Below, one piece after another: positions 1 to 37,232 of a stretch of DNA of 37,232 nt; position 1 is the stretch's first letter, and each line of letters starts with the position of its first letter. Location: IMG/VR virus record IMGVR_UViG_3300021960_008373, positions 1-37,232 of that record, one strand, 5' to 3'. The position numbers and the translations under genes were made by a program. Below the pieces are notes generated by a model. It searched no databases and had not been told where the DNA came from. It was given only the letters and a program-made list of their open reading frames with translations. Origin of the DNA: a virus.

Positions 1-1
1 A

Positions 2-742
2 GAAGAATACTGTAAAAACTTTCCTCAACCTGCAGCAGTAATTGCTGTGCATAATTTTGGAACTATAGTAGATTGCAAAAAAATAAGAAATATACTTATT
101 AATAGTGGTTTTACAGAGACTAGTATAATTGAAGATGCGGCTCCAGCATTTTATATGGGAGAACCCTATGCTTATACCCCTGGCAGCTCATCTGATGCAG
201 TATGTTATTCCTTCGATTTCACAAAATACCCAGGAACTCTTGGTAGTGGAGGTGCGGTTGCAACTAGATTTGAAGAAGTTTACCGTTCTGTGTCGCTATG
301 TGCTTCTCACGGAAGAGCAAAAAATGGAGAAATAATTACTTATGGTACTAAGTCATATATGGATAATACCTCTTGCGCAGTTCTTTTAAAGGAGATTGAG
401 TTGTTTGAGCGATTTGAGTATCGAAAGAAAAGAGACGTAATTGCTACTTGGTATAAAAACAATCTTCCCTATACAAACGTACCCGGCGATAATTATATAT
501 GGGAGAGATATACGATGGCAGTCTCTCCAGACCGGGTTGAGTCCGTCATAAATTCACTTAATGAAGTAGGGTGTTTAGCAAGAACATTTTTTAAAGAACC
601 GCTTCACCAGTTTGAATGGTTGAACGATAATAAAAAATGGTGCCCAATCACAGAGCAATTTACCGTGTCAACTGTTATGCTACCTTCGCACCACTATATT
701 ACAGATGAAGAATTAGAGAGAATAGCTTCTGCTTTATGTTAG
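2..742 (+). CDS. DegT/DnrJ/EryC1/StrS-family sugar aminotransferase (5' partial)
   Basis: The reading frame is open from base 2, so the gene starts upstream of the window; the GTG at 47 is only an internal valine codon. The visible part matches PLP-dependent sugar aminotransferases: IIEDAAPAF supplies the aspartate that holds the PLP ring nitrogen, and SFDFTKYPGTLGSGGAVAT contains the lysine expected to form the Schiff base, followed by the usual Gly-Gly turn. These enzymes transfer an amino group from glutamate to a keto-sugar nucleotide. With the FdtA-like and RmlB-like genes downstream, a role like FdtB (3-amino-3,6-dideoxyhexose synthesis) is my inference. It overlaps the next gene by 7 bases. 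Family assignment is solid; substrate is not proven. Confidence 0.85.
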   Translation, partial: EEYCKNFPQPAAVIAVHNFGTIVDCKKIRNILINSGFTETSIIEDAAPAFYMGEPYAYTPGSSSDAVCYSFDFTKYPGTLGSGGAVATRFEEVYRSVSLCASHGRAKNGEIITYGTKSYMDNTSCAVLLKEIELFERFEYRKKRDVIATWYKNNLPYTNVPGDNYIWERYTMAVSPDRVESVINSLNEVGCLARTFFKEPLHQFEWLNDNKKWCPITEQFTVSTVMLPSHHYITDEELERIASALC

Positions 743-1560
743 ATATACGTATTTTAGATGTTGTTATACTTTTAAACTGTAACCTTAACTGTAGAGGGTG
801 TAATAATTTTTGTGATCATAATGTATCAGGCAAAAGGTCTATTGAGGATTTAGAACAAGATTTTATAAACTGGAAAGATAAAATTAATCCCGCAAGACTT
901 CAAATTATGGGAGGAGAGGCTTTTTTACATAAAGATTTAGAAAAAATTATACGATCAGCAAGACAGAACTTCCCTGATACAGATTTAAGACTTTTTACTA
1001 ATGGTCTTTTACTAGAAAAACATATTGAGATAAAAGAAGTTCTAAAAGAGACTGATTGTATGCTAACGATTAGTATACATTCTAACGAAAAAGAATATCT
1101 TAAAAAGTTATCTACTAGTGTTCATAAATTTTTTGGTAATATTTCTAAAGCTAGTCAAAAATCTATAGTTTCTTACGGGTCTATGTATACAAATGATTCT
1201 GTAAAAATAGAATTTAGAAATATGGCAAATCACTGGTATCAAACTTACCAAAACGGAGTTATCCCTTTTACAGACAATAACCCTAAAAAGTCTTGGGAGT
1301 CTTGCTACTTTAAGTACTGCACACAACTATATGAAGGTAAACTTTGGAAGTGCTCTCAAATAGCATATCTAGAACCTTTAATGAAAAAAATTAATAATAC
1401 AAAAGAATGGGATAAATATAGAAATATTTATAACCCTTTGAATTATACAGACGGTGAAGATAAATTTTTAGATTTTGAACAAAGATTAAAAAAAGAAGAA
1501 ACTATATGCAATATGTGTCCAGCAAATCCAGAAATATTGGAAAGTAAAAGTGTCTGGTAA
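736..1560 (+). CDS. Radical SAM protein 1
   Basis: The 274-residue protein has the radical SAM signature CX3CX2C at C15, C19 and C22, and a GGEA motif (residues 59-62) where the family usually has GGEP. This binds a 4Fe-4S cluster that cleaves S-adenosylmethionine to a radical. The C-terminal third holds further cysteines (CYFKYC, KC, CNMC), suggesting a SPASM/twitch-like auxiliary cluster. It is translationally coupled to the aminotransferase (ATG inside its last codons) and overlaps the next gene by 11 bases. The substrate is unknown; position among sugar genes suggests sugar or peptide modification, but nothing in the sequence decides between them. Confidence 0.85.
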   Translation: MLDIRILDVVILLNCNLNCRGCNNFCDHNVSGKRSIEDLEQDFINWKDKINPARLQIMGGEAFLHKDLEKIIRSARQNFPDTDLRLFTNGLLLEKHIEIKEVLKETDCMLTISIHSNEKEYLKKLSTSVHKFFGNISKASQKSIVSYGSMYTNDSVKIEFRNMANHWYQTYQNGVIPFTDNNPKKSWESCYFKYCTQLYEGKLWKCSQIAYLEPLMKKINNTKEWDKYRNIYNPLNYTDGEDKFLDFEQRLKKEETICNMCPANPEILESKSVW

Positions 1561-2515
1561 AACAATAATAGGTATAAAAAAAGATGGTACAATAGAAGAA
1601 TTTTATCCTCAAGAGCTTCGTGCATCTAAATTAAATGCTTGGAAAGGCTGGAAGTGTTCTGTAGGACAGTATAATATAGCTATAGCAGAAAACGGAGATA
1701 TGAAAGGAGGAGATTGTGGTATAGGAGGTTATTTAGGTAATATATACAAAGAATTTAGAATACCTACAGAATGGCATACTTGTACTGTAGATTATTGTTC
1801 TTGTTTTTTTGATATAGGAGTACCTAAAATATCACAAGACCCCAATTCTGAGTATAAAGAATTTAGGGCTAAAGAAGTAGGCTTAAAATTTGAATGGTTT
1901 TTGTCGGCAAAATGTAACTATGCTTGTGAATATTGTCCCGATACGATTCATAATAACTTACCTCACAAAAATACTTCAAAACAAGTTTTTATAGGATTAG
2001 ATAATTTATTTGACAAACTTGGAGGAAAGACGTTTACTATGAGTCTTTGGGGAGGAGAGCCAACTATGTTTCCTGATTACATAGAAATATGTAAAAAAAT
2101 TAATGATTATGGAGCTAGAGTATTTACAACAACTAACGGAAGCAGAAGTGAAAAATATTTGTCAGAACTAATTCACCATAGTTGTTTATCAATATCAGTC
2201 CATCAAGATTCATACGATCAAGATAGAATGATAAATAACGTAAGAGCAATTGTTGAAGAAATTAATAAAAACAACTTACAAAATTGGATAATGGTAAGAT
2301 GTATGGTTAAACCAGGAAGTCTTGATCACTGGAGGAATTTTATACAAAGACTTCAAAATGAAATACCGAACTTTACTAAAACATCAAAATTAACACTAAA
2401 TACATTAGTAGGGTTGTTGCCTGATAAAACAGATTGGACAGAAGATTTGATGGAAGGTTATACAGAAAAAGAGCTTCAATTGTTAAAAAAATTTGGTAGA
2501 TTAACCGATGTATAA
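1550..2515 (+). CDS. Radical SAM protein 2, with N-terminal SPASM-like cysteines
   Basis: The 321-residue protein starts at a GTG inside the end of the previous gene. The radical SAM core is displaced to the middle: CX3CX2C at C122, C126 and C129, GGEP at 168-171. The first 120 residues carry five cysteines (C36, C56, C78, C83, C85) in a pattern like a SPASM auxiliary-cluster domain, including a GYLGNIYKEF stretch typical of such domains. SPASM domains normally follow the core, so the order here is inverted relative to radical SAM protein 3 next door. Function unknown; likely works with its two radical SAM neighbours, with which it overlaps by 11 and 8 bases. Confidence 0.85.
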   Translation: MSGKTIIGIKKDGTIEEFYPQELRASKLNAWKGWKCSVGQYNIAIAENGDMKGGDCGIGGYLGNIYKEFRIPTEWHTCTVDYCSCFFDIGVPKISQDPNSEYKEFRAKEVGLKFEWFLSAKCNYACEYCPDTIHNNLPHKNTSKQVFIGLDNLFDKLGGKTFTMSLWGGEPTMFPDYIEICKKINDYGARVFTTTNGSRSEKYLSELIHHSCLSISVHQDSYDQDRMINNVRAIVEEINKNNLQNWIMVRCMVKPGSLDHWRNFIQRLQNEIPNFTKTSKLTLNTLVGLLPDKTDWTEDLMEGYTEKELQLLKKFGRLTDV

Positions 2516-3416
2516 AATTACTCCTACACTTTCTGATGTTATAAATATAAATTGGATGTTAACCTTTTTTTGTAACTATGACTGTAATTACTGTAGTTCA
2601 CATGATAATACTTGGAAAAATTATAGTTTTGAAGAAATGAAACTTGCTTTTAATAAGTTGAATAATGTTTTGACCCACATTGGAAAAGATAAAACTCCAA
2701 ACATTTGGTTTACAGGAGGAGAACCTACACAAATAGAATGGTTTGAAGAGTTCTTAGTATATATTAAAAAATCTAATCCAAAAATAGAATTAAATCTAAC
2801 AACAAATGGAAGTAAACCTTATAAATATTACTATAACTTACATGATAATTATATGAACAATATTACTTATAGTTTACATTTTGATTGGGTTAATTATAAA
2901 AATTTCATAACTAAAATATATAAGTTAGCCGAGTTCTTTAAAAATAAAGTTAGCGTGTCTATCATGTACGAAAAAAGACATTCTATACTTGCAGAAAAAA
3001 CAATGAAATTTTGTCAAGATACTCAAATAAATGCTAGAATAATAACAGTAAGAACTAGTGGACGAGAAAAAAGTTTTTATTACAATCATAGTAATAGTGA
3101 AGTAAATTTTATAAAAGAAAATGATGATAATTTAAATGACATACTGGTAGATGATAAAGAATACTCATCAGATAAATTACTTTCCGACATGGTAATTGAT
3201 AACCTAGATTTTAATAACTGGAAGTGTTGGGTAGGGACAGATTGTTTATATGTCGATAAGAATTTAAATTTAAAGTCTAGTTTCTGTGGTATAAAAAACT
3301 ATGGAAATTTATTAACAGAAAACCCTGATTATGTGTGGAATAATAACCCTGTTATTTGTGACGGAAGATTTTGTGGATGTGTCACAGATGTAAGGGCAAG
3401 AAAAGAAAAAATATGA
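2508..3416 (+). CDS. Radical SAM protein 3, with C-terminal SPASM-like domain
   Basis: The 302-residue protein has CX3CX2C at C22, C26 and C29 and GGEPT at 70-74, both at the usual places of a radical SAM TIM barrel. The last 70 residues hold a SPASM-like set of cysteines (CWVGTDC, SFCGIKNYGNLL, CDGRFCGC). The order is core then auxiliary domain, the normal one. It overlaps radical SAM protein 2 by 8 bases and the epimerase start by 4 (ATGA), so all four are probably translated as a unit. Substrate unknown. Confidence 0.87.
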   Translation: MYKITPTLSDVININWMLTFFCNYDCNYCSSHDNTWKNYSFEEMKLAFNKLNNVLTHIGKDKTPNIWFTGGEPTQIEWFEEFLVYIKKSNPKIELNLTTNGSKPYKYYYNLHDNYMNNITYSLHFDWVNYKNFITKIYKLAEFFKNKVSVSIMYEKRHSILAEKTMKFCQDTQINARIITVRTSGREKSFYYNHSNSEVNFIKENDDNLNDILVDDKEYSSDKLLSDMVIDNLDFNNWKCWVGTDCLYVDKNLNLKSSFCGIKNYGNLLTENPDYVWNNNPVICDGRFCGCVTDVRARKEKI

Positions 3417-4360
3417 AAATATTAATTACAGGAGGGCAAGGTTTTATAGGAGCAGCTATAGCAGGTGTTCTGCAAGTGGAGCACTCAATTACTATTATGG
3501 ATAACTGGTCTGAAAGCTATCCTGGGTATGCAGCTATACATAGAGGTAAAGACGGACTAAAACAAGCCTCCGCCTTAGAAATAAAACATAGAAAACAAGC
3601 TTCAATTTATAGAGAAGAGTTGATAAAAGGAATCCCTATTGTTAAAGGATGGACTTGGCAAAAAGAATTAGAAACAATAGATGAGCCAGATTTAATTATT
3701 AATTGCGGAAGTTTATCTGAGGCAATACTTTCTCAATATTTAAAAGACTTTACTTATTGTTCTATAGTAAAAGGAATTGAAAATATTAAAAAAACCTTCA
3801 AATGCCCTGTACTACATTTTTCAAGTTCTATGTCTTATGGATCATGGGAAGGAGCTATAAAAGAAGACGGAGAGCAAAACCCTGTAGACTGGTACGGATC
3901 ATGCAAAAAAGATAGTGAAACTTTTATAGATCAAAATGATATTATAGTACGGCCCATGCATGTATATGGTTTTGGGGATGGTAAGTTTCCAATGCCCATG
4001 AACATTGAAAGACAATACCAAAATGGCCGCCCTGTTACTGTAGAAGAAGCAGATTGTATTTATATTAAGGACCTTACCGTAGTAATTAAAAAAATAGTTG
4101 ATAAATGGATTCCAGGAGTGTATAATTTAAGTTCTGGATATTTACGGTCTAAAGACATAATCAAAGAAGAATCAAAAAACATTCTTGGTTTTGAAATAGA
4201 AACAATCAATAAATCTGGGCCTACAGGCAAAAATAGAGGAACATTAGATTCTTCTAAATTAGCACAAGTTTATAACTGGAATTCTCAATATAAAAATTAT
4301 AAGGAGACAATCATAGATTACTTTAATGAGTATAGGATACGAAATGAAAATAATAGTTAG
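3413..4360 (+). CDS. NAD-dependent epimerase/dehydratase (extended SDR)
   Basis: I chose the ATG at 3413 (ATGA overlap with the previous stop) because MKILITGGQGFIG begins the Rossmann fold directly; an upstream in-frame ATG at 3371 would add 14 residues of no clear value. GGQGFIG is the glycine-rich NAD-binding motif, and WYGSCK supplies the catalytic Tyr-xxx-Lys of SDR enzymes, with the SSSMSYG stretch holding the third catalytic position. Length (315 residues) fits sugar-nucleotide epimerases/dehydratases. Target sugar unknown. It follows the radical SAM trio without a gap and its end overlaps the bS21 gene by 17 bases. Confidence 0.85.
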   Translation: MKILITGGQGFIGAAIAGVLQVEHSITIMDNWSESYPGYAAIHRGKDGLKQASALEIKHRKQASIYREELIKGIPIVKGWTWQKELETIDEPDLIINCGSLSEAILSQYLKDFTYCSIVKGIENIKKTFKCPVLHFSSSMSYGSWEGAIKEDGEQNPVDWYGSCKKDSETFIDQNDIIVRPMHVYGFGDGKFPMPMNIERQYQNGRPVTVEEADCIYIKDLTVVIKKIVDKWIPGVYNLSSGYLRSKDIIKEESKNILGFEIETINKSGPTGKNRGTLDSSKLAQVYNWNSQYKNYKETIIDYFNEYRIRNENNS

Positions 4361-4673
4361 AAATAACGACCCGCTAAAAGCTTTTAAACTTCTTAATAGA
4401 AAATTACATCAAGATAATGTTTTTATTGACTTAAAAGAGCGACAGTTTTATAAAACTAAAGGTGAAAAACGCAGAGAGAAGAGGAAAAGAGCAGTAGCGA
4501 GGCAAAAAAAAGAACAAGCCAAAAGAGAGCTTATTTTACAAAAATTAGAAAACCAAGTAATACGAGGGAATAATGGTAGAAGAAACAACAACAGAAAACC
4601 AAATACAAATCGAGTGGGTTCCTCTAACTCAAGCAGGAATACTCAAGGTAAAGCTCCCAGAGCAAACAGTTAG
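4344..4673 (+). CDS. rpsU: Ribosomal protein bS21 homologue with a basic C-terminal tail
   Basis: From the ATG at 4344, residues 1-55 follow the bS21 pattern: a short strand (MKIIVRNNDPLKAFKLL), then KLHQDNVFIDLKERQFYKTKGEKRREKRKRA, matching the conserved REFYEKPxxxRKRKK region. An upstream in-frame ATG at 4326 adds six residues and is less likely. bS21 sits on the 30S platform next to the anti-Shine-Dalgarno end of 16S rRNA and affects initiation; phage copies are known in some marine and very large phages and are thought to bias host ribosomes. The last 50 residues are an Arg/Asn-rich, probably disordered tail, longer than a usual bS21, and overlap the next gene in another frame for 101 bases. 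Confidence 0.85.
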   Translation: MKIIVRNNDPLKAFKLLNRKLHQDNVFIDLKERQFYKTKGEKRREKRKRAVARQKKEQAKRELILQKLENQVIRGNNGRRNNNRKPNTNRVGSSNSSRNTQGKAPRANS

Positions 4674-5265
4674 TTTTTTAACGGAACTTACTGATTTAAT
4701 TTTAGCAGACGATCCTGAACTAGAAGGACTGGCCTATGACGATAGATTAGCTGGTCAAATTAAGTTAGGTAAACAAAGAGAGATACCTCTCACAGAAGAA
4801 ACAAAAAAGTCTAAGGCAATGTCTACTTTTTTAACTTTTTCTTCTAATATTTGTTTAGAGTGGATGACTGGGTATAAACACTACAATCCAAAAGCACACG
4901 CATTTTGGAATGACACAATAAGTGTAGATATTTATGAGTTTTGGGTAAACGAACAAAGAGAAGGAGATTATAATCCTTTACACAATCATTGCCAGCCTTT
5001 TGCGGCTTTGAGTTCAATAATTTATTTAAAAGTTCCAGATCAAATTACTAATAATCCATATCCAAACAGTGATGACGGTAGAATTAAATTTCTCTGGTCC
5101 GATAGAGGAAGTCCTCATATGTTAGAATTTCCTGGTATGTTATCACTAACCCCAGAAGTAGGAGACTATTATGTTTTTCCTGCTTGGCTAAATCACGAAG
5201 TACCCCCATTTAGGGGAGAGGGAGAAAGACGCTCTCTAAGTTGGAACGCAAAGCTCTGGGTTTAA
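4573..5265 (+). CDS. 2OG-Fe(II) oxygenase (2OG-FeII_Oxy_5-like)
   Basis: The 230-residue protein has the jelly-roll motifs of this oxygenase family: WVNEQREGDYNPLHNH (iron ligands H137 and/or H139), a YLKVPDQ strand, VFPAWLNHEV (distal ligand H208) and GEGERRSLSWN (arginine for 2-oxoglutarate). Such enzymes hydroxylate a substrate using O2, 2-oxoglutarate and iron. Its start, with the SD-like GAGGG at 4564-4568, lies 101 bases inside the bS21 gene, so the two are coupled. The substrate is unknown. Phages often carry such genes near tail or glycan genes; a ribosomal substrate is possible in view of the overlap but is speculation. Confidence 0.82.
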   Translation: MVEETTTENQIQIEWVPLTQAGILKVKLPEQTVSFLTELTDLILADDPELEGLAYDDRLAGQIKLGKQREIPLTEETKKSKAMSTFLTFSSNICLEWMTGYKHYNPKAHAFWNDTISVDIYEFWVNEQREGDYNPLHNHCQPFAALSSIIYLKVPDQITNNPYPNSDDGRIKFLWSDRGSPHMLEFPGMLSLTPEVGDYYVFPAWLNHEVPPFRGEGERRSLSWNAKLWV

Positions 5266-5283
5266 AATAAATCTTCTCTAATG

Positions 5284-5324
5284 CTCCTTTCAATGATATA
5301 CTAATGGTATAAATTTGAAAGGAG
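5284..5324 (+). promoter_or_regulatory. SD-sequestering hairpin with embedded -10 box
   Basis: CTCCTTTCAA (5284-5293) and TTGAAAGGAG (5315-5324) are perfect 10-base complements; an inner stem TATAC/GTATA (5297-5301 with 5307-5311) closes a 5-base loop. The right arm contains the AAAGGAG ribosome-binding site of the gene at 5331, so RNA read through from upstream would hide it. Inside lie TATACT (5297-5302) and TGGTATAAAT (5306-5315), which resemble a sigma70 -10 or a T4-type late promoter; transcripts started there would lack the left arm and leave the site free. T4 gene e is controlled in this way. The structure is seen directly; its role is inferred. Confidence 0.6.
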
Positions 5325-5330
5325 TTTTTT

Positions 5331-5585
5331 ATGAAAGCGTATAAAGGTTATTTTAAAAAGAAGAACGGTGATAAAAGAGAAATGGTATTCTCTAGAATCA
5401 AAGATTTACCTAACGGTTTTGTTGCTGCCCGTATTGTCGGAGCAGGATCAGAAAAAACATACCCAGAAGGTATGGAACTTGTATGGGACTTAGAGGCAGA
5501 TGATTTTAGAATCTTTAATTATAAAACTGCTGATAGTGATATACAAGAACTAGATGTAGACGGAAGCTATTACCTAAAATTTTAA
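5331..5585 (+). CDS. Small conserved-looking protein of unknown function
   Basis: The protein has 84 residues and starts after a strong AAAGGAG site 6 bases upstream. It is charged, with no membrane segment or cysteine, and looks like a compact beta-rich fold (KAYKGYFKKKNGDKREMVF...). I do not recognise a family. It is the first gene after the dense radical SAM/bS21 operon and has its own hairpin-promoter region, so it may be expressed at a different time and at a high level. It ends about 20 bases before purS. Confidence 0.75.
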   Translation: MKAYKGYFKKKNGDKREMVFSRIKDLPNGFVAARIVGAGSEKTYPEGMELVWDLEADDFRIFNYKTADSDIQELDVDGSYYLKF

Positions 5586-5606
5586 AAATTAAAAAAGGGG
5601 TTGACA

Positions 5607-5840
5607 GTGACCGAAAAATCATATATTATAACTATAATGCTTAAACGTGGAATACTGGATAACGCAGGTAAAGCTACTACTAAAGCATTAAATAGTTTAG
5701 GTTTTAAAGAAGTTTTGGATGTTCGTATAGGTAAGACTATTACCCTAAAAACAGCCCAAGACCCAGAACGAATAGCCAAAGCATTAGTTAATGATGTTAT
5801 GGAAGATTACCAAATAGAGTGTCTTGATGACGCGGACTGA
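5607..5840 (+). CDS. purS: PurS subunit of phosphoribosylformylglycinamidine synthase
   Basis: The sequence IITIMLKRGILDNAGKATTKALNSLGF followed by VLDVRIGKTITL matches the small PurS family closely, and the length (77-79 residues) is normal. PurS bridges PurL and PurQ in the ATP-dependent amidation of FGAR in purine synthesis. I prefer the GTG at 5607 because AAGGGG (5595-5600) is then 6 bases away; the in-frame TTG at 5601 would touch the site. No purL or purQ is seen here, so it probably works with host subunits. Cyanophages are known to carry purS. The stop codon abuts the tmRNA acceptor piece. Confidence 0.88.
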   Translation: MTEKSYIITIMLKRGILDNAGKATTKALNSLGFKEVLDVRIGKTITLKTAQDPERIAKALVNDVMEDYQIECLDDAD

Positions 5841-6083
5841 AAACTGAACTGGACCGGGGGGCAGTACCCCGCGCCTCCACCAATATATAGAGTTTCATAT
5901 GGGGGCGAACTAGGATCGACAGGCAGATAATAGGAAAGTCGAGAGACAGGTGTGCAAACGACCTTAACCGTAAGAAAACAACTAAATGCAAACGACAATT
6001 TCGTAGCATCTGAGGAGTATGCACTAGCTGCATAATCTTTCTGGGGTTCGGTAGGTTCCTAGCAACAGAATACCTACTATTTT
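5841..6083 (+). ncRNA. ssrA: Circularly permuted (two-piece) tmRNA
   Basis: The acceptor piece comes first: a T-arm-like CGGGG/CCCCG stem (about 5856-5871) runs into CGCCTCC (5872-5878), then A and an encoded CCA (5880-5882). An 18-base spacer (5883-5900) leads to GGGGGCG (5901-5907), the 5' end of a normal tmRNA. The two 7-base strands pair with a G.U at position 3, the alanine identity element. The tag frame starts at GCA 5988 and reads ANDNFVASEEYALAA then TAA (6033-6035), ending in the ALAA protease signal. This order is the permuted form found in Alphaproteobacteria. Outer ends are approximate. A GTAGGT/ACCTAC stem (6051-6077) near the 3' end may be the last helix or a terminator. Confidence 0.93.
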
Positions 6084-6092
6084 GAGGGGTAA

Positions 6093-6488
6093 ATGTTACA
6101 CAAAATTTTAAAATTTCCTACTGTATCTGATGACAGAGGGAACCTAACTTATATCAATAATCTTGAACAAATTCCTTTTGAAATTAAAAGAATATTTACT
6201 GTTGATAGCGTCCCTGCCGGGTCTGTCAGAGGCGGTCACGCACATCACCAGCTTCAAGAAGTATTAATTCCAATTTATGGAAGATTTATCGCTTATTTAT
6301 CAGACGGAAAAACATCAGAAGAAGTAGAGATGGTTAATCCTAGAACTGGTTTATTATTATATCCCCATATTTGGAGAGAAATAAAAGGATATACAAAAGG
6401 AGCAATTTGTCTATCTCTTTGCTCTATGACTTTTGACGAGTCTGACTATATTCACACATGGGAAGAATTTAAAAAAATATATGTCTAA
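6093..6488 (+). CDS. FdtA/QdtA-like dTDP-4-keto-6-deoxyhexose 3,4-ketoisomerase (cupin)
   Basis: The 131-residue cupin has the family's opening (FPTVSDDRGNLTYINN, then PFEIKRIFTVDSVPAGSVRGGHAHHQLQE), with the conserved His cluster after RGGHAH used in isomerisation, and ends with a typical TFDESDYIHTWEEF. The enzyme moves the keto group of dTDP-4-keto-6-deoxyglucose from C4 to C3, preparing it for transamination. A GAGGGG site lies at 6084-6089. The gene directly follows the tmRNA and overlaps the 4,6-dehydratase gene by 8 bases. FdtA and QdtA differ in product stereochemistry, which I cannot read from sequence alone. Confidence 0.88.
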   Translation: MLHKILKFPTVSDDRGNLTYINNLEQIPFEIKRIFTVDSVPAGSVRGGHAHHQLQEVLIPIYGRFIAYLSDGKTSEEVEMVNPRTGLLLYPHIWREIKGYTKGAICLSLCSMTFDESDYIHTWEEFKKIYV

Positions 6489-7425
6489 AACTGTATTAGT
6501 AACTGGGGGATTAGGATTTATTGGTAAACATTTTGTAAGTGAGCTGTTATATAAAGGTCATAACGTAATTAATGTTGACTGTTACACTTATGCAGCAGAT
6601 AGACATGCTTCAAAATTATTTAAACAAAAGCCAAACTATATAGAATCAAGAGAATATATTCACAATTTAGGATATTTACCTATATGTGACTATGTAGTAC
6701 ATTTTGCAGCTGAGTCCCATGTAGATAATTCTATTGCTGATAGCTCTAAATTTATTCATAGTAATATTACGGGTACGCACCATCTGTTAGAATTATTAAG
6801 ACGTATGCCAGAAAGTCATCGTCCCCATTTAATTCATATTAGCACAGATGAAGTATATGGAGATTCTGAGCCTGATCAACAGTTTCTAGAGACTGATATA
6901 TTAAACCCATCAAGCCCCTATTCAGCCTCAAAAGCTGCTGCAGAACACTTAGTTACCTCTTATGCTAGAACATATGGCATATCTTACAATATAGTAAGAA
7001 TGACAAATTGTTTTGGCAATGATCAATACCCAGAAAAACTTATTCCAACTATCTGTTTAAATATTAAAAAAGATAAACCTATTCCTATTCATGGAACTGG
7101 GGAGTATATAAGAACTTGGTTATGGGTAGAAGACGCTGTAAAAGCAATCATAGCAGTAATAAATTCAGCAACTCCTTATGAAACATATAATGTTTCAGGG
7201 GATTGGAGGTTTTCTGTTATGGATATTGTAAAGTTTTTCATAGACGTTGCTGGAAAAGGCGAAACTAAAAGAGTTAAAAATAGACTAGGACAAGATTTAG
7301 ATTATCATATTAACGACGATAAAATCAGAAAAGAAGTGGGTTGGGCGCCTACAAAAGGCCCCGCTGAATTAGCTTCTATAATTTATAATAATTTTAATCC
7401 GCAAAGGTTTATAACAAAAGGATGA
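6481..7425 (+). CDS. rmlB: dTDP-glucose 4,6-dehydratase (RmlB-like)
   Basis: I start it at ATG 6481 (MSKTVLVTGGLGFIG), 8 bases inside the previous gene. The 314-residue protein has the NAD-binding TGGLGFIG, HFAAESHVDNSI, HISTDEVYGD with the catalytic Asp-Glu pair of 4,6-dehydratases, and SPYSASKAAAEH with the Tyr-xxx-Lys. These features separate RmlB from ordinary epimerases. It makes dTDP-4-keto-6-deoxyglucose, the substrate of the FdtA-like enzyme encoded just before it. It overlaps the next gene by 4 bases (ATGA). Confidence 0.9.
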   Translation: MSKTVLVTGGLGFIGKHFVSELLYKGHNVINVDCYTYAADRHASKLFKQKPNYIESREYIHNLGYLPICDYVVHFAAESHVDNSIADSSKFIHSNITGTHHLLELLRRMPESHRPHLIHISTDEVYGDSEPDQQFLETDILNPSSPYSASKAAAEHLVTSYARTYGISYNIVRMTNCFGNDQYPEKLIPTICLNIKKDKPIPIHGTGEYIRTWLWVEDAVKAIIAVINSATPYETYNVSGDWRFSVMDIVKFFIDVAGKGETKRVKNRLGQDLDYHINDDKIRKEVGWAPTKGPAELASIIYNNFNPQRFITKG

Positions 7426-8117
7426 ATATTTATATAAGAGTAAGTGAAAATCAACAATCTATCAGCGGAGAAGAAAGATGGAACTCCTACGATAAAAGAA
7501 TGATTCTTAAAAAGTGTTGGAAGTCTCTTATGGCGAATGTAACACAAGAAGATTTTATATCTATATACCATCATAATGTTAGAGATAAAACACTCAAGTG
7601 GTTATCAGAGAATTGTGGAACATTACACACTTTTGTTAAGGTAGATTCTCTAGAAGAAAGTCTTACTGTTCCTTTAGATGATATAAAAGCATATTTAAAA
7701 ACAGAAGAAGACGATAAAAAACTAATAGCATTACTAGAAGATGATTATTTATGGGAGCCTGGTAGTTTAAGACTAATAAAACAAGCATCTTTACATTGGC
7801 GAGGCTTTATAGCCTCTAATGACACTCCAAAAAATTATTTAGAACCTAAAAAAGCACATGTATTTGTAGGACACGATAGATACTGGAGAACATCTTCTTT
7901 TATATCTTGGAATTTAATAGGCTCTACCTATATTTTTAATAAGTTTATTAATCATATAAAAAATGCTGGTATATTACAGGACATGGATAAGTTAAATGAA
8001 ATTTTAACAGAAACAGAATGTATTAACCCTTTACCTGGAGTAGCCACACACTGTAAAGAAGGAGATATGTCTCCACTAGTAGACTGGAATTTTATTTGGG
8101 AAGGTATCACAATATGA
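7422..8117 (+). CDS. Putative glycosyltransferase-like protein
   Basis: The 231-residue protein is not clearly assignable. The stretch KKLIALLEDDYLWEPGSLRLIKQA resembles the DXD-bearing strand of GT-A glycosyltransferases (acidic residues after a hydrophobic strand, then an aromatic and PG turn). It lacks signal peptide or membrane segments. It lies between two sugar-nucleotide SDR genes with 4-base overlaps on both sides, which supports a glycan role, but that is context rather than proof. Confidence 0.6.
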   Translation: MNIYIRVSENQQSISGEERWNSYDKRMILKKCWKSLMANVTQEDFISIYHHNVRDKTLKWLSENCGTLHTFVKVDSLEESLTVPLDDIKAYLKTEEDDKKLIALLEDDYLWEPGSLRLIKQASLHWRGFIASNDTPKNYLEPKKAHVFVGHDRYWRTSSFISWNLIGSTYIFNKFINHIKNAGILQDMDKLNEILTETECINPLPGVATHCKEGDMSPLVDWNFIWEGITI

Positions 8118-9130
8118 ACACTGTATATATTACAGGAGCAGCAGGGCTAATCGGTAGTGAACTAGTTAGACTCTTTTGTAGACATAACTGGAAAGTAAAA
8201 GCTTGCGACAATTTAATAGGAGGGTTAGAATCAAATTTAACTAGATTTTTAGATAATATTGATTATAAAAACTTTGACTTATTAGATTATGAAACTCTAA
8301 AAGAACATATGAAAGGATCACAAGTAGTATTACACTGTGCGGCACTTCCTTATGAAGGACTTTCTGTGTTTTCTCCTAAAATAGTAGCAGAAAATATTGT
8401 AGGAGGTACAGTTAGTGTAGCTTCTGCGTGTTTAGCAAATGGAGTAAATAAGTTAGTTAACTTTTCTTCTATGGCAAGATATGGAGGTCAGAAACCACCT
8501 TTCACTGAAGATATGCCACGTAGCCCAGAAGACCCATATGGATTAGCAAAAGCTCAAGCAGAAGAACATCTAGAATTATTAAATAAACTACATGGACTTA
8601 ATTTTTTTACTGTAGTTCCTCATAATGTTATTGGAGTAGGTCAAAGATATATGGACCCGTACAGAAACGTAGTGGCAATTATGATTAACCGTGTTCTTTT
8701 AAAGAAAACCATTATCATTTATGGAGACGGAGAACAAAAACGAAGTTTTTCTAATATTTCAGATTGTAGCGACGCTATTTGGAAACTGGTTAACTCAGAA
8801 AGAGATTTAACAGGAGAGGTATTTAATATTGGACCGGACGACAACGAAACAACAATTAAAGACCTAGCCCATAGAGTCGGACATCACTGTGGAATTTATC
8901 CAAGAATTGATTATTTTCCTGATAGACCTGCAGAAGTTAAAAATGCGTGGTGCTCTTCAGAGAAAATTAAAACACAATTTAACTATAATACTACAAAAAG
9001 TTTAGATGATACTATAGTAGAAATGGTTAACTGGATTGGAGAAAGAGGTCCAGAAGAATTCAACTACGCTCTAGATTTAGAGTTTACGACAGACAACACC
9101 CCAAAAACTTGGGTAGAAAGGTTAATTTAA
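8114..9130 (+). CDS. NAD-dependent sugar-nucleotide epimerase/dehydratase
   Basis: ATG 8114 overlaps the previous stop by 4 bases and starts MNTVYITGAAGLIGSELV, a complete nucleotide-binding motif; an in-frame start at 8096 is less likely. The 338-residue protein has LHCAALP, NFSSMARYG and DPYGLAKAQAEEH (Tyr-xxx-Lys), and the C-terminal substrate region (GDGEQKRSFSNISDC) typical of UDP-glucose/GlcNAc 4-epimerase relatives. Substrate uncertain. Its sequence is distinct from the SDR at 3413 and the RmlB at 6481, so the phage carries three SDRs in this region. Confidence 0.87.
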   Translation: MNTVYITGAAGLIGSELVRLFCRHNWKVKACDNLIGGLESNLTRFLDNIDYKNFDLLDYETLKEHMKGSQVVLHCAALPYEGLSVFSPKIVAENIVGGTVSVASACLANGVNKLVNFSSMARYGGQKPPFTEDMPRSPEDPYGLAKAQAEEHLELLNKLHGLNFFTVVPHNVIGVGQRYMDPYRNVVAIMINRVLLKKTIIIYGDGEQKRSFSNISDCSDAIWKLVNSERDLTGEVFNIGPDDNETTIKDLAHRVGHHCGIYPRIDYFPDRPAEVKNAWCSSEKIKTQFNYNTTKSLDDTIVEMVNWIGERGPEEFNYALDLEFTTDNTPKTWVERLI

Positions 9131-9131
9131 T

Positions 9132-9869
9132 ATGGCAACAGTTATTTGTCCCTACGTATTTCCAGAAGAAGTGGTTCCGCTAAAAAACGCGTTTTGGAAC
9201 TTAGATTGTATTTTTGAACAAGATACAGCAAAAATTGGCTCTGATATGATGTACCAAAAACTTTGGAAACAAACAGATGATGACATCGTAATTATTCATT
9301 CAGATATGCAACCAAAAGAAGATGATTTAGACAATCAATGGTATGAAGAGTTGATGAATTACGCAAAAAAATACCCAGAAGCAGGTATGATTGGGTGTAA
9401 ACTACTATACCCCGCAAAAAACGAAGCAGGAAAATTTTTAATTCAACATGCGGGGGGTAGAATTGATGAAGAAGGAAGCGCAGACCATTTTGGTAGTGGA
9501 TTCAGAATGGAAGATAAAAAGTTTTGGAAAGCACCTGAAGTTGACGAAGGTCAGTACGACAAAGTTAGAGAAGTAGCTTGGTGCACTTTTGGAGGCTTGT
9601 TTATTAGAAGAAAAGTGCTTGATGAGGTAGGAGATTTTGATCCTTCATTTGAGTACACCTATGAAAGGGATGTAGATTATTGTATGGAGGCAAGAAAAGC
9701 TGGTTGGAAAATTTATATGACGCCTGCTACTCTAATTCATTGGGAAAGTAAAGACAACAAAAGAGTGATGGGACAAAACCATTACGATGCACAAACTAGA
9801 AATAAACAAAGATTAAAAGACAAATGGTCTGGCACAGACCTATTTAAAACTTTAGACAGAGAGGTATAA
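9132..9869 (+). CDS. Family 2 (GT-A) glycosyltransferase
   Basis: The 245-residue protein contains IVIIHSDMQPKEDDL in the donor-binding region, WCTFGGLFIRRKVLDEVGDFDPSF and YERDVDYCMEARKAGWKIYMTPATLIHWES; the last two are the classic acceptor-side motifs of GT2 enzymes (ED-like acidic pair, then the basic ARKAGW). It would transfer a sugar from a nucleotide donor in the cytoplasm. The N-terminus is shorter than in full GT2 proteins. Start is one base after the preceding stop. Confidence 0.82.
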   Translation: MATVICPYVFPEEVVPLKNAFWNLDCIFEQDTAKIGSDMMYQKLWKQTDDDIVIIHSDMQPKEDDLDNQWYEELMNYAKKYPEAGMIGCKLLYPAKNEAGKFLIQHAGGRIDEEGSADHFGSGFRMEDKKFWKAPEVDEGQYDKVREVAWCTFGGLFIRRKVLDEVGDFDPSFEYTYERDVDYCMEARKAGWKIYMTPATLIHWESKDNKRVMGQNHYDAQTRNKQRLKDKWSGTDLFKTLDREV

Positions 9870-9870
9870 T

Positions 9871-10149
9871 ATGGACGAAGATAGCAATATCTTTGTAATA
9901 TCAAAAGACCAAGCAATAGAAATTTTACAAGAAAAAACTAAAAATTATTTCTCAGGAAATACTAATAAAGTTAATTCATTATATATAACTACTTGGCTAG
10001 TAATAGCCTCTGTAATAGGTATTGCTTGTTTAAGCGGAGCTGCCTTAATTATTTTAGCTGGTCCTTTCTTTCTAGTAGAATTTATTATAAGAAAGATATT
10101 TAATAGGAGAAAAAACTATGAAGACGATTACACAATTGACGAAGAATAA
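9871..10149 (+). CDS. Small membrane protein
   Basis: The 92-residue protein has a charged N-terminal third, then a continuous hydrophobic stretch from about residue 37 to 75 (LYITTWLVIASVIGIACLSG and ALIILAGPFFLVEFII), long enough for one or two membrane passes, and a basic then acidic tail (RKIFNRRKNYEDDY). I see no family signature. A holin is possible by size and shape but the surrounding genes are glycan genes, so I do not claim it. It overlaps the methyltransferase gene by 32 bases. Confidence 0.65.
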   Translation: MDEDSNIFVISKDQAIEILQEKTKNYFSGNTNKVNSLYITTWLVIASVIGIACLSGAALIILAGPFFLVEFIIRKIFNRRKNYEDDYTIDEE

Positions 10150-10822
10150 AATTATTGACGCATTTAAAGAGGCAGAGCAAGATAAATCAGGACTAAGAGA
10201 GTTTGAAAGAGACTTATACGGAGCTAGTGGTAGAAAAACTAGACATGCGATTAATAATATCTGTGGAGTAAAAGATAATCTTACTTATCTAGAACTAGGA
10301 GTTTATAGAGGTTCAACTTTAGTAGCTGCTAACTATGATAATAAACTAACTACTTATGCGGTAGATGACTTTACTATTGATATTAAGGAACCTAAACAGC
10401 ATAAAGAAAATGGATGGAATAACGCAAGACAAGCCACTAAAGAGCTGTTAGACAGGTATAACTTTAGTAATGTAAATATTATTGAAGAAGAAGCAAATTC
10501 TGTAGACACAAAAAAGATTGCAAAAAAAGTAGATATTGTTCACTATGATCTAGACGAACATCACGCTAGTGTCGAACAAGTGTTAAGACATTACCTTTCG
10601 GTTTTTGATAAACATACAATTTTAATGTTTTCAAATTGGAATTCAAATGGGGTAAGAAACTCTTTTGCTCAATTTAAGAAGACTCCCGGAATTGAAATAG
10701 AAATGTTATTCGAAAAACTTAGTACTGCGACAGCTGATAGTCTTAATTGGTATAATGGTTTTGCTGTTTTCTTATTTACACTAAATGCAAAGGAAGCTGA
10801 AAAAGAGGTAAAAAATGGTTAA
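10118..10822 (+). CDS. Class I SAM-dependent methyltransferase (Methyltransf_24-like)
   Basis: The 234-residue protein has YLELGVYRGSTLVAA as the SAM-binding motif I (ELGVYRGST), a following acidic VDDF, and VDIVHYDLDEHHASVEQVL as the post-motif strand with conserved acidic and histidine residues. This layout matches methyltransferases often found in polysaccharide and phage glycan clusters. AGGAG lies 8 bases before the start codon, inside the end of the membrane protein gene. The methyl acceptor is unknown, possibly a sugar hydroxyl. Confidence 0.75.
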   Translation: MKTITQLTKNKIIDAFKEAEQDKSGLREFERDLYGASGRKTRHAINNICGVKDNLTYLELGVYRGSTLVAANYDNKLTTYAVDDFTIDIKEPKQHKENGWNNARQATKELLDRYNFSNVNIIEEEANSVDTKKIAKKVDIVHYDLDEHHASVEQVLRHYLSVFDKHTILMFSNWNSNGVRNSFAQFKKTPGIEIEMLFEKLSTATADSLNWYNGFAVFLFTLNAKEAEKEVKNG

Positions 10823-11636
10823 AAAGTCTGTAATCTCTTTAATAAGTTATGATGCGCATTTGCTTCCTAATAGTATAAAAACATACTATGATTATGTAGA
10901 TGAGATTGTATTAGGACTAGATAAAGATAGAATTTCATGGAGTCATCAATCTTTTAAATTCGATGAAAATAAATTATGGTCTGAGCTAAAAAAGATTGAC
11001 ACAAAAGGTAAAATTTCTGTTATTGAAGAGTCTTTTCATCCTAGTGGTATAGCTATTGAAAATGATAATTATGAGAGAAATTTTCTAAAATCACAATGTA
11101 GTCATGATTGGATTATGTCTTTTGACGCAGACGAAGAATTAATTAATCCAAAAGAATTTTTTTATAATTGGTGTCCTCTTTTTGAGCCATACTATAAAAA
11201 ATGTGATATAGAATTTACTTGGTTTTTACCTTGGAAAGAGTTTGACGAAGATATTCTTATGATAGCAGAAGAAGATACTACTTTTGTTAAATCAGAGAGA
11301 CAAGGGTTTGCTACTCACAAAGACAATCAATACACTTATGCTAGATGGACTAATAATAATTTTAGAATTCATTCTCCTCTTTGTATTTTACATTGGAGTT
11401 TATGTAGAAAAGAAAGTGAGTTACATCAAAAAATTAATAATATAGGACATTCTGATCGAGCCGAACAAGATCCTTTTTTTGGAATTTGGCGACAAACTAC
11501 ATTACAAAACTACGAACAACTAAGAAATTTTAAAACCTCTGGATTAGGTGATCCAAGACAATGGGCAAGACTAACTAAGATTAAGAAAAACGAGCTTCAG
11601 CATATTTGTAAAACAGAAGCAGAAAGAGCATACTAA
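10815..11636 (+). CDS. GT2-like glycosyltransferase
   Basis: The 273-residue protein starts like short GT2 enzymes that lack a signal (VKKSVISLISYDAHLLPNSI...YYDYVDEIVLGLD) and has SHDWIMSFDADEELINP, where DADEE is the metal- and nucleotide-binding DXD motif. The rest is rich in aromatic residues and ends in a basic helix. It overlaps the methyltransferase by 8 bases and the next glycosyltransferase by 1 (TAATG). Donor and acceptor are unknown. Confidence 0.78.
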   Translation: MVKKSVISLISYDAHLLPNSIKTYYDYVDEIVLGLDKDRISWSHQSFKFDENKLWSELKKIDTKGKISVIEESFHPSGIAIENDNYERNFLKSQCSHDWIMSFDADEELINPKEFFYNWCPLFEPYYKKCDIEFTWFLPWKEFDEDILMIAEEDTTFVKSERQGFATHKDNQYTYARWTNNNFRIHSPLCILHWSLCRKESELHQKINNIGHSDRAEQDPFFGIWRQTTLQNYEQLRNFKTSGLGDPRQWARLTKIKKNELQHICKTEAERAY

Positions 11637-12796
11637 TGATTAATGTAGAAATTATAGGAAAATTTTATGACAATCATTCACTAGCTATTATTAATAGAAA
11701 ATTAGCTATTGGATTAGAGAAAGCAGATGATATTAATATATTTATCACTCCTTTAGATGCTTATAGCCCAGAGCACAAGACTAATAAAGATGAAATCAAA
11801 GTACTAAAAAAATTAGAAAGAAAGACAGAAACGGAGCCTGACATTCAGATTAGGCATACATATCCTCCAATTTGGAGATGGCCTTCTTCTAGTAAAACAA
11901 AAGTCATATTTATTCAACCTTGGGAATATTCAAAAATTCCCCTTGAGTGGCAATATAAATGGGAAAATTTTGCAGACGGAGTTATTACACCTAGTATGTG
12001 GACAGGTGATAAGTTCCTAGAGGCAGGACTAAATCCTGGAAGACTATTTGTTGTCCCTAACGGTTATGACGAAAAGATTTATAATAAAACTCCAGAAGAG
12101 TCTAAATTCTTTGATTCTAAAAAGTTCACTTTTCTTTTTGTAGGAAACCATCAAAGAAGAAAAGGACTTGATATTTTATTAGATGTATGGAAAGATGTTT
12201 TTGTTAAAGCAGATAATGTACAGTTGTTTATCAAAGATACTCCACAAATATACGGACAAAATAACTTATTATCACAAATTCTAAGATTGCAATATCATGT
12301 AGATTGTGGTAAAGTATTATATAATTCTGATTTACTATCCGACAAAGAAATGGCTAATATTTATAAAAATGTTAAAGTAGTAGTTCACCCTTATAGGGGA
12401 GAAGGATACGGAATGCATGTTCAAGAATCTGTAGCCTGTGGTGCATACCCTATAATTACAGATCAAGGACCTACAGAAGAATTTATACCAAGAGAAATAG
12501 GTGCTAGAATACAAACAAAAAGAAATCATGTTGATATTACCTCACCAGAATTGTTTGCTTTAAAACCGGGAGACAGTGTTACTGGAATGGGAGGACACTC
12601 TTGGGTACTAGAACCAGAAGCAGAAAATCTTAAGTTTCAAATGAGATTAATTTATCAACACCATGAACGTAAAGCTATAATTGATAAAGTTAAATCTTAT
12701 GATAACCCTAATAAATGGGATACAGTAATAGGTGGGTACAAAAATGCTATTATAAAGGTGTTCAGTAATGGAGAAAAACCAAGAAGAGAGGCCTAG
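11636..12796 (+). CDS. Family 4-type (GT-B) glycosyltransferase
   Basis: The 386-residue protein has the C-terminal GT-B half of GT4 enzymes: FTFLFVGNHQRRKGLDILLDVWKDV (donor phosphate site, with the RRKG basic cluster) and VHPYRGEGYGMHVQESVACG, ending with PIITDQGPTEEFI, the EX7E-type acidic motif region that binds the nucleotide sugar. The N-terminal half is the acceptor domain, with VITPSMWTGDKFLEAG linking them. Length is normal. It overlaps the Fe-S carrier gene by 29 bases. Confidence 0.88.
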   Translation: MINVEIIGKFYDNHSLAIINRKLAIGLEKADDINIFITPLDAYSPEHKTNKDEIKVLKKLERKTETEPDIQIRHTYPPIWRWPSSSKTKVIFIQPWEYSKIPLEWQYKWENFADGVITPSMWTGDKFLEAGLNPGRLFVVPNGYDEKIYNKTPEESKFFDSKKFTFLFVGNHQRRKGLDILLDVWKDVFVKADNVQLFIKDTPQIYGQNNLLSQILRLQYHVDCGKVLYNSDLLSDKEMANIYKNVKVVVHPYRGEGYGMHVQESVACGAYPIITDQGPTEEFIPREIGARIQTKRNHVDITSPELFALKPGDSVTGMGGHSWVLEPEAENLKFQMRLIYQHHERKAIIDKVKSYDNPNKWDTVIGGYKNAIIKVFSNGEKPRREA

Positions 12797-13220
12797 TCTC
12801 TGGGATTTTATGGAAGAGGCTCAGAAAAAATTAACTCTTGAAGAGAAAATTATTAGAGATTTTCACGGAAACAAACCTATAATTGATGATAATCAAATTG
12901 AAAACCCTTCTGTAGACGAAGAGTGTAAAAAGTATTTTACCTCTATCACAAATGAGGGAGATTTCATTAGAATATCAATTGAAGGCGGGGGTTGTTCAGG
13001 GTTCCAATATGCTTTTTATATTAATGAGCCTGAACTAGAAGACTCAGATATAATTATTAACGAAAATCCCAAAGTAGTTACAGATTGTGAAAGCATTAAT
13101 TATATGAAAGGAGCTATCATAAGATATGAAACAGCCCCTTTTAATCAACGGGTATACGTAGATAACCCAGGTGCTAAATCTAGCTGTGGTTGTGGGGAAT
13201 CTTTTGCTTATGACTTTTGA
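12768..13220 (+). CDS. A-type iron-sulfur cluster carrier (IscA/SufA/ErpA, HesB domain)
   Basis: The 150-residue protein has a phage-specific N-terminal extension of about 45 residues and then a full HesB domain. The three cluster ligands are present: C76 in EGGGCSGFQY and the CXC pair C140/C142 in SSCGCGESF. A-type carriers pass 2Fe-2S/4Fe-4S clusters to target enzymes. Marine phages are known to carry such genes. Here it could serve the three radical SAM proteins encoded upstream, which is inference. It overlaps its neighbours on both sides by 29 and 11 bases. Confidence 0.9.
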   Translation: MEKNQEERPSLWDFMEEAQKKLTLEEKIIRDFHGNKPIIDDNQIENPSVDEECKKYFTSITNEGDFIRISIEGGGCSGFQYAFYINEPELEDSDIIINENPKVVTDCESINYMKGAIIRYETAPFNQRVYVDNPGAKSSCGCGESFAYDF

Positions 13221-13833
13221 TTGGATAAAAAAAGAAAGCGGTCTTCCTTGGCTCCCTCTAAAGATAGGTCTTCCATATGAAGAAATGTTAGAAGAAGCTA
13301 AATCTATAAAAGAAAGATTTGTTTCACATCGGTCAGGAGATAGTAGAGGAGGGTATACTCACAGAGGTTGGAAAAGTTTATGTATTCACGGAGTGGAAGA
13401 ACACAAAACTAATCATTATACTTCTTATGGCTTTGATTCAAATGAAGATACTCCTTACCAATGGACAAAAGCAGCAGAGCTTTGTCCTATCACTACAAAC
13501 TGGTTAATTAATAAGTTCCCAATGGAAAAATATTTTAGAGTTCGTTTTATGTTATTAGAACCGAATGGTTTTATTGCTCCTCATAAAGATATAGATAAAA
13601 ATATGTTATCACCAGTAAATATAGCACTCAATCATCCTACTGGTTGTATATTTAAAATGGAGACTCACGGAGTAGTTCCTATGAAACCAGGCACAGTAAT
13701 GTTGTTAGATGTAGGAAATACTCATGCATATATTAATAAGTCGGATGAAGATAGATATCATATTATTATTCACGGTATAGAAAACGATAAGTATAGAAAA
13801 TTAGTAGAAGAAAGCTATAATAAATATGTCTAA
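13210..13833 (+). CDS. 2OG-Fe(II) oxygenase, aspartyl/asparaginyl hydroxylase-like
   Basis: I choose ATG 13210 (MTFDWIKKESGLPWLPL), within the end of the Fe-S carrier gene. The 207-residue protein shows EPNGFIAPHKDID with iron ligands H125 and D127, a HPTGCIFKM strand, then MKPGTVMLLDVGNTHAYINKSDEDRYHIIIHG with ligand H172 and the 2-oxoglutarate-binding arginine R182. This is the complete facial triad. Spacing resembles aspartyl/asparaginyl beta-hydroxylases. Substrate unknown. It overlaps the next gene by 8 bases. Confidence 0.78.
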   Translation: MTFDWIKKESGLPWLPLKIGLPYEEMLEEAKSIKERFVSHRSGDSRGGYTHRGWKSLCIHGVEEHKTNHYTSYGFDSNEDTPYQWTKAAELCPITTNWLINKFPMEKYFRVRFMLLEPNGFIAPHKDIDKNMLSPVNIALNHPTGCIFKMETHGVVPMKPGTVMLLDVGNTHAYINKSDEDRYHIIIHGIENDKYRKLVEESYNKYV

Positions 13834-15184
13834 TTATATAATCGGTATTTATGATGACAGAGATCAAATATATAAAAAAGATTTAGCAAATAGATATAAA
13901 GAATTAACTGAATTTTTTATTAGACATATGAGTTCTCCCACTCCCAGAGAATTACTTTATGGAACTTCTATCAATGAGGTTTTAAATAAAGCAATACAAA
14001 CAGAAAATACTCATTGTTTAGTAATGTCTATAGGCCACTTTATACAAAGTCCAAAATTTTTTAAATATATGGACACCTGGACAGATAATGTAGATTTTTT
14101 TATAACAGGACATATAATTGATAGAGATTCTGGTAACTCTCAAGAAAACAGTGATAATCATTACTACGGGCTTCATAAACAGTGTTTATTGGTTAATTTA
14201 AAATATTATAAAGAATTTGAAAACCCTGAGTGGGGTGTAAATGTGAAAGATTCTGGTATGCCAGAAAAAGTGGCAGTAGCTCAAAGAGCATCGGAGGATA
14301 TACATGATGATTATACTCCTTTATTTTTAAATCCTACTCAAGATACAAAAGTGTGTACTCCTTATGTAGATGGATGGAATTTTATAAACACTTCTTTAAA
14401 AAATAATTTAAAAGTATATAACTTTCACCCAAAAATAAGAGTTACTAAAAGATATGCATATCCTAACAAAGACTTAAATACACTAAAAGAGCAACTTGAT
14501 TGGATAGTAAACATATTAAATGGCGCTCCAGACTGTGTATTTTTCTGGAACACAGAGGCTATGTTTGATGTTAAAAAATATGCTAAAACTACTATTCATC
14601 CTGTAAAAAAATTATATTCGGTAGCAGCTGGGTTTAAACCTAACTATATGTTACACTCTATAGGGTTCGAAGAAGATACCGAAGTAATATACTTTGACTA
14701 TAGTAAACAAGCACTTAGTTTTAAAAAAGCTTTAATAGAACTTTGGGACGGAAGAGATTATCCTAATTTTTTAAGAGAAATAAAGAAAAAATTTAAAGTA
14801 AACGAGACTTTTGGCGCACAAACAGAAGGTAAGACATACGAAGACCTTTGGCAAAAAGAGCTAACTTATTGGGAACTAGAAGAAATTTTTTATGAACACT
14901 GGCAAAGATACAAAAAACTAAAACACACTTTTATACATTGTAATCTGTTAGAAAATCCAGAAAAAATAATTTCTAAAATAGATAATACTGATAATTCTTA
15001 TATTTGGTGGAGTAATTGTTTTCATACAGTAACAGCACATTACACTATGCCACTAAATGAATTAGAAACTTTATATAATAATTATTTAGAAAATATACAT
15101 AAAAACAATACTAATATAGTAGTATTCGGAGCAGACCATTTAGATAAAAAAATAGAGGGAGTTAGTATTAGTGAACTACTTTAA
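13826..15184 (+). CDS. Large protein of unknown function in the glycan operon
   Basis: The 452-residue protein has no signal peptide or membrane segment. It alternates hydrophobic strands and charged helices (TENTHCLVMSIGHFIQSP, DNVDFFITGHIIDRDSG, GAPDCVFFWNTEAMF, TNIVVFGADHL), which suggests Rossmann or GT-A-like domains, and it has many Trp, Tyr and His residues. A strand followed by FFITGHIIDRDSG could be a DXD-like site, but I cannot prove it. It lies between two oxygenases with 8- and 14-base overlaps, so it likely belongs to the same pathway. Confidence 0.7.
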   Translation: MSNYIIGIYDDRDQIYKKDLANRYKELTEFFIRHMSSPTPRELLYGTSINEVLNKAIQTENTHCLVMSIGHFIQSPKFFKYMDTWTDNVDFFITGHIIDRDSGNSQENSDNHYYGLHKQCLLVNLKYYKEFENPEWGVNVKDSGMPEKVAVAQRASEDIHDDYTPLFLNPTQDTKVCTPYVDGWNFINTSLKNNLKVYNFHPKIRVTKRYAYPNKDLNTLKEQLDWIVNILNGAPDCVFFWNTEAMFDVKKYAKTTIHPVKKLYSVAAGFKPNYMLHSIGFEEDTEVIYFDYSKQALSFKKALIELWDGRDYPNFLREIKKKFKVNETFGAQTEGKTYEDLWQKELTYWELEEIFYEHWQRYKKLKHTFIHCNLLENPEKIISKIDNTDNSYIWWSNCFHTVTAHYTMPLNELETLYNNYLENIHKNNTNIVVFGADHLDKKIEGVSISELL

Positions 15185-15728
15185 ACCTAATGTTACTATT
15201 ACAGGAAAGTGGGGAAAAGAAATAGAGAAGCTACCTTATATTTTTTGTAATGACTATGATTTAAAAGACGCAATTACTGCATGTGCTATAAAAAGTGCTA
15301 CAGGAGAGATTCAAGACTTATATAAGTCAGAACAAGAAGATATTCCATCAAATTATAAATACACTAGGCTGATGGAAATTCCTATTATCAATAAAGTAGT
15401 CGATTATTTTAAGTTTGATACAACTAGGATAAGAATATTTAAACAAGAGCCAAAACATTCTACCCCTATGCACATAGATAAAGACGACCCTTCAATTATA
15501 AGAATGTGGATGGCATTAAATGAAGATGAAAACTTTAAGTTCTTTTTTGGAGAAGAAAAAGAAGAAATAATTTTAAAAACTGGTGAAATAGTATTTTTTA
15601 ATCCTAATTATTTACATGGAGCAGCTAATTTAAGTAATAAAAATAGATATACCTTAAATATTTGTGGCAACCCTAACAAGTGGATAAAAGAATTATTAGA
15701 AGTTAAAGATAAGGTAATATTTTTATGA
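15171..15728 (+). CDS. 2OG-Fe(II) oxygenase-like protein
   Basis: Start is GTG 15171, with GAGGGA about 10 bases upstream. The 185-residue protein keeps STPMHIDKDDPSIIRMWMALN (H101 and D103 as iron ligands), GEEKEEIILKTGEIVFFNPNYLHGAANLS (H149) and NKNRYTLNICG (R159 for 2-oxoglutarate). This is a full catalytic set in a small double-stranded beta-helix fold. It is the third such enzyme in the window. Substrate unknown. Overlaps the next gene by 4 bases. Confidence 0.75.
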   Translation: MNYFKPNVTITGKWGKEIEKLPYIFCNDYDLKDAITACAIKSATGEIQDLYKSEQEDIPSNYKYTRLMEIPIINKVVDYFKFDTTRIRIFKQEPKHSTPMHIDKDDPSIIRMWMALNEDENFKFFFGEEKEEIILKTGEIVFFNPNYLHGAANLSNKNRYTLNICGNPNKWIKELLEVKDKVIFL

Positions 15729-16003
15729 TTGATATAGATGTTTTTAAAAAACCAAACGAAAATGTAGTAAAAGTTACTATGAGTGAGTTTAGAGGAAAAG
15801 TTTATGTACACATTCGAGATTATCAGATGGACGGCGATACTGGATACTGGTTTCCAACCAAAAACGGGTATGCCTTTATTGCAGAAGAAACAGACTCCAT
15901 CATACAAGCGTTAGAAGAAGCCAGTGAATCTTACGCTAAGTATTCTAGGAACCTAGATACTTTAGAACAACTGGAATTCAACTTTAAGGAAGAAAATGAT
16001 TAA
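15725..16003 (+). CDS. PC4/p15-like single-stranded-nucleic-acid-binding protein
   Basis: Residues 14-65 (VKVTMSEFRGKVYVHIRDYQ, then a GYWFPTKNGYAFIAEETDSIIQAL helix) follow the pattern of the PC4/p15 coactivator fold: strands with a KGKxYVDIRxY core, a PTKKG turn and a C-terminal helix. Such proteins bind single-stranded DNA as dimers. The acidic tail (LEQLEFNFKEEND) is like that of phage SSBs. A role in transcription or replication of this phage is inferred. It overlaps the following HTH gene by one base. Confidence 0.65.
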   Translation: MIDIDVFKKPNENVVKVTMSEFRGKVYVHIRDYQMDGDTGYWFPTKNGYAFIAEETDSIIQALEEASESYAKYSRNLDTLEQLEFNFKEEND

Positions 16004-16311
16004 TGAGTATAAAAGCATGGTCAGATGAGCAAGAAAATAAACTTATTGAACTGTATACACAGAATGAAGTAACAGATGTTCACGAGTTATCTAAAATTTT
16101 TGGAAAAGGGTATAGATCTGTAATCAGTAAACTAGTGCAGCTTAAGATATACCAAAAACCAAAAGAAAAAGAAGAAAACAAAACTAAAACAGTAAAAACT
16201 ATGTTAAGAGAAATTGAAGAACTTTTAGATATTCAAATAGAAGGAATCAATCTTAACAAAAAAGAGAACTTAATAAAATTAGTTGAAGCATTAAATAATA
16301 AATTAGCATGA
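16003..16311 (+). CDS. Small HTH protein (SANT/GcrA-like N-terminal domain)
   Basis: The 102-residue protein opens with AWSDEQENKLIELYTQN, then VHELSKIFGKGYRSVISKLVQLKIYQKP, a three-helix DNA-binding pattern with the same W...L...Y...L...S.I.KL spacing as each repeat of the protein encoded at 18714. The remainder is a Lys/Glu linker and a coiled-coil-like helix (REIEELLDIQIEGINLNKKENLIKLVEALN). Probably a DNA-binding or transcription accessory protein. One-base overlap upstream, 4-base overlap downstream. Confidence 0.65.
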   Translation: MSIKAWSDEQENKLIELYTQNEVTDVHELSKIFGKGYRSVISKLVQLKIYQKPKEKEENKTKTVKTMLREIEELLDIQIEGINLNKKENLIKLVEALNNKLA

Positions 16312-16754
16312 TTGACTGGAAAATTTTAAACTATTTAAATAAGCAAAAGTATAAAAGATCGTTGCTTATAGTAAAAGATATTAATCAAGTAGAAAAATTT
16401 GTAATTAGCCCACAGATTACAGTAATCGAAGAAAAAAATTTTCTTGAACATTTCCCAGAAAACGCGTATCATATAATTTCAACTTGGGAAATATTGTCTG
16501 AGGGGGCTTCGGTATCTATATATACCTATTTATCAAAAATGAATCATCTTTTACGAGATGATGGACAGCTCTATGTAAGAGTTCTTCACAATCAAAGTCA
16601 TTTAGTTGAATTTGATACCCCTCCTTTTTGCTGGAGCTTAGAAAGAATAGACTCCTTCGCAAAAGCAAAATCTTTTAATCTTTATAAAGAAGTAGAAAAA
16701 ATAAATACAAAAACCACTTCTTTTTTAAGATTTAAGTACATTCCCTCCTTTTAA
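16308..16754 (+). CDS. Methyltransferase-like protein, possibly degenerate
   Basis: The 148-residue protein contains FPENAYHIISTWEILSEGASVSIYTYLSKMNHLLRDDGQLYVRV, resembling the later part of class I methyltransferases (strand with D/H.I, helix, then hydrophobic LLRxxGxLxV). The glycine-rich SAM motif expected near residue 20 is replaced by SLLIVKDINQV. It may bind SAM poorly or not at all, or may be a structural relative. It is the last gene of the long operon that begins after the tmRNA. Confidence 0.5.
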   Translation: MIDWKILNYLNKQKYKRSLLIVKDINQVEKFVISPQITVIEEKNFLEHFPENAYHIISTWEILSEGASVSIYTYLSKMNHLLRDDGQLYVRVLHNQSHLVEFDTPPFCWSLERIDSFAKAKSFNLYKEVEKINTKTTSFLRFKYIPSF

Positions 16755-16768
16755 AGTTTAATTAACAA

Positions 16769-16811
16769 TTGCCTATCGGTAAAAAGTTATTGTATAATTT
16801 TTATACAATAA
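16769..16811 (+). promoter_or_regulatory. Sigma70-like promoter overlapping an 11-base perfect inverted repeat
   Basis: TTGCCT (16769-16774), an 18-base spacer and TATAAT (16793-16798) form a good -35/-10 pair upstream of the ligase gene at 16828. TTATTGTATAA (16787-16797) and TTATACAATAA (16801-16811) are perfect complements with a TTT centre, so most of the -10 box lies in the left arm. The dyad could be an operator, or form a hairpin in RNA read through from upstream. Confidence 0.75.
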
Positions 16812-16827
16812 AGCGGATAACTATTTT

Positions 16828-18564
16828 ATGACATACGAAGAATTAAAAGAACTAGTTGCTCATCACTGCCACTTATACTACGATGTAAATCGTCCTGAGT
16901 TAAGTGATACAGAGTTTGACCAACTATATGATAAACTGGTAAAAGTAGAAACAGGTCAAGGATGGCATGATTCCGACTCTCCTACCGTTCGTGTAGGGGG
17001 TGTAGCTGGTAAAGTACGTCATCCATATAAATTATACTCTCTTCGTAAAGTGTATGATGAAGAAGAGATTGAAGACAAATTTATAGTTGAGACTCCTAAA
17101 ATGGACGGAGCCAACTTAACAATTATCTATAAAAATGGAAAACCTTCTATGGCTCTAACTCGCGGAAATGGTGAGTTTGGAGAGGATGTTTCACATCTAC
17201 TCCCAGGCATATTAGGTATTCCAGAATATATTGCAGGAGATGTAGCCGTAAACGGTGAGTGTGTTACTGACAATGATGTAGATAATTTTAGAAATTACGT
17301 TAGCGGAGCACTCGGCCTACTTGACCTTGAAGAGTTTCGTTCTCGTAATATTAGATTTATTGCACACGAACTTTTAGGTGTAACGATGAACTACACCAAT
17401 AAAATGAAGATTCTATCTGGATCATTATTTCATACAGTTTTTGATGAGGAGCTATGTTCAAAGTACCCTCAAGACGGACTAGTATACAGAATTGATGATT
17501 GGAAAGAGTGTGAAAGGTTAGGATACACCTCTAAATATCCAAGGTTCGCTGTGGCTCTTAAAGAAAAAGAGAGTCTTACAGCTACAACAACATTACAAGA
17601 TGTGATTTGGGTTGTTGGTAGAACTGGAACTGTTAATCCCACGGGCATAGTAGACCCGGTAGAACTTGATGGTGCGACTGTAAGTCGCGTAACTCTTCAC
17701 AATATAGAATTCATCGAAAGCCATGACTTGGGCCTTGGCGACCTGATACAGATCGAAAGAGCAGGCGGGGTGATTCCGAAGTTTAATAGAGTACTCCAGC
17801 ACTCACAACATAATCTAAAAATTAAACAAAGACATGCCGAAGAGAGTATTGGACACGCTCTTCGTAAAGTCGGCCCAAAGTTATTTGTGACTGATGCTTC
17901 GCAACACAGTACAAGTAAGCTGCTAGAACATTTTATCAAGACTCTTGAAATCAAGGGACTTGGCCCTGCGTCCGTGTCTAAAATGGGGCTACTTCATCCG
18001 ATTGATCTTTTTGATAATCAAGACTGGAGTATTCTTGGGGCAAATGGCGAAAAAGTTGTAGCAGAAATTGAACGCAGCAAGACAAAGCCTTATGAGCTAG
18101 TTCTTGCATCTCTAGGTATCCCTGGTGTTGGAAAGAGAGCTTCAAAGCTGATTGTAAAACACATACCTTCGTTTGATCGGTTGCGAGAGATCGAAACGGT
18201 GCAGATACACGGAATTGGGCCTAAAACCGTAGAAAATCTACTAGTTTGGCTTGACACGAACGAGGAGTGGGTCTACGGGCTTCCTCTTCAACTAGAGCAG
18301 AATCAAAGCATAGACTTCGAGAGTGATTCCAGCGAAGTAAGAAAGATCTGTATAACAGGGAAAATAGATATGACCCGTAATGAACTTGCTGAAATGTTAG
18401 AAGGCAAGGGATTTAAGGTCACTAACACAGTCACAAAAGACTGCTATGCTTTGATAACTGCTGGAGATACTAGTAGCAGTAAGTATAAGAAAGCTGATAC
18501 TAGCGGCATTAAGATCGTAGACTATTGGGAAAACAGAACTGAAGTGTTAAATGGTGCTTTTTGA
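16828..18564 (+). CDS. ligA: NAD-dependent DNA ligase, lacking the zinc finger
   Basis: The 578-residue protein follows LigA domain order: NAD-binding Ia domain (LYYDVNRPELSDTEFDQLYDKL), adenylation domain with KMDG (K91 takes the AMP), OB fold, helix-hairpin-helix repeats (LEIKGLGPASVSKM, GIPGVGKRASKLI, IHGIGPKTVENLL) and a C-terminal BRCT domain (about residues 505-578). It seals nicks using NAD. Compared with roughly 670 residues in bacteria, it lacks the four-cysteine zinc finger: the segment between OB fold and first HhH (SIGHALRKVGPKLFVTDASQ) has no cysteine. The second half is visibly less AT-rich than the first. Confidence 0.95.
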   Translation: MTYEELKELVAHHCHLYYDVNRPELSDTEFDQLYDKLVKVETGQGWHDSDSPTVRVGGVAGKVRHPYKLYSLRKVYDEEEIEDKFIVETPKMDGANLTIIYKNGKPSMALTRGNGEFGEDVSHLLPGILGIPEYIAGDVAVNGECVTDNDVDNFRNYVSGALGLLDLEEFRSRNIRFIAHELLGVTMNYTNKMKILSGSLFHTVFDEELCSKYPQDGLVYRIDDWKECERLGYTSKYPRFAVALKEKESLTATTTLQDVIWVVGRTGTVNPTGIVDPVELDGATVSRVTLHNIEFIESHDLGLGDLIQIERAGGVIPKFNRVLQHSQHNLKIKQRHAEESIGHALRKVGPKLFVTDASQHSTSKLLEHFIKTLEIKGLGPASVSKMGLLHPIDLFDNQDWSILGANGEKVVAEIERSKTKPYELVLASLGIPGVGKRASKLIVKHIPSFDRLREIETVQIHGIGPKTVENLLVWLDTNEEWVYGLPLQLEQNQSIDFESDSSEVRKICITGKIDMTRNELAEMLEGKGFKVTNTVTKDCYALITAGDTSSSKYKKADTSGIKIVDYWENRTEVLNGAF

Positions 18565-18609
18565 TGATTTTCACAAAAGACCAAAAGACTAAATACAGTC
18601 ACATTAATC

Positions 18610-18668
18610 TTGCTCTATCATCTTTTACCTGCTATAATCCTTTTATGACGTTGAGAGAAAAACTCTCA
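18610..18668 (+). promoter_or_regulatory. Sigma70-like promoter with 5'UTR hairpin
   Basis: TTGCTC (18610-18615), a 17-base spacer and TATAAT (18633-18638) precede the HTH-repeat gene at 18714. Downstream, TGAGAG (18652-18657) and CTCTCA (18663-18668) pair around five A bases, which would place a hairpin near the 5' end of the transcript. An AAGGAG site lies just before the ATG. The leader of about 70 bases is longer than for other units in the window. Confidence 0.7.
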
Positions 18669-18713
18669 GTCAAAAAAAACCAAAACAACTACTGACAAAA
18701 CAAAGGAGAAAAC

Positions 18714-19397
18714 ATGTCTAAGTTTGAATACACAGATGAAATGGTCACCCGCATGAATGATATCTGCGGCAGTGGCGTAACTGAGGATATTATTGAGTCG
18801 CTTTGCGACGAGTTTGAATTTCCTCGCCGTTCGGTAACCGCAAAGCTACGGAAGCTTGGTTACGACGTTCCTAAGAAGCCAGGTGCAGCGCCTGTCTTTA
18901 CTGCAGAAGAGACTGATGGTCTTGCTGCTTATCTTGAAGCTAACTCTGGTAACCAGACAGCTGAAGAAATTGCTGCTGGATTTGCAGACGGTAAGTTTAC
19001 CGCCCGTCAGATCAATGGTAAGGCTCTCTCACTTGAGATGACCTCACACATCAAGCCAGCTGAGAAGAAGGTCACTCCAAAGACCTACTCTGCCGAAGAA
19101 GAAGAGAAGATCGCTTCTATGGTTGAAGATAACGCGTTCCTAGAGGACATTGCCGAAGCAGTTGGTAAGACCGCTAACTCAGTTCGTGGTAAGCTTCTAA
19201 GCATGGGCCTCAAGGCCGAGCAGAAGAACAAGAAGGGTACTAAGGCCGATCCTTACGAGGGTATCGAAGATATGCTCGAAATGACAGTCGAACAAATTGC
19301 AGAGCATTTTGATAAGACAGTCCGAGGCGTTAAGACTGTTCTTACTCGCCGGAGCCTATCCGCTGCTGATTACACACCAAAGACAGTCGAAGACTAA
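18714..19397 (+). CDS. Tandem helix-turn-helix (GcrA/SANT-like) repeat protein
   Basis: The 227-residue protein consists of about four similar HTH units: FEYTDEMVTRMNDI...RSVTAKLRKLGY; VFTAEETDGLAAYL...ARQINGKALSL; TYSAEEEEKIASMV...NSVRGKLLSMGL; and a last one, MLEMTVEQIAEHF...RGVKTVLTRRSL. Each has an acidic first helix, an aliphatic core and a recognition helix with S/T-V/I-x-x-K-L. It should bind DNA at several adjacent sites, as regulator or architectural protein. Its base composition is clearly richer in G+C than the neighbours and its codons look like those of a highly expressed gene. A good promoter and AAGGAG site precede it. Confidence 0.8.
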   Translation: MSKFEYTDEMVTRMNDICGSGVTEDIIESLCDEFEFPRRSVTAKLRKLGYDVPKKPGAAPVFTAEETDGLAAYLEANSGNQTAEEIAAGFADGKFTARQINGKALSLEMTSHIKPAEKKVTPKTYSAEEEEKIASMVEDNAFLEDIAEAVGKTANSVRGKLLSMGLKAEQKNKKGTKADPYEGIEDMLEMTVEQIAEHFDKTVRGVKTVLTRRSLSAADYTPKTVED

Positions 19398-19411
19398 TCT
19401 TCACCGCTCTT

Positions 19412-19451
19412 TGTTAAAATATAGAGTAGAGTGCTTTGCACTCTACTCTAT
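19412..19451 (+). promoter_or_regulatory. Extended -10 box followed by a 14-base perfect hairpin
   Basis: ATAGAGTAGAGTGC (19421-19434) and GCACTCTACTCTAT (19438-19451) are perfect complements around a TTT loop, a very stable hairpin. Directly before it is TGTTAAAAT (19412-19420), an extended -10 promoter form, with no good -35. No U-run follows, so it is not a normal intrinsic terminator for the HTH-repeat gene ending at 19397. It could stabilise the end of that mRNA or the start of the next one. Confidence 0.65.
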
Positions 19452-19466
19452 AGGTGTATCTAAAAT

Positions 19467-19775
19467 ATGACACGAGAACTAACTTTAAATGAAATTGAAG
19501 AACTTCAAATAGATTCCGTTTTATCCTTAAACGAAGAGGGTAAAACTGTCTTTTTTGATTCTTTAATCACACAATATTTTCCAAATATAAAAAGAGAATC
19601 GGCTGAGTATCATAACTTACAAGTTCATTACAGAGCTTGCTGGTTATTAGAAAAAATATATAGAAATAACGGGTTTATGAAAGAATGCTTTAGTGTAGTA
19701 TATACTAAAACGGGTCTAATAAGAAATGTTTGGAATGATTTATATTATACAGATGATGACTTAATAATACACTAG
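19467..19775 (+). CDS. Small protein of unknown function
   Basis: The 102-residue protein is acidic with a mostly helical pattern (TLNEIEELQIDSVLSLN, then NLQVHYRACWLLEKIYRNNG). No family motif or membrane segment seen. There is no strong ribosome-binding site before ATG 19467; the stable hairpin at 19421-19451 lies 15 bases upstream. It ends 8 bases before the nucleotidyltransferase fusion gene, whose AGGAG site lies in that gap, so the two are probably co-transcribed. Confidence 0.65.
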   Translation: MTRELTLNEIEELQIDSVLSLNEEGKTVFFDSLITQYFPNIKRESAEYHNLQVHYRACWLLEKIYRNNGFMKECFSVVYTKTGLIRNVWNDLYYTDDDLIIH

Positions 19776-19783
19776 GAGAATTA

Positions 19784-20545
19784 ATGAAATACGTATTAGT
19801 AACTGGAGGATTTGACCCTGTTCATTCTGGGCACATAGAGTATTTTAAGGCAGCTAAGAAATTAGGTGATAAATTAATTGTAGGATTAAATTCAGACGAA
19901 TGGCTTACTCGTAAAAAGGGTAAGCCATTTATGCCTTTAAAAGAACGTATTAGTGTAATAGAAAACTTAAAAATGGTTGACGAAGTTATAACCTGGGATG
20001 ATTCTGATGGGTCGGCTAGTGCAGCTATTTTTAAACTTCGTTGTACTACACAGAATGATGACTCTATAATTTTTGCTAACGGAGGAGATAGAACAGAAAC
20101 TAATACTCCTGAGCAAAAACTATGGAAAGATACGATAGGCGTTGAGTTTGCGTTTAATGTAGGAGGGGATAAGAAAACCTCTTCTAGTGTTATTTTAAAC
20201 AACTGGGATAAAGAATTCGCAATTAGAGATTGGGGAACTTGGAGTGTTCTAAAAGAATACTCTAATGTAAAAGTAAAAGAACTAGTAGTAAAACCTGGAC
20301 ATTCTCTAAGTATGCAACGACACCGACATAGAGAAGAGCTGTGGTTTGTGTTAGAAGGAACTGCCACTGTAGGAACTTTAAATATCTCGTCAGATTATGA
20401 TTATTACACTGTAGAAAAGCTTCGCACTACAACAATTAGAAAGAAACAATGGCACCAACTACAAAATAAACAAGATGAAATATTAAGAGTAGTTGAAGTT
20501 CAATATGGCGATCTTTGTGAAGAAGACGATATTGAAAGAAAATAA
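19784..20545 (+). CDS. Fusion of a cytidylyltransferase-like domain and a mannose-6-phosphate isomerase-type cupin
   Basis: Residues 1-140 form a HxGH nucleotidyltransferase (VTGGFDPVHSGHIEYFKAA; HSGH at 14-17; KTSSSVIL as the ISSTxII-type motif), like RfaE/HldE or TagD enzymes that activate sugar or alcohol phosphates. Residues 148-253 are a type II mannose-6-phosphate isomerase cupin (WGTWSVLKEY, VVKPGHSLSMQRHRHREELWFVLEGTA, with metal ligands around H180, H182 and E185), the domain usually fused to mannose-1-phosphate guanylyltransferase. The combination is unusual. It may couple isomerisation and activation of a sugar phosphate. Confidence 0.85.
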   Translation: MKYVLVTGGFDPVHSGHIEYFKAAKKLGDKLIVGLNSDEWLTRKKGKPFMPLKERISVIENLKMVDEVITWDDSDGSASAAIFKLRCTTQNDDSIIFANGGDRTETNTPEQKLWKDTIGVEFAFNVGGDKKTSSSVILNNWDKEFAIRDWGTWSVLKEYSNVKVKELVVKPGHSLSMQRHRHREELWFVLEGTATVGTLNISSDYDYYTVEKLRTTTIRKKQWHQLQNKQDEILRVVEVQYGDLCEEDDIERK

Positions 20546-20548
20546 GAT

Positions 20549-20591
20549 TTGACTGTTACTTTAACTTATTGTAAAATAGTAAAAAATAAGT
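20549..20591 (+). promoter_or_regulatory. Sigma70-like promoter overlapping an inverted repeat
   Basis: TTGACT (20549-20554), a 17-base spacer and TAAAAT (20572-20577) precede the UvsE gene at 20602. ACTTATT (20564-20570) and AATAAGT (20585-20591) are complements that flank the -10 box; the right arm abuts the TAGGAG ribosome-binding site. The promoter is near consensus; the dyad is short and could be partly due to AT richness. Confidence 0.78.
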
Positions 20592-20601
20592 AGGAGATAA
20601 C

Positions 20602-21699
20602 ATGTATTTTAACCAATCACAAACTGATTGGCGCATTTCCCAATGCTGCCAATTTCACGACAAATCACTAGCTAAACGATATAATTTCGGAACAACGACA
20701 AAAACCTACGCTCTTAAAGACGGAGGTAAAGAACGTGTTCAATCTAAAGCTATTGAGAATTGCAAAAAACTAGTAGATATTCTTTCTACATATTTTACAA
20801 AACAACCTAGAAATTTGCGCAGTTTCAGAATTTCTTCTGAGATGCTCCCTTGCTATACTCTAGAGTTTACAGAGCCTTGGTATGAAGAAATCATGCCAGA
20901 GATTTCTAAACTTCTAAAACAAGCAGGAGATATTGCTAAAGAACATGAAATTAGACTATCAGTTCACCCTGGTCAGTATACAGTTCTTGCGTCTAACAAT
21001 CCACAGGTTGTTGAAAACTCAATCAAAGACCTTGAATACCATGCCCTCTATGGAATATTAATGGATATTCCTGCACCAGACTTTGCAATGAACATTCATC
21101 TTCAAGGTCTATATGGAGGAAAACACATTGACGGTATTAAACGTTTCGCTACTCACTTTGAATACTTATCAGAATACTCAAAACAATGCCTCACTGTCGA
21201 AAACGAAGACAAACCAAATGGATACGACATTGAGCACACCCTTGAACTCGCCCAACGAGTACCAGTCAGGACCTGCTTGGATATACACCACTACGCCTGT
21301 CACAGAATGCGGTCGTCAGAAAAAGCGATCAACTCATCGGGTAAAGAAGTTAACAGAAAAATCAGGGACGAAGTTAGACATATTAGTGTAAATGATGACT
21401 TCTTCAAAGAAGCTGTAAAAACCTGGGGAAATGTGCGTCCTCTGTTTCACAAGTCTCAATCGTTTCCGATAGACAACGAAAATTATTGGATGAAGCCAAA
21501 CGCTCATTCTGATATGTATCACGATGAAGACCTAATGTCACAAGCTATTCCTATGCTAGAGTACGCAGATTTTGAAGTGGAAGCTAAAAGCAAAGAAGTA
21601 GCTGTACAACATTTTTACAAATTTATACAAGACGAAGAATCTATGGCAGGAGAAAACTTGACATGCAAAAGCTATGGGGATATTGGTGCAAATCAATAG
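20602..21699 (+). CDS. uvsE: UV damage endonuclease (UvdE/UvsE family)
   Basis: The 365-residue protein carries the family signatures: FRISSEMLPCYTLEF near residue 74, RLSVHPGQYTVLASNN, NIHLQGLYGGK, LTVENEDKPNGYD and LDIHHYAC, which supply the metal-binding His, Glu and Asp residues of the TIM-barrel nuclease fold. It cuts the strand 5' to UV photoproducts and starts an excision repair path independent of UvrABC. Length is slightly above the bacterial norm. It has its own promoter and AGGAG site. For a marine phage it would protect DNA in sunlit water, by inference. Confidence 0.92.
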   Translation: MYFNQSQTDWRISQCCQFHDKSLAKRYNFGTTTKTYALKDGGKERVQSKAIENCKKLVDILSTYFTKQPRNLRSFRISSEMLPCYTLEFTEPWYEEIMPEISKLLKQAGDIAKEHEIRLSVHPGQYTVLASNNPQVVENSIKDLEYHALYGILMDIPAPDFAMNIHLQGLYGGKHIDGIKRFATHFEYLSEYSKQCLTVENEDKPNGYDIEHTLELAQRVPVRTCLDIHHYACHRMRSSEKAINSSGKEVNRKIRDEVRHISVNDDFFKEAVKTWGNVRPLFHKSQSFPIDNENYWMKPNAHSDMYHDEDLMSQAIPMLEYADFEVEAKSKEVAVQHFYKFIQDEESMAGENLTCKSYGDIGANQ

Positions 21700-21821
21700 G
21701 GAGCAAAGCTTATGAAGATAATAAAAAAGCTGATAGAGTAGCTATTATACGCACTATATGGGTTTTACTACATATTGTAACGTGTTTTGCAATCATCGCA
21801 AATGCTATAAGACACTGGTAA
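21663..21821 (+). CDS. 52-residue membrane protein
   Basis: ATG 21663 opens a short gene in another frame inside the last 37 bases of uvsE, with AGGAG about 10 bases upstream. It encodes a soluble, basic N-terminal half (MQKLWGYWCKSIGSKAYEDN) followed by RTIWVLLHIVTCFAIIANAI, one hydrophobic helix, and ends RHW. The pattern resembles small single-pass proteins repeatedly annotated in marine myoviruses, but that is from memory and not searched. Function unknown. It fills most of the gap before the promoter of the next gene. Confidence 0.65.
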   Translation: MQKLWGYWCKSIGSKAYEDNKKADRVAIIRTIWVLLHIVTCFAIIANAIRHW

Positions 21822-21833
21822 GTTACATTTTAA

Positions 21834-21868
21834 TTGACACATATTCTTCTTTATGTTAAAATAAAGAA
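21834..21868 (+). promoter_or_regulatory. Consensus sigma70 promoter with -10 box inside an inverted repeat
   Basis: TTGACA (21834-21839), a 17-base spacer and TAAAAT (21857-21862) make the best promoter in the window. TTCTTTAT (21847-21854) and ATAAAGAA (21861-21868) are perfect complements around a 6-base loop holding most of the -10 box. A start near 21869 would give a leader of about 16 bases, just enough for AGGAG (21873-21877) and ATG 21885. It probably drives the replication operon from the HTH gene through the polymerase. Confidence 0.85.
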
Positions 21869-21884
21869 AAATAGGAGATTGACT

Positions 21885-22661
21885 ATGGCTAAGAAGCCAA
21901 TAACAAACGAAATTTCAGAAACAAAAATTAGACAAGCTATCTGGATGATAAAAGCAAATAAGACTAAAAAGTCTGTTTGTGAACATCTTGGTATTGCTTA
22001 TAATACAAAACGTCTTGATACTATTATTAAAGAGTTTCAAGATAAAGAAAACAGACTAAAAGAGCTAAAAAAGAAACGCTCTAAAACTCCTTTCTCAGAG
22101 GCAGAAAAGAAAAGTATTGTAGACGATTATAATAATGGAGATAGTCAATCTGCCATTGCCACTCGTTTATACGCTTCTCCTCAGAGAATCAAAAACATTC
22201 TAATCGAAATGAACGTTCCTATTCGCGCTCGATCTAAAACTGGGAAAGCAAAAGTAGATCACGTTGTTCAAGACTTAGACGTTATCTTTAAAAAAGAAGA
22301 TAGAGTATTTATTCCAAAAATTAACGCTTTTGGCAAAGTAAAAGAAATTTTTGATGAAGAATGGATTGATTATCATAGACAGCCAGAACGTCGTCGATAC
22401 GTAGAACTTCACGCACTAGAAGAAGCTAAGAAACGGTATGGAGAAACGTTTGAAGGCCATGAAGATGTACACTGGAATATTTACTGGCAATATGATAACG
22501 GAACTGAATGGAAAGAGTCTGCTATAAAGTATAAAATCGGTCAAGTAGAAAATATAATAGAAGAAACCGGTAGAGAGTACTATTCACTATTTGTAGACGG
22601 AGACTACGGACATTTTAGGAATGAAAAACGAGAAAATCTTTTCCCTGTAAAGAGTAATTAA
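21885..22661 (+). CDS. HTH DNA-binding protein at the head of the replication operon
   Basis: ATG 21885 has AGGAG 7 bases upstream and begins MAKKPITNEISETKIRQAI; an in-frame ATG at 21834 would overlap the promoter. The 258-residue protein has two likely HTH segments (IKANKTKKSVCEHLGIAYNTKRL and YNNGDSQSAIATRLYASPQRIKNIL) linked by a basic stretch (ELKKKRSKTPFSE), then a mixed alpha/beta C-terminal domain rich in Trp, Tyr and Glu. A regulator or replication accessory role is likely. It ends TAATG, sharing one base with the helicase gene. Confidence 0.7.
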   Translation: MAKKPITNEISETKIRQAIWMIKANKTKKSVCEHLGIAYNTKRLDTIIKEFQDKENRLKELKKKRSKTPFSEAEKKSIVDDYNNGDSQSAIATRLYASPQRIKNILIEMNVPIRARSKTGKAKVDHVVQDLDVIFKKEDRVFIPKINAFGKVKEIFDEEWIDYHRQPERRRYVELHALEEAKKRYGETFEGHEDVHWNIYWQYDNGTEWKESAIKYKIGQVENIIEETGREYYSLFVDGDYGHFRNEKRENLFPVKSN

Positions 22662-24061
22662 TGGCACTAGACTTACAAAAACTTGCTATCCGAAGATTGT
22701 TGGATGGCAAAGACCCTGATTTTTATTCTAAATTAACCCCTGTGTACTTCACAGGGGCTAATTCTGCTTTGTTCAATAGAGTTCAAACATTTTACAAAGC
22801 TAATATTAGAATTCCAACTTTAGATGAGTTTCAGGTATTAAAGAAAGAATCCTCTCTTCAAGAGTATTTTGATACTCAAATTCTTGATGAAGATAATAAA
22901 TATGATGAAGTTGCAGATGAATTTTTAGTCGGTCAGCTACAGGATTACTATATCCGAGAAGAAACTATTGGGTTCTTAGACAAATTTATTAATGATCTAT
23001 CAGAACTAGAAAAAGTAGAAATAGTAGATCAACTACAGACTCATTTATTAAATCTAAATAAAGCTCTTCCAATGACAGACGAGCTTTATGATGTTGCAGA
23101 TCTAGATTTCTTTCCAAATCCTGATGATTTTATCTTACATCCTTCTGGATTAAGTGCTGAGTATGACTCTGCAAATGGAGGTCTTGCCTTACAAGAACTG
23201 GTGTTACTTGGAGGCCGTCGTGGATCAGGTAAGTCTATTATAAGTCTCAATCTGGCAATAAATAGATTTTTACAAGGTAACACAATTGCCTTTTTTACTA
23301 TAGAAATGAGATATAAAGAAGTTTATGATCGTCTACTAAGTATTCTTAGTGGTGTTCCTTTTCTATCTATATTTAAAAATGAACTAACCAATGATCAGAA
23401 ACTATCTCTCGTAAAATCAAAGATTGATAATTTTTATGCCCAGGATTCGGTAATTGATGATTGGTACAAAGAATTATATTCTACGAAAGATTTTAAAAAG
23501 TTTGAAAAACGAGTAAAGTCCGAAAAGCCCCCACTAAAAGATAATAGGTTCTTTATTATTGATGACGAAGGGTTAACCCTAAATCGTATTGATCATTATT
23601 GTAATATGTTTTCTAATCAATACGATAAATTTAACATGGCAGTTGTAGACTATATTAACATTATCAAACATGACGATTCTAAAGACTGGAAAACACAAAT
23701 TGTGTTGGCAGAGGCCCTAAAAGGTATAAGCCGTAAATTCAATCTTACTATGTTGTCTCCTTATCAGATTGACGCAACTGGTGAAGCACGATTTGCTAAA
23801 GGTATTCTTGATAGCGCAGATAGAAGTTTTGCGTTCTTTCCTGCAAAGGAAGGAGAAGATAGGGCACAAGATAATAAACTACAAATACACACTACAAAGA
23901 TTCGTAATGGTAAACATATGAGTTTTGAGGTATTTATGGATTGGGAGTGTGTAAAAGTTGATCCTTCTCAAAGTCAGTCTATTAACGCTGCCCCGCACCG
24001 TGGAGCAATGTATGGAGATGATGAGAAGGGAAAATCGTCAGAAGCGAGTCGTGACATATGA
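22661..24061 (+). CDS. DnaB-like replicative helicase
   Basis: The 466-residue protein has a helical N-terminal domain and a RecA-like C-terminal motor. VLLGGRRGSGKSIISLNLA is the Walker A loop (184-192), FFTIEMRYKEVYDRLLSILSG is the DnaB motif H1a region, NMAVVDYINII holds the Walker B aspartate, and LTMLSPYQIDATGEARF is the motif 3/H4 region with the sensor glutamine. It unwinds DNA at the fork as a hexamer. Order helicase, primase, polymerase gives a compact phage replisome. The last 4 bases overlap the primase start (ATGA). Confidence 0.92.
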   Translation: MALDLQKLAIRRLLDGKDPDFYSKLTPVYFTGANSALFNRVQTFYKANIRIPTLDEFQVLKKESSLQEYFDTQILDEDNKYDEVADEFLVGQLQDYYIREETIGFLDKFINDLSELEKVEIVDQLQTHLLNLNKALPMTDELYDVADLDFFPNPDDFILHPSGLSAEYDSANGGLALQELVLLGGRRGSGKSIISLNLAINRFLQGNTIAFFTIEMRYKEVYDRLLSILSGVPFLSIFKNELTNDQKLSLVKSKIDNFYAQDSVIDDWYKELYSTKDFKKFEKRVKSEKPPLKDNRFFIIDDEGLTLNRIDHYCNMFSNQYDKFNMAVVDYINIIKHDDSKDWKTQIVLAEALKGISRKFNLTMLSPYQIDATGEARFAKGILDSADRSFAFFPAKEGEDRAQDNKLQIHTTKIRNGKHMSFEVFMDWECVKVDPSQSQSINAAPHRGAMYGDDEKGKSSEASRDI

Positions 24062-24939
24062 ACATGATTGATGTTTTAGAACAGCACGGATTAAACTATG
24101 AAAAAACTAATAATCCAATAGAAATTGTTTTACAATGCACTTCTGGTAATCATGCAGATAATAGACCAAGTATGATGTATAACTTAGATAAAGATATATT
24201 TCATTGTTGGTCTTGTGATTTCAAAGGAACAAAACGTCGTTTTCTACAAAGTATTGGTATAAATACTGATATACCTTTTGATAGTAAACAGCCTTTTAAA
24301 ATTCAAAAATTACGTGATAAATTAAATGAAGTAATGTTTGAAGACTATATGACAATTCCAGAAGACGCTCGGTCTGTTAATGGAACTGTACGCAATATTA
24401 GCGCTACCACCTTAAAATATTTTGAAGCTTTCTTTACTGAGAAGCTTGGATTAGAAGATTATGTTTGCTTTCCCGTATCACAGTTTGGTAAAATAAGATT
24501 TATAGAAGGTAGAAACAGATTTGCAAAATCTGAGAAACCAAAATATTATCGTCGCCCTGCTAAAGCTAGATCGTCAGATATGCTTTTTCCATTAGACAAG
24601 ATTAAGGATAAATCACAACTTATCTTAGTAGAAGGTCTATTTGATATGTTAAATATGTGGGACAAAGGTTATACCAATACCGTATGTGTATTTGGTGCAA
24701 CTAACTTCAGTACTCCTAAACTGGAAGTTCTTGATAAAATTGGAACAACTTTTGTTGAGATACTATTTGACGGAGATGCTGCAGGATTATCTGGTGCAAA
24801 CAAGATAGCAAACCTTTTAGAAAGACGATTTATACAGTCAAAAATTATTAAACTACCGTCCGGTAAAGATCCAGGCGACTTAACACAAGATGAATTAAAC
24901 ATGATATTACCAAAGGATAGATATAAAAATGTCAAATAA
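24058..24939 (+). CDS. DNA primase with zinc finger and Toprim domain
   Basis: The 293-residue protein starts with a zinc-binding module (C27, H32, C50, C53 in QCTSGNH and HCWSCDFKG), as in DnaG-type and T7 gp4 primases, followed by the Toprim fold: LILVEGLFDMLNMWDKG contributes the catalytic glutamate and ILFDGDAAGLSGANKIA the DxD metal site. It makes RNA primers for the polymerase encoded next. Size resembles phage primases that are separate from the helicase. It overlaps the polymerase start by 11 bases. Confidence 0.92.
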   Translation: MNMIDVLEQHGLNYEKTNNPIEIVLQCTSGNHADNRPSMMYNLDKDIFHCWSCDFKGTKRRFLQSIGINTDIPFDSKQPFKIQKLRDKLNEVMFEDYMTIPEDARSVNGTVRNISATTLKYFEAFFTEKLGLEDYVCFPVSQFGKIRFIEGRNRFAKSEKPKYYRRPAKARSSDMLFPLDKIKDKSQLILVEGLFDMLNMWDKGYTNTVCVFGATNFSTPKLEVLDKIGTTFVEILFDGDAAGLSGANKIANLLERRFIQSKIIKLPSGKDPGDLTQDELNMILPKDRYKNVK

Positions 24940-27163
24940 TGTAGCTTTTGTTTTTGCATCAACCTCTGAAAAAGACCCTCAAATTATGAGTAAGTATTTT
25001 GAAGAAGAGTTTGATGTACATTTCCTATGCTCAAAACCTAAAGATAAAATTCTAAAGAAAGATATTGATTTAGACTTGTCAGTTCTTGACGAGTATAAAG
25101 TAGTGTGTCCTGTTGGTGCAGAGCCTTTAAAATACGTAGCTGGCTTAACTGGTATTACAAAGTATAACGGTCTGTTCATTGAGAAGAAATGGTTGCCGTT
25201 TCTTCATCCTAACATGACAGTTTTCAAACCTCAATATGAGGATGAGATTCTAAAAGCTACCATTCAACTTAAGAAAGTTCTGTCGGGAGAAATTGACTCT
25301 AATATTCAAGAAAAAAACTATGTGTATATAGACTCGCAAGTAGACCTAGATAATGTAATGGATAAATTTATGTCTGCTGACCCTCTCATTGTTGATATTG
25401 AGACTTCTAGTCTATCACCAAGGACAGGTAATGTTATTGGCATAGCACTATCGACTCAAGCACATGAAGGCTACTATATTCACTCTGATTTAATTACCAA
25501 TAATAAAGAATGGTTTCACGAATTATTTAAGAATCGAAAATGCGTTCTCCATAATGCAAAATTTGATATGAACTTTCTTCAATATGAGTTTGGATTTAAG
25601 TTTCCAGATTTTGAAGACACAATGCTTATGCATTATTGTCTAGAAGAAGCTGTAGGCACACACGGTCTTAAACCCCTAGCTCTAAGATTTACTGATCTTG
25701 GAGACTATGAACGTGATCTTGATGAGTATAAGAAAACTTTTGCTCGTAAAAACAAGATCAAACTAGCAGACTTTAACTATGGTATGATTCCAACAGACAT
25801 CCTTGCTCCATATGCTGAGAAAGATGCAGATGCTACATATCAACTGTGGAACAAGTTTAATCCACTAATTAGTAAAAGCAAAGAGTTTTCTTATCTTTAT
25901 AACGAAATTCTAAAACCTGCCACACTTGCTCTTATGAGACTAGAGCATAATGGTGGTCCTATTGATATGGATAAGCTATCTTCTATTGAAGAAGAATACA
26001 AAATTGATATTGAAGAATGTTTAGCTGAGATTGAAATGCACGAGGATGTCAAAACTTTTGAGCGTCTTCACAGTAAAACTTTCAATCCAAATAGTACACA
26101 ACAATTACAAGAACTTTTCTTTAAAATTATCAAACTTAAACCCACTAAGAAAACTGCAACAGGTGCTTGGTCTGTTGACAAAGAAGTTCTTGCTGAACTA
26201 AACCATCCTCTATCTCAAGCCATTCTTGACCTTCGTGAAAAGACTAAGCTTCTAAATACCTATATTTCTAGTATTAGAGATGGCGTTGACCAAGATTTAC
26301 GACTTCGTAGTGGTTTTAACATTCATGGAACAACCTCTGGTCGTCTTTCTAGTTCTGGAGTTCTAAACTATCAAAACATTCCGAGAGATAACAAAGATGT
26401 TAAAAAACTCTTCAAAGCACGTCCCGGATACAAAATTATTCAAGGCGACCTTGGAACAGCAGAAGTTTATATTGCTGCAGCACTAAGTAGCGATCAGTTC
26501 CTACAACGAGCGTTCAAAGAAAAGCTAGACTTTCACTCTTATATTGCAAAACAGATTTTTAACTTACCTTGTGAGGTAAACGAAGTTAAAAATCAGTTCC
26601 CAGATAAGAGACAACACGCAAAAGCTATCACCTTCGGTATTATGTATCAAGCTGGTCCCGCAAAAATTGCAGAAACTGCTGATGTAACTACGCCAGAAGC
26701 AAAATCTTTTATTGCAAAATATTTTAGAGAAGCCTATGCCCTAAAATCTTATATTGATGATAGTAACGCACAAATTGAGAGTACTGCTTTCATTTACAGC
26801 TTCTTTGGGCGTAAACGTAGACTTCCAGAATCGCGCTCTTCAAATCGTGGAGTAGCACAACACGCAATTCGTTCTGGAGTAAACTTTTTAGTTCAAAGTG
26901 TTGCTTCAGATATTAATATATTTGGTCTCATTGACCTTATTAATTGGATTGATGAAAAGGGATATCAAGACGATATATTACCATTTACAGTAGTCCATGA
27001 CTCAATTGTTGCAGAAGTTAGAGAAGATCTTGTAGAGATGTACGTTTCTAAAACAAAAGAATTTATTCAAAAAGACCGTGGGTGTTCTATAGAAGGCTGT
27101 CCTATTGGTATGGATTTCGAAATTGGTCCCAGTTGGGGAGAACTCAGAGAATATGAAGGCTAA
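24929..27163 (+). CDS. Family A DNA polymerase with an N-terminal UDG-like remnant
   Basis: The 744-residue protein has a 3'-5' exonuclease (DIET 156-159; HNAKFDMNFL 208-217; YAEKDAD 295-301) and a polymerase domain. Motif A reads IQGDLGTAEVYIAA (D507), where most PolA enzymes have DYSQIELR; motif B is RQHAKAITFGIMYQAG (R561, K565, F569, Y573); motif C is VVHDSIVAEV (D691), with Ser instead of the usual Glu after Asp. The position equal to E. coli 762 is Phe. Residues 55-100 (VVCPVGAEPLKYV, TKYNGLFI, FLHPN) look like the C-terminal half of a family 4 uracil-DNA glycosylase. It lacks a 5'-3' exonuclease domain. Confidence 0.95.
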   Translation: MSNNVAFVFASTSEKDPQIMSKYFEEEFDVHFLCSKPKDKILKKDIDLDLSVLDEYKVVCPVGAEPLKYVAGLTGITKYNGLFIEKKWLPFLHPNMTVFKPQYEDEILKATIQLKKVLSGEIDSNIQEKNYVYIDSQVDLDNVMDKFMSADPLIVDIETSSLSPRTGNVIGIALSTQAHEGYYIHSDLITNNKEWFHELFKNRKCVLHNAKFDMNFLQYEFGFKFPDFEDTMLMHYCLEEAVGTHGLKPLALRFTDLGDYERDLDEYKKTFARKNKIKLADFNYGMIPTDILAPYAEKDADATYQLWNKFNPLISKSKEFSYLYNEILKPATLALMRLEHNGGPIDMDKLSSIEEEYKIDIEECLAEIEMHEDVKTFERLHSKTFNPNSTQQLQELFFKIIKLKPTKKTATGAWSVDKEVLAELNHPLSQAILDLREKTKLLNTYISSIRDGVDQDLRLRSGFNIHGTTSGRLSSSGVLNYQNIPRDNKDVKKLFKARPGYKIIQGDLGTAEVYIAAALSSDQFLQRAFKEKLDFHSYIAKQIFNLPCEVNEVKNQFPDKRQHAKAITFGIMYQAGPAKIAETADVTTPEAKSFIAKYFREAYALKSYIDDSNAQIESTAFIYSFFGRKRRLPESRSSNRGVAQHAIRSGVNFLVQSVASDINIFGLIDLINWIDEKGYQDDILPFTVVHDSIVAEVREDLVEMYVSKTKEFIQKDRGCSIEGCPIGMDFEIGPSWGELREYEG

Positions 27164-27169
27164 TAAAGA

Positions 27170-27613
27170 ATGAAGCTTGTAGACACAACAGATGAAAGAT
27201 TATATCAAAAGTGTAATCATGTAGAAAAACCACAATCTTTAAGCATAAAAATGCTCAGAGATAAAATGGCGAAGCTAATGAAAAGAGAAGGTGGTATAGG
27301 ATTAGCGTCTACTCAAGTAGGAAAATCAGAAGCCTTGTTTATTATGTATAAAGGTGGAAGAATTATTACTTGTATTAACCCCTCTATATCTTGGCAGTCA
27401 GACGATGTAGTAGAAATGAAAGAAGGCTGCGTTAGTTTTCCTAATATATTTATAAAACTATGGCGACCTTCTAAAATTATTGCAGAATATACTGATATTA
27501 GGGGAAAAAGAATAACTGAAAAAATGGAAGGTATAGAAGCAAGGTGTTACCAACACGAGCTTGATCATTTAAGTGGTATCACTTTTATTCATAGACAAGA
27601 TGAGCAAAAATAA
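27170..27613 (+). CDS. def: Peptide deformylase
   Basis: The 147-residue protein has all three active-site motifs: GIGLASTQVG (42-51), EGCVS (85-89) with metal ligand C87, and QHELDH (128-133) with ligands H129 and H133 and catalytic E130. It removes the formyl group from new proteins. It is shorter than bacterial enzymes (about 168 residues), losing the C-terminal helix, as in other phage deformylases. The ribosome-binding site is weak, suggesting coupling to the polymerase gene, which ends 6 bases upstream. Confidence 0.95.
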   Translation: MKLVDTTDERLYQKCNHVEKPQSLSIKMLRDKMAKLMKREGGIGLASTQVGKSEALFIMYKGGRIITCINPSISWQSDDVVEMKEGCVSFPNIFIKLWRPSKIIAEYTDIRGKRITEKMEGIEARCYQHELDHLSGITFIHRQDEQK

Positions 27614-27950
27614 ATTAGTATTACAAATTATGACAATGCCTACTGATTGTAACCCACAAGGTAAAATATTTGGTGGGTTTATTATGAGTAAAATGGACCA
27701 AGCAGCAGGAACTATCTGTAAAACTTATGATTATGTTACGAAAGCTGCCACCGATATTATTTTTCACGCTCCTGTTGAAGTTGGGGACATTGTTCAGTGT
27801 TACGCAGAAATAGTAAAATCAGGTAAAACTTCTCATACAATAAAAGTAGATGTTCATGTAGATGATGAATTTCATACAAAAGTATGTGAGGGAGTTTATA
27901 CAATGGTTCGCACCGATTCTCGGGGGCGACCTATACCTCATCATGTCTAA
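27600..27950 (+). CDS. YciA-like acyl-CoA thioesterase (hotdog fold)
   Basis: From ATG 27600 the 116-residue protein reads LQIMTMPTDCNPQGKIFGGFIMSKMDQAAGTIC, close to the YciA consensus (MPxDxNxxGxIFGGWIMSQMD) including the catalytic Asp of the hotdog helix region, then IIFHAPVEVGDIVQCYAEIVKSGKTSHTI and a C-terminal VDPEGKPR-like RTDSRGRPIPHHV. YciA enzymes hydrolyse acyl-CoA. It overlaps the deformylase by 14 bases. A thioesterase is unusual in a phage; it may act on host lipid or CoA pools, by inference. Confidence 0.88.
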   Translation: MSKNKLVLQIMTMPTDCNPQGKIFGGFIMSKMDQAAGTICKTYDYVTKAATDIIFHAPVEVGDIVQCYAEIVKSGKTSHTIKVDVHVDDEFHTKVCEGVYTMVRTDSRGRPIPHHV

Positions 27951-28452
27951 GTTTTCTAATTTAAATTTCCCTATTTTCGGATTAAAAACTGTTGTTGAGT
28001 TTAATTATACCCTTAATGAGATATTTACTACAATAAACGGTCAAAAATATATTGTAGATGATAAATCTATCAATAATACTTCATATTTAAGTAGATTAAT
28101 AGAATTAGATTCTAGAAAAAAATATCAAAGATTAAAATTTGATTATACTATTAGAAATATGGAAGAATTATTAAAATCTGATTGTAAAGTAGGAATTGAT
28201 GATCTAGGAAACATTAGATATTTTAATGTAAAAGAACAATTTAAATATTCTGAGCGAAAGATAATCAAAAATAGAAATAAACACTTTTGGTTCGATAAAA
28301 TAAGCTACCCTTTTACGTTAGATTTAGAAAATATAGAAAAAATTGCTGAAGATTACAAATATTATTATGGTAAAATGACATATATTAATAGAAATTGGTA
28401 TTTTTTAGGATTTTGTGATGAAAAGAGTAATAAAGATAAGATATGGATATAA
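27943..28452 (+). CDS. Protein of unknown function between thioesterase and PyrB
   Basis: ATG 27943 overlaps the thioesterase stop by 8 bases; a start at 27862 would need 81 more overlapping bases. The 169-residue protein is Lys/Asn/Tyr-rich, with beta-like strands (TVVEFNYTLNEIFTTINGQKYIVDD) and a tail with aromatic residues (YKYYYGKMTYINRNWYFLGF). No recognisable motif. The gene is very AT-rich and lies in an operon with metabolic genes. Confidence 0.65.
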   Translation: MSKFSNLNFPIFGLKTVVEFNYTLNEIFTTINGQKYIVDDKSINNTSYLSRLIELDSRKKYQRLKFDYTIRNMEELLKSDCKVGIDDLGNIRYFNVKEQFKYSERKIIKNRNKHFWFDKISYPFTLDLENIEKIAEDYKYYYGKMTYINRNWYFLGFCDEKSNKDKIWI

Positions 28453-29240
28453 ATCATTTAGTAACTTTAGATAACTGGAATATAGAATCATTAAATAGGT
28501 TTTTTAAAACAGTAGATGAATTTAAAAAAGGTAGATTTACGCCTTATGTGAATAAAATAATTACAAATCTATTTTATGAACCTTCCACTAGAACTAGTTC
28601 TAGTTTTTTTGCAGCCGCCAAGATGGTAGGCGCAGATGTTATCTCTATTAACAATGTTAGCTATTCAAGTGTTTCAAAAGGAGAGACTCTTGAGGATACC
28701 ATTAGAACTTTAGCTTGTTATAGTCAAATTATTGTACTCAGACACTCAGAAATTGGTGCAGCGAAAAGGGCAGCTAGTATTTCTCCCGTTCCAATTATAA
28801 ATGCTGGTGACGGGGCAGGAGAACATCCAACACAAACACTATTAGATCTATATACTATATATAAAAACTTTGGAAAAATAGAAGATTTAAAAGTCGCTTT
28901 CGTCGGAGATAATAAAAATAGTAGAACAGTACATTCTTTAGGTAAAGTTTTAGAAAAATGTGCTGAAGTTTATTATTGCGATGATTATTCTGTTGATAAT
29001 ATACCAGAATCAGATATATATTACTTAACAAGAGTGCAAAAAGAGCGAGGAAGCTCTGGTAGTTATGAATTAACAAAAGAACATATTGATAAATTACCAG
29101 AAAAGTGTATAGTTATGCATCCATTTCCTAGAAATGAAGAAATTCCTCAATGGTTTGATAGCGATCCAAGAGCAAAATACTTTGAGCAAATGTCAAATGG
29201 GCTTTATGTCAGAATGGCAATACTCTATGATAGGTTATAA
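28443..29240 (+). CDS. pyrB: Aspartate carbamoyltransferase catalytic chain
   Basis: The 265-residue protein has every active-site element: FYEPSTRT (48-51, carbamoyl phosphate binding), VSKGETL (K79), LRHSEIGAA (R100, H101), GEHPTQTLLDL (H128 to Q131), NSRTVHSL (R161), YLTRVQKER (R197) and MHPFPR (226-230). It condenses carbamoyl phosphate and aspartate, the first committed pyrimidine step. It is about 45 residues shorter than E. coli PyrB, the loss lying mainly in the aspartate domain around residues 175-190. No pyrI is seen. The likely result is pyrimidine supply for phage DNA free of host feedback control. Confidence 0.92.
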   Translation: MDINHLVTLDNWNIESLNRFFKTVDEFKKGRFTPYVNKIITNLFYEPSTRTSSSFFAAAKMVGADVISINNVSYSSVSKGETLEDTIRTLACYSQIIVLRHSEIGAAKRAASISPVPIINAGDGAGEHPTQTLLDLYTIYKNFGKIEDLKVAFVGDNKNSRTVHSLGKVLEKCAEVYYCDDYSVDNIPESDIYYLTRVQKERGSSGSYELTKEHIDKLPEKCIVMHPFPRNEEIPQWFDSDPRAKYFEQMSNGLYVRMAILYDRL

Positions 29241-29242
29241 AA

Positions 29243-30337
29243 ATGGAGCCTATAAATTTAGTAATATGGGATCACGGTTTGACAAAGCGTATTGAAAATG
29301 AAATTTATATTAAACCTCAATACTCTTTTTTATTACCTTTTTGGGAAGAAAAAGTAAAACAAGAAAATGAGTTAATTACTAGAAGTGGGTATAATATAAA
29401 TATTCCATATTGTTCACGAAATGTTATTGATAGAGTAGGGGAAGAAAAATTTACGCTAAATACTAAAAATATTATCGGGTGGGTCCCTTTCCAAGAGTAT
29501 CCACAAATATCATTTAAAGACGCTATGATTGAATCCGCTCAAAATATAGCTAGTAAAGGAAAAACTATAGATTTTCTTTGGTCAGGAGGGTTAGATAGTG
29601 TTGCAGGGCTTTTAGCTTTTATGGAAGCAGGAGTAGATAAGCAACTTCACCTTATTATAGGAGGTGTTCCTGAATCCCCAGAAATATTTAATAAATTAGT
29701 AAAAGATAGGATAGATTATACGATAATACCTGATAATGATAAAGATAAGATAACTGGTGTTGCTAGACCAGATATAAGAATACTAACTACTATGTCAGAA
29801 ATGGACCCTATGTTTGGTAATAAAAGTACTAAAGCAGGACGAGGAGTTGTTGTAGATAGTTGGCCCGGCTTGTGGAAAACTAAAAGACGACATTTTTTAA
29901 ATCATCTGTCTTGGAGGTGGTGCTCAAATTTTCAAGGGGATAAAATTGATATAGATAATTATATGCCCTTTGCTTTACAAGAACCCCTAGAAAAATGGAT
30001 GTGTAACCATGTTATTAACGAAGAAATGGTTTACTACGATGTAAGCGATAAAAACTGGGAATTTGGAAATATAAACTGTCCATTAGAAAAACACTACAAA
30101 AAATGTAAAAAACCAATGAGAGACTTCATAGACGAAATTTTAAAAGGAAAAATTCCTTATCTTCGAGAAAAAAACCCGAGCGGGTCACTTGTAAAAAAAT
30201 TAAACAAATCAACACTCGATAGAGTCATAGGAGTTACCGACAAAGGAGATGTGATTACTCCAAAAAGTTTTTATGACTACAATTTTTTAAAGTTTATTAA
30301 CGTAGATCTTTTAAAAGAAGCGTATAGTGGAAGATAA
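29243..30337 (+). CDS. PP-loop ATPase of unknown substrate
   Basis: The 364-residue protein contains TIDFLWSGGLDSVAGLLAFMEAG, the SGGxDS loop of ATP pyrophosphatases that adenylate a carbonyl before amidation or thiolation, followed by the expected HLIIGG strand. Residues 200-280 are Trp- and Arg-rich (WPGLWKTKRRHFLNHLSWRW). It is neither a clear QueC nor a full asparagine synthetase, as no glutaminase domain is present. It follows pyrB after 2 bases. A second SGGxDS protein begins at 36944. Confidence 0.72.
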   Translation: MEPINLVIWDHGLTKRIENEIYIKPQYSFLLPFWEEKVKQENELITRSGYNINIPYCSRNVIDRVGEEKFTLNTKNIIGWVPFQEYPQISFKDAMIESAQNIASKGKTIDFLWSGGLDSVAGLLAFMEAGVDKQLHLIIGGVPESPEIFNKLVKDRIDYTIIPDNDKDKITGVARPDIRILTTMSEMDPMFGNKSTKAGRGVVVDSWPGLWKTKRRHFLNHLSWRWCSNFQGDKIDIDNYMPFALQEPLEKWMCNHVINEEMVYYDVSDKNWEFGNINCPLEKHYKKCKKPMRDFIDEILKGKIPYLREKNPSGSLVKKLNKSTLDRVIGVTDKGDVITPKSFYDYNFLKFINVDLLKEAYSGR

Positions 30338-30346
30338 GATAAAACA

Positions 30347-31639
30347 ATGAATAAAATTAACATAAAATCAGCAACAATTACTGATAAAATATACATAAAA
30401 GAAGAAGATATTGAAGATGTATCAGCTTTTGAGCAGGCATATACCTATCAAATTGTTGATGATTTTCATTATACCTATGAATATGACGAAGATAAAGGAA
30501 TATACACTGTTCCTAGTAACTCTTACTCTAAATTAGACATAAAAACTATTGAGGATTTACGAAACTTCGAAGATTCTGAACAAAATTTTCAATTTAAAGG
30601 AGAACTACGAGAAGAACAACAAGATATGGTAGATGCTTTCTTTCAGATTAATGATAGAGTACGTAGTGGACTATTTCAAGCACCTTGTGGTTGGGGTAAA
30701 ACCTATGTAGGATGCAATCTTTTAGCTCGTGCCAATAAACCCACTCTGATTTTAGTGCATACAAAGCTTCTTTTTAGGCAATGGATCGAAGAACTAGAAA
30801 ATCAAATACCTGGAATTAAGATAGGAAAGATTGGAGACGGTCTTTTAGATATTCAAGACATTACAGTGGGTATTTATAAGAGTGTTTTAAACAATATTCC
30901 GCAATTACATGACAGGTTTGGGCTTCTAATGGTTGATGAAGCACATTTATGTCCTGCTGATATGTTTTCGCAAGCAGTAAATGCAGTAAATTGTCGCGCA
31001 AAGATAGCTATTACCGCTACTCCTCGTAGAAAAGACGGAAAACATATAGTTTTAGACGACTATTTTACAACATTTAAGTCATATGCTTATGATCCCCGGA
31101 TTTTAGCTACCCCAAAAGTTGAAATATATCAAACAGATATTAGATTCAATGTTCTTGATCCAAAGCGAGATTGGAGTAGACAGACCAATAAACTTGCATC
31201 TAACTCGCAGTTGCGCCAGCGAGTATCTGAAATTGCCATATCAAAAGTGAGTGGAGGTCGGTGCATACTCATTTTAGGAGAACGTCTAGATTGGCTTCGC
31301 GAGTTAAATAAGATTATTCCAGATTCAGTACTATTGATTGGAGAAACCGGTGAAGAACAGCGCAAAGAAATACTAGATAACGTAGGTCCAAAGTATAAAG
31401 TAGTGCTGACTACAAAACTTTTTGATGAAGGAATTAGTTGTCATAGACTTGACACTCTATTTTTAGTGTTCCCATCAAATAACCCTATAAAGCTAGAGCA
31501 AAGAATTGGAAGAATTATTAGAGAGCATCCAGATAAAAAACGTCCTCTTATTTGTGACTTTTGGCTAACAGGTCCAATAGTTTCTAAACAACAAAATAAT
31601 AGAAGAAACTGGTACATACAAAGAGGATATTCTCTATGA
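30347..31639 (+). CDS. SF2 DNA helicase (UvsW-like)
   Basis: The 430-residue protein has the SF2 motifs in order: APCGWGKT (112-119, Walker A), LILVHTKLLFRQW (Ia), MVDEAH (DEAH 197-200), ITATPRRKDG (motif III), ILILGERLDWL (IV), TTKLFDEGISCHRL (V) and QRIGRIIREHPDKK (VI). The N-terminal extension before the helicase core resembles UvsW, which in T4 unwinds R-loops and branched DNA and switches replication from origin- to recombination-driven. Expected to do the same here. Confidence 0.9.
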   Translation: MNKINIKSATITDKIYIKEEDIEDVSAFEQAYTYQIVDDFHYTYEYDEDKGIYTVPSNSYSKLDIKTIEDLRNFEDSEQNFQFKGELREEQQDMVDAFFQINDRVRSGLFQAPCGWGKTYVGCNLLARANKPTLILVHTKLLFRQWIEELENQIPGIKIGKIGDGLLDIQDITVGIYKSVLNNIPQLHDRFGLLMVDEAHLCPADMFSQAVNAVNCRAKIAITATPRRKDGKHIVLDDYFTTFKSYAYDPRILATPKVEIYQTDIRFNVLDPKRDWSRQTNKLASNSQLRQRVSEIAISKVSGGRCILILGERLDWLRELNKIIPDSVLLIGETGEEQRKEILDNVGPKYKVVLTTKLFDEGISCHRLDTLFLVFPSNNPIKLEQRIGRIIREHPDKKRPLICDFWLTGPIVSKQQNNRRNWYIQRGYSL

Positions 31640-32100
31640 GTTTTTACTTTAACTGGTATGAACTTCTTAAAAAATCCAAAAAGGATTATGATTCAATTAT
31701 CGTGTTGACTTATGCTTCTACTTTTGGATATAATAAGAAAATAGCAAATAGTTCTTTAGACTTAGTAAAAAAACTTAATATAAGTAGAATACCAAACTGG
31801 TTAAATTCAAGTCTAATAATGAATAAGAGAAGCTTTGAAATATTCAACAATTACAGAGTTGAAGAACCACAAAGCTATTATAGAAATCCATCATTTCTCA
31901 AAACTGTTACACCAGTAACACATAAAATACAATACTTATGGTTGCTTTCGCACAGAAGAAATGATGATAAAAACCCATTTATTAATAGAGACTTTTTTAA
32001 GTTAAAAGAAATAGATGGTATAAAAAGTAACCCATTTATAAGTATTGATAAAGACAAAATAACATTCGTCTTAGAAAATACCTACACACAAAGAACATAG
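31636..32100 (+). CDS. Protein of unknown function after the UvsW-like gene
   Basis: The 154-residue protein overlaps the helicase by 4 bases (ATGA). It is basic and rich in Asn, Ser, Tyr and Phe, without membrane segment or known motif; KVxKIQYLWLLSHRRNDDKNPF is the most structured-looking part. The base composition is lower in G+C than the flanking genes. No function can be given. Confidence 0.65.
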   Translation: MSFYFNWYELLKKSKKDYDSIIVLTYASTFGYNKKIANSSLDLVKKLNISRIPNWLNSSLIMNKRSFEIFNNYRVEEPQSYYRNPSFLKTVTPVTHKIQYLWLLSHRRNDDKNPFINRDFFKLKEIDGIKSNPFISIDKDKITFVLENTYTQRT

Positions 32101-32124
32101 TTCAACAAGAAAGGAAACACTAAT

Positions 32125-32784
32125 ATGGTATCATGGGATAAAGCAAAAGGAAACGCCGGAGGCGGCGGAGGCGGACAACGCCGAGAGATTGAGAGACTAA
32201 CTCTCCCAGTTGGAGACACAAAGGTTCGACTAATCGGAGAAGTTATGCCTCGTTATGTATATTGGGTAGTGACTACAGAAGGTAAAAAGATGCCTGTAGA
32301 ATGTCTACGATTTGATCGTCAAAAGGAAACTTTCAATGACTCAAACAAAGACCCAATGTCAGAAATTGACGATGAAGTATATTCAGATAAACCTCAGTTT
32401 GCATATGTTTGCAATGTAATTGATCGTGCAGATAATAAGATCAAGATTTTTGATCTTCGTTCTACGATTTACAAGCAGATTGTAGATTATGCTACAAATC
32501 CAGATTATGGTAATCCAGCAGATGACGATGCAGGATATGACATCACGATTAAGAAGGAGAAAACAGGTCCTCTACCACAGAATGTTAAGTATTCTGTAAT
32601 TCCTGCAAGAAACAACTCCTCACTTACAGAGTCAGAGAAATCACTAGAACTATTTGAACTTGATAAGATTTACAAGCGTCAATCTTATGAAGAACAGAAA
32701 CAGTGGCTTCTTCAAAATACGGCTTATTTTGCGGAGGAAGCTTCGGATGAATTTAAGCCAGAAGCAGTTGAGGATCTTGACTAA
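32125..32784 (+). CDS. gp32-like single-stranded DNA-binding protein
   Basis: The 219-residue protein has a flexible glycine run near residues 12-17, a basic patch (QRREIERLTLPVGDTKVRLIGE), aromatic strands (PRYVYWVVTT, QFAYVCNVIDR), NKIKIFDLRSTIYKQI, a DITIKKEKTGPLPQNVKYSV strand, and an acidic tail ending EAVEDLD, typical of phage SSBs where the tail recruits partners. AAGGAA lies 9-14 bases before ATG. Codons are less AT-rich than in the neighbours, as expected for an abundant protein. It coats single strands at the fork. Confidence 0.85.
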   Translation: MVSWDKAKGNAGGGGGGQRREIERLTLPVGDTKVRLIGEVMPRYVYWVVTTEGKKMPVECLRFDRQKETFNDSNKDPMSEIDDEVYSDKPQFAYVCNVIDRADNKIKIFDLRSTIYKQIVDYATNPDYGNPADDDAGYDITIKKEKTGPLPQNVKYSVIPARNNSSLTESEKSLELFELDKIYKRQSYEEQKQWLLQNTAYFAEEASDEFKPEAVEDLD

Positions 32785-33612
32785 ATGGCAAAAAAGTCCT
32801 TAAGTGACTTCGAAACAATAGAGACAGAAGATTCTTCTCCTACCAATGCATTTCAAGTAGGAGAAGACGGACAAGCACAAGTAGACCTCCAAAAGATAAG
32901 AGAAACTTGTTCTGTATTCTTTGCTACTCCTTGTTATGGAGGCATGATTACAGATCAATATTTTCTTAGTATTTTCAAAGCATCTCAAGAATTAGTAAGG
33001 CATAATATTACCTTCCGATTAACTACTCTTAGAAATGAAAGCCTAGTAACTAGGGCTAGAAATATTCTTACTGCAATGTTTTTAGACTCTGGAGCTACTC
33101 ACCTATTTTTTATTGATGCTGATATTGAGTTTGATCAAGAGTCTGTTATTAGGATGCTTGCAATGGATAAACCAATTATTGCAGCAGCATACCCTAAAAA
33201 GGCTCTTCCAATTCAATATGCTATGAATTTTAAATATACCGATCCTGTTAAAAAACAGATTAGAGTAGAAAACGGGGCTATCGAAGTGTGGGACGCCTCT
33301 ACAGGATTCTTCTGTATTAAGCGCGAAGTTTTTGAGAAGATGATGGTAGAATATCCACACCTTCACTATAAGAATGATAGTAATATTGATCCTAAACTTC
33401 AGAAATACTGCTATGCATTTTTTGATACAATGATTGACCAAGATGAAAACGGAGACAATCGTTATCTTTCAGAAGACTATACTTTCTGTAGATTGTGGCA
33501 AAAAATGGGAGGGGAAATATGGATGGACCCAAATACAAAACTAAACCATGTAGGGTCTTATACTTTTGAAGGGGATCTTAGTAAGATCATAAATACAAAT
33601 ATTCGAGGATGA
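32785..33612 (+). CDS. GT-A type glycosyltransferase
   Basis: The 275-residue protein has VFFATPCYGGMITDQYFLSI, ESLVTRARNILTAMFLDSGATHLFFIDADIEFD (FIDADIEFD is the DXD donor site) and YLSEDYTFCRLWQKMGGEIWMDPNTKLNHVG, the acceptor-side motif with an acidic SED. This pattern is common in large phages. It starts directly after the SSB stop and overlaps the nucleotidyltransferase gene by 4 bases, suggesting a joint role, perhaps glycosylation of DNA or a virion protein. Confidence 0.8.
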   Translation: MAKKSLSDFETIETEDSSPTNAFQVGEDGQAQVDLQKIRETCSVFFATPCYGGMITDQYFLSIFKASQELVRHNITFRLTTLRNESLVTRARNILTAMFLDSGATHLFFIDADIEFDQESVIRMLAMDKPIIAAAYPKKALPIQYAMNFKYTDPVKKQIRVENGAIEVWDASTGFFCIKREVFEKMMVEYPHLHYKNDSNIDPKLQKYCYAFFDTMIDQDENGDNRYLSEDYTFCRLWQKMGGEIWMDPNTKLNHVGSYTFEGDLSKIINTNIRG

Positions 33613-34097
33613 AAGTAGGGTTTACTTGTTCAACATTTGATTTACTACATGCAGGACATATTCAAATGTTAAGAGAAGCAAAAGATCAATGTAATTATTT
33701 AATTTGTGGACTTCAAGTAGATCCTAGCCTTGATAGACCAGAGAAAAACTCCCCAGTGCAATCTATTGTAGAAAGATATACTCAGCTTAACGCAGTAAAA
33801 TACGTTGATAAAATAATTCCTTATTGTACAGAAAGAGATTTAGAAGATATCTTAGAAATGTATAATATAGATGTAAGAATTATAGGGTCAGAGTATAGAG
33901 ATGGTAACTTTACTGGAAAAGCTATCTGTGCTAAAAGAGGTATAGATTTATATTTCAATAGCAGAGATCATAGATTTAGTTCAAGTGATCTTAGAAAAAG
34001 AATCTATGATCAAGACGCAAATGTGACGTCTTATGAAAATAGCGAACTCCGTTCGCCCAGCTGTGTCTCTCCGAGACAACGTGAAGGAACATCGTAG
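33609..34097 (+). CDS. Cytidylyltransferase-like nucleotidyltransferase
   Basis: The 162-residue protein has FTCSTFDLLHAGHIQMLREAK (HAGH 14-17), then RIIGSEYRDGNFTGK, and ends its fold with HRFSSSDLRKRIYD, the (R/T)SSTxLR-type motif of glycerol-3-phosphate cytidylyltransferases. It would make a CDP-linked donor for the glycosyltransferase encoded just upstream. The last 25 residues (TSYENSELRSPSC...) are Ser/Arg-rich and read through two hairpins (34042-34078), so the stop may have been pushed downstream. Confidence 0.82.
   Translation: MKVGFTCSTFDLLHAGHIQMLREAKDQCNYLICGLQVDPSLDRPEKNSPVQSIVERYTQLNAVKYVDKIIPYCTERDLEDILEMYNIDVRIIGSEYRDGNFTGKAICAKRGIDLYFNSRDHRFSSSDLRKRIYDQDANVTSYENSELRSPSCVSPRQREGTS
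34042..34078 (+). repeat. Two 6-base-stem hairpins with identical TCC loops
   Basis: GCGAAC-TCC-GTTCGC (34042-34056) and TGTCTC-TCC-GAGACA (34064-34078) are perfect hairpins with different stems, the same triloop and a 7-base gap. They lie at the end of the nucleotidyltransferase frame, in a short stretch richer in G+C than the surroundings. Role unknown; a structured RNA element or protein-binding site is possible. Confidence 0.6.
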
Positions 34098-34266
34098 GTC
34101 AGCGCTCTTTAACAGCTGTTCACCTGCGGTGTTCGTTTTTCACTAATTATGCACATAGAATAGCATACTTTTTGCCTTTCGGCAAGTATGTAAAATAAAA
34201 TTTTTTCTTTGCTCTTTCTAGTGCTACGTTGTAACAAAATTGTAACATAAATGTGATATATTTATA
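34098..34266 (+). other. Non-coding gap with palindrome, hairpins and a candidate promoter
   Basis: This gap holds the palindrome AACAGCTGTT (34111-34120), a small CACC-TGC-GGTG stem (34121-34131) followed by a T run (34136-34140), a longer stem CATAC...GTATG enclosing TTGCC-TTTC-GGCAA (34164-34190, with a 3-T bulge), a TAAAAT box directly after (34191-34196), and two TTGTAAC copies (34229-34235, 34240-34246). The second TTGTAA is 17 bases from TATAAT (34263-34268), which overlaps the dCMP deaminase start codon. Transcript ends for the upstream unit and a start for the deaminase are plausible here. Confidence 0.5.
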
Positions 34267-34713
34267 ATGAAAATAAAACATATTCATGCTCATATGAAAT
34301 CTGCTTTTAACTATGCAGAGTGTTCCACAGCCGTCCGTCTTCAGGTCGGCTGTGTTATTGTGAAAGATGATCGTATTATCTCAATAGGATACAATGGTAT
34401 GCCAAGTGGTTGGGGTAATAAATGTGAAACCTCAGTGATTTGGGATAAAGGTGTGCAGTTAGCTAGTCCTATTCTCAAAACTAAACCAGAAGTACTACAT
34501 GCAGAATCAAATGCTATAGCTAAACTGGCACGATCACCTGAGAGCGGAGAAGGCGCTACAGCTTTTATTACTCACGCTCCTTGTCTAGATTGTGCAAAAC
34601 TTCTGTATCAAGCTGGTATCTGTGAAGTAAACTATTGTCATAGCTATAGACTCACAGATGGAATAGATTTTTTAAAACAGTGTAATATTAAGGTTTATCA
34701 GGTATCTCTATGA
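34267..34713 (+). CDS. dCMP deaminase (ComE/T4 Cd family)
   Basis: The 148-residue protein has the zinc-binding motifs HAE (78-80; ligand H78, proton shuttle E80) and PCLDC (105-109; two cysteine ligands), plus SIGYNGMPSGWGN, a conserved dCMP deaminase segment. It converts dCMP to dUMP, feeding dTMP synthesis for an AT-rich genome. There is no clear ribosome-binding site before ATG 34267; with the candidate promoter overlapping it, ATG 34294 is another possible start. It overlaps the next gene by 4 bases. Confidence 0.93.
   Translation: MKIKHIHAHMKSAFNYAECSTAVRLQVGCVIVKDDRIISIGYNGMPSGWGNKCETSVIWDKGVQLASPILKTKPEVLHAESNAIAKLARSPESGEGATAFITHAPCLDCAKLLYQAGICEVNYCHSYRLTDGIDFLKQCNIKVYQVSL
34326..34354 (+). 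repeat. Hairpin inside the dCMP deaminase gene
   Basis: CACAGCCG (34326-34333) pairs with CGGCTGTG (34347-34354); inside, a T.T mismatch is followed by CC/GG around a 7-base loop. It begins 60 bases into the gene. No T run follows, so it is not a terminator. It may be chance or may affect translation or RNA processing. Confidence 0.5.
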
Positions 34714-34946
34714 AAAGAACGATGTTTTCTGCCAATTCACATGATGAGGAAGCAGAAGACCTTACAGATGCTATAGTAGAGATGCTACAAGATGAACCTG
34801 AGATAGAGATTAGAGATCTATCTCGTAGATTAAATGTAGAGATGATTAGTCTTCCTTGGGGAGTTGGTTCTCCCTTTGCCTACATATATAAAGAAGACCA
34901 AAAAACCTGGTGTTGTCTCAAATCTCAATATCGAAAGAGAACTTAA
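34710..34946 (+). CDS. Small acidic protein of unknown function
   Basis: The 78-residue protein has an acidic helical first half (SHDEEAEDLTDAIVEMLQDEPEIEIRDLSRRL) that could be a small winged-helix-like or dimerisation element, and a C-terminal part with GVGSPFAYIYKEDQKTWCCLKS. No family recognised. Overlaps dCMP deaminase by 4 bases and ends 2 bases before the transporter gene start. Confidence 0.65.
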   Translation: MKRTMFSANSHDEEAEDLTDAIVEMLQDEPEIEIRDLSRRLNVEMISLPWGVGSPFAYIYKEDQKTWCCLKSQYRKRT

Positions 34947-34948
34947 CA

Positions 34949-35908
34949 ATGGATGTAGTTACAATTTGGATGGCACTAGGATTCCTCTTAGCCGCCTATT
35001 CTGTTATAGCAAACGATAGCGTTCAAACTCTTGGAACTTGGATTGCGTCGAACAATGAACGATTCCACTGGACTGCTTTATGGACCGCCGCTTCGGCGGT
35101 TTTGCTTTGGGCACTATGGTTCGGTTGGTATATCAACGGAGGAGATATTTCATATGGTCGCCTAACTAAAATACCTTTCCAAGAAATACAGTGGTATCAT
35201 GCAGCGGCTCCCGCAGTGCTACTACTACTTACTAGAATTGGTGTTCCTGTTTCAACATCATTTCTTGTGCTTTCAGCCTTCGCATCAACCTTTGTATTAG
35301 AAAAGATGTTGATGAAATCTATCATGGGATATGCTGTAGCAGCTGTCGCTGCCTATGCACTCTGGCATATCATTGCTAGATTAATTAATGAAAAGAAGCC
35401 TATTGGGGATCATTGGAGTCGTCCTTATTGGCGTGTAGCACAGTGGATAACTACTGGTCTACTTTGGTGGACTTGGTTATCACATGATATGGCTAATATC
35501 GCAGTGTTTCTTCCCAGACAAGTTCCTTGGGACTTGATGATTATCATTTCAATCATCTTTGTTGCAGGATTAGGATGGATGTTTATGGAACGTGGAGGTA
35601 AGATTCAAAATATTGTGTTAGAAAAATCTACAACACGATATATTAGGTCAGCTACGTTAATTGATTTAGCGTATTTTATTATTCTCTACTTCTTCAAAGA
35701 ACTTAATTCAATACCAATGTCTACGACTTGGGTATTCGTTGGACTACTGACAGGACGAGAACTAGCAATTGCTAGTGTTCATAATACTAAGATGAAACAA
35801 ATCTTTCCTCTTGTCACTCGTGATTTTATGAAGATGATGATAGGTCTTGGTGCTTCAGTAGGAATTGTATTATTAATTCATTATGTAATTGTACCTAACG
35901 GTTACTAG
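34949..35908 (+). CDS. PiT-like multi-pass membrane transporter
   Basis: ATG 34949 gives a 319-residue protein with about nine hydrophobic segments (for example IWMALGFLLAAYSVI, WTAASAVLLWALWFGWYI, AAAPAVLLLLTRIG, LMIIISIIFVAGLGWMFM, IGLGASVGIVLLIHYVIV). The segment AYSVIANDSVQTLGTWIAS resembles the GANDVANAxGT signature of PiT phosphate transporters, and LLTGRELAIASVHN may be its second copy. Sodium- or proton-driven anion uptake is therefore likely, phosphate being the best guess. It lacks the large cytoplasmic loop of bacterial PitA. Confidence 0.65.
   Translation: MDVVTIWMALGFLLAAYSVIANDSVQTLGTWIASNNERFHWTALWTAASAVLLWALWFGWYINGGDISYGRLTKIPFQEIQWYHAAAPAVLLLLTRIGVPVSTSFLVLSAFASTFVLEKMLMKSIMGYAVAAVAAYALWHIIARLINEKKPIGDHWSRPYWRVAQWITTGLLWWTWLSHDMANIAVFLPRQVPWDLMIIISIIFVAGLGWMFMERGGKIQNIVLEKSTTRYIRSATLIDLAYFIILYFFKELNSIPMSTTWVFVGLLTGRELAIASVHNTKMKQIFPLVTRDFMKMMIGLGASVGIVLLIHYVIVPNGY
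35084..35100 (+). terminator. Terminator-like hairpin inside the transporter gene
   Basis: ACCGCCG (35084-35090) and CGGCGGT (35094-35100) are perfect complements around CTT, and an alternative register gives a very stable C(TTCG)G loop. It is followed by TTTTGCTTT (from 35100), as in an intrinsic terminator. It codes WTAASAVLLW in the transporter, so if active it would cut the transcript early in the gene. Confidence 0.4.
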
Positions 35909-35928
35909 AATTTAAGTTTAAATAGTTC

Positions 35929-35967
35929 TGGACAATTATGGGATAGTGTAGTAAAATACACTATCCC
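35929..35967 (+). promoter_or_regulatory. Sigma70-like promoter with -10 box inside an 11-base perfect inverted repeat
   Basis: TGGACA (35929-35934), a 17-base spacer and TAAAAT (35952-35957) precede the gp47-like gene. GGGATAGTGTA (35940-35950) and TACACTATCCC (35957-35967) are perfect complements around GTAAAA, so the -10 box is exactly at the centre. Transcription would start near 35964, inside the right arm. Read-through RNA would form the whole hairpin, new RNA would not. Confidence 0.78.
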
Positions 35968-35988
35968 TAAATTTTTGGAGAAGCTAGA

Positions 35989-36957
35989 TTGAAAATTTTA
36001 CACAGTGCCGACTGGCATATTAACCTACATAAGAAAAAAGTTCCTGCAGACTGGAGTGCTAATCGTTTTAGATTATTCTTTGAAGAACTTCACAAATTAG
36101 AAGAAACACATGATGTCCATTTCTTGTCTGGGGACATCTTTGATAGAAAACCAGAACCAGACGAAATTTGTTTATTTTTAAGGTATATAAATGCAGCTAA
36201 AATCCCAACATACATTATTCCTGGAAACCACGAAGCGACTAGAAAGGGCGAAACATTCCTTGAACATTTCCATGAACAACATGCTATTACGAATCCAAAC
36301 GTGGTTCTTATTACAAAAAATCAACGTGAAATTATACGGGGGCAAAGCGTATATTTCTTCCCATATGGCGAGATGCAAAAAGAAAATCTTTTGGATTTTG
36401 AGGGAGATGAAATTCTCGTTACTCATATTCGTGGAGAAGTACCGCCCCATATCACGGCTGAATACGATTTTGAAAAGCTTCGTCCCTGGAAACTCATACT
36501 TCTTGGTGACATACATTTTGCTCATCGTTACATGGATTATCCTGCTTGGTATAGTGGTTCTCCGATGAATGTGAGCTTTGATAGAGATGACTCTAGAGAT
36601 TATGGGGTTAACTCTATCGACTTTAGATCTATTGATGATTACGAAGTATCTTTTCTACCCTTAAAACTTCCAAAGCTAGTAAGAAAAACTCTACAAGTAG
36701 GGGGCGATATGGTTCCTGATGATTTTAATCATGTAATCTATGAAGTAACTGGATCAGTAGATCAACTTGCAAAAGTACAAAACTCAGAACTTTTAGACAA
36801 AAAGATAGCTCTTAAGCCAACAGAAAATTCAAAACTAGACTTAAAAAATATGAACCTAATTGAAGAACTAAGAGCCTATTTAGACTATACAAAGATCTCT
36901 AACATAGATGAGATAATAAAAGACTTTCAAGATTTAAATGTAGATGCTGGAAATTAA
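35989..36957 (+). CDS. SbcD/Mre11-like nuclease subunit (T4 gp47-like)
   Basis: The start is TTG 35989 with GGAG 8 bases upstream; no ATG fits. The 322-residue protein has the metallophosphoesterase motifs in order: HSADWH (D8, H10), LSGDIFDR, IPGNHE, VTHIRGE and LLGDIHFAH. It would pair with a gp46-like ATPase to process DNA ends for recombination and host DNA breakdown. That partner gene is not in this window and may follow. It overlaps the last gene by 14 bases. Confidence 0.9.
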   Translation: MKILHSADWHINLHKKKVPADWSANRFRLFFEELHKLEETHDVHFLSGDIFDRKPEPDEICLFLRYINAAKIPTYIIPGNHEATRKGETFLEHFHEQHAITNPNVVLITKNQREIIRGQSVYFFPYGEMQKENLLDFEGDEILVTHIRGEVPPHITAEYDFEKLRPWKLILLGDIHFAHRYMDYPAWYSGSPMNVSFDRDDSRDYGVNSIDFRSIDDYEVSFLPLKLPKLVRKTLQVGGDMVPDDFNHVIYEVTGSVDQLAKVQNSELLDKKIALKPTENSKLDLKNMNLIEELRAYLDYTKISNIDEIIKDFQDLNVDAGN

Positions 36958-37232
36958 TAGAGTCTACTGGGAATATGACAACGGAGACTGGTGGAGGCCT
37001 AGTCCTTACTCTACTGCCAGCGTAACCTGTCCAAAATACAGAAGATATGGACCTACAATAAGGCACGATTTATTTACTCTTGTAGAAAAATTCGTAGAAA
37101 AGTACCCTAAATATAATTACTATATTGCCATGAGTGGGGGTATAGACTCTGAAATTACCGCAGAAACTTTTTTTCAACTAGGTGTTCCTTTTGAAGCGGT
37201 TAGTTTGTCGTTATTTGAAGCGCAAAATGCAC
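36944..37232 (+). CDS. PP-loop protein (3' partial)
   Basis: The gene runs off the window; 96 codons are visible. After an aromatic-rich start (MLEINRVYWEYDNGDWWRPS) comes YNYYIAMSGGIDSEITAETFFQLGVPFEAVSL, with the SGGxDS ATP-binding loop. It belongs to the same broad class as the protein encoded at 29243, but the two N-termini do not align clearly. Substrate unknown: amidation or thiolation of a base, nucleotide or sugar is possible. Confidence 0.75.
   Translation, partial: MLEINRVYWEYDNGDWWRPSPYSTASVTCPKYRRYGPTIRHDLFTLVEKFVEKYPKYNYYIAMSGGIDSEITAETFFQLGVPFEAVSLSLFEAQNA

Follow-up and report, generated by a model that had tools for sequence, protein, structure and literature searches.

Does a virus record from IMG/VR encode a working tmRNA of its own, and what lies in the intervening sequence (IVS) that separates the two halves of such genes in phages? 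The record, IMGVR_UViG_3300021960_008373, was analysed as one stretch of 37,232 nucleotides, here called the window, which may be an incomplete genome. A preliminary description had read positions 5841–6083 as a phage-encoded, circularly permuted tmRNA, to be checked by a covariance search with the alpha-tmRNA model. That search placed alpha_tmRNA (RF01849) at 5784–6080 with 115.4 bits, well over its cut-off of 50, and the tmRNA_permuted model (RF04321) matched at 5820–6035 with 116.9 bits against a cut-off of 47. These are independent covariance models, with gathering scores taken as cut-offs, and both were matched over their full length at this locus; the outer P2 helix was only a partial fit to RF01849. 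As judged from sequence and modeled structure, positions 5835–6083 are thereby confirmed as an intact, circularly permuted tmRNA gene of alpha type.

The piece order is permuted, with an acceptor piece (5835–5882, plus strand, as for all parts of this gene and its two neighbors) upstream of a coding piece (5901–6083) and an 18-nt IVS (5883–5900) between them. The acceptor piece is defined by the two Rfam matches, by T-stem pairing in viral relatives, and by near-identity in the closest relative, and its 5' end is inferred. It comprises the 5' strand of P2 (CUG-AA-CUG, 5844–5851), the T arm (CGGGG/GGCAGUA/CCCCG, 5855–5871), the acceptor 3' strand CGCCUCC (5872–5878), and A73 with an encoded CCA (5879–5882, CCA at 5880–5882). 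The gene had initially been started at 5841, whereas the P2 strand and sequence conserved to about 5835 put the acceptor start upstream. The IVS contains no ORF and no extended helix and is predicted to be absent from the mature tmRNA. Within the coding piece lie the acceptor 5' strand GGGGGCG (5901–5907), a D-loop-like AACUAGGAUCGA, the P2 3' strand CAG-G-CAG (5920–5926), a GNRA-tetraloop hairpin (GGUGU-GCAA-AC-G-ACC, 5949–5963), a pseudoknot region, the tag frame (5988–6035), and a 3'-terminal hairpin (GGUAGGU...ACCUAC, 6050–6077) whose loop, CCUAGCAACAGAA, is conserved in alpha tmRNA. Folding of the whole precursor gave an ordinary MFE (z -0.9), which may be expected because the RNA is pseudoknotted.

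Pairing of 5901–5907 with 5872–5878 yields the G3:U70 pair that had been proposed, and together with discriminator A73 and CCA it completes the alanine identity set in the window sequence. The tag frame runs from a GCA resume codon at 5988 through ANDNFVASEEYALAA to a TAA stop, and it ends, as first described, in the C-terminal hydrophobic degron ALAA. Two copies of GCAAACGAC are present, the first beginning at 5954 rather than at 5953 as originally given, and the second, at 5988, was correctly taken to be the true resume site. We rejected 5954 as a second resume site, as it lies 34 nt from 5988 and out of frame with it, inside the tetraloop hairpin. Seventeen related hairpins with GCAA or GGAA loops match this hairpin, and the pair closing its loop is U:A in the window and C:G in the relatives L124 and L125.

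ARAGORN made no call for window positions 5841–6083, nor for the relatives L125, L067, and L445. Because this finder overlooks the window gene and several of its relatives, counts of phage two-piece tmRNAs made with it are probably too low, and the window adds a well-supported case that a standard tool overlooks.

The surroundings of the gene are those of a phage genome. A purS-like gene (PF02700, 5601–5840) precedes it, with a stop that overlaps the 5' part of the acceptor piece, and the next gene downstream encodes an FdtA/WxcM-like sugar isomerase (PF05523, 6093–6488). The window also codes for a DnaB-type helicase, a PolA-type polymerase, SSB, and an SbcD-like nuclease, and its translation-related genes beside the tmRNA encode a bS21 homologue (4326–4673) and peptide deformylase (27170–27613). 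Nucleotide-synthesis genes are represented by an aspartate/ornithine carbamoyltransferase-like gene (28443–29240) and the PurS-like gene. The first 25 kb of the window gave no near DNA match to any phage record. The closest relative, IMGVR_UViG_3300023180_005138 (117 kb; L124, L126, and G002 in our numbering), is about 81% identical to the window and syntenic with it. Because this relative carries terminase, portal, major tail, tail chaperone, minor tail, and endolysin genes, we assign the tmRNA gene to a phage, in line with the preliminary description. In the relative, this tmRNA again lies upstream of the FdtA gene, at the same locus and in the same gene order, and its tag (ANDNFVASENYALAA) differs from that of the window by one residue. 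The mature halves are nearly identical (97.5% over the tRNA-like core) and the IVS is entirely different. Elsewhere in the relative, we observed curlin-repeat-like proteins and a lipoprotein (phrog_20175) that we liken to CsgG by eye only (L696:3083–6361); these curlin-like genes recall reports of curli genes in Melnitz and in pelagimyophages.

Across viral relatives, the RNA structure has been kept while its sequence has changed. We compared 247 distinct tRNA-like domains, including that of the window, with the IVS excised; the viral contigs were found by their acceptor-stem signature, and the search pattern set the acceptor stem and left the T-stem and P2 pairs free. All five T-stem pairs were formed in 243 of 243 viral relatives, with two to four pair types at four of the five positions and four Watson-Crick types at the two outer pairs. 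The P2 pair 5850:5921 was formed in 246 of 247 viral genes, again with four Watson-Crick types, compared with 114 expected when partners were re-dealt. This pattern indicates that tmRNA structure is under selection in the viral genes.

Gene integrity, the covarying structure, the intact tag, and a conserved copy at the corresponding locus of a related phage directly support the reading of the window gene as a functional phage-encoded permuted tmRNA, to which we give a probability of about 0.85. From established tmRNA biology, we infer the steps of cleavage, charging, delivery, resumption, and degradation. One precursor would be transcribed together with the surrounding operon, and host tRNA-processing enzymes would cut after CCA (5882) and before G5901, discarding the 18-nt IVS. 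The two-piece processing that had been anticipated is thus to be expected, as for every known gene of permuted form, and the pieces would be held together by the acceptor stem and P2 pairing. Host AlaRS would charge the RNA, host SmpB would bring it to ribosomes stuck on broken mRNAs, and translation would resume at GCA 5988 and append a tag that should act as an ordinary ClpXP-type degron. The likely gain for the phage is that ribosomes continue to be recycled in late infection, at a time when mRNAs are being cleaved and the host's own tmRNA may run short.

A search for SmpB (PF01668) found nothing in either the window or the 117-kb relative, so neither of these records, both possibly incomplete, holds tmRNA and SmpB as a self-sufficient trans-translation module. 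Rescue therefore most likely uses host SmpB, along with host AlaRS and ClpXP, which suggests that such phages lean on the host protein for ribosome rescue. A special role in retagging proteins had also been raised; the tag gives it no support, and we prefer simple rescue and ribosome recycling because the tag end is an ordinary ALAA degron.

The RNA could also act against the host system rather than in its place, as a decoy that titrates SmpB or AlaRS and blocks host trans-translation in the manner of the DS6A RNA, which consists of a tRNA-like domain only. RNA of this mycobacteriophage type is reported to inhibit endogenous tmRNA (PMC11915505; PMC4131195), but a decoy would have no need of a tag frame, a resume site, or hairpins in the coding piece, and all of these are intact and conserved between the window and L124; we consider this explanation unlikely. 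Slightly less probable again is a neutral passenger, taken from a host and functionless in the phage. Acquisition of ssrA fragments by phages does occur, and the authors of the Melnitz study discuss capture via prophages (PMC9004378). A passenger would not account for mature halves that are better conserved than the genome average next to a wholly different IVS, for structure-preserving covariation across the 247 viral genes, or for the at least 120 viral contigs in each IVS-length bin scanned (IVS core 10–40, 51–81, 124–154, and 155–185). A functional tmRNA remains our preferred reading.

The entirely different IVS of the closest relative raises the second part of the question. The L124 IVS is 165 nt long and contains a ribosome site and a 42-aa membrane-protein ORF, MDWFTADLIHAMNETSWVDGIGTIVVLLGAYFVYKWINNKFK (L124:4482–4666). 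The cultured Pelagibacter phage Mosig has a homologue that matches across all 42 residues at 71% identity (E 9e-13); there it is a conventionally placed, annotated gene, Mosig_00134, with baseplate genes around it. L124 carries this gene nowhere but in its tmRNA, and the rest of the window gave no credible match to it (tblastn E 3.1). In a second contig, L648, the IVS reaches 499 nt and encloses a 120-aa ORF; phage Melnitz has a homologue of it as an ordinary gene at about 69065 (E 9e-22, with 53% identity across 83 residues). Melnitz itself (L002) carries ssrA at about 45984–46436, and an unannotated, SD-led ORF (MFKWLSKTRLVVITRDYFRERNRKADAKIPKYLSG...) begins inside its 142-nt IVS, the IVS ORF MFKWLSKTRLVVITRDYF... 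running from 46096 onward. Further loci with nested genes are numerous among contigs L124–L248, L368–L487, and L639–L686. The window, with its 18-nt IVS and no ORF, is an empty-slot member of this nested-gene group, which includes L124, Melnitz, and many viral contigs.

We estimated how common such genes are from two samples. In one drawn blind to IVS length (75 viral permuted tmRNA genes, IVS 9–499 nt), at least 13 of the 75 IVSs contained an SD-led ORF of 25–120 aa. In the other, drawn by length bin, SD-led ORFs of at least 25 aa were present in 98 of 278 viral IVSs (at least 50 nt long), compared with control counts of 27 after shuffling and 11 on the reverse strand. Crude omega for five nested families was 0.12 (50 sequences), 0.18, 0.18, 0.18, and 0.17, and in other frames of the same DNA it was about 0.7–1.9 in the four families tested; the pairs are nearest neighbors rather than phylogenetic contrasts and p-values are indicative only, while the contrast between frames is plain. 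One other-frame comparison gave no ratio, as it contained no synonymous change.

Chance frames in a structured spacer could produce some ORFs of this kind. Most ORFs in the short and middle IVS classes are indeed short and random-looking, and in one family (family A) an upstream ORF led by AAGGAG shows no protein selection (omega 1.55). Chance does not explain why purifying selection is specific to one frame, why annotated, free-standing homologues of two nested ORFs occur in the isolates Mosig and Melnitz, or the excess of SD-led ORFs over both controls, and we regard it as very unlikely to be the general explanation. On these sequence comparisons, we hold it highly probable that the nested IVS genes are real.

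In family A (e.g. L135, L146, and L208; IVS positions 1–85), a conserved AAAGGAG and the unselected ORF precede the selected membrane ORF. The upstream ORF ('DEEPLSTRG') was rejected as a selected protein on its omega in favor of the membrane (TM) ORF. The AAAGGAG segment pairs with the 3' end of the membrane ORF and is possibly a leader or masking element. One genome with a family A ORF in its IVS (L187/G391) also encodes a T4-type capsid gene; this capsid family (PF07068) was found in 3 of the 19 viral records tried, the others being fragments or other phage types.

The ends of the IVS usually pair into an 8–15-bp helix stacked on the acceptor stem. By our computation of end pairing in Python, a helix of at least 8 bp was present in 88 of 113 distinct long IVSs, compared with 1.5% of shuffled sequences and 16.7% of re-dealt ends. 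As the paired ends lie beside the acceptor stem, the nested gene would sit in the loop of one long hairpin. Its own SD falls within the helix in some families (e.g. L445 and L661) and just outside it in Melnitz and L124, and several nested ORFs extend over the cleavage site into the coding piece. With the SD in the helix or the ORF running past the cleavage site, maturation should alter the fate of the nested message. We tentatively propose, at a little under even odds, that phage permuted tmRNA genes offer in their IVS a reusable slot for genes of small proteins, in several cases membrane proteins, and that translation of these genes is coupled to tmRNA maturation. The coupling is speculative; if it holds, processing would either unmask the nested message or make it non-stop.

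Nested IVS genes are not strictly viral, yet they look rare outside phages. Among 385 genomes of the same class as an alphaproteobacterial MAG, 359 matched the permuted-tmRNA model, and of the matches listed nearly all were short. Most long-IVS matches in the genome_contigs set were discarded as chance, 104 of 114 having no tmRNA 5' half. One alphaproteobacterial MAG lineage of MED766 type (L256, L337, and L351; also L690) has a 49-aa membrane ORF in the IVS, broken by an in-frame stop in L337. In L256, it lies on a chromosome-like contig, near genes that we take from their translations, by eye, to be fumC, thyA, and an sspB-like gene. Three Rickettsia genomes (L263, L282, and L318) have long, palindromic repeat-like tmRNA IVSs with no ORFs.

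The permuted form had been taken to point to an alphaproteobacterial host, but it does not establish one: Melnitz has an alpha-type two-piece tmRNA, yet its host belongs to the gammaproteobacterial OM43 clade (PMC9004378). An alpha-type tmRNA is thus no proof of an alphaproteobacterial host. A back-translated tag pattern with a fixed GCAAACGA start, which sets the scope of the search, was absent from 84,980 species genomes.

The window gene itself is of a known kind with published phage precedents. Phage two-piece tmRNAs have been described in Melnitz (2022) and other aquatic phages (PMC9004378), and the 2025 tmRNA database includes 79 phage sequences (PMC11915505). Like the gene of Methylophilales phage Melnitz EXVC044M (PMC9004378), the window gene is phage-encoded, permuted, and of alpha type, with CCA, G3:U70, and a tag ending in ALAA (that of Melnitz is ANDNYVPVDYALAA). 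The two differ in the IVS, which in the window is reduced to 18 nt without the SD-led ORF, and in the glutamine riboswitch that the Melnitz paper reports, a family with no match at window positions 5500–6500. With the alphaproteobacterial two-piece tmRNA (RF01849; Caulobacter type), the window shares the piece order, the tRNA-like domain, the 3' hairpin, GGCGAA.UAGGAUCGAC, and the resume sequence GCA AAC GA. Unlike that tmRNA, it is phage-borne and has a tag whose pattern occurred in none of the species genomes searched.

The tmRNA genes of Bxz1-type mycobacteriophages and Bacillus phage G are, like the window gene, carried in phage genomes, and they have the standard one-piece gene order. Both are named as phage tmRNAs on the tmRNA Website (PMC4131195).

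Annotation treats the IVS as discarded, and in many marine phages it appears to hold strongly selected protein genes. As one of these is in the cultured phage Melnitz, expression, processing, and function are directly testable. In the open-access literature, we found no earlier report of protein genes within the IVS of a permuted tmRNA, which is no proof of novelty. Two IVS inserts are noted in the 2025 database paper, a tRNA gene in one IVS and a repeat in another (PMC11915505), and the only reported nested gene that we found is the tRNA-Ala within the permuted-tmRNA IVS of GCA-2688965 (PMC11915505). That nested gene encodes an RNA and comes from a single, nominally archaeal genome, whereas the phage relatives described here carry protein genes.
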